In this document: positions 1 to 64,000 of the stretch, piece after piece
Layout of the letters: each line of letters begins with the position of its first letter
Numbering within the stretch: position 1 is the first letter of the stretch
Assembly (NCBI GenBank): GCA_001972305.1
Contig: BDDD01001577.1
Span: 66,437 to 130,436 of the forward strand
DNA: 64,000 nucleotides
Reading direction: 5' to 3'
Source of the DNA: Cephalotus follicularis
Taxonomy: Eukaryota; Streptophyta; Magnoliopsida; Oxalidales; Cephalotaceae
The notes under the pieces: model-generated
What the model was told of the DNA's origin: nothing
Seen by the model: the letters and a program-made list of their open reading frames with translations, nothing else
Databases searched by the model: none
Translations under genes and position numbers: made by a program

Positions 1-461
1 TGGTGTTCTTCTATTGTTCTCTATGTTTCCAATACCTTTACAGGTTAGTGAACCCTGCTGTGACGATTTATTTCACTTTGTTACTTTGTATTAATGCTAA
101 ATAGGGTGTTAGAAGATATTTGGTTTCCTGTCAATTCCGGCCATGTTAGCATTGTTGTTCTAAATGAACTGGTCAATCTTTAGACACCTCACATAGATTG
201 TAATCTGGTTTATATACGTATTAAGTGATAATTGATATGGAATTTGGACCAGAAAATATGCATATGCTTAGAGAATTATTTCTTTCTCTTGAAGTTAAGC
301 CACTGTCTAATTGTTTCCATGTCAATTATGTGTTTCTGTATCACCTAAATGTCATATAATGTCATATGTTTATGTCCTCGTGTCTCTGGTTTAACGTGGT
401 AATCATTTGAACCAGTTTCTACAATAAAATTGTCAAGTTTTTGTTGTTCTGTCGTCTAGAA

Positions 462-667
462 CAGTCGGCTGTTCTTGTGGACAGTCGGCTGGATTGGATG
501 AGTAGTCGACTGCCATATGAACACAGTCGACTGTCTTGGGTTGTGTAGTCGACTGGATATAAGTGACAGTCGACTGTCTGCTTTCTAGTTTGAGTAGTCG
601 ACTGGCCCTTGTGATTAGTCGACTGCCAAGCTTCCCCAGTCGGCTGGTGCTCTGTAACAGACGACTG
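462..667 (+). repeat. Array of ten TCGA/TCGG-centred palindromes, about 21 bp apart
   Basis: Ten copies of a 10-bp motif (CAGTCGACTG, TAGTCGACTG, CAGTCGGCTG, one CAGACGACTG) start at 462, 482, 503, 524, 546, 567, 595, 616, 637 and 658. Steps are 20, 21, 21, 22, 21, 28, 21, 21 and 21 bp. The sequence between copies shows no common pattern. The spacing equals two helical turns of B-DNA. Function unknown. Confidence 0.92.
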
Positions 668-1329
668 TTTTGCCCAGAAAAGTACCGTTTTCAACTGTTT
701 TGATTCATTTATTCCTCGAATCGATCCAAGTCTTTTCTAAACACTGTAATAAGTATGTTTAATGTCTCTGATGTTTCTTAGACCCTTATATGAATGATTT
801 TGGGTGTCTTTTAGATTGTTGTGCTTCAAGGGGGAGTTTGTTTTAAATCATTTATCCGTAAGTGCATTGTGAACGTATAAGGTACGGATGTTTCGTTCCT
901 TGATACCCTCAAATCGGTTTTACTGTAGTAAATAAAAGATAGCTTTACTTTATGAATAATGTACGGATTTCTATCATTCCTTGGCTATCTGATTTTCGAA
1001 CTGAAAACGGTTTTGCTTTATGTTATGCTTCTTCGTTTATGAACTTGAAAATGTTTTATGGTTTTGACATGTTTCAGAAATGAAGTTGGTTTTTGACATT
1101 TATAAATGATTCCGACTTTATTCATATGATACGATATGTTACGATATGTTATGATCACCTCTTTATAGCGAAGTATAAATGAGTTGATGATTTGGTTATG
1201 AAATGTATGATATGATATTGTTGTGAACGGTTTTCCAATATGTTTTGTGAAAGCATATTTTATGTGGTTTTAAATTGATTTCGATAAATCAATGTTTTTG
1301 AAATGATGAAATACTGAGTATTCTACCCA

Positions 1330-1448
1330 CCTATGGGGTGTACCATAGGCATGTCGTAGGCCTGGCACGGGGACATGACACTTTCGTAGCGGTATATTAG
1401 TCTAGGGCGTCTCTGAGTGTTATGAATAAATCCCATGAGGTGGATTTA
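1330..1448 (+). other. Conserved hairpin cluster HP1–HP3 in T1 LTR
   Basis: HP1 pairs CCTATGG (1330–1336) with CCATAGG (1343–1349). HP2 pairs CATGTC (1350–1355) with GACATG (1372–1377). HP3 pairs TAAATCC (1427–1433) with GGATTTA (1442–1448). The same hairpins recur in the other T1 LTRs with compensating base changes in HP2 and HP3. This supports a structured RNA or DNA element rather than chance palindromes. Confidence 0.7.
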
Positions 1449-1820
1449 TGGATCCACTATGTGATAGAGGCGTATGAATCGATTCTAGTATATGATATGT
1501 GATCTGATGTGTGATCGGATATGTGATATGTGAGAATTGACATGTGTAGTGCCGTACACTTCAATTCTAGTGGGCATGTGGAATTAGCGCCTCCCTTGCC
1601 AATATATGATGTGAAATGTGATATGTATGTGGCTCAGTATGACTTATGAATCGTGAAATGACATTTTTGAAATGTTTCGTAAATGTTTCGAAAGATATGA
1701 AATTGGTATTTTAAGGATATTCAAATATGGTTTAAATTGTTTAAGATTTCTGTTACGGATTATATTGAAATCTTACTGCTTTTAAACTTATCGTTTACTA
1801 TTTTATTTCCCTTATCCGTA

Positions 1821-1861
1821 CTGAGGTTTGCTCAGCCGCGTTTTTGTTTTCCATGCGGCAG
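1821..1861 (+). other. Conserved T1 block: hairpin and 3' splice-site-like sequence
   Basis: The block reads CTGAGGTTTGCTCAGCCGC, then a T-rich run, then CATGCGGCAG followed by GT. GCCGC (1835–1839) can pair with GCGGC (1855–1859). A pyrimidine-rich run ending in CAG also resembles a 3' splice site. It is strongly conserved in all T1 copies here (12354, 28945, 29545, 34950, 50620 regions) while its surroundings diverge. Confidence 0.5.
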
Positions 1862-2163
1862 GTTATCGGGAGCAGCGGGGAAATGTGTGAACGAGAGATG
1901 ACTACCCTATGTCTTTGGATCGCTAGGAGTGTGATCCTTGTGTTTTTATGTCTGGTGGTCATAAACAATGATACTTATGTTTTTATGTTTTTAAATTGGA
2001 ACTTGAATATGTTTTAAGTCTTTTTGAAAACGCTTAATTGTTAAGTTTTAAAGTTCAGTTATGATATGACCGCCACGTTTTGGTTGATATGTTATGATAT
2101 GTTATGATAGGTTCTGTATTATGACCTGTGATGACTCCCGCTGTCCGGGGGTGTTACAGATTG

Positions 2164-2174
2164 TGTTATCAGAG
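2164..2174 (+). promoter_or_regulatory. Primer-binding site of El-1
   Basis: TGTTATCAGAG begins five bases after the LTR end and differs at one position from TGGTATCAGAG, the 5' part of the usual plant initiator-Met tRNA primer-binding site. Confidence 0.7.
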
Positions 2175-2329
2175 AGTTAGGTTTTGTTTCCTTAGAAGAC
2201 CTAACTAGGTTTGACCTGTGAAACTGGGTAGACACTGGGTTAGGCTGTTTCGGTTTAGATTTTATGATATGTTTTTTGCTTCGGTTTTTGTTCTTTGTGA
2301 TGTTTTATGCTCTGGGAGCCTTTTCGTAG

Positions 2330-3530
2330 ATGGCACGCACAAGGAACGTTGCCCGGAGGACTGTACCCATTGAGGCTCAGGGAGTCAGAAATGAGCCGTC
2401 TATGGAGGAGTTAGTTGAAATGAGCCGTCTATGGAGGAGTTAGTGCGTCAGGCAGTCGCTCAGGAGGTACGACGCATGTTGGGTCAGCAGAATCAGGAAC
2501 AAGGCCGTAGGGAGCCGGTCGTTGAGGAGGATGCTCCAGCTGATGTTAAGTTGGGAAGAGAAGCTGGGGGCAGGACTGATACGCCTACTTATATCTGGCT
2601 AGAGCGGTTCCAGAAGTAGAGACCGCAGTCTTTCAGCTCAGCCGTGACTCCAGTGGAGGCTGAGCACTGGATTGCTCGTATGGACAAAATCTTTGATGTG
2701 CTTGGTTGTAGTGACAAGCAGAAGATTAAGCTAGCTGTTTACAAGCTTGAGGGCGATGCTCAGAAATGGTGGAAAGCTGTGGATTTGGCTAAGGGTGGTA
2801 ACTATGCGGAGACTTTGACCTGGTCCGAGTTTTGCGAAGTCTTTTATCAGCAGTACTTTCCCACTACTGATAAGGAGGCTTATGCCAGGGAGTTCATCAA
2901 TACCAGACAGAAGGATGGAGAGTCAGTCACGGAGTTTCTGACCCGATTCACTAGGCTTGCTGGTTTTGCTGGGTCCGCCGCGAGAACAGCACTGGAGCAG
3001 GCAGAAAAGTTCAAGCGGGAGTTACACTATCAACTTCGGGGTAAACTTATCAACACCAGGTTTGCTGATGTTTCTGAAGTGGCAAATGCGGCAAAGAACA
3101 TAGAACTGGAAAGGTTAGATTTCCAGGCAGCTCGTCAGGAAAGTGACATGAAGTGAAACAGAGGAGATTCTCAAGGGCAAGGTTCTGGACATAATAATAA
3201 GAATAGAAATGGCAAGCGAGGAAAGAGGAATGATAATCGGGGACAACCACAGCCCGGTAATGATCAAAGGCAGACACAGGGAGCTGCGGATATTCAGATT
3301 GCCAAGTGTGATGTATGCGGTAGACAGCATCCAGTGGGAGTGTGCTACAAGGCTATCGGGGCATGTTTTGTGTGTGGTCAGAGAGGGCATTTCGTGAAGG
3401 ATTGTCCGGACCCTCGTGCGAAGGAAAGGAAGGGGAACAATGCAGATCACGGACAACGCAACGTGGGAGGTCGTGTCTTTGCTATCACGACTCAGCAGGC
3501 TGCTAATGCACCAGGTATTGTTTCGGGCTT
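2330..3530 (+). pseudogene. gag region of El-1 (fossil)
   Basis: The region starts with ATG at 2330 (MARTRNVARR) and holds a Ty3/gypsy gag core, including PVEAEHWIARMDKIFDVLGC and FYQQYFPTTDKEAYAREF. A CCHC zinc knuckle (CFVCGQRGHFVKDC, about 3364–3405) lies near the end. In live relatives this protein forms the virus-like particle and binds the RNA. The reading frame is broken at a few places. The close match to the gag of El-6 shows that the two T1 elements are related. Confidence 0.85.
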
Positions 3531-5474
3531 TATTTCTGTTCGTAACCGTAGGGCTTATGTTTTGTATGATACTGGATCGACCCACTCGGTTGTAGCGAGG
3601 TCTTTTGTTTGGCATCTTGGGATGTCTTCATAGTTGCTTGATCCAGTTTTGGTTCTTTCGACCCCTGCGGGTTCTTCTGTTGTGATATCTGAGTGTTTTT
3701 ATGCTTGTCCTCTTATTTTCGATGATCGGATTCATGATGTGGATCTACTTCCTATCGATATGTATGACTTCAATATGATTCTGGGTATGAACTGGTTGGA
3801 TCGTCATCGGGCTACGATATATTGCTACGCTCGGAGGGTTCTGTTTGGGGATGTGAATAGACCTGATTTTATTTATCAGGGTTCACAGCCTAGGAAAGAA
3901 GTGAAAGTTATATCAGCTTTGAAGGCTCAGAAATTAGTGGCTAAGGGCGCTGAAGGTTTCTTAGCTGTTGTGAAGGATGTCTCAAAGGTTGAGCCTCGCC
4001 TTGAAGACCATCCTATGGTCAGAGAATTTTCTGCTGTGTTTCCGGAGGAGTTACCGGGTTTGCCACCGCAACGGGAAATGGAGTTTACCATCGAACTCAT
4101 TCCTGGAGTGGCACCTTTATCTAAGGCACCTTACAGAATGGCACCGTTGGAATTTCAGGAGTTAAAGGAACAGTTGCAAGAGCTATTGGATCGGGGTTTA
4201 ATTCGGCCAAGTGTTTCGCCATGGGGTGCTCCGGTTCTTTTTGTGAAGAAGAAAGACGGGTCTATGAGGCTATGCATAGATTACAGAGAGTTGAACCGAA
4301 TTACTATTCGGAATAAATACCCGCTACCTAGGATAGATGACTTGTTTGATCAACTCGAAGGTGCTCGGTATTTCTCTAAGATCGATTTTAGATCGGGATA
4401 TCATCAGCTTCGGATAAAGGATGAAGATGTGCCTAAAACTGCTTTTCGTACTCGGTATGGGCATTATGAGTTTTTGGTGATGCCTTTCGGACTCACTAAT
4501 GCACCAGTAGTTTTCATGGATCTGATGAATAGGGTGTTTCATGAGTACTTGGGTCAGTTTGTGATTGTATTCATATATGACATCCTCGTGTATTCCAAGT
4601 CGAAGGAAGAACATGAAAAACAGCTTTGTATAGTGTTGAGTATTCTGAGGAAGAATCAGTTATACGCGAAGTTTTCAAAGTGTGAGTTCTGGTTGGAACA
4701 GGTGGCGTTTTTGGGTCATGTGGTTACAGCTGAAGGTATTTGTGTGGATCCTGCTAAAGTTGAGGCTATTACTAAATGGCCGAGACCTACCACAGTGACG
4801 GAGGTTAGGAGCTTCTTGGGTTTGGCTGGATATTATAGGCGGTTTGTGGAAGGCTTTTCCTCTATTGCCTTACCACTAACTCAACTTATGAGGAAAGGAG
4901 CTAAGTTTGAATGGAATGAAGAGCGGGAAGCAAGCTTCGAGAAACTGAAGAATGGTCTTGTGTCAGCACCGATTCTTCGTTTACCATCTAGGATGGGTGG
5001 ATACCAAATTTACAGCGATGCTTCCAAGAAGGGTTTGGGGTGTGTTTTGATGCAGCACGGTCATGTGATAGCTTATGCTTTGAGATAGTTGAAGCCTAAT
5101 GAAGTTAACTATCCTACACATGATCTCGAGTTGGCAGCTGTAGTGTTTGCGTTGAAGATTTGGAGGCATTACTTGTACGGAGAAACTTGTGACGTCTTTA
5201 CCGATCATAAGAGTCTCAAGTACATCTTTACGCAGAAAGAGTTGAACATGCGTCAGATAAGGTGGTTGGAACTTCTGAAAGACTATGATCTGAATATTCA
5301 GTACCACCCTGGTAAGGCAAATGTTGTAGCTGATGCTCTTTGTCGGAAAGTTCTGGGAGTGTAGCGGCTTTGCTTACTCAGCCGCAGTTGATAGCCGATA
5401 TGGAACGGATGGATTTGCATTTGTATGATCGGGGTTCTGAAGGTTGTGTTGCTGCAATGAATGTAGAGCCTACG
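3531..5474 (+). pseudogene. pol of El-1, protease to RNase H part (fossil)
   Basis: Domains in order: aspartic protease with DTGS near 3562; a second protease block ([14 protein letters not shown]) near 3770–3810; reverse transcriptase with [10 protein letters not shown] near 4272 and the FxYDILVYS catalytic region near 4570; and RNase H with [15 protein letters not shown] near 5011 and DHKSLKY near 5203. The order and motifs are those of plant chromoviruses. The region is cut on the right by solo LTR S1 and resumes at 8377. It carries a few breaks and cannot be functional as it stands. Confidence 0.9.
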
Positions 5475-5535
5475 TATCACGCCCCCGTTTTCCACAACAA
5501 GACAACATAAGTGGTAAGGCAATCAACATAATATA

Positions 5536-5643
5536 ATTCAGCTCATGCGACAATACGAATAAACAAAAACCTTCGATAGCGGAAGCAATAACATAAATGA
5601 GCCGAATTTAAATACGCATCACGCATCCCATACTACATGATGC
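5536..5643 (-). other. T2 3' structured element in S1 (SL1 plus long-range stem)
   Basis: On the minus strand SL1 pairs GCATCATG with CGTGATGC around TAGTATGGGATG (5616–5643), with one G·U-type pair. The long-range stem pairs ATTCGGCTCAT (5597–5607) with ATGAGCTGAAT (5536–5546), also with one wobble. GCTTCCGC (5579–5586) lies between its arms. See the finding on T2 structures. Confidence 0.75.
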
Positions 5644-6784
5644 CCAACAAGTTTATATATAAAATCCAACCTCATTATCGATCGCCCAAAAACAGAGTGT
5701 GATAAAATACAGTACGAGATAACAAAATATCCTTTGTTACAATAATCCAATAACATGATCAATGTTCATTAACTCAATACAGGAAATAAGAGAAATAACC
5801 AAGTCTTCTCTTTAAGTCTTCACGCATCCCATATCATGTCCACTCCATCAATCTGTTACAGTAGGGGTTAGCCTTTGTCCTCACTCGGCTAAGTGAATAA
5901 ACTTATAAATACAGTTCGAGTTAGATGATAATGAGTATCATGAATGAATGCATTATGATGCAGTATGACATGAAATCTTCACAGTAATTTTATCCCCGTA
6001 TATACATATAAAAATATATGTACATGCTCACAGTACAAGTATAACCTCATAAGGCTATAACACACAAGCAGTAAAATGTTCCAAAAGGAACCAGAGAGTC
6101 CAGTCGTCCTGACCGTCGCCACCTCCTGGCCCGAACGTCAAGCACTCCTACCCCATCCCCGTTTGCGAACGGTTTTGGAGCAAGTCCTCCGTAAGTTGCT
6201 TAGCACGGCGGCTAAACCGACAGCAGTTACTAGCACAGCGGCTGAGTAGTCAACAGGCACAAGCATTACACAGTACAAGTCAAGCAATAAAATATAATTA
6301 CTTGATCAAATATATTTGTTTAAAATATATTACTACATTCACAAGTTGTGATTGGTTATAAAACTTAAAACAATACATTTGGTTGTATAACCAACCCTTT
6401 AAAACATTTCTCCGTCTTTGGGAATACTTCCCTACTCATTTCGAAAATATATAAAATCGTATGTTGACAAATATATATTTTCGCATAATATATTTGATTG
6501 CATAATCAATCCTTTAAAACATTTCTCCGCCATTGGAAAATACTTTCCCCAGTCAGTTCGAAAATATATAAAATCATATGTTGATAAATATACATTTTCG
6601 TACAATAATGATTATAAAAATCATGCAAGCTTTTCAATATGGTTAACACTTTTTAGAAATCAACCATAATGTAAATCACAGTAACAATGCAAACATATGC
6701 TCAGAATGCATCTAAGATCGCTCCTAGAGTCGTTTCGGGTTTAGCGGGTCCCATTGGAGTGAAATTCCATTAAACAGGGAGATA

Positions 6785-6905
6785 GGCATCGATGTCTATC
6801 CCTAAGGCGTCGACGTCTTTACCCTAATGCGTTGATCCTATGTACAGTTATTCCAAGGCGTATTTGGATCAAAGACGTCGATGTCTTTCCAAAGACGTCG
6901 ATGTC
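6785..6905 (-). repeat. TCGA palindrome cluster in S1 (intron part, distal)
   Basis: Cores lie at 6789, 6810, 6832 (TTGA variant), 6878 and 6898, so steps are 20–22 bp apart from one larger gap. The arms read AAAGACGTCGATGTCTTT and close variants, a near-perfect 18-bp palindrome. Confidence 0.8.
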
Positions 6906-7124
6906 TTTATGATACCAGGAAGTATCAGTTCACGAATCTTGATTCTTGAGGGTAGAATCCGGCCTTTTAATCTTTCATGTAAACGAATCTCACTCTCTCA
7001 ACGTGTGAGGCATGCTACTGGTTAACAGGGAATATAACCAGAGCATCATTTCATGCATAAAACATGTAATCTCAAGGGCAGTTCACCAACAACAATAAAC
7101 ACTACTGTTCTGCAATGCCCAGAA

Positions 7125-7296
7125 AAGGCGTCGATGTCTCCCAAAAGACGTCGATGTCTTTCACATTCACACACGAAGGCATAACATTACTGTCATATAA
7201 AGCCCAGAAAAGGCATAGATGTCTTTACTCAAGCATCGATGTCTTTCACGTTTTCACACGAAGGCATCGACATCTTCATGTAGACGTCGATGTCTA
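7125..7296 (-). repeat. TCGA palindrome cluster in S1 (intron part, proximal)
   Basis: Cores lie at 7131 and 7151, 7216 and 7236, 7267 and 7287. Each pair is exactly 20 bp apart, and the last two pairs are separated by 31 bp. The motif is AAGACGTCGATGTCTT or a close variant. Confidence 0.82.
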
Positions 7297-8045
7297 TCCA
7301 ACCCAGAACGTTTTCTCCATAGTTTTAACACACCAAACCATCATCAAATCATCCATACATAACCCAGTTCAATATTCATGTAATCACACATGCTTGCTAA
7401 CTCTGTATATCACAGTAAACACCACAACAAGTCCAGAATCACAATTCAACCATTAACATGCAATTCATCATGTTATCCATTAACTTAAAACCCAAAATGC
7501 ATGTATAAATTTATCACTTTCCCCTACCTTGTTGCTCCAAGTTAGGAACTGGAAAGTCCACCTCTTTGAGTTCCCAGGTTCTGGCCACAGCAGCTCCAAG
7601 ATCCTCTTAGCAACTGCTACGCACGAGCTCCAAGTCTTTAGCTCCAACAACTCAACAATGGTCGCCCTCACACTCACTCACACTCACTGGTTTTCTTTCC
7701 TTTCTTTCCTTTAGTTTTTTAACAAGAGAAAGAGGAAGGAGGTGGTGTTTTATTATGGCAGGAACCCTCCCCTTTTCTCTTTGCTTCACAAATAACCACA
7801 CACTCTCATGCTCCCCTTCTCACTCTCTGGTTTTTGGTCCATTTCCTTCCCTTCTGCAGGTTGCAGGTGTAAGTGGGATATCCTTCTGCATGCACCATGT
7901 CAAGGACACGTTTGGAGCATGCCTGGAAATGCACCAGCATGATCAACACATTGCATTGTGCATGTTAAGGCATCTGGATGATGCCTCAAAGATCACCCAT
8001 TGCATGTTACTCTGTCAGTGTATATCGTGACAGATGTTCTTTACA

Positions 8046-8200
8046 AAGGCGTCGAAGCCTTTCCTTAGACTTCGATGTCTTTCCCCTTTTTGTAAGAAGG
8101 TGTCGATGCCTTCTCTCCATATCGATGTGCATGCCCATGCATTCACGTGTACCTCGGATCCAATAGGCGTCGACGTCTTTCCAAAGACATCGACGCGTTT
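8046..8200 (-). repeat. TCGA palindrome cluster near the start of S1
   Basis: Cores lie at 8052 and 8072, 8103 and 8122, 8170 and 8190, so three pairs are 19–20 bp apart. The cluster lies about 180–320 bp from the LTR 5' end and upstream of the TATA-like box, as expected for the U3 part. In the last pair the outer sequences are also mutually complementary. Confidence 0.82.
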
Positions 8201-8376
8201 CTTCCAGAACTGCGTTGTTTTCAAGTTTAACTCACACATTTCTTTCCCTAATCAATATTTAGGGTTTGGAGACATCTTTGAGCTTCGAAATCTCAAAAAA
8301 TTTCATTAATTCAAGTTTAAGATTACATCTTAAATCAAAATATTACCATCCTGAAAATACCGGGCGTTACACTACG

Positions 8377-9804
8377 CTTATATCTCGAATTAAGACAGCT
8401 CAAAGTGACGATGGTGAACTTTGGGCCTTAGTCTAGAATGTTGAAAAGGGTAAGCAATCAGAGTTTTGTATGGATGAGCATGGTGTGATATGGCTGGGAA
8501 ATCGGTTGTATGTTCCGTCAGATTCTTCTATTAGAGATGCTGTTTTGTCAGAGGCACATAGTTCTCCATTTTCTATACATTCGGGTTCTATGAAAATGTA
8601 TAGGGACTTGAAGAAGAACTTCTGGTGGAACGGAATGAAAAGGGATGTAGCGGAGTATGTTGGGAAGTGTTTGGTTTGCCAACAGGTAAAGATTGAGCAC
8701 CAGCGTGCTAGTGGTTTGTTACAGCCCTTAGAAGTTCCAGTTTGGAAATGGGAAAGAATTTCGATAGACTTTGTGACAGGTTTGCCAAGAACTTTCAGAA
8801 GGAACGATTCTATCTGGGTAGTAGTGGATCGATTGACAAAATCGGCTCACTTCTTGGCTATCCTGGAGGACTTCTCTGTTGATCGTTTGGCTGAGGTATT
8901 TCAACAGGATATAGTGAGACTACATGGGACTCCAGTATCCATTGTTTCAGATAGGGATCCTCATTTCACTTCGCAGTTTTGGAAAGGGTTTCAGAAAGCT
9001 TGGGGTACTAGGCTCAGTTACAGTACAACTTTTCATCCACAGACAGATGGGCAGACTGAGATGACCATCCAGACCTTGGAGTATATGTTGAGGTCTAGTG
9101 CTTTGGAGTGGACTGGGAGCTGGGATGAGTATTTGAGCTTGGTGGAGTTTGCCTACAATAACAGTTGGCACGCTAGTATCGGTATGGCTCCGTTTGAGAC
9201 TCTTTATGGGAGGTAGTGTCGAGCTCCGACGTGTTGGGATGAGGTTGGACAACGAATTATCGAGGGACCCGAGCTAGTGCGGATCACTATGGAGAAAGTG
9301 GAAATAGCAAGAGAGAGATTGAAAGCAGCTCAATCTCGACAGAAAAGTTATGCGGACAGAGATCGGAGGGACTTAGAATTCAAAGTAGGTGAACATGTGT
9401 TCTTGAAAGTTTTGCCTTGGAAAGGAGTCCGACGTTTTGGACTGAAGGGAAAGTTGAGTTCACGGTTTATCGGGCCTTTCAAAGTTCTGGAGAAGATAGG
9501 CGCGGTTGCTTATCGGTTCACTTTGCCTCAGCAGTTAGCACATGTCCATAATGTGTTCCACGTGTCTTTGCTGAGAGGTTATCAGTATCATCCCCTACAT
9601 GTGGTTCACTATCCGTTGGACAGTATTCGGGAGGATCTATCTTGTGACGAGGAGGCCGAGGCTATTCTGGATCGACAGGAACGGGTGACACATAGCAAAA
9701 TCGTTTCTTTTGTGAAAGTGCTGTGGAGGAATCATCCCGAACGTGAGGCTACTTGGGAGCGTGAGGAGCATATTCGGGAGCGATATCTGCACTTGTTTGG
9801 TTGA
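8377..9804 (+). pseudogene. pol of El-1, integrase to chromodomain-type tail (fossil)
   Basis: This continues El-1 pol after S1. It holds the HHCC zinc-binding part (HSGSMKMYRDLKKNFWW, then CLVCQQVK) near 8580–8690. The integrase core follows, with IDFVTGLP, VSDRDPHFTSQFW and [10 protein letters not shown] giving the D, D and E positions. The C-terminal part contains FETLYGR and ends in VLWRNHPEREATWEREEHI. Tails of this kind mark Tekay/Del-type chromoviruses, where chromodomain-like ends are thought to guide insertion into heterochromatin. The region is broken at a few places. Confidence 0.9.
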
Positions 9805-9844
9805 GGTATGTGTATGTTGTGATTTCGGGATGAAATCTTCTTTT

Positions 9845-9858
9845 TAGGGGGGGGTGGA
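9845..9858 (+). promoter_or_regulatory. Polypurine tract of El-1
   Basis: A run of G with few other purines (AGGGGGGGGTGGA) lies directly before the 3' LTR start at 9859, the position of the plus-strand DNA primer in LTR elements. Confidence 0.85.
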
Positions 9859-11002
9859 TGTAATACCCTGCGTGTTCGTATGTGTTTTACGGATTTTTAT
9901 GTGTTTGTTTTCGAACTTTTAATTTTGTTTATTTTAAAAGTCCGGTTGCCCTATGTTTTGGGCCTATGTGCTTTGGGACTGACTGATACCAGTCCGAATT
10001 TTGGATGTGTTAATGCAAAGCTGGGTTTGGGTTTTTAATGCATTTAATCAAAATTTATTTTATTAAAACAATTCCTTTTTATTTTTTTTAAATCCTATTA
10101 TTTCATTTTACTTATTTTTTTTTCCTTTCCTTTTCCTTTTCTTTCTTTCTCTTTCTTTCTTTCCTTTTCTTCCCCTCTCCTCCCCCGAAGCTCTCTTTTT
10201 CCCTCATCAATCCCACGCGTTTTCAATCTTCCATTTCCATGTTAAACTGATTTTTGTCTCCCTTTATTCCTAATTCATCCCTCAAATCACTCCTTTCTTT
10301 CCTGTTTTAATAGTGCTAGTGTGTTTGGATATGCCATTTGTTTCCTCACCTCTCACTGCCGAACTCTGCATTGTGAAGCCTGTGTTGAACTGTTGTGGAG
10401 TTATTTCGTTAGTCTACAGAGGTAATCTTAATCCTCCATGTTATTTTGGTTGCTTTTCCTCTGGTTGGCTTAAGGTTGTTTGTGTATTCGTTATTTCCTT
10501 CTCTTTGTTTTCCTGCAAACAGCCAAGTAATTCTTGAACTGTGGTGTTCTTCTACTGTTCTCTGTGTTTCCAATACCTTTACAGGTTAGTGAACCCTGCT
10601 GTGACGATTTATTTCACATTGTTACTTTGTATTCATGCTAAATAGGGTGTTAGAAGATATTTGGTTTCCTGTCAATTCAGGCCATGTTAGCATTGTTGTT
10701 CTAAATCAACTGGTCAGTCTTTAGACACCTCACATAGATTGTAATCTGATTTATATACCTGTTAAGTGATAATGGATATGGAATTTGGACCAGGAAATAT
10801 GCATATGCTTAGAGAATTCTTTCTTTCTCTTGAATTTAAGCCACTGTCTAATTGTTTCCATGTCAATTATGTGTTTCTGTATCACCTAACTATCATATAA
10901 TGTCATATGTTTATGTCCTTGTGTCTCTGGTTTAACGTGGTAATCATTTGAACCAGTTTTTGCATTAAAATTGTCAAGTTTCTGCTGTTCTGTCGTCCAG
11001 AA

Positions 11003-11208
11003 CAGTCGGCTGTTCTTGTGGACAGTCGGCTGGATTGGATGAGTAGTCGACTGCCATATGAACACAGTCGACTGTCTTGGGTTGTGTAGTCGACTGGATA
11101 TAAGTGACAGTCAACTGCCTGCATTCTGGTTCGAGTAGTCGACTGGCCCTTGTGATTAGTCGACTGCCAAGCTTCCCCAGTCGGCTGGTGCTCTGTAACA
11201 GTCGACTG
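11003..11208 (+). repeat. Array of ten palindromes in the 3' LTR of El-1
   Basis: Motif starts are 11003, 11023, 11044, 11065, 11087, 11108, 11136, 11157, 11178 and 11199, the same spacing as the 5' LTR array. The copies are mostly CAGTCGACTG, TAGTCGACTG and CAGTCGGCTG. Confidence 0.92.
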
Positions 11209-11860
11209 TTTTGCCCAGAAAAGTACCGTTTTCAACTGTTTTGATTCATTTGTTCCTCGAATCGACCCGAGTCTTTTCTAAACACTGTAATAAGTATGTT
11301 TAATGTCTCTGATGTTTCTTAGACCCTTATATGAATGATTTTGGTTGTCTTTTAGATTGTTGTGCTTCAAGGGGGAGTTTGTTTTAAATCATCTATCCGT
11401 AAGTTCATTGTGAACGTATAAGGTACGGATGTTTCGTTCCTTGATACCCTCCTATCGGTTTTACTGTAGTAAATAAAAGATAGCTTTACTTTATGAATAA
11501 TGTACGGATTTCTATCGTTCCTTGGCTATCTGATTTTCGAACTGAAAACGGTTTTGCTTTATGTTATGCTTCTTCATTTATGAACTTGGAAATGTTTTAT
11601 GGTTTTGACATGTTTCGGAAATGAAGTTGGTTTTTGACATTTATAAATGATTCCGACTTTATTCATATGATACGATATGTTATGATCACCTATTTATAGC
11701 GAAGTATAAATGAGTTGATCATTTGGTTATGAAATGTATGATATGATATCGTTGTGAACGATTTTCCAATATGTTTTGTGAAAGCATATTTTATGTGGTT
11801 TTAAATTGATTTCAATAAATCAATGTTTTTGAAATGATTAGATAGTGAGTATTGTACCCA

Positions 11861-11980
11861 CCTATGGGGCGTACCATAGGCATGTCATAGGTCTGGCACG
11901 GGGACATGACACTTCCGTAGCGGTGTGATTAGTCTACGGCGTCTCTGAGTGTTATGAATAAATCCCATGAGGTGGATTTA
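11861..11980 (+). other. Hairpin cluster HP1–HP3 in the 3' LTR of El-1
   Basis: CCTATGG/CCATAGG (11861–11880), CATGTC/GACATG (11881–11908) and TAAATCC/GGATTTA (11959–11980), as in the 5' LTR. Confidence 0.7.
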
Positions 11981-12560
11981 TGGATCCACTATGTGATAGA
12001 GGCGTATGAATCAATTCTTGTATATGATATGTGATCTGATGTGTGATCGGATATGTGATATGTGAGGATTGACATGTGTAGTGCCGTACACTTCATTTCT
12101 AGTGGGCATGTGGAATTAGCTCCTCCCTTGCCAATATATGATGTGAAATGTGATATGTATGTCGCTCAGTATGACTTATAAATCGTCAAATGACATTTTT
12201 GAAATGTTTCATAAATGTTTCGAAAGATATGAAATTGGTATTTTATGGATATTCGAATATGGTGTAAACTGTTTAAGATTTCTGTTATGGATTATATTGA
12301 AATCTTACTGCTTTTAAACTTATCGTTTACTGTTTTATTTCCCTTATCCGTACTGAGGTTTGCTCAACTGCATTTTTGTTTTCCATGCGGCAGGTTATCG
12401 GGAGCAGCGATGAAATGTGTAACGCCCGGGATTTTCATTTATGTGTAATATTGCTTTCCAATGTAATTTTACACCTTGTGTTAATGAGAATCGTGTTTTC
12501 CTTCTTTCCCGTGTTGAAACGTTGCAAGAAAGTGTGATGATGTGTGTTTTTGTACAGGGG

Positions 12561-12640
12561 CAGCCGACTGCCGTGAGGTGGCAGCCGACTGGTGGGAGTG
12601 TCCGCAGAAACAGCCGACTGCCAAGCGAGGCAGTCGACTG
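12561..12640 (+). repeat. Palindrome cluster near the start of S2
   Basis: CAGCCGACTG at 12561, 12582 and 12611 and CAGTCGACTG at 12631; steps 21, 29 and 20 bp. It lies about 100 bp upstream of the TATA-like box. Confidence 0.85.
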
Positions 12641-12975
12641 CTATGCGCCAGACAGCCCACGTGTTTTCTGCCTTAAATGACAAATGGGGGAGTGTTTTGT
12701 TATTTTTGGCTTTTGGCAGAAGGGGGCCGGGGGTTTGCTCCATAAAACACATGCTTCTCTCTTCTTTCTCCATCATTTCTTAGTGATTCAAGAGAGCTTG
12801 AGAGTGAAAGTGTGTGTGTGTTGAAGCTACGGAGCTTGTGCGTTGAAACCGTGAAGGTTGGAGGCTTGACAGTGGGAGTCCGGCTTGTGGAAGGTGGCTG
12901 ATCGTGTTGGGGTTGCAAGAGCTTCGGATTTAAGCTTAAAGAGGTGGATTGCAACTCCTAACTTGGAGTTCTAAG

Positions 12976-14247
12976 GTAGGGGGAAGTCACTTTTTCAACA
13001 TAATTTCAATTGCAAATGTTTTTGATGAAATAAAATGCATGTTTATGTTATATTGTGAGTGTGGAACGTGTATGTGCATAAATATGTCATTTTGGGGTTT
13101 GTTGGGTGTGTGTTGGAGGCTGTTTTAGCAGCTGGTTTTTACATCTGCTGCAGAATCCAGCCGACTGCCGACCTTGAGCAGTCGACTGCTTTGGGGTCCA
13201 GCCGACTGTCTGGTGAGGCCAGTCGACTGCCCCCTTTCGTTTCCCAAAAATGTGTGCAGGAGTTGTGTAGCCGACTGTCGTAGGTCGACAGCCGACTGTG
13301 GGGGTGTGGACAGCCGACTGTCAGGGATGGCAGCCGACTGTCCAGTGCGGGAAGCCGACTGTCTTGGTAGGCAGCCGACTGTCTGGTTGTGCAGCCGACT
13401 GCCAGTGGTAAGCAGCCGACTGTTGGGGCCTGTGTCGTCCGTGAACATATGTATGCATCGTGTATTGTGATGTTTTGCTTCGTGAAGCTTTATAAACTGT
13501 TTATGCTATCGTGATCTTTGAGTTTGAACTGTTATAGCATATTTCTGGAAGTGCATCGTAGTTAATGAAAAATCATTACTTTACACGAAATTATATGTTT
13601 TGAGAAATATATACTTTCGAACTGTGAAAATGACTTCCAAAAACACCGTGAACTGAGTTTTGTGATATCGAGAACCGTGAACCCTGACATCGTGAAAATG
13701 AGTTTGTTTTCAGGTATTTTATTTTATAAACTACTTGGAAAACTGTTTTGAGCATCTAGATGACGGTGTTTGTGATTGAGCTTGACTGTGATTGCTGATT
13801 GTGATTGTGATTGTGGCCGTACTAGTTGCGTGGCGGAGATGCCAGCGATGACTAGTGGCCGGGTCGACTCAGGGGCCAGGAGTTGGCTGGGTGACTCACT
13901 GCATTGTGACCTGCTTCGTGTCGTCCGGAGTCGGGGCCGATGACGGGATGTACGACGTTGGGGCCAGGAGTTGGCGACGCTTTTCGTACCCATCGTGAAC
14001 CGTGTATTGTGCAGTCCTCTGGACTTGTTTGAGACCGTGCATCGTGATTATTGTGATATTGTGACACCGTGGTTTCGGTGATATCGTGACATTGTGTTTT
14101 GGCATACGCATATCTATATTTATACATATGCATCGAGATATAGTATGTACTGCATCATACTGTTTTCATACTTGGTTTTATTGATATTGTGTTGTTCTTA
14201 TGACTTTGGCCGAGTGAGGACAAAGGCTAACCCCCCTACTGTTGCAG
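12976..14247 (+). other. Candidate leader intron in S2
   Basis: The donor is TTCTAAG|GTAGGGG at 12975/12976. The acceptor is CTAACCCCCCTACTGTTGCAG|ATTG ending at 14247. Length is 1272 bp. The longest palindrome array of the window lies within it. Confidence 0.55.
13158..13422 (+). repeat. Twelve-copy palindrome array in S2
   Basis: Starts are 13158, 13179, 13199, 13220, 13268, 13289, 13311, 13331, 13352, 13372, 13392 and 13413. Eleven steps are 20–22 bp except one of 48. Most copies are CAGCCGACTG; the spacers look unrelated. Confidence 0.92.
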
Positions 14248-14452
14248 ATTGATGCTGCGTTTTGGATATCGCCGAGCATGGCCGTATCGGACAGTGATGT
14301 GACGGAGTTTTCTGCTTTAAGTTTTGTAAAGCTTTGTAGCGAACATGTTGTACCTTGGGTTATGTACTAATGTTTTGCTATTGTTGTTGTATCAACTTTG
14401 GATCATGCTCCGCTTGTGGGCTTTTTAACCATGTTTTACCGTGGATGTTGTT

Positions 14453-14568
14453 GGAATCATGCGGTATGGGACGCATGGTTCCGTTTGTTTTCAGCTTATA
14501 TGAATGCTTCCGCAAGATGATGTCTGTTTAAAAGTTTTAAATTTTTATCGTTCTCTGTATAAGCTGGA
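14453..14568 (+). other. T2 3' structured element in S2
   Basis: SL1 pairs GGAATCATG (14453–14461) with CATGGTTCC (14474–14482) around CGGTATGGGACG. The two outermost loop pairs are C–G and G–C here but T·G and A–T in other copies, which is compensating change. The long stem pairs TTCAGCTTATA (14490–14500) with TATAAGCTGGA (14558–14568), and GCTTCCGC lies between. Confidence 0.78.
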
Positions 14569-14897
14569 TATCTGTTAAAATGCCATGTTGTATGTTGTTA
14601 ATGCAAGCGGGGTGTGACAAAATGTGTGAATGAGAGTTGACTACCCTATGTCTTTGGATCCCTAGGAGTGTGATCCTTGTGTTTTTTTGTCTGGTGGTCA
14701 TAAACAATGATACTTATGTTTTTATGTTTTTAAATTGGAACTTGAAAATGTTTTAAGTCTTTCCGAAAACGCTTAATTGTTAAGTTTTAAAGTTCAGTTA
14801 TGATATGACCGCCACGTTTTGGCTGATATGTTTTGATATGTTATGATAGGTTATATATTATGACCTGTGACGACTCTCGCCATCTGGGGGTGTTACA

Positions 14898-15319
14898 TGT
14901 GAGGACACCTGCTGGAGTTTCCATGTATACAGATACCGTATATAGGAGTTATGAGATGTCTGTGGCAGGCATTTCCTTGTATGCATATTTGATAGTATTG
15001 CCCATCCGCGACTTCGATGTTATTTTGGGGATGGATTGGCTGTCAGCACATCATGCTTACATGGACTGCTACAGCAAGACGGTTGATTTTCGTCTGCCAA
15101 GGAATAGCCACCGTTTCTAGGGTTCAGTAGTCCTTTATGTAGACCTTTAAGTGTGTGGTGACCCTAGAGGAGGTCCGAGTCTGAGAAGAGAAGGAGGCCA
15201 GTTAATGCATTCGCTCTATAGGAAGCGTAGGGAAGAGCTCTATGAAGCTGCGTGCTTACTTCCTATATTAGCCACATCTCTTGGGGAACAGAGGGAATTT
15301 GACCTTTTGTCATGGTAGT
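14898..15319 (+). pseudogene. Protease region of El-2 (fossil)
   Basis: The translation around 14900–15090 contains IRDFDVILGMDWLSAHHAYMDC, the second block of a Ty3/gypsy aspartic protease. It begins directly after the El-1 LTR, showing that El-1 inserted into El-2. The part from about 15120 to the assembly gap is less clear. The start of El-2 lies left of the window. Confidence 0.75.
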
Positions 15320-15344
15320 NNNNNNNNNNNNNNNNNNNNNNNNN
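15320..15344. other. Assembly gap (25 N)
   Basis: Twenty-five N bases. The reverse transcriptase expected between the protease at 15090 and the sequence at 15345 is absent. The gap may therefore be larger than shown, and El-2 should not be called RT-less from this assembly. Confidence 0.99.
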
Positions 15345-17430
15345 ATTACAGGAGGTTTATCCAGAACTTTTCAAGGATAGCCGAGCCCTTGACTAGACTG
15401 ACCCAGAAGAAGACCTTGTTTATCTGGGACAAAGATTGTGAAGCTAGTTTCCGTGAACTAAAGGATCGGTTGGTTTCCGCTCCTATCTTGGCATTACTTG
15501 AGAGTAATGAGGGCTTCGCAGTCTACAGTGATGCTTCGGGTAAGGGATTGGGTTGTGTGTTGATGCAACGAGGCAGAGTGATCGCTTACACTTCGCGGAA
15601 GCTAAAGCCGTACAAGGAGAACTACCCGACGCAAGATCTTGAATTGGCCGCGATTATCTTGGCTCTTCAGAAATGGAGACATTATCTATATGGGGCACAG
15701 TTTGAGATTTTCACTGACCACAAGAGTTTGAGGTATCTTTTCTATCAGGATACACTAAACATGAGACAACGACGATGGGTTGAGTTCTTTAATGATTATG
15801 ACTGTAGTATTCAGTACCATCACGGGAAAGCGAACGTGGTCGCTGATGCTTTAAGCCGTAAGGCTATGGTTGCTAACACGATGATATCTCAGTGGAAGAT
15901 GTTAGAGGACTTCCAAGAGTGGTCTCCGTTTAATCAGTCACCGGGGATCTTTGTGGCCAACATGCGAGTGCAGCCTGTGTTACTGGATCACATCAGGGAT
16001 GCACAATCGCACGATCCGGAGTTGCAATGAAGTCGGGAGAACCTGGACTCAGAATCCGATTTTTGAGTACATGCTGATGGTCTTCTGAGATATTGGGGAC
16101 GTGTGTGTTTCCCAGATGAACCAGGGTTGAAGAATGAGTTGCTTCGCGGGGCTCATAAATCTTTGTACAGTATTCATCCTTGTAGCACTAAAATGTACCA
16201 AGATATGAAAAGGACTTACTGGTGGCCTGGCATGAAGCGCAAAACTGCAGAATATGTCGCGAAGTGTTTGACTTGCCAGAGGGTCAAGGCTGAACACCAG
16301 AGACCGACAGGACTGTTGCAGTCATTACCAGTGGCATGATGGAAATGGGAACACATCACGATGGACTTTGTTTCTGGATTTCCACTGACTAAGCATCGTC
16401 ATAATTTCGTGTGGGTTATTGTTGATAGACTCACCAAATCAGCACACTTTTTGCCTACATACATCACTGATTCAGCCAGTAAGTTGGCTCGATTATATGT
16501 GTAGGAGATTGTGAGACTACACGGTGTTCCGGTGAGCATCGTTTGTGATAGGGATTCGATCTTCACTTCCAACTTCTGGAAGAGATTTCAGACATCATTC
16601 GGAACGAGATTGAATCTCAGTACTGCTTTCCACCCTCAAACAGATGGACAATCAGAGCGTACCATCCAAACCTTGGAGGATATGCTTCGGGCTTGTGTGA
16701 TCGATTTTGCTGGGACATGGGAAGACCATATTCCCTTGATAGAGTTTTCGTACAATACAGCTATCACGCGAGTATTGGTATGGCTCCATACGAGGCACTG
16801 TATGGGAGGAAGTGTAGGTCACCCATCTGTTGGGACGAGGTTAGTGCACGACCATTGCTTGGGTCGGATTTGGTGGAGGAGACTTTGAAGAAAGTCAAGT
16901 TCATCAAGGAGAAGTTGCTAGCAGCACAGAGTCAGCAAAAGATCTATGTCGACAGTGTGAAGAGGACGCCTTTGACCTTCAGTGTGGGAGATCATGTGTT
17001 TTTGAAGGTATCTCCGTGGAAAGGCGTACAAAGATTCGGAAGGAAGGGAAAGTTAGTGCCACGCTATATTGGTCCTTTTGAGATTCTGGAGAGGGTTGGG
17101 GAGGTAGCTTATCAGCTAGCCTTGCCTCCTACATTGTCAGGTGTACATGATGTCTTCCACATATCAATGCTATGAGGTTATATCCGAGACCCATCACATG
17201 TCTTGGATTGTGACTCGGTTACGGTGAGGGATGATCTTTCTTTCGAGGAGTCACCCGTGAGAATCCTAGATCAGAAGACAAAAGTATTGAGGAACCGAAC
17301 CATTCCGATGGTAAAGGTTTAATGGCAGTTTCATCATCCGGATGAGGCAGCTTGGGAATGGGAAGAGGATATTCAGGAGAGTTACCTTCACTTGTTTTTG
17401 TATATGTAAATTCGAGGACGAATTTCTCGG
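15345..17430 (+). pseudogene. pol of El-2, end of RT to chromodomain-type tail (fossil)
   Basis: It opens with the end of RT ([20 protein letters not shown]). RNase H follows, with [17 protein letters not shown] near 15520 and DHKSLRY near 15720. The integrase then has [43 protein letters not shown] and [17 protein letters not shown], and a C-terminal part with [14 protein letters not shown]. The chromodomain-type tail lies before 17400. It is very close to El-4 pol, so the two belong to one subfamily. It carries several breaks. Confidence 0.88.
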
Positions 17431-17443
17431 AAGGAGGGGGGAT
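17431..17443 (+). promoter_or_regulatory. Polypurine tract of El-2
   Basis: AAGGAGGGGGGAT lies immediately before the El-2 LTR start. Confidence 0.8.
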
Positions 17444-17606
17444 TCTAACGCCCGAAAATTCGCTTTCATGTATTATTGTAATCCTCGATGTAGTTTTACC
17501 TTGAATTAATAAAAGGTGAATTTCCTGGTTGATATCTTGAATTTAAATTAACTTAGAGCATTCAGAAGTGTGATTCTAAGCGTAATTATGGGAATGTTGG
17601 CTTGGA

Positions 17607-17757
17607 CAGCCGACTGGCGCGATATACCAGCCGACTGTTGGGCTGAGGTGTGGGGCAGTCGACTGGCGTGAGGAACCAGTCGACTGGCCAACTGTCGTGG
17701 CACTTGGCCACAGACTTCCAGGTGAACAGCCGACTGCCAGGGAAGGGCAGCCGACTG
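17607..17757 (+). repeat. Three palindrome pairs near the start of the El-2 LTR
   Basis: Motifs start at 17607/17628, 17656/17677 and 17727/17748, each pair 21 bp apart with pair-to-pair gaps of 28 and 50 bp. The motif is CAGCCGACTG or CAGTCGACTG, the same form within each pair. Confidence 0.88.
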
Positions 17758-18233
17758 GTTCATGCTCTGTTTTTGTGAAAAATGTCGAAATAACATGCAA
17801 ACTGACATGGGAAGAGCATCTTCAGAAGCCATCACATGCAATAAAACGTGTTGAGCATGCACCACCACGCCAGGACCTGCAAGGACAGAGGGGAAGAGAA
17901 AGAGTGACAAGTGTGTGTGCATGCAAGTGATAATGTGAGAGAAGGGCTCTTAGTGCCATGCAAAACGGGTTGAGGGAGAGAGGACTGCATAAATGCTCTC
18001 TTCCCTTCGTCTCTCTCACCATGCAACCTGATAAGAAAGAGCCAGAGAAATTGAGAGAGAAGATAGTGAGAAATTGAGAGAGAAGATAGTGAGAAATTAA
18101 GAGGATTCTCCATTGTTAAGCTTGGAGCTCAGATTGGAGCTATTGGACTGTTCTTGGAGCTAGCGGGAGGCTCAAAGTTACTGGAAAGGAGACACAAAGG
18201 GGTGGACTTCCGATTTCTAACTTGAAATCAAAG

Positions 18234-19599
18234 GTAGGGGAAATGGTAGAGAATTCTATGCATGCATTTTGAGTTTAAGAGTAATGATGTTATAAATGAA
18301 TGATGTAGTTGTTTGGCTGTGGATTCCTATATTAATGTTGTGGTTACTGTTAATAAATAACCTGACATGCACACTAAGTTTTGGATGGAGTTTTGGATTG
18401 GTTTTCTTGCAATACCATGTTTGGATTTCATTTGATCTACGATGAAAACGGAGAATAATGCATGAATTGAGTTGTGTTTTAGACCAGGATATGACTACTG
18501 GTGATATTATGGGGTCAGAATACGTGTGGATAAGTTTCAATTGCTTGATCAATGGATTAAGAAGTGAATTACTGGTGCTGTCCAGCCCAGAACAGCCGAC
18601 TGTTTAAGTAAAATAGTCGACTACTCGATCATCCATCCGACTGTCATGTAAGAACAGTCGACTGTGCATGCGTTTTTTCCCAGAACAGTCGACTGTCGCA
18701 GGAAGACAGCCGACTACTGATTACTCGTGATGAACAAGTCGACTATTGGGGAAGAACAGTCGACTGACTCAATGATCCAGCCGGCTATTATGGAAAAACA
18801 GTCGACTGTTATAACAGAAATTGAACCTTTAGAGATGGTGATAGGCCTATGTTAAATACCCATAACCCTAGGTGCATTCTAAGCATATGTTTGCCCTGCA
18901 CTTGAACTGCTACTGTACTGTAAATTGATTGTGGTTGATTACTGAATGTATTAACCATATTGGAAAACTTGCATGATTATTATAATCATTTTGGGTAAGA
19001 AAATGTATATTTGACAAATATAAACTTATATTTTCAAATGACTGGGGATGTATTCCCAAGACAGAGAAATGTATTGTTTTAAGTATTACAACTTATAACA
19101 ACCTGATAATGGAGTAATATATTTTAAACAAATATATTTTTATCAAGTAATCATATTTTGTTGCTTGACTTGTATTGTACTGTGTTTGTAACCTATTGAT
19201 TACCCAGCCGTTGTGCTAGTAACCTGCTGTTGGTTTAGCCGCTGTGCTAAGAAACATACGGAGGACTTCCTCCAAACCGTTCGCAAACGGGGATGGGGTA
19301 AGAGTGCTTGACGTTGGGGCCAGGAGGTAGCGACGGTTATAACGACCTGCTTGTCTGGTTCCTTTTGGGGACATACTTACTACCTGTGTTTGATATAACC
19401 TTATGAGGTTATACCTGTACTGTAAACATGCATATATTTTTATATGTACATACGGAGATATAATTACTGTGAAAATTACATGTCATACTGCATCACTATG
19501 CATTCATTCATGATACGCATTACCTTTGACCTTGAACTGTATACATAAACTTTTCTACTGAGCCGAGTGAGGACAAAGGCTAACCCCCTACTGTAACAG
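18234..19599 (+). other. Candidate leader intron in the El-2 LTR
   Basis: The donor is ATCAAAG|GTAGGGG at 18233/18234. The acceptor is CTAACCCCCTACTGTAACAG|ATTG ending at 19599. Length is 1366 bp. Confidence 0.55.
18593..18808 (+). repeat. Ten-copy palindrome array in the El-2 LTR intron region
   Basis: Starts are 18593, 18614, 18634, 18655, 18686, 18707, 18736, 18757, 18778 and 18799. Steps are 20–21 bp except 31 and 29. Variants of CAGTCGACTG. Confidence 0.88.
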
Positions 19600-19808
19600 A
19601 TTGATGGAGTGGGTTTTGATATGGAGCACGCAAGGAGACTTAAGGAGAAGACTAAGCTATTTCTCTTATTTTATGTACTGGATTACTGAACAATGACTAT
19701 GTAAACTGGATTATTGTAACGTGGGTTTATTTTATTTCGTACTGTATCATCACGCTCTGTTTATGGGTGATCGACAAGGATGTTGGGTTTTATATAAACT
19801 CTGTGGTT

Positions 19809-19916
19809 ATCACGTAGTATGGGATGCGTGATACATATTTTAATTCAGCTTACTTCATGTTATTGCTTCCGCTACTGAAGGCTTTTTTTTATACATAATA
19901 TCGCATAAGCTGAATT
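19809..19916 (+). other. T2 3' structured element in the El-2 LTR
   Basis: SL1 pairs ATCACG (19809–19814) with CGTGAT (19827–19832) around TAGTATGGGATG. The long stem pairs AATTCAGCTTA (19842–19852) with TAAGCTGAATT (19906–19916), an 11-bp perfect match, with GCTTCCGC between. Confidence 0.8.
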
Positions 19917-19974
19917 ATGTTGTGTTGATTGCCTTACCTTTTATGTTGCCTTCTTGGAAAATGGGGGCGTGACT

Positions 19975-20660
19975 GTGGGAGAAGTTCAAGAAGGAGTTTA
20001 GACAGTACTTCTTCCCACCCACTTTCGTTAAAGAGAAGAGAAAGGAGTTTTTGTATCTGCGGCAAGGTAATGGGACTGTATCTCAGTACAAGTATCGTTT
20101 TATGGACTTGTCCCATTTTACTCCAGCCTTGGTAATAGATCAAGAGGATCGATGTCAGAAGTTTCTTGAGGGCCTTAGACCCGAGATCAGACATATGGTA
20201 TCCGTCACCCCGTGGTTGGTGTTTGGAGATTTGGTGGAAGCTACCAAGAGAGTAGAGTCGAGCTTAGGAGACCAGAGGATGTGTCAAGAGCAAGGGCAGA
20301 AGAGATCCTCATCTCAGTCCGAGCAAGCAGAGAACCCCTCCAAGGCTTAGAAATAGTGGGGACCTCAGTCCTCAGGCAATGTCAGAGGAGGAGCTTCTCA
20401 GCAGACACAGACGACTCCAGTTACTGGTAGTGTTCAAGGGAGTTCTTATCAGAGCAACAAGGCGCCTCAGTCTGAAGTCTGTGGCAAGCTGCGTTCAGGA
20501 GAATGTAAGAGGGGAAGTTCTGCATGTTACAGATGCGGCGAGGAAGGGCACATAAAGAGAGATTGTCCTGAGCAATCTCTTAGCGAAGCGATGACTCCCA
20601 TGGCAGCACCAGCAGAGAAGCAGACTCCAAGTTGTGGAACAGCCAAAGCAAGTCAATAGG
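19975..20660 (+). pseudogene. gag of El-3 (fossil)
   Basis: The translation WEKFKKEFRQYFFPPTFVKE, then LRQGNGTVSQYKYRFMDLS and CQKFLEGLRPEIRHMV, is a Ty3/gypsy gag core. A CCHC knuckle (CYRCGEEGHIKRDCPE) lies near 20530–20578. The 5' part is missing because El-2 inserted here. It is not close to the T1 gag (El-1, El-6) or to the El-7/El-10 gag, so El-3 is a separate family. Broken at a few places. Confidence 0.85.
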
Positions 20661-20967
20661 CGACAACACTGAAAACAAGTTTCTCGACACCACTGAGTAC
20701 CAACACCAGAGCTATTAGTGGCAGACCTCCAAGCAGACCAGGGGATACAACAAGAGTTTACTCCCTTTTTAGAGGGGCAGATATGACAGCACCAGACATG
20801 CCACCAGGTGAGATCTTGCGTGCTATGTTTCTCCTTTAGTAGGATAAGTTAAGTTATAGTATCTGTTAGTTGAGCATAGTTACAGAGAAGCCAAAGATGA
20901 TAGAATAGTTTTTCCTAAGGTTTGACTTGAGGAATTTTGAGGACAAAATTTCTTAACGTGGGGAGGA
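20661..20967 (+). other. El-3 region between gag and 3' LTR, with polypurine tract
   Basis: About 300 bp with no protease, RT or integrase match. It ends in GAGGACAAAATTTC, then CGTGGGGAGGAT (polypurine tract) directly before the LTR. The same pre-LTR phrase (GAGGACAAAATTTC) is seen in El-4, which has pol. El-3 therefore passes from gag straight to its 3' end. Confidence 0.7.
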
Positions 20968-21779
20968 TGTAACGCGCCGTAGTTTTTTTGTAGTCTAAGA
21001 AAAACTTTTTCTATGCTGTATAATTTTTTTTTTTTTATGGGCTTTGGACTTATTTGAGTAAGAGATGAAAGTTGAGTGTTGTTTTTGTTATAAGCCCAAG
21101 TGTAAAGTGTGATTAGAAATAGTTGGAGGACTCAAGTGTAAAGCTTGTTGAGGAAGATTACTAGTTCCAAGACAATGATGGCTTAAGTTGGGTTTAGTGT
21201 GGAGATATTTTGAGTTTCGGCCATCTTTTCTTCTAGCTTCAGTAGGTTAGAGAGTTTTAGAGAGAGAGAGAGTTCTAGTTTTCTTCTTCTTCTCGTTCTT
21301 AGCGCCTGGACCAGTGGAAGCTTGAAGCGTCCGTCCCCAGTAAGAAGGACGAGTGGACAAGGAAAGAAGCAGTCAAGCTAGAGGAAGAGCGTAGCAGAAA
21401 ATAAGAGACGTTAGCGTCCAAGGAACTAGCAAGAATTGTGAGTGGGACATCCCTTCTATGTTTGTAGTTGTTTTATGATGTTCTTGATAACTCATTCAGT
21501 TTTCAATTTCCAGTACAGTGAGAGATTTCTAACGGGAATTTGTTTCCCCAGCGTCTTTGTATGATTTGTTGACAGAAGAGAGAGAGAGAGTTTCCGAGCA
21601 CTAGAGCTCAAGTTTCTTCTAAGTTAATTAGTCACTTTCCAGAGAAGGTAACGCCTACGTGTTCAACCCCACTCCTCGGCCTACTATTGTCTATGACGGG
21701 AAGTCGAGTGAGTCTGCCCCCAGGACCTACGTGGATCTCCTTTATACTATTGTCTATGATGGTGTTTAGGGTTTGAGTG
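20968..21779 (+). mobile_element. 3' LTR of El-3 (T4), right end cut by El-4
   Basis: It starts TGTAACGCGCC after the polypurine tract. About 812 bp remain before the El-4 LTR. It has a GA/CT-rich leader (21250–21300) but no palindrome array and no T2 structured element, so it is a different family. Confidence 0.8.
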
Positions 21780-21839
21780 TGTCACACCCTGTTTTTCCCA
21801 GAAGACAACATTAAAGCGATAAGGCAATCAACACAACAT

Positions 21840-21948
21840 AATTCAGCTTATGCGATTTTACGTAAAATCAAAAACTTTCAATAGCGGAAGCATTAACATG
21901 AAATAAGCTGAATTTAAATATGCATCACGCATCCCATACTACGTGATA
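21840..21948 (-). other. T2 3' structured element in the El-4 LTR
   Basis: On the minus strand SL1 pairs ATCACG with CGTGAT (21924–21947) around TAGTATGGGATG. The long stem pairs AATTCAGCTTAT with ATAAGCTGAATT, a 12-bp perfect match (21840–21914), with GCTTCCGC between. Confidence 0.8.
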
Positions 21949-22276
21949 CCCAAAAGTTTATATAAAAACCCAACACAAAGTCGATCGCCCATAAACGGAG
22001 CGTGATAATACAATACGACATGAAATAACCCACGGTATCCATCAATACATGACAGATATAAAATCCATGTCACAATAATCCAATTAACATAGTCATTGTT
22101 CATTAATCCAGTACATAAAATAAGAGAAACAATTGCTCCACATCAAATCCCACTCCATCAATCTGTTACAGTAGGGGTTAGCCTTTGTCCTCACTGGACT
22201 AAGTGAATAAACTCATAAATACAGTTCGAGGTTTATGATAATGAGTATCATGAATGAATGCATTATGATGCAGTAT

Positions 22277-22298
22277 AGTATATATATATATATATATA
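22277..22298. repeat. Short (TA)n repeat
   Basis: A run of alternating T and A within the El-4 LTR, in the A/T-rich part that also holds TATATA runs in other T2 copies. Confidence 0.9.
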
Positions 22299-22971
22299 GC
22301 AGTGTATACATAAGTAAAATGTATGCATGTTCATAGTACAGGTATAACCTCATAAGGCTACATCAACACAAGCAGTAAGTATGTCCCGAAAGGAACCAGA
22401 CAAACGAGTCGCCATGACCGTCGCCACCTCCTGGCCCCAATGTCATGCACTCTTACCCCATCCCCGTTTGCGAATGATTTGGGGTGAGTCCTCCGTACAG
22501 GTTGCTTAGCACGACGGCTAAACAATCAACAGGTTATTACCACAGTAGCTAATAATCAACAAGCACAAACACCGTACAGTACAAGTCAAGCAATAAAATA
22601 TAATTACTTGATCAAATATATTTGTTTAAAATATATTACTCCGTTCTCAGGTTGTGATACGTTATAAAACTTAAAACAATACAGTTCGATTGTGTAACCA
22701 ATCCTTTAAACATTTCCCCGTCTTTGAAAAATACTTTCCCCAGTCATTAGAAAAAATATATATATATTTGGCAAATATACATTTTCAATTAATGATTATA
22801 ATAATCATGCAAACTTTTCAAACTGGTTAACACTTTTTAGCAATCAACCACAATGCAATTCATAGTTCAGTAACAATGCAAACATATGCTCGGAATGCAC
22901 ATAGGATCGTTCCTAGAGTCGTTTCGGGTCTAACGGGTTCCATTCGAGTGAAACTTTTCCAAACAGGGGAA

Positions 22972-23390
22972 TAAGCGTTGATGCTTATCCATTGAGCGTT
23001 GACGTGTTTACCCTAAGGCGCCAATAATTCGTGCAGTTACTCCCAGGCGTTTTAAGTCCAATGACATCGATGCTTTTCCAAAGACGTCGATGTCTTTATG
23101 ATACCAGGAGGTACCAGTTTGCAATCTTGATTCCAGGGGGAAGAATCCGACCCTTAACAAACAATCTCATTCTCTCACAGTGTAAGGCATGCTACTGGTT
23201 ATCAGAATATGTAACCAGAACATCAATTCATGAATAAACATTCAACCATAAGTGGGTATTTCACCACCCATAGTGGACACTATTGTTCTAGAATTACCCA
23301 TAAAAGGCGTCGATGTTTTTACTCAAACATCGATGTCTTTCGCATTCACACACGAAAGCATCGACGTCTTTATGTAGGCGTCGACGTCTA
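22972..23390 (-). repeat. TCGA palindrome clusters in the El-4 LTR intron region
   Basis: Cores lie at 22978/22999, 23067/23087, 23310/23330 and 23361/23381: pairs of 20–21 bp, with 31 bp between the last two pairs, exactly as in S1. The motif is AAGACGTCGATGTCTT-like. Confidence 0.82.
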
Positions 23391-24162
23391 TTTAACCCAG
23401 AACGTCATTTCCATTGTTCTAACACACCAGGCCATTACCAATGCAACCTTCACACAAACCAATTCGAATATTCATGTAAATTACACATGCATGGTTACTC
23501 CGTACATCACAGTAGTCATCACAACAAATCCAGAGATTACAATTCATCCATTAACATGCAATTCATCAATGGCATTTCATTATCTTAAACTCAAAATGCA
23601 TGTATAAGATCATCACATCCCCTACCTCTGGTTTGAAGTTAGAAACCTTGTAAGTCCACCTCTATGTGTTCCAAGGGTTGCCCACAGCAGCACCAAACTT
23701 GTCCCAAGCTAAAATCCCAGGAGCTCCAAGTTCCAAGCTCCAAGTGCTCAACAATGGTGGTACTCCTCTTTCTTTCTCCCTCTGTTTTCCCTTTTTAACT
23801 CTCAGTCTCTTTCCTTTTCTTTCTCACAGTGTTTAGCTAAGAAGGAGGGGATGGGAGAGGTGTTTTATGCTGGCAGGAGTCCTTCATTCTCTCTTGGTTC
23901 ACATGCACCCACACACCCGTGCTCTCCTCTCTCCTTTCCTTTTTTTGGCTTCTTTTTCCTTTCCCTTCTGCAGGTTGCAGATGAAGATGGCATATCCTCT
24001 TGCATGCACCATGTCAAGGGCACGTTTTGGAGCATGCCTGGCTACACACCAGCATGGTCAACACGTCGCTTTTATGCATGTCAAGATGCCTGGATGATGC
24101 CTCTAAAGTTTCCCCATTGCATGTTATTATGTCAGTGCATAACGTGCCCGATATTCTTTCCA

Positions 24163-24312
24163 AAGACGTTGACGTCTTCCCTTAGACATCGATGTCTTTT
24201 CCCTTTCATACGTGGGTGTCGATGTCTTCGTCTGCATCGACGTGCATGTACATGCATTCACGTGCGCTCTTGTTCCCATAAGCGTCGATGTCTTTCCAAA
24301 GACATCGACGCG
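24163..24312 (-). repeat. TCGA palindrome cluster near the start of the El-4 LTR
   Basis: Cores lie at 24169/24189, 24219/24237 and 24285/24305; pairs 18–20 bp apart, about 180–315 bp from the LTR 5' end. Confidence 0.82.
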
Positions 24313-24483
24313 TTTATCCCAAAACTGCACCGTTTTGGTTTAACATACACATTTCTTTCCCCAAACAATATTTAAGGTTTGGAAAACATCATTGAGGTCA
24401 AAATCTCCAACATTTTCATTAATTAAACGGAAGATTACATATTAAAACGAAATATTACACTAACAAAAATCCCGGGCGTTACA

Positions 24484-24497
24484 TCCACCCCTCATTC
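24484..24497 (-). promoter_or_regulatory. Polypurine tract of El-4
   Basis: On the minus strand GAATGAGGGGTGGA lies directly before the LTR start at 24483. Confidence 0.82.
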
Positions 24498-24528
24498 AAG
24501 AAATTTTGTCCTCGAAATTAACACAATA

Positions 24529-26706
24529 CTAAAACAAATGCGGGTAACGTTCTCGTATATCATCCTCACGTTCCCAAGTCGCTTCATCCGGTCGATGAAA
24601 TTTCCACTGAACCTTTACCATTGGAATTTTCCGATTCCTCAATACTTGTGTCTTCCAATCCAAGATTCTCACAGGTGACTCCTCGCAGGAAAGATCATCC
24701 CTCACCGTAACCGAGTCACAATCCAGGACATGTGATGGATCTCGGATATAACCTCGTAGCATCGATACATGGAAGACATCATGTACGCCGGACAAGGTAG
24801 GAGTCAAGGCTAGCTGATAAGCTACCTCCCCAACCCTCTCCAGAATCTCAAAAGGACCAATATAGCGTGGAGCTAATTTGCCCTTCTTCCCAAATCTTTG
24901 CACCCCTTTCCATGGAGATACTTTCAAAAACACGTAATCTCCAACATTGAAGGTTAAAGGCCTTCTCTTTACACTGTCGGCATAGCTCTTCTGCCAACTC
25001 TGTGCTGCTAGTAACTTCTCTTTGATGAACTTGACTTTCTCCGAAGTCTCCTCCACCAAATCCGACCCAAGCAATGGTCGTTCACCAACCTCGTCCCAAC
25101 AGATGGGTGACCTACACTTCCTCCCATACAGTGCCTCGTATGGGGCGATACCAATACTCGTGTGATAGCTGTTATTAGAAGAAAACTCTATCAGAGGGAT
25201 ATGGTCTTCCCAGGTCCCGGCAAAATCGATCACACAAGCCCGAAGCATATCCTCCAAGGTTTGGATGGTACGCTCTGACTGTCCATTGGTTTGAGGGTGA
25301 AAAGCAGTACTGAGATTCAATCTCGTTCTGAAGGATGTCTGGAATCTCTTCCAGAAGTTGGAAGTGAAGATCGAATCCCTATCGCAAACGATTCTCACCG
25401 GAACACCGTGCAGTCTCACAATCTTCTTCACATATAATCGAGTCAACTTGCTCGCGGAATCAGTGACGTGTGTAGGCAAAATGTGTGCTGATTTGGTGAG
25501 TCTATCAACAATAACCCACACGGAATTATGATGGTGTCTAGTCAGTGGAAATCCAGAAACAAAGTCCATCGTGATGTGTTCCCATTTCCACTCCGCCACT
25601 GGTAATGACTGCAACAGTCCTGCCAGTTTCTGGTGTTCGGCCTTGACCGTCTGGCAAGTCAAACACTTCGCGACATATTCAGCAATTTCGCGCTTCATGT
25701 TGGGCCACCAGTAAGTCTTCTTCATATCTTGGTACATTTGGGTGCTACCAGGATGGATACTGTACCGGGACTTATGAGCCCCGTAAAACAACTCACTCTT
25801 CAACTCGCTATCATTCGGAAGACACACTCGTCCCTGAAATCTCAGAATACCATCGGTGTGTACTCGAAAATCGAACTCCGAATCCAAGTTCTCTCGAATC
25901 CGCTGTAATTCAGGATCATGCGGTTGTGCATCCCTTATGTGGTCCAGTAACATAGACCGTACTCGCTTGTCGGCCACAAAAATCCCTGGTGACTGATTAA
26001 ACGGAGACCACTCTTGGAAGTCTTCTAACATCTTCCATTGCGACACCATTGCGTAGGCAACCATAGCCTTGCGACTCAAGGCATCAGTGACCACATTCGC
26101 TTTCCCCGGGTTATACTGGATACCGCAGTCATAGTCGTTAAAGAATTCCACCCACCTGCATTGCCTCATGTTTAGTGTGTCCTGACAAAACAAGCACCTC
26201 AAACTCTTATGATCGGTAAAGATCTCAACATGCGCCTCATACAGATAGTGCCTCCACTTCTGAAGGGTGAAGATAATAGCTGTAAGTTTGAGGTCATTAC
26301 TCGGGTAGTTTTCTTCATACGGATTTAGCATCCTGGAAGCATAAGCGATCACCCTTCCTCGCTGCATCAGCACGCAGCCCAAGCCCTTACCCGACGCATC
26401 ACTATAGACTGCAAGGTCCTCATTACCCTCAGGTAATGCCAAGATAGGAGCGGAAACTAACCGATCCTTCAGTTCACGGAAACCAGCTTCACAATCTTCG
26501 TCCCAGGCAAACAAGGTCTTCTTCTGGGTTAGTCTAGTCAAGGGCTCAGCGCTCCTTGAAAAGTTCTGGATAAACCTCCTCTAATACCCCGCCAAGCCAA
26601 CAAAACTGCGTACCTCCATCACATTCTTCGGCTGTGGCCAATCTCGTACAACCTCTGCCTTCGACGGATCCACCGCCAAAGCCTCTCCAGATACAATGTG
26701 ACCAAG
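24529..26706 (-). pseudogene. pol of El-4, RT end to chromodomain-type tail (fossil)
   Basis: A long open stretch, 670 residues from 26541 to 24529, is the best preserved coding piece in the window. In order it has RNase H ([24 protein letters not shown]), the integrase zinc part ([32 protein letters not shown]), the integrase core ([38 protein letters not shown]), a C-terminal part with [20 protein letters not shown], and a tail ending WEREDDIRERYPHLF. The end of the RT lies between 26542 and 26706. There the element stops at a join to fragment G1, so it lacks gag, protease and most of RT and is broken as an element. Confidence 0.92.
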
Positions 26707-27258
26707 ACGGTATTCTTGCATATGAATGAATTGATTGTAACCTTGTGCGGTATTCTTGCATATGAACTGTTTATGGCCACTTGGCAGGATTGCTTATATA
26801 TTGGTCCACTGAAACATTATTTTGATATAAACTGTCATACATATTGCATTCATATATTCCTCAGCATACTTTATCTTCCTACTTAGCCAAGTGAGGACAA
26901 CGACTAACCCCTACAATTACAGATTGAGCTAGGACATTCGGAGCTTGCTACTGAAGCTTGGAGAGCTTCTTTTATCGTTTTAAGGTTGTTATATTTCTTT
27001 ATGATGGAATTGTACTTTGTAATGAACGAATGAATCATACCTCGTTTTCTTGTTGTATTCCTTGTGTTAAGGATAATAATTATCTTGTACCGCACGTAGT
27101 ATGGGATGCGTGCGGATGGTTGTATTTTATATTCCGGCTTATTGACTGCTTCCGCATATTGTTATATTCTGTTGAATGAAATGCTGGAATGTATGTTTAA
27201 TACTGATATCACCATATATGCTTGTCATTTGATGGTATTGAAATAACGGGGTGTGACA
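26707..27258 (+). mobile_element. G1: 3' part of a T2-related LTR
   Basis: It ends CGGGGTGTGACA at 27258 and carries the T2 acceptor block (CTAACCCCTACAATTACAG|ATTG near 26907–26925) and the T2 SL1. It matches G2 (37561–38065) and, reversed, part of S4. At its left junction a 19-bp sequence (CGGTATTCTTGCATATGAA) occurs twice, 40 bp apart. No target duplication is recognisable. Confidence 0.8.
27090..27190 (+). other. T2 3' structured element in G1
   Basis: SL1 pairs CCGCACG (27090–27096) with CGTGCGG (27109–27115) around TAGTATGGGATG. The long stem pairs ATTCCGGC (27131–27138) with GCTGGAAT (27183–27190), with one wobble, and GCTTCCGC lies between. Confidence 0.75.
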
Positions 27259-28564
27259 GATGCGTTCTTATGCAACATGGTAGGGTGATTGCATACACAT
27301 CAAGGAAGTTAAAGCCGTACGAGGAAAATTATCCCGTACACGATCTTGAGTTGGCAGCCATAGTGTTTGCTTTGTAGAAATTGAGGCACTACCTCTATGG
27401 TGCTCAGTTTGAGATCTTTACCGACCATAAGAGTTTGAAGTATTTGTTTTCCCAGAAGGAGTTCAACATGAGACAGAGGCGATGGGTCGAATTCTTTAAT
27501 GACTACAACTGCAACATTAAATACCACCCAGGAAAGGCGAATGTAGTGGCTGATGCGCTGAGTCATAAGGCAATGTTTGCTGGAGCAATGGTTTCACAGT
27601 GGAAGCTATTGGAGGAATTTCAGAGATGGAATCCGTTCATGGTTTCCCGTGGAGTTATTGTGGCAAGTCTGAGAGCACAACCAGAACTTCTGGAACGTAT
27701 TCTGACTGCTCAGTATAGTGATTCTGAATTGTGGAGTATCCGTGAGAACCTGGACACTGATTCTGAGTTCTCCATTCATACTAATGGCATGTTGAGGTTC
27801 CGAGGAAGGATATGTTTTCCGGATGACGAGAGCATCAAGAATGAGCTACTGCAACAAGCTCACAAGTCAAAATACAGTGTTCACCCTGTAAGTTCCAAGA
27901 TGTGGCACGACCTGAGGAAGAACTACTGGTGGAGCAGTATGAAAAGAGAGATTGCCGAATACGTAGCAAGATGTCGGACCTGTCAGAGAGTGAAGGCTGA
28001 ACATCAGAGACCTGCGGGACTGCTACAATCGTTACCAGTGGTTGAATGGAAATGGGAGCATGTGACCATGGACTTCGTATCAGGATTGCCAAGGTCACGA
28101 AATCAGCATGAGGCAGTGTGGGTAGTAGTGGACAGACTCACTAAGTCTGTTCACTTTCTTCCGATGAACATGACGTATTCTATCGAGAAGCTTGCTCGAT
28201 TGTATATCCGGGAGACAGTGAGATTGCATGGGGTGCCGGTCAGTATTGTCTGCGACCGAGATGCTAGATTTACTTCAAGGTTCTGGAAGAAGTTCCAATC
28301 AACAATGGGAACAACCTTGAACTTTAGCACTGCATTCCACCCACAGACCGACGGACAGTCCAAGCGTACTATTCAGACTCTGGAGGATATGTTACGGGCT
28401 TGTATGATTGATTTTGCTGGGAGTTGGGAGGATCATCTGGCACTGATTGAGTTCTCCTACAACAACAGTTTTCATACCAGTATTGGAATGGCTCCCTATG
28501 AAGCCTTGTATGGGAGAAAATGCAGGTCACCTATTTGCTGGGATGAGGTAGGTGAGAGACAAGG
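27259..28564 (+). pseudogene. El-5: RNase H and integrase piece (fossil)
   Basis: It contains [20 protein letters not shown] and DHKSLKY (RNase H). The integrase follows with [53 protein letters not shown] and [17 protein letters not shown]. It ends inside the GPY-type part ([19 protein letters not shown]), where El-6 begins. It is a separate copy from El-2, El-4 and El-8. Both ends are cut, and the rest of the element was not found in the window. Confidence 0.88.
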
Positions 28565-29216
28565 TGTAACACCCCCGATTCGGAGGGAGTCGTTACGGTT
28601 CCTAATCCGAGACTAAGCATAACCTATCATATAACATAGCTCAATTTTTATTCTTTTTATCAAAATATTAACTCATCTTTTATTTAAATTGCGTGATGGT
28701 CTAAACATAACATTTATAATCTAAGACATAATCTGAAACTTTATTCATAATCCGAAAACTTAAACATAAACCAAAGCTTAAACATAATTCTAAGTCATAA
28801 ACTAAAAGACATAATAATACTCAAATAGGGGTTCTAACATGACCATAAAAATAACTAAGCATAAACGAGTCCATGTCCTAAGTGATCCTTATCATAGGTG
28901 ACATCTCGCTCATCACACATAGCCCGGATGCTGTCCCAGAATACCTGCCGCATGGAAACAAAAATGCGGCTGAGCAAACCTCAGTACAGATATAGAATCA
29001 TAAAACATAAAACGATAATTTAAAATATAGAAAATACCTGAACCTTGAAATATCATACGACACATGTATAAATTAATTATAAACAGTTCTACCAATTCAA
29101 AACTAATATCCGAATTTCAAAACGTTAACAAATTTCAAGAACAATATCTGAAAGCAAAGTTTGATTTCAAAGCATAGTCTAAGTTTCGATGCAAATCAAA
29201 ATCCCAAAACGATATT

Positions 29217-31941
29217 TGTAACACCCCCGGACGGCGGGAGTCGTCACAGGGTCATAACATTACTTATCTGAGCATATACATTATTTATCAAATCATAAGT
29301 TTGCTTTATTAGCCAATAACAGCCAAAACGTGGCAGTCTTATCAAAACAATAAAACTTAACCATTTAACATATTAAGTAGTTGCGGAAAACTCAAAACAT
29401 AATTCAGTTCCAATTTAAAAACATAAAACATAATAATCCATGTTTCTGACCACTAAACATAACATACGGATCACTCTCCTAAGGATCCAACACATAGGGT
29501 GGTCATCACTCAATCACACTTTTCCCCCGCTGCTCCTGAAAACCTGCCGCATGGAAAGAAAAACGCGGCTGAGCAAACCTCAGTACGGATAAGGGAAATA
29601 AAACAGTAAACGGTAATTTAAAAACATTAATATTTCAATAATAACGTAACAGAAATCTTTAACAGATAAAACAGTTTAATCATATTCAAATAACAATTGC
29701 TTATCTTCCGAAACAATTATGGAACATTTTAAAACATCAAGAATCATAGTTCATAAAACATACTGAGCCATATACATATCACATATCATAAATTTGGCAA
29801 GAGAAGCGCTAATACCACATGCCCACTAGAATTGAAGTGTACGGCACTACACAAGTCAATTCTCACATACACATATCCGAATCACTCCTCGGATCATATA
29901 TCTGATCACACCTCATATCTCATAAACTAGAATCGATTCATACGCCTCTATCATACATAGCGGATCCACAAATCCACCTCATAGGATTCGTTCATACACT
30001 CAGAGACGCCGTAGTCTAATCAAACCGCTACGGAAGTGTCACGTCCCCGTGCCAGGCCTACGACGTGCCTATGGTACGCCCCATAGGTGGGTACAATACT
30101 CAGTATTTATTTCAAAATTATTGATTTATCAAAATCAATTTAAAACACATAAAATATGTTCTCACACAACATATTCGAAAACCGCTCACAACGGTATCAT
30201 AACATATCGTATCATAACATGTCGTATCATTTCATATCATATGTATAAAGTCGGAATCATTTAAAATGTCAAACCAACTTTATATTCGAAATATGTCAAA
30301 ACCATAAAACATTGTTGATTTCATAAATGAAGACGCTTAGAAAAACAATTTTTAGTTCGAATATCAGATAGCCAAGGAACAGAAAATTCGTACCTTATGC
30401 GCTCACAAAGTACTTACGAATAGACAATTTAAAGGGAATCCACTTGAAGCACAACAATCTAAAAGGCATTCAAAAACATATGTATAAGAGTCTAAAACAC
30501 ACCAGAAGTATTAAACAGACTCTTAACAGTATTTGGAAAAGATTCGGATCAATTCGGGGATGAAACGAATAAAACAGTTGAAAACAGTACATTTCTGGGC
30601 AAAACAGTCGACTGGGGAAGCAAGACAGTCGACAATTCGAAAGGTCCAGTCGACTAGTCAAACTAAAGTGCAGGCAGTCAACTGTGTTCATACCTCCAAT
30701 CGATTACTCAACCTAAGGCAGTCGACTGCATTCATATGGCAGTCGGCTACTCAACCATTCCAGCCGACTGTCCACAGAGATAGCCGACTGTTCTGGGCGA
30801 CAGAACAGTTGGAAATTCGACAATTTGATACTGAAAATGATTCAAATGGTTTCTACATTAAACCAAAGACATATGGACATAAACATATGATTATATATGA
30901 CTTGTAGGTGGCATAAAAACACATAAACGACAGACAAACAATTGGACAGAGGCTTAGCCTCCAAGAGGAAGCAAGAAGGCAATGCATATTTATGTCCATA
31001 TTTTGTCTTTTATCAGTTATAGATGTTATAAACCCAGTTTATGACATATCTATGTGCATAAAACATATTGACAATATTACTAACACAATGACAACATGTA
31101 TAGGCAGTAATCAAGACCCAAAGGACATAAAGAGCATAAAACTCAAATTATGACATTGAAACAAAACTATCATTAGAGGAGACGAATTAATTGACCTGTA
31201 ATGACGTTAAGAACACAGAAAACACAGCAAGAATACGACGAATTCACTGATCAAACAACTGTACAGAAGGAGGACAAGAAAACAAAACAAGGAATACATA
31301 AATGCTCAACAAACTAGAAGAATTCAATCCAAAGAAATACGAAAGGACTGAGATTACCTCTTCGAATTTTGAAGAACGAATTACATAGCAGATGATCACA
31401 CACTAACAAGGCAGAATCGGCAGTGCATAAGGCAGAAAAAGAAAGAAAGAGGCAATTATAGAATGGCAATGGCACAACAAAAAGGAAAAAGGGGAGACCA
31501 ATTCTGCCCACATAAGGAAAAGGAGAGGATTTGTGGGGAATTAGAAAGGAAAAGAAGATTACAAACGTGTGAAAGTTAATGAGGGAGAGGGAGACTTCGG
31601 GTGATGAAGGAGAAGGAAGAAGGAAATAAGAAAGAAAAAGGAAAGAAGAGAAAAGGAAGAAAAATAAAGGGAAAAGGGAAAAATAAGGAATTAAGGGATT
31701 TTAAAAAATAAAATAAATGTGATTTGTTTTTAATAAAATAATTTGGATAATAAGAAAATAATTTAAAAGCCCAACCCAACAAAGCATAACATACCCAAAT
31801 ATTTAGGCTGTATCAAACAACCCAAATCACATAAGCACAAAACAAAAGGGCAACCGGACTTTAAAATTAAACACAATTAAAAAGCCCGAACACACACATA
31901 AAATCCGTAAAAATATATTTACGAACGAGCAGGGTATTACA
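29217..31941 (-). mobile_element. S3: solo T1 LTR inside the El-6 LTR
   Basis: On the minus strand it starts TGTAATACCCTG and ends GGGGGTGTTACA, flanked by the 5-bp duplication ATATT (29212–29216 and 31942–31946). Length 2725 bp. It is closest to the El-1 LTR. It carries HP1 (30068–30087), an HP2 whose arms are CACGTC/GACGTG instead of CATGTC/GACATG, and a GAG|GTAATCT donor-like site near 31357–31363 also seen in El-1. Confidence 0.95.
30605..30790 (-). repeat. Nine-copy palindrome array in S3
   Basis: Starts are 30605, 30626, 30647, 30675, 30697, 30719, 30740, 30761 and 30781; steps 20–22 bp with one of 28. Variants of CAGTCGACTG. Confidence 0.88.
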
Positions 31942-32244
31942 ATATTCAAAACGATACTCAAAATCTTTTTAACATTGTCCGAGTCAAAAAGGGGTTTCCA
32001 AAACAAAACATATCCGAATCCGATATCTCATAATAGCGATCCAAAATATAAATAACAAAGACTTATCCGATTCCGAAATCTCATAATAGAGATGCAAAGT
32101 ACATATACATAAGTGCAAAGGGTTTGCAAGGCCCACATGCTCCGACGGAAAGACGTGTACGACACTACACAATCAAACCCCAAAATCCGAATCCTTAACA
32201 TATCCTAGGATCGATCAGTACGCCTCTATCACATAGCGGATCCA

Positions 32245-32364
32245 TAAGTCCACCTCATGGGACATATTCAAAACATAGAGAGACGCCGTAAACTAATCAC
32301 ACCGCTACGGAAGTGTCATGTCCCCGTGCCAGGCCTACGACATGCCTATGGTACACCCCATATG
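32245..32364 (-). other. Hairpin cluster in the left El-6 LTR
   Basis: HP3 has GTCC/GGAC in place of the El-1 ATCC/GGAT, a compensating change (32245–32266). HP2 CATGTC/GACATG and HP1 lie between about 32317 and 32364. Confidence 0.65.
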
Positions 32365-33097
32365 TGGGAAATATCACTGTATATCCAAAGTAAACATACT
32401 TCCTAATTTGAAAGTCATGTTCGTTTAACATACTTCCTAATGTGAAAGTCATGTTTGTTTAACATACTTCCTAAGGTGAAATTCATGTTCGTTTCTCAAA
32501 TCCAAAATCCGTATACTTTCGTATGTGAAAGTCATACTTAGTTTATAAAACCGGTGACATTAAACTTTAGTAGTAAAACAGATTTTATAAAACATCCGAG
32601 CTTGTATAACATTTCGTAAACATTTCAGAGCCAAAACATTTTATTTTCACAAAAATATCTTATCGACTTTACTCCTAAACATTTCAAAATACGGAGCATA
32701 ATGGAGTTCATAAAATCGAAGGGACATATTCATAAAGTAAAGCTATCTTTTTTCCATAAAAACAGTAGGAGGATATCAAGGAACGAAACATCCATACAAA
32801 AATATATTTGAATTCATTTCAGTAAAACCGAAGGAGTAAGCCAAGAACGAAGAATCCGTACCTTAAGCGATCACAAAAATAACTTTACGAATTGACAACC
32901 ATATTTAATATTTTTAAAAACTGATTTTAAAATACAAAACAATAAATTTTTGCTTTTCCAACATTCATATTCTAATAAATATGAAAAGCCCTAAATTAAA
33001 ATCATATAGCCCAAAGATCACATTATGCCAACATAATATAACAAATCTAAATCAAATAAAAATCCGAAATTTTGCACTCGAAAATCTGGGTATTACA

Positions 33098-33225
33098 TCC
33101 TTCCCCCCTTAAAAAGATTTCATCCCGAAATCTTAACAAATATTAATCCGAAACAAATAACAGAAAAGACACACCAAGATGCATAACAAACGATTCAGTT
33201 ACCATAGCATAAGTTGACTTATCAG
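33098..33225 (-). other. El-6 polypurine tract and region between gag and LTR
   Basis: On the minus strand AAGGGGGGAAGGA abuts the LTR start at 33097, preceded by GATTTCGGGATGAAATC. No protease, RT or integrase match is present in this stretch. Confidence 0.8.
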
Positions 33226-34402
33226 TCAAAACAAACTTCTCACGGTTACCAAAACAAAACAAAACAAAACCAAAACAATACCTGGAGCGTTTGCAGCCTG
33301 ATGCGTCGTCAAGGCGAAAACTCTACCTCCCACATTACGTCGCTCCACGTCATTACCATTTCCTCCTTTATTTTTCGTACAAGGATTCAGGCAATCCTTA
33401 AAGAGATGACCCTTTTGTCCACAAGCAAAACACGCCCCAGTGGCCTTGTAACATGTCCCAATCGGATGTCTCCTCCCACACGTATCACACAAAGCAATCT
33501 GAACATTGGGGTTATCCCCATCCTTATTCTGATTATGATCCTTTTTATGCTGTTTACTTTCAACTTGCTGTCCCGACTCATGTCCTCGCGAATCACTCCT
33601 ATTCCGTTTCTTTTCCTTTTCTTGCCGAGCTTCCTGGAAATCCAACCTTTCCAATTCAATATTCTTCGCAGCGTTTGCTACTTCCGCCACGTCAGCAAAC
33701 CTGGAGTTTATCCCCCTAAGTTGGTATTGCAGTTTCCATTTGAACTTCCCAGCTTGCTCAAATGCCGATCCTGCCGCAGCTCCAGCAAAACCCGCTAACC
33801 TAGTGAACCGGGCCAAAAACTCGGTGACTGATTCACCATCTTTCTGCCTAGTGTTAACAAACTCCCTCGCATAAGCCTCCTTATCAGCAGTAGGGAAAAT
33901 ACTGCTGATAGAAGATTTCACGGAACTCAACCCAAGTCAAGGTGTCAACGTAGTTTCCTCCTTTTTCTAACTTCATCGTTTGCCACCACTTTTGATCGTC
34001 TCCTTCCAACTTATATGCCGCTAACCTTACCTTTCTTTCATCCTCACATCCCAACACATTGAAGATTTTCTCCATATGCGCAATCCAATGCTCAGCCTCT
34101 ACAGGGGTCGGGGCTGAACTAAAAGACTGCGGCCTTTGCTTTTGGAACCGTTCAAGCCAGACATATGCAGGAGTGTCGAGCCGGTCCCCAATTTCCTTAC
34201 CAGTCTGAACATCAGCCGATGCATTCTCCGTCGTAACTTGCTCTTGGCGTCCTTGCCCTTGATTTTGCATTGTATGAATGAGTCGATCTATTTCTTGAGC
34301 AACTACCTGTCTCACTAACTCTTCAACCGTAGGCTCACTTCGTACCTCTTCACGAGTCTCAGTCTGTTCGTTTCTTCGACGGTTATTCCTGGTTCGCACC
34401 AT
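33226..34402 (-). pseudogene. gag of El-6 (fossil, the only coding region of the element)
   Basis: It starts MVRTRNNRRRNEQTETREE at 34402 and has the gag core (PVEAEHWIAHMEKIFNVLGC, FREIFYQQYFP, AYAREFVNTRQKDGESVTEF). A CCHC knuckle (CFACGQKGHLFKDC) lies near 33400–33440. It is a close match to El-1 gag. It passes directly to a short 3' region, so the element between two LTRs is gag-only, about 1.47 kb of internal sequence. Such elements have been described in plants as TR-GAG and need enzymes from relatives to move. The frame has at least one break. Confidence 0.85.
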
Positions 34403-34554
34403 CTACGAAACATAAATCCAAAACATAACAACAAAGAAACCAAGGTCAAAACAATAAACACGTCAGAGGAATCACAACGAAAGATCCTAACCCAAAGTCT
34501 ACCCAATCTCACAGGTCAAAACCTAGATAGGTCTTCTAAGGAAAGGAAAACCTA

Positions 34555-34567
34555 TTCTCTGATACCA
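34555..34567 (-). promoter_or_regulatory. Primer-binding site of El-6
   Basis: On the minus strand TGGTATCAGAGAA lies four bases after the LTR end; a good match to the initiator-Met tRNA type. Confidence 0.85.
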
Positions 34568-35521
34568 TCTTTGTAACACCCCCGATTCGGAGGGAGTCGT
34601 TACGGTTCCTAATCCGAGACTAAGCATAACCTATCATATAACATAGCTCAATTTTTATTCTTTTTATCAAAATATTAACTCATCTTTTATTTAAATTGTA
34701 TGATGGTCTAAACATAACATTTATAATCTAAGACATAATCTGAAACTTTATTCATAATCCAAAAAATTAAACATAAACCAAAGCTTAAACATTATTCTAA
34801 GTCATAAACTGAAAGACATAATAATACTCAAATAGGCGTTCTAACATGACCATAAAAATAACTAAGCATAAACGAGTCCATCTCCTAAGTGATCCTTATC
34901 ATAGGTGACATCTCGCTCATCACACATTGCCCGGATGTTGTCCCAGAATACCTGCCGCATGGAAACAAAAACGCGGCTGAGCAAACCTCAGTATAGATAT
35001 AGAATCATAAAACATAAAACGATAATTTAAAAGATGGAAAATACCTGAACCTTGAAATATCATACGACACATGTATAAAATAATTATAAACAGTTCTACC
35101 AATTCAAAACTAATATCCGAATTTCAAAACGTTAACAAATTTCAAGAACGATATCTGAAAGCAAAGTCTGATTTCAAAGAATAGTCTAAGTTTCGATGCA
35201 AATCAAAATAAAAAAACGATAATCAAAATGATACTCAAAATCTTTTTAACATTGTCCGAGTCAAAAAGGGGTTTCCAAAACAAAACATATCCGATTCCGA
35301 TATCTCATAATAGAGATCTAAAATATATATAACAGAGACTTATCCGATTCTAAAATCTCATAATAGAGATCCAAAGTACATATACATAAGTGCAAGCGGT
35401 TTGCAAGGCCCACATGCTCCGACCGAAAGACGTGTACGGCACAACACAATCAATCCCCAAAATCCGAATCCTTAACATATCCTAGGATCGATCCATACGC
35501 CTCTATCACATAGCGGATCCA

Positions 35522-35640
35522 TAAGTCCACCTCATGGGACTTATTCAAAACATAGAGAGAAGTTGTAGACTAATCACACCGCTACGGAAGTGTCATGTCC
35601 CGTGCCAGGCCTACGACATGCCTATGGTACACCCCATAGG
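35522..35640 (-). other. Hairpin cluster in the right El-6 LTR
   Basis: HP3 is TAAGTCC/GGACTTA (35522–35543), 7 bp perfect; in El-1 it is TAAATCC/GGATTTA. HP2 and HP1 (CCTATGG/CCATAGG, 35621–35640) are present. Confidence 0.7.
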
Positions 35641-36320
35641 TGACAAATATCTCTGTATATCCAAAGTAAACATACTTCCTAATGTGAAAGTCATATTCAT
35701 TTAACATACTTCCTAAGGTGAAAGTCATGTTCGTTTATCAAATCCAAAATCCGTATACTTTCGTATGTGAAAGTCTTACTTAGTTTATAAAACCGGTGAC
35801 ATTAAACTTTAGTAGTAAAACAAATTTTATAAAACATCCGAGGTTGTATAACATTTCGTAAGCATTTCAGAGCCAAAACATTTTATTTTCACAAAAATAT
35901 CTTATCGACTTTACTTCTGAACATTTCAAAATACGGAGCATAATGGAGTTCATAAAATCGAAGGGACATATTCATAAAGTAAAGCTATCTTTTTACCATA
36001 AAAACAGTAGGAGGGTAGCAAGGAACGAAACATCCGTACAAAAATATATTTGAATTCATTTCAGTAAAACAGAAGGAGTAAGCCAAGAACGAAGAATCCA
36101 TACCTTAAGCGATCATAAAAATAACTTTACTAATTGACCAACAATTTCTAATTGTCCCTCGTAGCACACAAATCTAAAAGATACAATATAATTCATATAA
36201 GCATTCAAATATCACTTCCAAACATTAAACAGTAACTTAATAGTGTTTAAAACAGACTCCAAATCATTACACGAATAAACGGATTACAAAACTTAAAACC
36301 AGAAAATTCCTAGGCAATTC

Positions 36321-36470
36321 CAATCGACTGTATCAAGATCCAGTCGGCTACTCATAGGGTCACAGTCGACTGTGTGGCATAGGCAGCCGACTACTCAAAC
36401 TGGGTATGAATCCAGTCGACTGTGACAGGGGTCCACAAAACAGTCGACTGTTTCAAGAGGCAGTCGACTG
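36321..36470 (-). repeat. Seven-copy palindrome array in the right El-6 LTR
   Basis: Starts are 36321, 36341, 36363, 36384, 36413, 36441 and 36461; steps 20–22 bp with two of 28–29. Variants of CAGTCGACTG and CAGCCGACTA. Confidence 0.87.
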
Positions 36471-37560
36471 CTCTGGGCGACAGAACAGCAAAAACACAGC
36501 AATTCAATTCCAATTTTTTGTCAAAACCATATTGCAACATTACTAGATGATTTTAAACACTTATATAGGTCTTATGTGACTTAACCGTGACATTTAAACA
36601 TCCATAATCAAAAGTTCATGCAATGGGTGATCTTTCTTTAAAGAGAAGCAATTTCAATTCATTGCATGCATGCTTATATGATCAAGTTTTCTGTCTTTAA
36701 TCATTATCCTTAATCAAAACCAGTATGTATCATCTACCTAATGCATGTTGACAGGTTTAGAAGCCATGGTTGCGGAAAAAAAAAAAACAAAACATACTAG
36801 CAACCAATCATGCAAAAGACTTTGATAACAAAACCTAATGCTAAACCATAACAGTGGATGATAACAAACCTGATTCAATGAAGCAGTGAAGACAAAAACA
36901 ACTTCTAATCATGCAGGTTCGGCTCTAGGAGGAAGATACACAGTGGAGGCACAACAATGAACATATAGCATACATATATAATATGGAAAAGGTAATTTTG
37001 GTCATGGTAATGCAGAAAAGGAATCCAAAATCTGTTAGAATAGGGAAAGAGGCAAAATTTTCGGGATTGAGGGAGAGAAAGGGAAGGCAGAATCGGTTTG
37101 GGCAGCAAGAAGGAAGAATGCGTGAGAGAGAGGGAGAGGAAAAAATAGAAAGTAAAAATAGGTTTTAAATGATATAAGGGATTTATTTCCCAAAGAACTC
37201 TAATTTGCCATAATAAATAAAACTAATTTAAACTAATTTACAATACAATAAAATTAATTCAATTGATTTTACTTATTCACGTACATAGTCCAACCAATAT
37301 CCCCCAGTCCAAAATTAACGTCTTTAAGCCTAAAACGTAAAAGCCCAAATTAATATTCACCAACCATATTTAATATTTTTAAAAACTGATTTTAAAATAC
37401 AAAACAATAAATTTTTGCTTTTCCAACATTCATATTCTAATAAATATGAAAAGCCCAAAATTAAAATCATATAGCCCAAAGATCACATTATGCCAACATA
37501 ATATAACAAATCTAAATCAAATAAAAATCCGAAATTTTGCACTCGAAAATTGGGGTATTA

Positions 37561-38065
37561 CCTGATCGATCATCTTCGGAGTGTAGGGTAATAGATAGGC
37601 GGTGCGCAGTCGGTGCTAGGAGATAGCGACATGTGACACCCAAACCAAAGTATGAATTGATTGTACCCTTGTGCGGTATTCTTGCATTTGTATTGTCTAT
37701 GGCCACTTGGCATGGATGCTTATATATTGGAATATTTAAATGTTATTTTTAAATATAAAATGTCATACATGTTGCATTCATATATTTTTTAACATGCATT
37801 ATCTTCCTACTTAGCCAAGTGAGGACAACGGCTAACCTCTACCATTTCAGATTAGGCAAGGACGTTCGGAGATTGCTGCTGAAGCTTGGAGAGCTTCTAT
37901 TTTTGACTTAAGGTTGTTATTTTCTGATGTTATACTGTATTTGTAATGAACGGTTCATACCCCGTGTTACTGTTGTACTTCCTTATGAAAGGAGACTTTG
38001 TTGGATTGTACCTGCACGTAGTATGGGCTGCGTGCGGATGACTTGTATTTTATATTCCTGTAATC
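37561..38065 (+). mobile_element. G2: fragment of a T2-related LTR
   Basis: It matches G1 and, reversed, S4. It has the acceptor block (CTAACCTCTACCATTTCAG|ATT near 37835) and SL1 (38013–38034, GCACG/CGTGC around TAGTATGGGCTG). It stops inside the T2 3' region and is joined directly to El-7 gag. Both ends lack LTR termini. Confidence 0.78.
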
Positions 38066-38574
38066 TGTCTGCAAGTGGCCCTTATGACCAAAATAGAAGC
38101 AAGCCCCAGGCCTTATATCACCTTCTTGACTCGGAGTTCCCTTAGCTGCCGTTCGCCGAGAACTATTTTTCGATGACTTGGTCGAAGAGTCACCATCATG
38201 CCATTCTGACGGAGCTGGTCTAGTCCGCTTAGTTTGCTGGGTCTCAAAACACAGCTGCCGCATTTCCTCCAGGTGAGCCGTATTAGCAGCCACATGTTGA
38301 TGGAAATGGTCATTCACACGATCTATGTACCATCGCCGCAGGTCTTCTATGTTTGCCGCATCCATAGCCATCTGCTATTGAAAGTAGTCAGCCATTCGAT
38401 CCAGTGGATCTCTCCCATCATTTGTTCCCCGAGGAGCACTCCCCTCAACAGCCTTAGCTTTTCCTCTTCTGTCCATATTGTTTCCTATAAGAAGAGTGAC
38501 GGTCAGTCACGACTTTAGGAAAATAATTCATTAATTGCCAATGAAACTATCCTAGCTAAGCATATATGGAATAT
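38066..38574 (-). pseudogene. El-7 gag remnant and leader (fossil)
   Basis: The minus strand reads DRVNDHFHQHVAANTAHLEE, then QTKRTRPAPSEW, close to the gag of El-10. It is cut by the G2 join inside its zinc-knuckle part (CFYFGHKGHLQ). The leader between the LTR and gag (38480–38574) is retained. Confidence 0.8.
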
Positions 38575-38586
38575 GCTCTGATACCA
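38575..38586 (-). promoter_or_regulatory. Primer-binding site of El-7
   Basis: On the minus strand TGGTATCAGAGC, the full 12-base initiator-Met pattern, four bases after the LTR end at 38591. Confidence 0.92.
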
Positions 38587-38654
38587 CCATTGTCACACCC
38601 CGTTTATAGAGAAACGACATTTAAGCAGTAAAGGCAATTAACGCATAAAAATAA

Positions 38655-38768
38655 TACAGCTCATGTAAAGACCATAAAATTTAAAACTTTTAACAAGCTG
38701 TCAGTTGCGGAAGCATTAATATCCATAAGCTGTAAAACCCGTAGCGTGCATCCCACACTACACGTTAC
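38655..38768 (-). other. T2 3' structured element in the El-7 LTR
   Basis: On the minus strand SL1 pairs GTAACGTG with CACGCTAC (38741–38768, one mismatch) around TAGTGTGGGATG. The long stem is TACAGCTTATG/CATGAGCTGTA, where T–A and A–T changes against the usual TTCAGC/GCTGAA compensate each other. Confidence 0.78.
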
Positions 38769-38972
38769 CCAAAATAATCCGACATTGTTAATCGCCCATA
38801 AACGGAGCGTGAATTACAATACAAGATTAAAATCCATCATTAACAAGTCATAAGTACGGTACATCCGAAATCCATAACCAACATAGGTTTAATACAAAAC
38901 AGGAGAAGCAAAATCAAGAACATAACAACTTGATATTCGTCCATGTCAGTCCAACAGGTCCACTGCATCAAT

Positions 38973-40524
38973 CTGTAAAGTAGGGGGTTAGCCTTTGTCC
39001 TCACTCGGCTAAGTCATAAAAGCAGTTTGGGATTAAAATTAAATGCATGTCATGATATGGATGCATGGATGATGCAGTACAGTAGAAATTCCAGTTTATA
39101 TATATACGAAAATATATATATTTAACAGTACGGTAAAATATCAGTGGATACATATATAAGAAAATATACGTATGCAGGAACAGTATAGTAGTAACCCGGC
39201 CAAGGCTACATCATCAAACACAGTAATGTCCGAGAAGGACCAACAGGCAGTACAGTATGTCCACATAGGACCACAACAACAATCAGTATATGTAACGTCG
39301 CCAACTCTTGCCCCACGCTACACTCCCACTCCAGCCCCTACATCAGGCAACCGAGCGAGGCAACAGTACAGTGAGTCACCTAGTCATGCTCCTGGCCCCT
39401 AGGTTCAACCCTACCACTAGCCGGCGCTGGCAGCCTCTGCCATGCAATCAGTGGCTCAAGCACAAACACATAACAATTCACAGAGCAAACAGTGAATTCA
39501 AACAGTAACAGTACAGTAAACAGGACAGTAGTGATCGTTTAGATCCACAATAGGCAGTTGTCTTCCAAAATGTTTCCAAAAGTGACAACATTTGAAAATA
39601 GGCATTTTCAGTAGAAAATACATTTTAACAGTACAGTAGTAGCAATCGTTTTCCAAATATGTTGAAAATACGACATCAATATTCGTTTTGTACTCAAAAT
39701 AGCAGTTTCAATTCACATATGCATTTCTAAAGTAACAATACATTAGAAATCATAATTCGAGTCCAAACAGTACAAACAGGCAGTAACACAGTACATATGC
39801 AATGCATAAAAATGCTCAAATGCATCCTAGTGGGAATCGGGATCGTTTCGTATCGTTTTAGGCAAACAGCAGTCCAACCAGTCGGCTGGAATCCTCACCA
39901 GTCAACTGTTTCTGGGTTGAGCAGTATGAGTAGTCGACTGGTTCCTTCTACCAGTCAACTGTTCTGGGTCGAGCAGTATGAGCAGTCGACTGGTTCCTTC
40001 TAAAAGTCGACTGTCAATTAGGCAGTCGGCTGTTGTTCTTCAACAGTCGACTGTTACAGTACACCACACAAGAAACATTCCCAGATTACCATCTTCTGGG
40101 CAGTACAAAGTATGAACAGTACTGCTTTCCATTGGCAGTCGACTGGTCTCATTGAGTAGTCGACTGTCTTCCTTAGACAGTCGGCTGCTCTGCAAACCAG
40201 TGGCATACAATTCGATTTAATTATTCCAACGGATCATGGTAAGCACCTAACTTAAGCTCAGGGATAGGAAATACAACTACAGGTTGTTATATCACCCATA
40301 TAACAGTTTACCCAACATTCATTTCATCATGCAAGCCAAGCCATACAAGGATCAACATGCATGCACAATAACCACATTGATTCTCAGTAACAAGCATAAT
40401 AGCCCCCAAAAATAGTAGCAATTACGTCCTAAAACCATTAGCTACAACTCACATGACCAGGCATTTGCAATTCATGGAACATGCATTAAGTTTAACCTCA
40501 AAATGCCATTACAACTTCCCCTAC
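38973..40524 (-). other. Candidate leader intron in the El-7 LTR
   Basis: The minus-strand donor is ATCAAAG|GTAGGGG (starts 40524). The acceptor is CTAACCCCCTACTTTACAG|ATTG (ends 38973). About 1552 bp. Confidence 0.55.
39879..40187 (-). repeat. Palindrome arrays in the El-7 LTR intron region
   Basis: Starts are 39879, 39899, 39931, 39952, 39983, 40004, 40023 and 40044, then 40136, 40157 and 40178. Steps cluster at 19–21 and 31–32 bp. Variants of CAGTCGACTG. Confidence 0.85.
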
Positions 40525-41001
40525 CTTTGATTCCAAGTTAGGAATCTGTAAGTCCACCTCTTTTCGTTCCAATCAGTGACGTTCTGAGCTCCCCAGAAGC
40601 TCCAACTCCAAGCCCAGCAGCTCCAAGGACAGCTCCAACCTTGAGCTCCAAGCTTCAACAATGGTAGAAACACTCCTCTTTTCCTCCTTTCTTGGTGTTT
40701 TTCTCACTATTTTCTCTTGTTCTTGGTGCATTCACTATCTGGATGAGAGGAATAAGTGAGACGTTTTTATGCAGAGCCTTTTCTCCCTTTCTCCCTTCAA
40801 ATGGCACCAAAGTCACATTCCCTCATTCAATAAGCATGCACATAGTCACAGGCCTGATTTTCTCTGCCCTATGAAGTCTGCATGATTCCCATGTGTCCCT
40901 TACACCCTCTCCTTCAGCTGCATGGAGTACAGATGGTGCCCACATCCTTCTTTCAGTTGTAACATGTGATTTCAGTCACATGCAATAAACAGAGAATGAT
41001 C

Positions 41002-41153
41002 CAGTCGGCTGCCTTTCCCCTAGCAGTTGGCTGTTCTCCTCGCAGTCTGTTGCCAAGTGTCACGAGAGTTGGCCAGTCGACTGGTTCATCCCACCAGTCA
41101 ACTGCTTCCACACGCAGCCAACCAGTCGGTTGTTCTCCCATACCAGTCGACTG
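41002..41153 (-). repeat. Palindrome cluster near the start of the El-7 LTR
   Basis: Starts are 41002/41024, 41074/41095 and 41123/41144 (21–22 bp pairs) with a weaker copy at 41043. It lies 150–300 bp from the LTR 5' end. Confidence 0.82.
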
Positions 41154-41304
41154 CCTCCAGTAATTTTACCAAGCAATCACACTTCAAATACACAATTGAT
41201 TTAAGGGCAACATTATCAAATTGGAAAATCCATCACTTTATTAATTCCACAAATAAGGTACAATTACATTGTGAAATTACAGTACATGAAATTTGCGGGC
41301 GTTA

Positions 41305-41494
41305 AATGGAGACATTATTTGTATGGAGCACAGTTTGAGATATTCATCGATCACAAGGGCTTGAAATATCTATTCTGCCAAGATAAATTGAATATGAGGC
41401 AGCGCAGATGGGTTGAATTCTTGAATGACTATGATTGTAACTTCCAGTACCATCCTGGGAAAGCAAATGATGTTGCGGATGTGTTGAGTCGTAA
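41305..41494 (+). pseudogene. El-8 RNase H piece (fossil)
   Basis: The translation [20 protein letters not shown], then [20 protein letters not shown], is RNase H. It is followed by the S4 insertion at the point where the integrase begins. The start of El-8 is not present; it abuts the El-7 LTR. Confidence 0.88.
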
Positions 41495-41588
41495 TGTCAC
41501 ACCCCGTTTTCCACAAGACAACATATATGGAGATATTAGTTCTAATAATAATCCAACATTCAACATTAATCAACATCCGTTAACATAA

Positions 41589-41646
41589 GCGGAAGCATTT
41601 CATTGATGGATCATGAAAATTATCTGCACGCTGCCCATACTACGTG
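41589..41646 (-). other. T2 SL1 in S4
   Basis: On the minus strand CACG/CGTG (41627–41646) surround TAGTATGGGCAG, with GCTTCCGC at 41589–41596. The long-range stem is not clear here, making this the weakest copy. Confidence 0.5.
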
Positions 41647-41812
41647 GTTATACAATACCAACAATTATCCTTTTGCATATTGGAAATGTAAAATAACAAC
41701 AACGGAGTTTGATCATTCATTTCAATACAAGACATTGTAAATAACAACCTTAACAAGATAGAAGCTCTCCAATAAAGCTTCAACAGCACTTTCCCGAACG
41801 CCTTCACTTAAT

Positions 41813-43386
41813 CTGAAATTGTAGGGGGTTAGTCGTTGTCCTCACTTGGCTAAGTAGGAATAATGCATGAGGAAGAATACATAAATGTAAACATGTATGA
41901 AAATTATTTTGAATAACATATGTAAATAAGTATTCCAATATTTATGAGAAATCATGCCAAGTGGCCATAGACAATACAGTTCAGGAATACCGCACAAGGG
42001 TAAAATCAATCAATACAGTGGTTTGGGTGTCAAATGTCGCTAACACCTAGCACCAACTATGCACCACAAAACTATCACCCTACACTCCGAAGATGATAGA
42101 TCAAGTCAATTCTGCCAGCATTTAGAGGGTAGGTAACAATAAGGATCTGCATTGCAAATAAGTGTGGTGGAAGCTCTAGCCAACTCCTGGCACATAGGAC
42201 CACCCCGTAGCCAGTGATGTCTCCTATCACTCGACGAACGGCAATAACATAGACAAACAATTCAATCAATTCAATAGCAATATTACATATATCTATAATA
42301 TGCAATATATTAGTTGTTTCTTTTGGAAACATTTAACTGTTCAGTAACCGTACCTCTCGTTGGAGGAAACGGTACTCAATACAGTAGTTGTGCCTCTCAA
42401 TGGAGGAAAATCAGTAAATCATTTGACAATAAGTTTTCATTTTGAAAACAATAAGAAGGAAAATCCATATTTGTGCTTAGAGCACTAGTTGGTTCAATCA
42501 TTAATATTAAGTGTAACAATAGTATTTATGAACACTTAATAGCTATACAGTATCTATAGCAGCATCATTAATCAGTAGCGGAACAATCGCAATTCAAGGG
42601 TTCAACCAAGATGTTAGTATACCCTAATCATTCTTGCACAACTCTCGCAAGGAGTGCATAAGTCATTTACTTTATGTAATGTAACTACATAAGGCCAGGA
42701 TTGACTGTTACAATCATCCCATATGGAGGCCACAGTAATTGCATACAATTTAAAGCCTAACAGCAGTTAATATCAGTAATTTGTCACTTAGCAGTCGGCT
42801 GTTCATAAGAATAGCGGGCTGTTTTAATTAAGCAGTCGACTGTTTGTCCTTAACAGTCGGCTGTTTACATTGAGCAGTCGACTGTTAGGTTAAATAGTCG
42901 ACAGTTTTTGTCCAAAAATGTCAGGCAGCAGTTTAATCAAAGCAGAGTATACATGTACAATATCCAATTCAATCCAATTAATAGCATGCAATCACAGAGA
43001 AATTATCCATACATGCTATACATATTATATCTTCTAAAACATGTGAATACCCCAACCTCAAATGCTATCCCAAAATCAAATTGAGTTGATTTCTCTCTTT
43101 ATGTCCAACTCCAACAATCTCCAACAATTTTGAGTTCCAGGAGTTTAGTCTAGGTTTACATGTTAACAGAACGAAATCAGTAGCCGTATAGGTTTGATTA
43201 GCTACAACCAGTACCAAAATTAAGTCAATAATCTTAACAGTGATCTCTAAGCCTTGATTCTCATGAACACTTCAATTCCCGGCTTTGTTATTCTAACTCA
43301 TTTAACAGTGAATATATATAACTAACATCAGTATGTTTAATCCACTAACAACCTCAATATCAGTATAACTTGGATTGGTGACTTAC
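41813..43386 (-). other. Candidate leader intron in S4
   Basis: The minus-strand donor is TTCCTG|GTAAGT (starts 43386), a textbook plant donor that replaces the GTAGGG form. The acceptor is CTAACCCCCTACAATTTCAG|ATT (ends 41813). About 1574 bp. Confidence 0.5.
42792..42904 (-). repeat. Six-copy palindrome array in S4
   Basis: Starts are 42792, 42812, 42833, 42854, 42875 and 42895; steps 20, 21, 21, 21 and 20 bp. CAGTCGGCTG and CAGTCGACTG forms. Confidence 0.88.
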
Positions 43387-43570
43387 CAGGAAATCCAAGC
43401 TTCAAAATCTCTTTGAACTCAATCCTTCAACATGCACTCCAAGAATTCTCATGCAAGAGTTCCTCCATTTTCTCAGTGATTTCTAACACTCACATTCAAC
43501 TCTCATAGATGATATAAAGGTTTTAAAAACCTTAGAACTCGTTAGATCCCATTAATTCAGCTTCTCATTT

Positions 43571-43576
<6 letters not shown>

Positions 43577-43606
<30 letters not shown>
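43577..43606. repeat. (CT)n microsatellite
   Basis: About fifteen CT units in the leader part of S4. Confidence 0.97.
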
Positions 43607-43608
<2 letters not shown>

Positions 43609-44770
43609 TGTACATTTCTTTCTTTTTTTCTTTCTCACCTATTTTTGCAGGTTGCAGGTCTGCAGAAAGAATAGAGAACATGCAAGACATCACCTGTAGC
43701 GCCCCCGACCCGAGTCCGCTTTAAGCTCAAAGCAAGCTCCGAAGATCGGTGCGTTACGTGGGTGTAACCTTTGACCGTCAAATTATTTAATCATTCAACG
43801 ATCCATTTTATACCATTTAATCTTGACTTAGATTTAAAATCTAACATTATTACTTAATAACTTCACAGGATCACATATGCTTACATCTTTGAAACACCAA
43901 TTTCAAAATGTCATATTCTCATTATCATGATCGTTTCTAACACCTTACATTTATACATCACTTAACGTGTAACCTTACACAGCGGAAAAACATAAACTTA
44001 TCTCATCGTAAAATAATCATATACTCACCTTTATCATTAACTTCTCATACTTTCAACTATATTCAATAACCTTTGATATCATCATCTTACATAAAAACAT
44101 CATAACCTGTAGCATTTGTTTCTATACTATAACATCTATACACCGTCTATCATAAAACATTACACAGCGGAAAACATACACATGACATTAAAACATAGCT
44201 GCATAGCATATCATACTTTCATTCCTTACTCTTCTTTTGCAAACTTCCACTAAAGCTCGCAACTTCACGTTCAACGTTTCCTGGAAGATTTATTTAAAAA
44301 CAAGACATTGAAAGGAGTGAGCTTTTAAGAGCCCAGTAAGAAACAAGTCATAAAACGTTATCGAAATCCATTGTTTTTGATAATTTATATCAAAATGTTT
44401 CAACATCATACTTTTCAAAATATCTTTGTAAATCATTTTCTAGTTTTATAAAACCGGAACATTTCTAAAATCATGCATTTTCTGATATATATAACCAGCA
44501 TACTTGAAAATAATCAAAAACGTTTTTCAATCATATCTTATTTGGCTTGTATCACAGCCATACTTGAAAACATCAGTAAAATCATTTTCTTCACATTCAT
44601 AAGCAAAACATCTTTAAAACACTTTTTCTGTTCATATATCATGAAACCGAACATTTCATAAAACTTGGTGGTCGTGAACCTCTAATGAACCCTTTACACC
44701 GCTTCACCGGGGCATTGTGCACTCCCCCATTACCATCCTTACATCACATGCATGTCCGTGAGCACGCTCG

Positions 44771-44904
44771 GCTCCATTAACTTTGAGCAATCTCGCTCCA
44801 TTAACATTGAGCCTTGCGCTCCATTAACATTGAGCCTTGCGCTCCATTAACATTGAACATTTCGCTCCATTAACATTGAGCATTTCGCTCCATTACCCTT
44901 GGAA
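44771..44904. repeat. 23-bp tandem repeat in S5
   Basis: Six copies of a 23-bp unit beginning GCTCCATTAACATTGAGC, starting at 44771, 44795, 44818, 44841, 44864 and 44887. Each unit has short complementary ends (GCTC/GAGC). Confidence 0.93.
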
Positions 44905-45204
44905 GATCGCAATCCAAGGGCGGTTTATTTATTAATCTTTATGAGATTAATCCTCACTGGATCGCAATCCAGTAGTTGTTCATTCATTTCATAAAACATT
45001 TCTATACTTTGAGTGACCAGCTCAAAGTATTCATAAGACATTTCTCTTCATAAGACATTTCTCTTCATTTGAGTAGTTAACTCAAATGTATTCATAAAAC
45101 ATTTTTCTTCATAAAACATTTCTCTTCATTTGAGTAGTTAACTCAAATGCATTCACAAAATCATTTCATAAACTCTTTCTTAATACCTTGAGCGATTAGC
45201 TCAA
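44896..45204. repeat. Ladder of seven unrelated hairpins in S5
   Basis: Inverted repeats in a row: CCCTTGGA/TCCAAGGG (44896–44920), ATTAATCT/AGATTAAT (44931–44951), ACTGGAT/ATCCAGT (44956–44973), ATACTTTGAG/CTCAAAGTAT (45004–45030), CATTTGAGT/ACTCAAATG (45066–45088 and again 45127–45149) and TTGAGC/GCTCAA (45188–45204). Arms are 6–10 bp with 4–9-nt loops. The arm sequences differ while the architecture repeats. Confidence 0.8.
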
Positions 45205-46257
45205 ATCATTCATAAAACATCATCGTAAAACATTTCCAAAACTGTTTTCTCTTGTAAAAACATTCATTTCATTTCATTTAATTTCACAATCATAAAACAT
45301 TTCTCATCACTTTGAGTAATTAACTAAAAAATCTTTAGAAAACAGTTTTGCATAACTTTTGTAAAATAGATATTTTGTATAGAAATAATCACTGTCATAG
45401 AAAACTTAAAACATAAAAGTTAAAGTAGACATATCAATGAATCTACAGAGATTAAAATCATAAAATTCCATTGAGAAACGAAGCTGCAATGAATTTTTAA
45501 AATTGCAATTTCCTTTTGAAATCGGTACCTGAGCAGTAGACGAAAACATTTCTTTTCATCAAGAATTCGACAGAATCTTGAGATTCATAAAACATAAAAG
45601 TTAAAGTAGACATAGTGAAGTTTCCAAAACATCCAACCATTAAATTTTTCATCAAGAAATGAGCAAGATATGATTTAAAGAAGCTGCTGCATAACCCAGA
45701 AATAAAATAGTGCCTGAACAGCAAATTTAAACATGAATTTCCCTCAAGAAAACGACAGAATCTTGAAACATACAAAACATAACATTTAAAGAGGACATCT
45801 TAACGTTTTCAGAACATCCAACCATTCAAAAGTCCATTGAGAATTGAACAAGTTATCAATAAAAGAATCTGCTGTAAAATTAAGAACAAAACAGGGGAAG
45901 CTTTGACATGAATGGGTATAGAATTTCCTTACCTCACTTGATCTCCTTCTCTTCTTCTCTCCCACGACATCTCCCTCTTCAACTCAGCAGAAACAAGCCT
46001 TTTGTTCAGCTAACAAGGCACACATATATAAGGAGAAAGGGAAACTTGGGGGCTAAGCTTGCATGGTGTCATCCATGACCTCACCCATGTGAGCTTGCCT
46101 CCATGTGATGATATTAAACCAATTCAGCTGATGCCACCTGCCCTTATCTTGCAAAATATCATAATTCATCCATTCCTTGCTTGACACGTGCCCTACAATT
46201 CATTAAATCCTCCAAAATGGGATAAAAACTTATAATTCTGCACCTGACACAGGGCAA

Positions 46258-46476
46258 AGCGTCGACTCTTTACTTTTAAGCGTCGACCGTTAAGGCCTTG
46301 TACAGAGCTTTTTCACCTCTATCCCGACTAAAGCGCTGACGCTTTCCTACAAAGCGTCGACGCTTTAAGTCTTCGTCCAAGTCAACTGACCCATTTAACT
46401 TCATCGCGTTGACGTCTAAAATTTGGACATCGACCTTTACCCAAAGCGTCGGCGCTTTAAGTGTAACTGTCGGCGC
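46258..46476 (-). repeat. Four palindrome pairs near the start of S5
   Basis: Cores lie at 46262/46283, 46336/46357, 46409/46430 and 46449/46470, each pair exactly 21 bp apart. The motif is AAAGCGTCGACGCTTT-like. Confidence 0.87.
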
Positions 46477-46673
46477 TTTGGGTCATACCACGGGTCCCTT
46501 AAACGATCTGCCAAAATACATAATAACAATCGTAATATCTTTCATGGAATTTGGGTCATCACATCACCCTTGCATGTTGATACAGCTGCTGGCATGCACA
46601 CAACACCTGTCCATTGCATGCCACGCCTCTGCTCTGTCTCGCGCCATGCACAGACACTTGTCCTATGCTTTAC

Positions 46674-46801
46674 CAGCCGGCTGTATTTACTTGGCAATCA
46701 ACTCTCCACTCCACAAATTAACCAGTCTAGTGTTCCCCTGTGACAGTCAGCTGTTCTTCCATGAACTAGGTAGTCGACTATTACCCTGTGATAGTCGGCT
46801 G
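46674..46801 (-). repeat. Palindrome cluster near the start of S4
   Basis: CAGCCGGCTG at 46674, then degenerate copies at 46695, 46722 and 46744, TAGTCGACTA at 46771 and TAGTCGGCTG at 46792; steps of 21, 27, 22, 27 and 21 bp. Confidence 0.75.
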
Positions 46802-46954
46802 TAGGTGGCTGATTTTTTTGTTACCTAAGCTTATTCCCTCAATTAAAACCATAATCATAATACATATAACAATTGGACATTAAAATTCTATGTAAGTGCA
46901 TATTTTATTCATCAAGAGTACAATATACACGAATTGCAAATTGCGGTTATTACA

Positions 46955-47871
46955 CGTAAACCTATGTAGCTAGTACGATGGTGTCTCAATGGAGAATGTT
47001 GGAAGATTTCCAAATATGGACTCTATTTGCACGATCCCCTGGGATCCTTGTTGTGAGTCTTCGAGCTCAGCTAGCATTATTTGATGAGATTAGGAATTCT
47101 CAATCGTATGATCCAGGACTGCAGAAAATCTGAGAGGATTTGGGATCAAGACATGATTTTCAGTTACATTCTGATGGCATACTGAGATATCGGGTACGAA
47201 TTTGTCTTCCAAATGTTGATGGATTGAAGAATGAATTGCTTTATGAAGCTCATAAATCTCGGTATAGTATTCATCCTGGTAGTACAAAGATGTATTGGGA
47301 TGTGAAGCTTAATTATTTGTGGCCCGGTATGAAGCGAGAGATTACTGAATATGTTGGTAAGTGCTTGACTTGTCAGAGAGTCAAAGCTGAACACCAAAGG
47401 TCGGCAGGGTTATTGCAATCATTTCTAGTAGCAGAGTGGAAATGGGAACACGTGACCATGGATTTTGTTTCTGGCTTTTCGTTGACTTCGAATCGTCATA
47501 ATGCAGTATGGGTAATCATTGATAGACTCACAAAATCAAGTCACTTTTTGCCCACCCATGTTACTGATTCGGCGAGCAAGTTGGCTCGACTGTACATAAA
47601 GGATATTGTGAGACTGCATGGTGTTCCTGTTAGTATCGTATGTGATCGAGATTCAATCTTTACTTCCAACTTCTGAAAAAGATTTCAGACAGCTTTTGGG
47701 ATGAATCTGAACTTTAGCGCAGCTTTTCATCCGTAGACAGACAGACAGTCAGAGCGTACTATCCATACTTTGGAAAATATGCTCCAAGCTTTTGTTATTG
47801 ATTTTAGCAGCACTTGGGATGATCATATTCCTTTCATAGAGATTTTGTACAATAACAGTTATCACTCAAGC
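46955..47871 (+). pseudogene. El-8 integrase, first part (fossil)
   Basis: It continues after S4 with MVSQWRMLEDFQ. The zinc part has [17 protein letters not shown] and [13 protein letters not shown], and the integrase core has [10 protein letters not shown] and [12 protein letters not shown]. It ends where S6 inserted. The frame is broken at a few places. It is the same subfamily as El-2 and El-4. Confidence 0.87.
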
Positions 47872-50800
47872 TGTAATACCCCGTTTTCTTCTGTATAAAA
47901 TTTTCGGGCTTTTCGATCTGTTTCGTGTGGGCTGTCGATTTTTTTTGGGTATGTGGACTGCCTATTTTTTGTTTGTTTTACTCTTGGTTGGGCTAAGAGG
48001 GTTTTAGCCTTAGTCTAGTGGGTTTTGATATTAAGTCTATGAATAAATAAAAACTTTTTGGCTTCTTATTTAAGTGTTAAAACCATTTTCAGCATTTTAA
48101 AAATCAAAAACCCTATTTAATTATTTAACTTTGTTTTCTCTCCCATTCTCTCTCTCTCCCCGCCACCTTTTCCCCCGCTCTCTCTCACATTCAGCCTCTG
48201 CCATCGGCGTCAGTACCGTTATGATACCGGTGAGGCCACCGGTCAAACCCCCACAGCCTCCCGAGCACACCGGACGCCATCCGCATGCTGGCAAACGTCC
48301 CCTTTGGCGTGCGTGACGTCTTCTCTCCCCGCCACTGTCGATCACCATATCTCCATCTCCGGTGATCGGCACGACAAGCCAAGATCATATTCAAATTCTT
48401 GGCATCAAGGGGAAGCGAACCCGACCAGCCCCGACCCTTGGCGGCGTCGGCAACGCAGATCGGCGGCAAAGTCAACTGCGGTCAAATGTGTTCATTCCGG
48501 CCAAATGCGGCAGCGTTGTGGCAAACATGCCCCGGCTATGTGATCCTCGAAATCCAATGCTTCAGATCCGCCCTTTCCAGTGTTTGACCGGCGACCGCGC
48601 GTGGCAGACATGCACCGGCCAGCGGCGGCGGGTGAGCCCACACACAGTAGTCTCTGACGACACATTTTAGATAGTTTTTCTGACTCCGTTCTACGTATAG
48701 GTGTGATCCGTTCCAGTTCCGCGGTGTGATTATGGCTCTATGCTCCATTTTGACTGCTTTTGGTAAACTCTGAATTCTACTCTGTTAAATTCTGTTTTCT
48801 GTTGAATTATGAATTTCTGTAATCGTTTTGCGATATTATGAGTTGAACTGGTTTTATGATTGGAAATTGAATGACCTGGACGACTGCTTGAATTTGTTGA
48901 ATTCAAAATTATGTTTAGATGTGGTTTCTGCAAATTGGACTTAGCAAACCTATTATTATCTTACATGGTCATGATCAGTGTACAATGACCCATGAGTTGA
49001 GGTCTGATTTTATTTCAAGTCCTTATGAGAACGATTTTATTTCTGTTAGATATTTGCAACAACTGAGGAGCGGTGTAGATAAGTCTCGATATATATTCTT
49101 GAGGTTGTTTTGGTGATTGCATGAGATACGGATGTCCTTCTTTCTTGGCTATCTTTCTGATTTTATTTGAAATAATTTCAGATTTTGTATTTGGTATGGA
49201 TGTCCTTTCCTTGGTTTCTCTATCAGATTTATTGAAATGAATTTGGAATATGTTATTAAGTACGGATCTTCGTTTCTTGATACACTTTTATCGACTTTAG
49301 TAGAGTATAAATTCAGTTTTATTTTGCAAATAAAATACGAATTCTTCGTTTTGGTTATCATTCAGTTTTATCTGAATTGAATTTGTTTTGTTTTAATGAA
49401 ATGTACGGATATTCTGCTCTTTGGCCATCTGGTTTTTAATGAACGAAAATCAGTTTTACTGTTATGATATGTTTCTTTGGTTTATGAACTTAATTATGTT
49501 TTACGATTTTGATATATTTTGAAAATAAAGTCGGTTTGACATCTTGCGAAAGTGAATGTTCCTAACTTTATACTTTTGCTATGATATGTTATGAAACATG
49601 ATATGATCATCTGTTTTATAGTGAAAATAAATTAGTTGATTTTCCGACTATGTGATATATGTGAATGAGATCGTTTGACAACGATTTTTAAATACGTTTT
49701 GAAAAAGCATATATTATGGACTTTAAATTGGTTATGATCAATCAATATTTTGGAAATGAATAAATACTGAGTATTTGTACCCACCTATGGGGCGTACCAT
49801 AGGCATGTCGTAGGCCTGGCACGGGGACATGTCACTTCTATAGCAGTGTGATTAGACTACGACGTCTCTCTGTGTAATGAATAAATGCCATGAGCTGGAT
49901 TTATGGATCCGTTATGTATGATAGAGGCGTATGAATCGATTCTAGTATATGGCATACGTGATGAGTTATGCAATATGTGATATGATATGTTTTGAGAATT
50001 GATATGTGTAGTGTCGTACACTTCAATTCTACTTGTCATGTGGACTTAGCTACTCCCTTGCCTATATGTGTTTCGATATGTGATACATTATGAGGCTCGA
50101 TATGGAACTTATGTTTTGAAAGGTTTCGTGTATGTTTCGAAAGTTATGGATTTGATTTTTATGAAAGTTCATATGTGACTTTAAAGAATGTTTAAATTGA
50201 TTTACTGCTTAAGATTTCTGTTTGGAGTTAACTTTGAAATCTTACTGCTTTTAAATTATCGTTATCGTTTACTTTTTGTTTTATTTTGTTCCGTAATCTG
50301 TTTGTTTCGTACTGTTTAGTAACTGTTTTCTTTTGTTTCGTAAATTGTTCTATTCTGTTTCGGAAAGTGTTTCGTTTCGTAAAATGTTTTGTATCGTATA
50401 GTGTTTGTTTTAGATACTGTATTGTGCATGATATTGTTTTGTTCTGGATACTGTTTCGTTTTGTAAACTGTCTTGTTTCGGATACGGTTTTGTTACGTAT
50501 TTTTTTTCGTAAACCATTCTATTTCGATTCGTATCTGTTTTGATTCGTAATTATGTTGTTTCGTAATTGATTTGTTTCATAAACTGTTCGTAAACTATTT
50601 TATGATTCTATATCTGTACTGAGGTTTGCTCAGCCGCATTTTGTTTTCCCATGCGGCAGGTTTTCAGGGGCAGCATGTGCATGTGTGATGAGAGGAACAC
50701 CTTTGACTTGAGCATTTCTTATGAGATGATTCTTTTAGTAATGTAATTATATGATTTTCGGACTATGTTATGTTATCAGATTGTATTTAGACCATCACGT

Positions 50801-50996
50801 GTTAACTTGGAGATTCAAATATCTTAGAGGCAGCATTTGATTTTGAACTTGAGTTTTTCAATTGTTAGTATATTCGAAGGAGTATTATGTTAATTTGGAT
50901 TAAGATTAAGATTTTTGACATGTTTTTAGCTCTGTTTTGTGTGACACACCGATCCTGAATCGGGAGTGATCCCGATTCTGAATCAGGAGTGTTACA
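47872..50996 (+). mobile_element. S6: solo T1 LTR in El-8 integrase
   Basis: It starts TGTAATACCCCG and ends GGAGTGTTACA, flanked by CAAGC (47867–47871) and CGAGC (50997–51001), a 5-bp duplication with one later change. Length 3125 bp. HP1 (49784–49803) and the HP2 block are present. It lacks the palindrome array. It has a GC-rich leader segment (48200–48660) and a degenerate TTTCGTAAACTG-type repeat (50280–50600). A dyad AATCGGGA/TCCCGATT lies just before its end (50957–50976). Confidence 0.92.
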
Positions 50997-51657
50997 CGAG
51001 CATTGGCATGGCTCCATACGAAGCTCTGTATGGACGGAAGTGTAGATCACCCATCTGTTGGGATGAGGGTGGTGAACGACCGTTATTTGGGTCGGATCTT
51101 GTTGAGCAGACTTCAGAGAAAGTTAAGGTGATTAAGGAGAGATTGCTTGCAGCACAAAGTCGAGAAAAGAGCTATGTCGATAGTATTAAAAGGAGATCAT
51201 TGACTTTCGATGTAAGAGATCATGTACTACTAACGGTTTCTCCTTGGAAGGGTGTTCAAAGGTTTGGGAAGAGGGGCAAGTTAGCTCCACGCTACATTGG
51301 TCCTTTTCAGCTTCTTAAGAGAGTTGAGGAGGTGGCATACCAGCTCACTTTGCCTCCTGCATTGTCAAATGTACACGATGTTTTCCATGTATCTATGTTG
51401 CGAGGTTACATCCGAGATCCATAACACATCTGGGATTATGACTCGGTATCGGGGCAAGATGATCTTTCTTGCGAGGACTTGCCTACGAGGATTCTGGATT
51501 GGAAGACTCAAGTGTTGAGGAATCGAACCATTCCTATGGTGAAGGTTCAATGGTAGTTCCATCAACCTGATGAAGCTACGTGGGAATGTGAGAATGATAT
51601 CCAAGAACGTTACCCTCATTTGTTCCAGGAATGTTAAAATTCGAGGATGAATTCTTT
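50997..51657 (+). pseudogene. El-8 integrase end and chromodomain-type tail (fossil)
   Basis: It reads [20 protein letters not shown], then DHVLLTVSPWKGVQRFGKRG and LAPRYIGPFQLLKRV, the C-terminal part of the integrase. A tail with VKVQW and HQPDEATWE follows before 51640. It continues El-8 after S6. Broken at a few places. Confidence 0.87.
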
Positions 51658-51672
51658 GAATGGGGAGAGGAT
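51658..51672 (+). promoter_or_regulatory. Polypurine tract of El-8
   Basis: GAATGGGGAGAGGAT directly before the LTR start. Confidence 0.82.
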
Positions 51673-51969
51673 TGTAAGGTCCCGAATTACCATTATAAGT
51701 ATTGATGTAATTCTCAATGTAATCTATCATGAATTAATGAGAATGATGGATTTTTTCCAACTTATAATGTTGTTTTTTACGTGAAGAGTGTTAAGACTGT
51801 TGTGTTGCATTTAAAAATGCAAGAAAAAGGGCATTGAGCATCCACACCATGAAATGGTGTGAAAGCCAAAGAGTAAACACTATGCCTAAAGCTTATGGCC
51901 TCAAAACATCAATGCCATAAAATAGCGCAGACACCAATATGTGAGCACCACGTGTAAGGATCCTGCCTT

Positions 51970-52070
51970 AAGCGTTGACGACAAAGGGAAGAGTGTTAAC
52001 GTGGTTCGTGGAACCTGTTAGCGCTATGGAAGATAGTCAACACGTCAATGCGTAGCGTAAACGTTGACTC
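51970..52070 (+). repeat. Decayed palindrome cluster near the start of the El-8 LTR
   Basis: Degenerate cores (GTTGAC, GTTAAC, GTCAAT) at 51975/51996 and 52045/52064 keep 19–21 bp spacing although the CG is mostly lost. This fits methylated-CpG decay. Confidence 0.55.
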
Positions 52071-52699
52071 CTAAAACTATCGGTAGAATAAGACAAAAGC
52101 ACTGACAGAAGACGCGTGAAGGTTGGGTGTGAGACACTTTATCTCTTCCCCAAGCACTGAAATGGCAGAGGGAAGAGATAGAAGGGACGTTTGTGAAGGA
52201 GAAGGGAGAGAGAGAGAGAGGCACATGGAGGCTTGCATGCGTGAGGGAAAGAGAGAGAGAAAAACTCAATAAATGCATACTTCTCATCTCCTTCTATCAG
52301 CGCCCGAAATAGAGAGAAAGAAAAAATAGAGAAATGGGAGGAAGAAAGAGAGAAAGAGAGAGAACCACACTCTCCCTTGTTGTACTGGATAAAAGCCTGA
52401 AAGTATGGGACTTGGAAGCTCGAAGAGGTGGACTTCGGTTCCTAACTTGGAATCTAAGGTAAGGTAGGGATATATAACTGTATTTTGAGTTCAGTTATAA
52501 TAAGAGTCATTTGGTGAAATGCATGAATGGTGGGTTTTTGGATTGAGTGAATGTTGTGGGTTGTCCTTAAATGATAAACTGTTTTGGATATCTAGTTTAG
52601 ATGAATATGGACTAAGTATTGCATGTATTGTTTTGCTTGGATCGGCTTTTTTGTGACATGGTTGTGCGTTCTAATGGAAGAGACATTGTTATGGTCTCA

Positions 52700-53060
52700 C
52701 AGACGTTGAAGCCTAGAGGTGCGCATCGGCGCCTTGGTCTATTATACGAGAGAAAGACGCTCGATGCATTGACGCCTAAGGTCCCTTACCTTAGAGCGTC
52801 GACGCCAAAGGAAGACGTTAATGCTCAGGGATCCTTGCATTGAAGCGTCGGCGCCAAAGAGGTAAGACGCTGGTGCCTAAGTGTCTGCCATAGACATGGT
52901 GTGCTTTTAACATTGATGCCTAAAGCGAGTGTTGGCGCCTGAGAGGACTACCATGCATGTTGACGCATAGAGGGTACACGTTGATGCCAAAGAGACTGAT
53001 TATGTTGTGGAGCACAAGGTGCCATACACGTTGACGCCTAGAGTTATGTGTTGACACCAA
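52700..53060 (+). repeat. Decayed palindrome array in the El-8 LTR intron region
   Basis: Many GCGTCGACGCC-like motifs and CG-depleted variants (GTTGACGCC, GTTGATGCC), often 18–21 bp apart, for example cores at 52706/52726, 52761/52779 and 52799/52818. Confidence 0.65.
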
Positions 53061-53452
53061 AAGGGTCTGTTGCATTTTAGCATATGTTTGCGTGCATATT
53101 GCTGCGATTTGGTCGAGCTTTCCTCGCCTTGTGCCGGTTAGCATCGATATATGTATGGATTGAATCGAATAAATGATTTCTAAAATGTTTATCATTTTGG
53201 AAAAGTGTATACATTATTTTATTAAAAATGATTATTTGATATGAAATATTATATTTCGACAGATTTGAAACGCAGTTCCAAGGATTGTTACATATTTTGA
53301 ATAAATATGATTTGGCAAGTATTTTATGATACGTAAATTACTTGATGATGCTTTTGGAAAAGGATTTATTATAAATATATCCAGATGTGTTTATGATTTC
53401 CAGCGTTTATGAATATATAAATTACTTGATACATAAATGATTGATTTGATTG

Positions 53453-53716
53453 GATGAGCTTTCCTAGCACCACGGGACGGTTAGCTTACGAGCTTTCCTA
53501 GCTCGAGGCCGGTTAGCATGATTGGATTGTTGAGCTTTCCTCGCCTTGGACGGTTAGCCTGCGTGCTTTCCCATCCTTGGACGGTTAGCATTATTGGATT
53601 TTGGGATGTTGTTCCTAGCCTTGGATGGTTAGCCTGCGAGCCTTCCTAGCCTTGGCCGTTTAGCATCATTTGAGTAGTCGAGCTTTCCTAGCCTTGTGCC
53701 AGTTAGCCTCGATACA
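53453..53716 (+). repeat. GCTTTCCTAGC...CGGTTAGC tandem repeat in the El-8 LTR
   Basis: Several degenerate units of about 30–40 bp, each with GCTTTCCTAGC followed by CGGTTAGC. A single unit lies earlier near 53112–53146. The same repeat occurs reversed in S7. Confidence 0.8.
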
Positions 53717-54127
53717 TATGGATTGTCTGGCCCTTCGCGACATGATTGATGGATTATGTGGTTGTAGCCACTAGGCATGATTGTTGCCCATTGACTGATA
53801 CACATACATATATATATTGTGTATTGCATCATGAATGCATTTATTTCATGACATCTGTTATCGTTGTCCCCAAAGTACCCTTATATTTTTCCTACTTAGC
53901 CAGTGGATTCGGCTAACCCTATCAATTTCATATTGATGCAGTGGATCGACATCTATGAGCGTGGGGAAACCAAGTGAAGAGTTTAAGTTGTATTTCTTTA
54001 AGGAAATGTTAATTTGAATATTGCGTAACGGATTATGTATTGTTGGAAATTATTAAGAATGGATTTATGTATTTGACTGAATTACTTTCATTTTGAGGGC
54101 AGTTAACAATGATGATGTTATATTGTT

Positions 54128-54246
54128 GTAACATGTAGTATGAGATGCATGTTACGTATTTAATTCAGCTTATGATTATATGCTTCCGCAATGAAATGAT
54201 ATGGTTAGAAAGTTTTAAATTTACCGTATTTTTGTATAAGCTGAAT
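54128..54246 (+). other. T2 3' structured element in the El-8 LTR
   Basis: SL1 pairs GTAACATG (54128–54135) with CATGTTAC (54148–54155), 8 bp perfect, around TAGTATGAGATG. The long stem is ATTCAGCTTAT/ATAAGCTGAAT (54163–54173 and 54236–54246), with GCTTCCGC between. Confidence 0.82.
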
Positions 54247-54308
54247 ATATGTTGATTGCCACGGCCTCCGGGTTGACATATGTATGTTGTTGGAAACGTG
54301 GTGTGACA

Positions 54309-54660
54309 GAAATTTCTGCGCATACAAAGTTTTTACTGCAGAAATTCCTGACACTTAAACCCAATTTATTGACCTTTTAAGACCCTGTTTGTGATCCTAA
54401 ATTGTACCTATGAATGTTTGAATCCCCCATGCACCTTAAACATCCAATGTACTAGTTTTTGGATCAACAAACACTCCAATTAATTGATCAATTACATTAG
54501 TCCACCTAATTGGTCTAACCAATTTTAATTTAACAAATCCAATTGATTTAAATTACAAATTTCACTTAGGGTTTAGGAGCTACAAGCGTCGGCCACACAA
54601 CCAAACATCAACCAAGCTACCATATATTTAAATTAAGTTCCAATTGCTGTTAATTAGGGG
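54309..54660 (-). other. El-9 internal leader remnant
   Basis: About 350 bp of A/T-rich sequence between the El-8 LTR and the El-9 primer-binding site. No coding match was seen on either strand. It starts with an inverted repeat around AATTTCTGC/GCAGAAATT (54311–54347). Confidence 0.5.
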
Positions 54661-54672
54661 GCTCTAATACCA
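54661..54672 (-). promoter_or_regulatory. Primer-binding site of El-9
   Basis: On the minus strand TGGTATTAGAGC, one base from the initiator-Met pattern, four bases after the LTR end at 54677. The spacing is as in El-6 and El-7. Confidence 0.75.
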
Positions 54673-55272
54673 CTTTTGTAAGATATATTTGAGTTTATGG
54701 TCCACTTTAGGCATTAGGACTAATAGTATCTCAACTATGATTTTTAATCAAAGTTGTTCCAAGCCAAGGAACACCCTAAAATCTAAGTCCATAAATTTCC
54801 ATACCAAGTCCAAGGATCTCTAATTAACTTCCAATTGAACACACAACCATTCAAGCATGCATACAAGTCACGGGTGGAGCTAGGGTTTCCCAACCTTAGC
54901 TTTTGCCCCAAGCTACAAAATGCTTAGGGTTTACACACCAAACCCTAAGCAACCCGTGACCTTCAAACACCAAACCCTGGGTAAACCTGAAACAATAAGA
55001 GAGAAAGAAGAAGAAGGTTGAGATGCCGTTACCCCAAGTCTTTACTCCTTCCTTCAAGTAGCTCCCTCAACACTTTAAGTTGCTTCCCTTGTTCTCCAAG
55101 CAAGCTCCAACCCGTGAGCTTGAAGTGTTCAACCCGTGACTTCAAAGCGCTCTAATGGTTGCTCTTAACTCTCACAAAATAAACTTACATCACACACAAT
55201 TTAAGACCTCCAAGATCATTGTCACACCCCGTTCCCATAACAACAATAAAGGTGGTGGCAATCAACATATAA

Positions 55273-55388
55273 ATCCGGCTTATGCAATTTACCATAAATT
55301 TAAAACTTTCCATATCCATTAACAACTTGCGGAAGCATATAATTTAAGCCGAATCATAACGCAACATGCATCCCATACTACATGCTAC
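55273..55388 (-). other. T2 3' structured element in S7
   Basis: On the minus strand SL1 is GTAGCATG/CATGTTGC (55361–55388), with wobble-type pairs, around TAGTATGGGATG. The long stem is ATTCGGCTTA/TAAGCCGGAT (55273–55354) with one wobble. GCTTCCGC lies between. Confidence 0.78.
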
Positions 55389-55894
55389 AACAGTAAACAT
55401 CATCAAAGTTGACTGCCCTCAAACGGAGCATGAACAATATTCATTATTACAACCATTCATTTATTACAATGACCCATTAACATTTCTCATAAGTAAAAAC
55501 AACATAAAACTCCATTTGCTCCGCGGAGCTCAACGGTAAAAATCCGCTGCATCAACCTGAAATCAATCTGAAACTGTAGGGGGGGTTAGCCTTTGTCCTC
55601 ACTCGGCTAAGTATAAATACAGTTCGATTTCAATGATAATGCATGTCATGTATGAATGCACAGTGATGCAGTACAGTATATATAACAGTATATACATATA
55701 TGTATCTATATATGCATATTCACAGTAAAGGTGCAACCTGTTAGGGCTACACCAACACAATCACGGTCATGTCCTCAGCGGACCAGTCACATACATGTCC
55801 TTAAAGGACCGAACAAACCGTCAGTTATGCCTCAAAGGGCCAACAATCTAGTCCGAGTCCGATATCTACCACCCGAAGGTTGGTAGTATCACAT

Positions 55895-56345
55895 ATCGAT
55901 GCTAACCGGCACGTAGGCGGGGAAAGCTCGATCAAACAATCAATCAAACACGTCCAAAGGACCAATCACTACGAAGCGACGCTAACCGTCCCGGACCAGA
56001 AAAGCTCGTGGCTATCTGGCCCCAAGCTGGGAAAGCTCGCCCCATGTCGATACTAACCGTCCAGGGCTAGGAAAGCTCACAGGCTAACCGGCACATGGCT
56101 AGGAATAGCTCGACCATCAGTCAATGATGCTAACCGGCCCCGAGCTAGGAAAGCGTATAGCTAACCGTCTCGTGGTGCTAGGAAAGCTCAACAATCAAAA
56201 GATCCTAACCGGCCCCGAGCTAGGAAAGCGCGTAGCTAACCGTCCCGTGGTGCTAGGAAAGCTCACTATCATAAGATGCTAACCGGCCCCGAGCTAGGAA
56301 AGCGCGTAGCTAACCGTCCCGTGGTGCTAGGAAAGCTCACAATCA
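55895..56345 (-). repeat. Tandem repeat with about 74-bp period in S7
   Basis: Three clear units start near 56129, 56204 and 56278. Each is built of two half-units, GCTAACCGGCCCC...GCTAGGAAAGC and GCTAACCGTCCCGTGG...GCTAGGAAAGC. Decayed units extend left to about 55895. Confidence 0.85.
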
Positions 56346-56695
56346 ATCAATAACATCCACGTTACTAGCACGGCGGCTAAGTAACAACAACTAATACACG
56401 GTAAACGATACTAGCACGGTGGCTAAGTACCAACACTATTCACAATCACGATAACAGTGCAATCACAGCACACACAATACCATTCAAGTAATTTATAGAT
56501 ATAAATACTTGCAACATATATATTTGTCAATATATATAACAATCCTTTTGGAAAACATACTTTTCCATATAACAGTGATTTAATAAACCATTTATACACT
56601 TATAAAATGAAGAACATTTTAGAAAACAGGTGATAGCTCAATGAACAATTGTATGCAACACAAACATATGCTCAATAATGCAAACGGGCTCTATT

Positions 56696-56980
56696 CGCGT
56701 CAACATACACCATATAGGCGTTAATGTTCAACCCAATCACTTAAGCGTCGCCGCTTAACTCTTAGCGTCAATGCTTTCAACCAGAAACTTTACGCGTCAA
56801 CATCCCATCCCTTTGGTGTCGATGCTCTGAGGTAGGAACCTCAGGCGTCAATGGCACACGTGTCCATTCTCACACACCACGAATCGTGGCGTCGATGTTT
56901 TCTGTAAGCGTCGACGTTTATCGTGAATTGTCCGTATAACAATCCATAGCGTTGACGCTTCTATCCTAATCGTCGACGGT
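56696..56980 (-). repeat. TCGA palindrome array in S7
   Basis: Cores lie at 56700, 56721, 56748, 56768, 56797, 56819, 56848, 56892, 56911, 56952 and 56973. Steps are mainly 19–22 and 27–29 bp. Motifs are GCGTCGACG-like, with some CG lost to CA or TG. Confidence 0.78.
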
Positions 56981-59061
56981 TAAGCAAACCAAAACACGGT
57001 TCCTTCAACACGTCTCAAAACCAATATGACTCAATCATAAAACACATGCCATTCAATCTGCAATCATTGTTAAACGCAATATGCATTACAGGTTAACTAT
57101 TCATAGCAACCCTAACAGAATCACACAATTCACAATCCGCAAACCATGCATTTCATCAATGGCATTACAATATTATCGAACTCAAACTTGCATATATAGC
57201 TTCCCCGACCTTTGATTCCAAGTTAGGAATCGCAGTATCACCAGCACAGTCAAGCCGCAGGTTCAATTGCCGAACCCTTCCCAGAAACTGTTGAACCGAA
57301 CCCGGTTCTTGCCAATTGATCAGTTCCTCACTGCCAAATCCAATTGCCGCTTATACGCTGCACATACAACAGATTTCCGTTATGTTCGACACACAAAACA
57401 TTTCCGTCGCCGAAACGCCGGCCGGATTCTGACCGACACAACCAGACGGCGAAACACCCATCAACGGGTTCCACATTGAACGGTTTGCACAGAACCGCTC
57501 ATGACTCACCGAGAATTGGCGTCGAACGCCGCGCCACTGCCGACAGTGAGTCGTGACTCACTGAGTCAACTCGCCGGACCTCCACAGGTCCGATCACCAC
57601 CCAAAAATGCCACACATTCACCAGTCCTACACATCCATGTCCGTGACTCGCCAAGACTCGACGCCAAAAGAGTTGTCTCAGGCGGCCGTGAGTCGACTCG
57701 CTGAGCCGACTCGGTCCACTGATTCCGGCCGAATCACGCCACACCGGTGGTCGAAATGGGTAGAGCGGGCCTTCTACACCAAAACCCACCCCACCTGCGA
57801 CGCTAACGACGCCGGGAAACACCGAGAGGAGGCGCGTACAGTGACGATCGGGGAGAAGAAAAAAGAAGAAAAAGTGAAGGAGGGGGAGGAGGTTATCGTC
57901 GGTTGGAGGCCCTGGGTTAACCGGCGTGCTCTCCCGGTCCGGTAGCTGGCTCCGGCGTCCTCTCCCGTTCTCTCTACCGATCTCTCTCCCACTCTCTCTC
58001 GCCATCTCTCCCTGTTGCAGGCGCATAGAGCGCCTGCAATGTTTTTGTTGACCGGGCGCGTGATGCGCCCGTGTGTGTGTGTCTTCCTCCCTTTATTGTT
58101 TGTTATTTTCTTTCTCTTTAGTATTTTCTGATAAAATACTAAGGTACGAGTCCTGATTTTTCCGCAAATCACGACATAAATTATCCAAACAACCACCAAA
58201 ATAATCGAAATAATATTGCGAACATTTGGGCTTTATTGTCGCGCATTAAAAATAGATTTTATTAGCAGTCTTAGCTAACACGATTACGACTTAAATGCGT
58301 AATGCCTTTTTATTACTCCGGGCTCTATCGATTTTATCACGACTGTACACGCACCAATTTCATAATAATTATTTATTAAATTCGGGGCGTTACAATCATG
58401 GTGATCTCAAGGATGTCTAGATGTGTGGAGGGTTTCTATGTCTCTAAGCTAAAGATCAAGAAGGAAAACTTACAAAGCAAGGAACTATGTAACTCCACCT
58501 AAAAGATCAAAGGAATGGATAAAGGAGAAGATAGAGTATTGTCTTCCTTCTTGAAGCTCCAAGCTTTATCTCTAATGGTTGACAATGGAGGATGAGAAAA
58601 TATAGAAGAAAGAGAGAGAGCTAGAAGAGATGGGGAGCTACAGGTACGAAGGAGAGAGAGAAGTTTGTTGTACAAGTGAGATTCTAAGTCTCATTCTCTC
58701 TCCATTTGACTCTCCCAAGGTCGACCACAATGACACAAGGAATGGAACACCATACCATGTCCCATAACTTGTCATATAAGCCAATACTTGTGCCCATGCA
58801 TGTAATACACATTGAGTGTCCCACACTTAACAACTTGACCACATTCAAAATCATTTAAATGGGCATTATTGTAACGCCCGGGATTTTCAAAAATTGTAAT
58901 TTCATGGTGTAAATGTATTTTTATTGTGGAATTAATAGAATGATGGATTTCCCAACTTTGATGATGTTTTCCAAACTCTAATGATATTAATTTTGGAGTA
59001 AAAATGTTAAAGAAATGTTAAAAGGACAATATTAAGTAAAACGGCGCTGTTTTGGGGAAAA

Positions 59062-59222
59062 ACGCGTCGACGCCTTTTTGAACGCATTGATGCCTTTGGA
59101 ACAAAGAGACGCACGTAACTGCATGCACATGCACGGCGATGTAGGCAAGAACATCGACGCCATCGTGTAAAAAGCGAAATGGCGTAGACAACAAAAGAAG
59201 ACGTCGATGCGTAACGTCGAAA
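59062..59222 (+). repeat. TCGA palindrome cluster near the start of the El-10 LTR
   Basis: Cores lie at 59067/59087, then 59154, 59185, 59204 and 59217. The first pair is 20 bp apart and 59154–59185 is 31. The motif is GCGTCGACGCC-like. Confidence 0.75.
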
Positions 59223-59910
59223 GTCAGGCATGTTATTCTGCTGATAGAACAACGTGCAAAAGGGAAATGATTTAGGGCCTTTTTGCTGGTGCCTTGAGGC
59301 ACGAAATGGGATGTGATGAGCATGCAAATAACTCCCTAACCTGCATGACTAAAGTTGTGAGGTCAAGTGTGACACATGTGTGAGCATGCAACAAGTGCAA
59401 AGAAGGGAGGGACATGTGTGCATACAGATGATGGTTAGAGGGAGTGTGGCATTGTCTGACTTTAGAGCTGAGACAAAGGGCTGAGAAACGAGCTCAACTA
59501 TTGCATGCAAGAGTGGAAAATGTCCTAGATACATGTGACTTGCAAAAATGCAGAGAAAGAAAAGAACAAAGAACGTGAAAGGAAGAGAACAAGTGTGTGA
59601 GTGTGAGAGTGCATTCAAGGAAGAAAGGAAGAAAGAGAAGGGAACCATCAGATTAAAAACACCTTCCCCTTCACCTCTCTCTTGCTGAATTGCTTGTGAA
59701 AATAAAAGGGTGTGAAAACATGTGAGTCTCAAGAGAAACCAGTGAGAGAAAGAAAGCTCAAACCACCATTGTTGAGCTTGGAACTTGAAGCTTGTGGGCT
59801 AGCAGCAATGAGGACGAGCCAGGGAGCTTCCAAGCAATACCTGGGAGCTCAAAGTGACCGTCTGGATACAAAAAGAGGTGGACTTTCTAGTTCCTAACCT
59901 TGAACAAAAG

Positions 59911-61313
59911 GTAGGGGAAGCCATAATCGTATTTTTGAGATTAATATTCATGTTTGGACTATGGTTTTGTGCATAAATTGCATGATTATTGAACTGTTTT
60001 GATCACTGGGTCAATGTCATGTTATGCTGAGTATGTGATATGTATCTGCATGTTGGTTTTCTGGATTGATTTCATGTTGTCTTGCATGTAAATGGACCAT
60101 GCTAGTTACTGTTTGTCACGCTGTGAGGAAGAAGACGACTGGTGCTCGAAACACGTCGACGCCCTTTAGGAACATCAACGCCTTTGGGTTATCTGCTTGG
60201 TTATTGACGTATTATACATCGATGCCTAAGGTTCCTACCTTAACGCATCGACGCCTTAAGCAATACGCTGATGTTTAAGGTTCCATACCTTGAGCGTCGA
60301 TGCGTATAAAGATGGACATCGACGTCTTCAAACACTGACACTAAGGACTTGAACGTCGACGCTGAGGGACAAAGACATCGACGCCTTCTTGTACTGTTTG
60401 GGAGTTTTCTTATTTAACGATACAAATCGATCCTGATTCCTGTTAGGATGCATTTAAGCATTTGTATGCATTGAATATGTACTGTTTACTGCTTGTTATT
60501 GACTAGTTATAACTTGATTATGATTTATAAGTATTGTTATATTAGAAGTGCATATACGAGTTGAAAACAATTATGTTGAGTACGAAAATATAAAATGAAT
60601 ATTGTTATATTTTTGAACATCTTTGGGAAGCGATTTCCACTACTGAACTGTTTACAGTATTTTCTATCTATTAGAAATACATATTTCCAATGTTATCACC
60701 TTTGAAAATATTTGGAAATAAACTGCCTGTTGTTGGTCTAACGATCATTACTGTACTATTTACTGCACTATTTACTATGACTATGCACTGTTTGCTCTGT
60801 GAATTTTATGTGGTTGTGCTTTAGCCACTGGTTGCATGGCGAAGACTGCCAGCGCCGGCTAGTGGCAAGGTTGACCTAGGAGCCAGGAGTTGGCTGGGTA
60901 ACTCACTGTACTGTACTGTTGCCTCTCTTGGTTGCTTGGAGAAGGAACCGAAGTGGGAGTGTAGCGTGGGGCCAGGAGTTGGCGGTGTTACACATACTGC
61001 TTGCCTGTTTGTGGTCCCTTTATGGACTTACTGTACTGCTTGTTAGTCCTTTTCGTAAATTTCTATGCCTGTTGATGTAGCCCTGGCCGGGTTAACACTG
61101 TACTGCTATTGTATACATATATTTTAGTATATATGTCCCTACTGTTATTTTACTGTACTACTAAAGTATATATATATAGATATATATAAACTGGTATTTT
61201 CTACTGCACTGCATCATTTACGCATACATTTCATGATATGCATGTAATGTTGATCCCAAAGTACTCTTATGACTTAGCCGAGTGAGGACAAAGGCTAACC
61301 CCCTACTTTACAG
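59911..61313 (+). other. Candidate leader intron in the El-10 LTR
   Basis: The donor is AACAAAAG|GTAGGGG at 59910/59911. The acceptor is CTAACCCCCTACTTTACAG|ATTG ending at 61313. Length is 1403 bp. Confidence 0.55.
60150..60385 (+). repeat. TCGA palindrome array in the El-10 LTR intron region
   Basis: Cores lie near 60156, 60175, 60204, 60219, 60248, 60268, 60297, 60319, 60336, 60356 and 60378. Most steps are 17–22 or 29 bp. GCATCGACGCC, GCGTCGATGC and CATCGACGTC forms. Confidence 0.75.
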
Positions 61314-61527
61314 ATTGATGCAGCGGACCGGTTGGGCGAGCTTGGACGAAGAACAAGCCTTTATGTTATTGTTGTTGGTTTTATATTCTTCTGGATTGTA
61401 ATAAATGGTTTTGTTTTAAGGACTACTGGTGTACCGTACTTTTTGCCTTGTTAACTATAGGTTTTATTCAATATATTATGGATCATGCTCCGTCTATGGG
61501 CTTTTAACAATGACAGAATTGTATTGG

Positions 61528-61641
61528 GTAGCGTGTAGTATGGGATGCACGTTACGTGCTTTCAGCTTATGACTTTTAATGCTTCCGCAACTGATATCAT
61601 GTTTGAAAGGTTTAAATTTAATGGTTCTTGCATGAGCTGAA
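61528..61641 (+). other. T2 3' structured element in the El-10 LTR
   Basis: SL1 is GTAGCGTG/CACGTTAC (61528–61555) with one G·U pair around TAGTATGGGATG. The long stem is TTCAGCTTATG/CATGAGCTGAA (61561–61571 and 61631–61641) with one wobble, and GCTTCCGC lies between. Confidence 0.8.
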
Positions 61642-61704
61642 TCTTAATGTTAACTGCCTTTACCGCTTCTATGTGCGTTTGTCGAAAACGGGGTGTGACA
61701 AGAG

Positions 61705-61716
61705 TGGTATCAGAGC
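61705..61716 (+). promoter_or_regulatory. Primer-binding site of El-10
   Basis: TGGTATCAGAGC, the full initiator-Met pattern, four bases after the LTR end. Confidence 0.95.
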
Positions 61717-61865
61717 ATATTCCATATATGCTTAGCTAGGATATTATCCTCGGCAATTAACCGATTAGATAAGGAGCTTATTCAAGCTAATGAATTCCTT
61801 GGTGTTTAACAAAATGTTTCCTTGAGATAATTACTGATGACAATATTTCCATATAGGAACAAAAT

Positions 61866-62640
61866 ATGGATGAAAGGAGAAGGCATATGAGGTCTCAAAC
61901 TGTTGCGGAGGCCGTTCCTCAAAAGGTGAACAAGGGAAGAGATCCGGAGGACCGCATAAACGAATATTTTCAACAGCAGATGGCTGCTAGCACAATTCAT
62001 CTGCAAGCGATGAAGTGGTCATACACGGATCGTATTGCTGACTATTTCCAGCAACAGATAGCTGCTAATACAGCTCACTTAGAGGAAATGAGGCAGTTGT
62101 GTGTTCAAACTCAGCAAGTTAGACGGACTAGACCAGCTCCGTCAGAATGGCAAGATGGTGGCTCTTCAACCAAGTCATCAAAGAAAAGTTCTTGACAAAC
62201 GACCACTAAAGGAACTCCGAGTCAGGAAGATGATATAAGGTCTGGGGTTTGCTTTTACTGCGGTCGTGCGGGCCATCAAGCGAAAGACTGTTGGTTGAAG
62301 AATAAGTTATGCATGAAGTGCGGGGCAACTGGCCCATGTGATGAAGAATTGTACAAGGGATCCACCTCAACAAACTGCTAACCGTGGAACCCCTAGTCTT
62401 GGAAGGAATGCGAGAGCTGGAGGTTGCACACACTGTGGTCGCGCGGATCACCAGCTGAGGAATTGCTGGAAGTGGAATGAATGGTGCCTAAGGTGCGGGG
62501 CCTCTGATCATTTGCTGAGGGATTGTCCGGAGAGACAAGGAGCAGTATCTATGGGACTTACAGGTAGTAGTGAGGCTGCAGTTGGACCTTCGCAGCGGGG
62601 AGGCAAGGGCAAGGGCAACATGAGAGGTAATTTTCACTCT
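61866..62640 (+). pseudogene. gag of El-10 (fossil) with duplicated segments
   Basis: It starts MDERRRHMRSQTVAEAVPQK. Two related helical segments follow each other: DRINEYFQQQMAASTIHLQA and DRIADYFQQQIAANTAHLEE. They are followed by RRTRPAPSEWQDG. Then come two pairs of CCHC-type knuckles: CFYCGRAGHQAKDCW (62250) with CMKCGATG (62310), and CTHCGRADHQLRNCW (62425) with CLRCGASDHLLRDC (62485). El-7 gag is related. The usual long gag core of El-1 or El-3 was not recognised. The frame has a few breaks. Confidence 0.8.
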
Positions 62641-62880
62641 TACTTGTATCATAATGTGTTAATCAGTTGACCTTATTATAGCTGTGGTTAAGTGAATGTT
62701 AGGTTGGACTTTTGGGACTAACTAACGATTAAGAGAATGATAGTTCACGACACTACATTGATGAACGGTTATGCACATGTATAGGCTTAGTACGAAACCA
62801 CATGCATAGGGGACTTCTAGAACCTGGATGACGTAATCAAAGAATATGAATCGTATCGCTTGGATATTGTTTCATATTGA
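62641..62880 (+). other. El-10 region between gag and RT without clear domain
   Basis: About 240 bp in which I see no protease or RT motif. A protease is expected here in an intact relative. Confidence 0.4.
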
Positions 62881-64000
62881 AAAACTTTTGGTAATGAGTC
62901 GAGAGAAGGAGACATTGAGAAGACTGCCTTCCAGACACAGTATGGTCACTAGGAGTTCTTGGTGATGCTATTTGGTGTTGCCGATGCACCAGCAGCTTTC
63001 ATGTCATTGATGAATGACATATTTCGACCATACCTGGATCAGTTTTTCATAGTGTTTATTGATGACATACTGGTATATTCAAGGAATAAGGAGGAACACA
63101 CTCATCATCTGAGACTGGTATTGCAGGTTCTCAGAGAGCATTGGTTGTACGCCAAGTTTGGCTAATGGGAATTCTAGCTTGATCATGGGATCTTTCTCGG
63201 TCACATCGTATCTGGGGAAGGCTTGACAGTGAATCCGTCAAAGACCGAAGTGGTACGAGACAGGCCACAACCGAAGAATGTGACAGAGGTCCGCAGTTCT
63301 CTTGGCTTCGCGGGGTATTATAGGAGGTTTGTCCAGAATTTTTAAAGTATAGTCGTGCCCTTGACTAGACTGACCTAGAAGAAGACCTTATTTGTCTGGG
63401 ATGAAGATTGTGAAGCTAGTTTCCATGAACTGAAGGATCGGTTGGTTTCCGCTCTTATCTTGGCATTACCTGATGGTAATGAGGGCTTTGCGGTCTATAG
63501 TGATGCACCAGGTAAGGGCTTGGTCTGCGTGCTGATGCAGCGAGGAAGAGTGATCGCTTATGCTTCCAGAAAGCTAAAGTCGTATGAAGAAAAACTACCC
63601 GACACATGACCTTGAACATGTAGCTATTATCTTTGCCCTTCAGAAGTGGAGGCACTATCTTTTTGGGGCGCAGTTTGAGATCTTCACAGATCATAAGAGT
63701 TTGAGGTACCTGTTCTGTCAGGATACACTGAACATGAGGCAATGAAGATGGGCATAATTCTTTAACGATTATGATTACAGTGTTCAGTACCACCCGGGGA
63801 AAGCGAATGTGGTCGCTGATGCCTTGAGTCGCAAGACTATGGTTGCTAGTGCGATGGTGTCACAATGGAAGATGTTAGAAGATTTCCAAGAGTGATTTCC
63901 GTTTAATGAGTCACCTAGAGTCTTTATGGCTAGCATGAGAGTACAGCCAGTTTTACTTGAAGAAATAAAGAACACTCAAGCACACGATCCTGAATTGCAA
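62881..64000 (+). pseudogene. pol of El-10, RT and RNase H, runs off the window (fossil)
   Basis: RT fragment with [20 protein letters not shown] and [15 protein letters not shown] (catalytic YxDD-type box) near 62975–63120, then [14 protein letters not shown] near 63303. RNase H has YSDAPGKGLVCVLMQRG near 63497 and [13 protein letters not shown] near 63690. The start of the integrase region ([12 protein letters not shown]) lies near 63855. It is close to El-2 and El-4. Several breaks; the rest lies to the right of the window. Confidence 0.85.

Follow-up and report, generated by a model that had tools for sequence, protein, structure and literature searches.

A conserved hairpin and a longer-range stem near the LTR ends of a Ty3/gypsy element of Cephalotus follicularis: a candidate docking site for primer initiator tRNA-Met

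LTR retrotransposons make up a large share of many plant genomes. In a 64,000-nucleotide stretch of Cephalotus follicularis DNA (the window) the 3′ ends of one group of LTRs, termed T2, hold two short segments nearly constant while the sequences flanking them change together, and the question is what such an arrangement serves. An earlier note on this DNA had proposed a conserved stem-loop in eleven T2 copies and a second stem in nine of them. All eleven are present in the window, and the interval 14453-14568 that it gave for one of them correctly spans hairpin 1 and both arms of stem 2 (Table 1).

The window contains fragments of Ty3/gypsy elements of plant type. Pfam matches fall in separate ORF pieces of several copies, with Retrotrans_gag in one kind of piece, RVP_2-RVT_1-RNase H in another and RNase H-Integrase_H2C2-rve in a third (rve below its cut-off). 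Read from these separate pieces, the gag, protease, RT-RNase H and integrase domains stand in Ty3/gypsy order; the scan covered 10 of the 15 listed ORFs, and no single intact element was read. A chromodomain match (PF00385; 20.6 bits, E 4e-4) in the ORF 24529-26580(-), adjoining LTR copy A21941, lies below the cut-off of 25.1. The domains point to a Ty3/gypsy LTR retrotransposon, which the sub-threshold chromodomain makes a chromovirus candidate. In two copies, C61536 and C38760, a TG...CA LTR is followed 4 nt on by a primer-binding site (PBS), TGGTATCAGAGC; the exact PBS is absent after the remaining T2 copies. In both PBS-bearing copies GCATATTCCATATATGC overlaps the last two PBS bases, where a small hairpin is possible (61715-61731(+), 38560-38576(-)).

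By similarity the copies fall into groups A (5635, 19815, 21941), B (27097, 38019, 41642), C (38760, 61536) and D (14462, 54136, 55380). The label D is one of convenience only; the fitted tree puts 14462 with group C (support 67%). Copy 38019 stops short of stem 2, and the alignment-based analyses that cover this stem were made without it, on 10 of the 11 copies. These 10 aligned copies differ from one another at 14-49% of sites. The conserved structure sits within the last ~180 nt of the LTR.

Table 1. Positions in the window of the T2 structural features, associated LTR features and the conserved block of a second LTR family.
Feature	Copy	Position	Strand	Remark
Hairpin 1	D14462	14454-14481	+	8 bp + C-G, G-C closing pairs; loop GTATGGGA 14464-14471
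Hairpin 1	C61536	61528-61555	+	5′ LTR with PBS
Loop GTATGGGA	C61536	61538-61545	+	TATGGG complementary to initiator tRNA-Met anticodon loop CCCAUA
Hairpin 1	C38760	38741-38768	-	loop GTGTGGGA
Hairpin 1	A5635	5616-5643	-	
Hairpin 1	A19815	19807-19834	+	
Hairpin 1	A21941	21922-21949	-	
Hairpin 1	B27097	27089-27116	+	
Hairpin 1	B38019	38011-38038	+	loop GTATGGGC; LTR breaks off before stem 2
Hairpin 1	B41642	41623-41650	-	damaged; loop GTATGGGC
Hairpin 1	D54136	54128-54155	+	loop GTATGAGA
Hairpin 1	D55380	55361-55388	-	
Stem 2, 5′ arm	D14462	14490-14500	+	
Stem 2, 3′ arm	D14462	14558-14568	+	
Stem 2, 5′ arm	C61536	61561-61571	+	
Stem 2, 3′ arm	C61536	61631-61641	+	
Stem 2, arms	C38760	38724-38734 and 38655-38665	-	
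Stem 2, arms	A5635	5597-5608 and 5535-5546	-	
Stem 2, arms	A19815	19842-19852 and 19906-19916	+	
Stem 2, arms	A21941	21903-21914 and 21840-21851	-	
Stem 2, arms	B27097	27131-27138 and 27183-27190	+	one extra base pair
Stem 2	B41642	41607-41612 with 41550-41556	-	weak
Stem 2, arms	D54136	54163-54174 and 54235-54246	+	
Stem 2, arms	D55380	55345-55354 and 55273-55282	-	
GCTTCCGC	D14462	14506-14513	+	complementary to initiator tRNA-Met D-arm GCGGAAGC
GCTTCCGC	C61536	61581-61588	+	
GCTTCCGC	C38760	38707-38714	-	
GCTTCCGC	A5635	5579-5586	-	
GCTTCCGC	A19815	19865-19872	+	
GCTTCCGC	A21941	21884-21891	-	
GCTTCCGC	B27097	27148-27155	+	
GCTTCCGC	B41642	41589-41596	-	
GCTTCCGC	D54136	54182-54189	+	
GCTTCCGC	D55380	55329-55336	-	
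LTR	C61536	58870-61700	+	TGTAACGCC...GGGGTGTGACA, 2.83 kb; 5′ boundary inferred from homology and TG start
LTR 3′ end GGGGTGTGACA	D14462	14609-14619	+	
PBS TGGTATCAGAGC	after C61536	61705-61716	+	4 nt beyond LTR end
PBS TGGTATCAGAGC	after C38760	38575-38586	-	4 nt beyond LTR end
Second-family block		1326-1497, 11857-12029, 49780-49951	+	
Second-family block		29921-30091, 32196-32368, 35473-35642	-	

Hairpin 1 is found in all 11 copies and consists of an 8 bp stem with two loop-closing pairs. The stem arms quoted previously are in the sequence (ATCACG/CGTGAT at 19815, CCGCACG/CGTGCGG at 27097, GTAACATG/CATGTTAC at 54136, GGAATCATG/CATGGTTCC at 14462 and GTAGCGTG/CACGTTAC at 61536), as is the switch of the outer loop pairs to C-G and G-C, seen at copy 14462. 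The segment TAGTATGGGATG had been described as kept throughout; near-constancy holds for the 8-nt loop GTATGGGA but not for the whole 12-mer, which is exact in 6 of the 11 copies because its outer T-G and A-T are the loop-closing pairs of the hairpin. With up to two mismatches allowed, 13 occurrences of the 12-mer are seen where 5.3 are expected, and none of 100 shuffles reaches this count; 10 of the 13 are T2 hairpins. The ends of the loop may form a G-A pair, replaced by G-C in two group-B copies.

In an ungapped alignment of the 11 copies 92.7% of the 110 stem-1 cells are paired and 7 of the 10 pairs are altered on both sides. None of 500 shuffles reaches either value or the covariation score, and two reach the number of pair types; in slid controls pairing is at most 52.5%. 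A tree-based null was also used, in which sequences start from a root with all pairs formed and evolve free of structure along the tree fitted to 10 copies (1000 simulations). Neither the pairing nor the 16 both-side cells are matched in any simulation, whereas 13 reach seven both-side pairs and 55 the number of pair types. Stem 1 is thus strongly supported, and selection on RNA structure is supported for it.

Stem 2 is clear in eight copies (groups A, C and D), with 10-12 bp. The nine copies claimed for it are reached with 27097, where the stem is good with one extra base pair; in the tenth, 41642, it is weak, and 38019 ends earlier. The quoted replacements TACAGC/GCTGTA (38760), TTCGGC/GCCGGA (55380) and TTCCGGC/GCTGGAA (27097) are present. 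With hand-anchored rows of 10 copies 93% of the stem-2 cells are paired, which none of 1000 tree-based null simulations reaches, but the six both-side pairs are equalled in 31 simulations, the six both-side cells in 335 and the nine pair types in 564. Pairing of stem 2 is maintained, but its covariation by itself is weak, so that the argument for selection on structure, made earlier for both stems alike, holds less strongly here. A plain MAFFT alignment gives 88.5% paired cells and also six both-side pairs. Misalignment of group-B rows is the sole source of two of them (51-130, 52-129), and a single A, C or D copy is the source of each of the remaining four (48-133, 50-131, 54-127 and, at the edge, 45-136). 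When 11,175 possible 8-bp helices are ranked over the 10 copies, with stem-2 rows hand-anchored, stems 1 and 2 are the top two independent helices.

The stems of these 10 copies contain 22 G·U cells against 2 A·C cells, one shared T·G pair contributing 9 of the 22. This imbalance favours a structure acting in the sense RNA. Folding energy over the whole region is ordinary (mean z -0.9 sense, -1.6 antisense); minimum-energy folds contain hairpin 1 in 7 of 10 copies and leave GCTTCCGC about half unpaired. In three group-A copies TATATAAA starts 23-24 nt before the 12-mer and, if a promoter, would place the transcription start inside the hairpin.

Two unpaired stretches, the loop G(UAUGGG)A and GCUUCCGC, are nearly constant. 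The 6-mers kept in at least 8 of 10 copies form three blocks only, one at the loop and the bases closing it, one at TGCTTCCGC and one at the LTR terminus. Over its 9 columns TGCTTCCGC is invariant in 10 of 10 copies, a run that occurs in 1 of 1000 null simulations. The mean pairwise difference per site is 0.00 for TGCTTCCGC and 0.07 for TATGGG, 0.38 for the stem-1 arms and 0.22 for those of stem 2, against 0.58-0.60 in the sequence directly flanking stem 1. Drift is thus seen in the stem-1 arms, although it is slower than in their neighbours, while both unpaired stretches hardly change. Outside LTR ends GCTTCCGC occurs once, at 15602(-); TATGGG occurs 42 times in the whole window. Copy A5635 carries a second TATGGGATGCGTGA at 5825-5836(-), ~200 nt upstream of hairpin 1 and without hairpin arms.

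Judged by the PBS, the primer tRNA ends in GCUCUGAUACCA, and we take it to be plant initiator tRNA-Met, with a D-arm and anticodon loop presumably the same as in its human counterpart; in initiator tRNA-Met GCGGAAGC is taken to belong to the D-arm and CCCATA to the anticodon loop. Both strings are contained in human initiator tRNA-Met as printed in one source consulted in part (PMC8216282), and they are the exact complements of GCTTCCGC and TATGGG. At the RNA level UAUGGG is thus complementary to the anticodon loop and GCUUCCGC to D-arm GCGGAAGC of the human tRNA. The D-arm complement is found in all 10 copies that reach so far, and the 6-base loop complement in 9 of 11; copy 38760 has one wobble, keeping a G·U pair, and 54136 a mismatch (GTATGAGA).

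Four of the 13 conserved 6-mers (GCTTCC, CTTCCG, TTCCGC and TATGGG) are complementary to the human tRNA. When this tRNA is shuffled, both complements are found jointly twice in 20,000 dinucleotide shuffles and never in 20,000 base shuffles, figures for a complementarity that was noticed after looking at the motifs and not predicted beforehand; singly, GCTTCCGC finds a complement in 113 and TATGGG in 366 of the dinucleotide shuffles. Among 37 control tRNAs, 3 human and 34 from one bacterial genome, the 8-base complement is found in none, the 6-base loop match in one and both in none. A pattern scan of viral contigs for a eukaryotic initiator tRNA gave none. When ~352 windows are ranked by duplex strength with the human initiator tRNA, GCTTCCGC comes first in every one of the 10 copies (mean -17.3 kcal/mol); with three other human tRNAs its place is 7th to 78th. 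The loop UAUGGG ranks 5 to 66 of ~352, which is unexceptional. As AUG pairs trivially with the initiator anticodon CAU, as any start codon does, the loop adds three informative bases. From the sequence the D-arm match appears strong and the anticodon match suggestive. An upstream TTATGGGC, the complement of GCCCAUAA, was also considered and is not conserved, being present in two of the 11 T2 copies (21994-, 38801-).

The earlier note listed packaging, dimerisation, priming and translation as roles that would suit the structure. Priming is favoured among them, since the primer tRNA contains complements of both near-constant unpaired stretches. For dimerisation a kissing loop is not indicated, the loop GUAUGGGA being, by reading, without self-complementarity. 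On balance it seems probable that the LTR fold is an extended docking site for primer initiator tRNA-Met upstream of the PBS. In the sense RNA the last ~180 nt of the LTR would form this site just before the PBS. The six inner bases of the hairpin 1 loop G(UAUGGG)A would pair with the anticodon loop CCCAUA, and the longer-range stem 2 would enclose GCUUCCGC, pairing with the D-arm GCGGAAGC. The PBS, 4 nt past the LTR, would pair with the tRNA 3′ end, and the three contacts together would serve to choose the primer, keep it bound and place it for the synthesis of minus-strand DNA. This supposes a plant tRNA identical in D-arm and anticodon loop, a genomic RNA with this stretch at its 5′ end, and contacts that form and aid priming. 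With a docking site of this kind the stems would vary because only their pairing matters, and the two stretches would stay constant because the partner, a host tRNA, does not change.

The main competitor is that the fold is a structured leader element working via RNA or proteins (a Gag/nucleocapsid-bound packaging signal, or an export or stability element), in which proteins bind the loop and GCUUCCGC, or these two form a weak pairing of UGGGA with UUCCG that includes two wobbles. We regard this as unlikely, though it deserves serious weight. Protein sites, too, typically combine conserved stems with constant unpaired bases, and pairing of the loop with GCTTCCGC leaves just 2 of 50 cells unpaired; that internal pseudoknot, however, depends on two G-U pairs and breaks down in copy 54136, and it was set aside as possible but weak. 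The Ty1 5′ end, as described in the consulted part of one account, unites Gag-binding, packaging and priming signals (PMC4974528). What a leader element of this kind does not predict is the exact complementarity of both constant stretches to the primer tRNA.

The remaining explanations are all improbable. In one, translation would be regulated by the hairpin, its loop AUG serving as a conserved upstream start codon with a favourable context and GCTTCCGC being conserved for some other reason. Most copies have a purine at -3 and a G at +4 relative to this AUG, and ATG is kept in 10 of 11 (GTG in copy 38760), but the reading frames vary in sequence and length (7 to 21 codons among the 8 copies for which they were read), and the explanation is silent on GCTTCCGC. 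Slightly less probable still is a DNA-level feature such as a cruciform or palindromic protein site, or joint change through CpG decay or arm-to-arm template switching. The inner stem bases are CRYG in both arms, where CpG decay could act on both arms simultaneously and account for two of stem 1's seven both-side changes (columns 7-24 and 8-23 of the alignment), and the antisense folding z is as low as the sense one. Five of the seven pairs nevertheless lie outside the CRYG core, wobble pairs are retained in several copies, unlike the product of arm-to-arm copying, and the excess of G·U over A·C favours the sense RNA strand. The slightest chance is given to GCTTCCGC and the loop being targets of tRNA-Met-derived small RNAs in host silencing of the element, as slicing needs longer complementarity than 8 and 6 bases, and selection on the element would remove such sites, not keep them. 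The consulted part of a plant review does state that tRNA fragments can trigger small RNAs and LTR-element silencing (PMC12786077).

The proposed tRNA docking site resembles several known systems, here compared through parts of the cited papers. The HIV-1 A-rich loop pairs with the tRNA-Lys3 anticodon loop, a contact disputed between isolates (PMC3185550). Like the loop described here it is a hairpin loop upstream of the PBS and complementary to the primer anticodon loop, and it lies at the tip of the U5 stem with, in one isolate, a G-A closing pair to which that of hairpin 1 may be likened (PMC3185550). HIV-1 is a retrovirus using tRNA-Lys3, whereas the present case concerns a plant LTR element with initiator tRNA-Met and a D-arm complement. 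Ty1 shares the initiator tRNA-Met primer and a D-arm complement besides the PBS, its extra short stretches pairing with the T and D arms (PMC4974528). These stretches lie 3′ of the PBS, and the portion of the source consulted names no anticodon-loop one; those described here are upstream, within the LTR.

Ty3 is closer in class, being a Ty3/gypsy element with initiator tRNA-Met whose D arm touches the element RNA (PMC5371799) and with a bipartite PBS (PMC11381356). Its extra segments are in U3, at the far RNA end (PMC5371799, PMC11381356), whereas here they precede the PBS by ~115-165 nt and lie within structured stems. Published LTR structure models likewise link conservation to stem-loops in R regions and U5-IR loops, but their consulted part holds no plant chromovirus model or primer-tRNA complement (PMC3601003). 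The ENE triple helix of Evade/Copia93 is another RNA structure in a plant LTR retrotransposon; its U-rich internal loops lie upstream of the 3′ LTR and bind poly(A), while the stems here are inside the LTR (PMC12501189). In the portion consulted of a 2025 review on plant LTR-element host factors the primer contact mentioned is 3′ acceptor-PBS pairing only (PMC12786077).

The open-access literature searched, seen in part, yielded no primer-tRNA contacts beyond the PBS in plant LTR elements, with yeast and retroviral cases among the matches listed. A search of it for the motif letters gave no retrotransposon paper by title and the 12-mer once, in one HIV-1 paper. Within those sources primer-tRNA choice and placement beyond the PBS in plant LTR retrotransposons seems little described, and what may be new here is the proposal of extended primer-tRNA docking, known in HIV-1, Ty1 and Ty3, for a plant Ty3/gypsy LTR.

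In a more general form, initiator tRNA-Met would be gripped by plant Ty3/gypsy LTRs in a three-point clamp, made up of a hairpin that kisses the anticodon, a long-range stem that holds the D-arm site, and the PBS. The hairpin with its G-A closing pair would be convergent with the HIV-1 A-rich loop, and the constant bases would be fixed by an unchanging host tRNA while the stems drift. We put the chance of this fuller claim a little short of even. If true, it would provide a concrete and testable RNA mechanism in an abundant class of plant elements, bring the extended-primer idea of HIV-1, Ty1 and Ty3 to plants, and offer a sequence signature for primer-docking sites in other LTRs.

Other classes and relatives were also sought. 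No Rfam family, the ribozymes of retrozymes included, matched in the 64-kb window, and lax thresholds on two LTR ends gave matches only far under the gathering scores. A Cassandra/Helenus-type LTR was rejected, since the stretches here are short tRNA complements and not tRNA-like; no tRNA-like or 5S-like sequence was found, with 0 tRNA genes by ARAGORN (bacterial settings) and 0 Rfam matches. A covariance-model search of the window returned the 11 copies used to build the model and two weak matches, which were discarded: 42980-43020(-) (18.8 bits, E 0.005), with no LTR end in its surroundings, and 60068-60093(+) (E 0.93), inside the LTR of copy C61536. Pattern scans of viral contigs gave one match, judged to be chance on reading 901 bases, and none in a second scan; a scan of genome contigs gave one bacterial match, also judged chance. 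With one pol ORF, protein scans found no relatives among viral or genome contigs, and a plasmid protein scan found one distant match (Wolbachia, 29.6% identity).

The LTRs of the window show further features. The T2 LTRs have a conserved block, TTAGCCGAGTGAGGACAAAGGCTAACCCCCTAC...CAG, at ~61274-61313 and equivalent positions. It contains a hairpin TTAGCC/GGCTAA, together with a CTAAC resembling a branch point and a CAG resembling an acceptor. By eye, the leader acceptor site that the earlier note placed upstream of the stems seems plausible. The GTGAGGACAA of this block precedes hairpin 1 by 192-246 nt in 10 of 11 copies and was not found in 54136. A donor-like AAAGGTAGGG at ~59911 in the LTR of copy C61536 is ~1.4 kb upstream of the acceptor-like CAG, and the two would be consistent with a leader intron inside the LTR. 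A second LTR family contains a block of ~170 nt that is strongly conserved among six copies (Table 1) and may be another structured RNA element; it has the inverted repeats CTATGG..CCATAG and ATAAATCC..GGATTTAT. The TATGGG repeats of this family were dropped from consideration as a possible paired arm. Finally, short interspersed repeats of the CAGTCGACTG/CAGCCGACTG type are found at 42780-42960(-).
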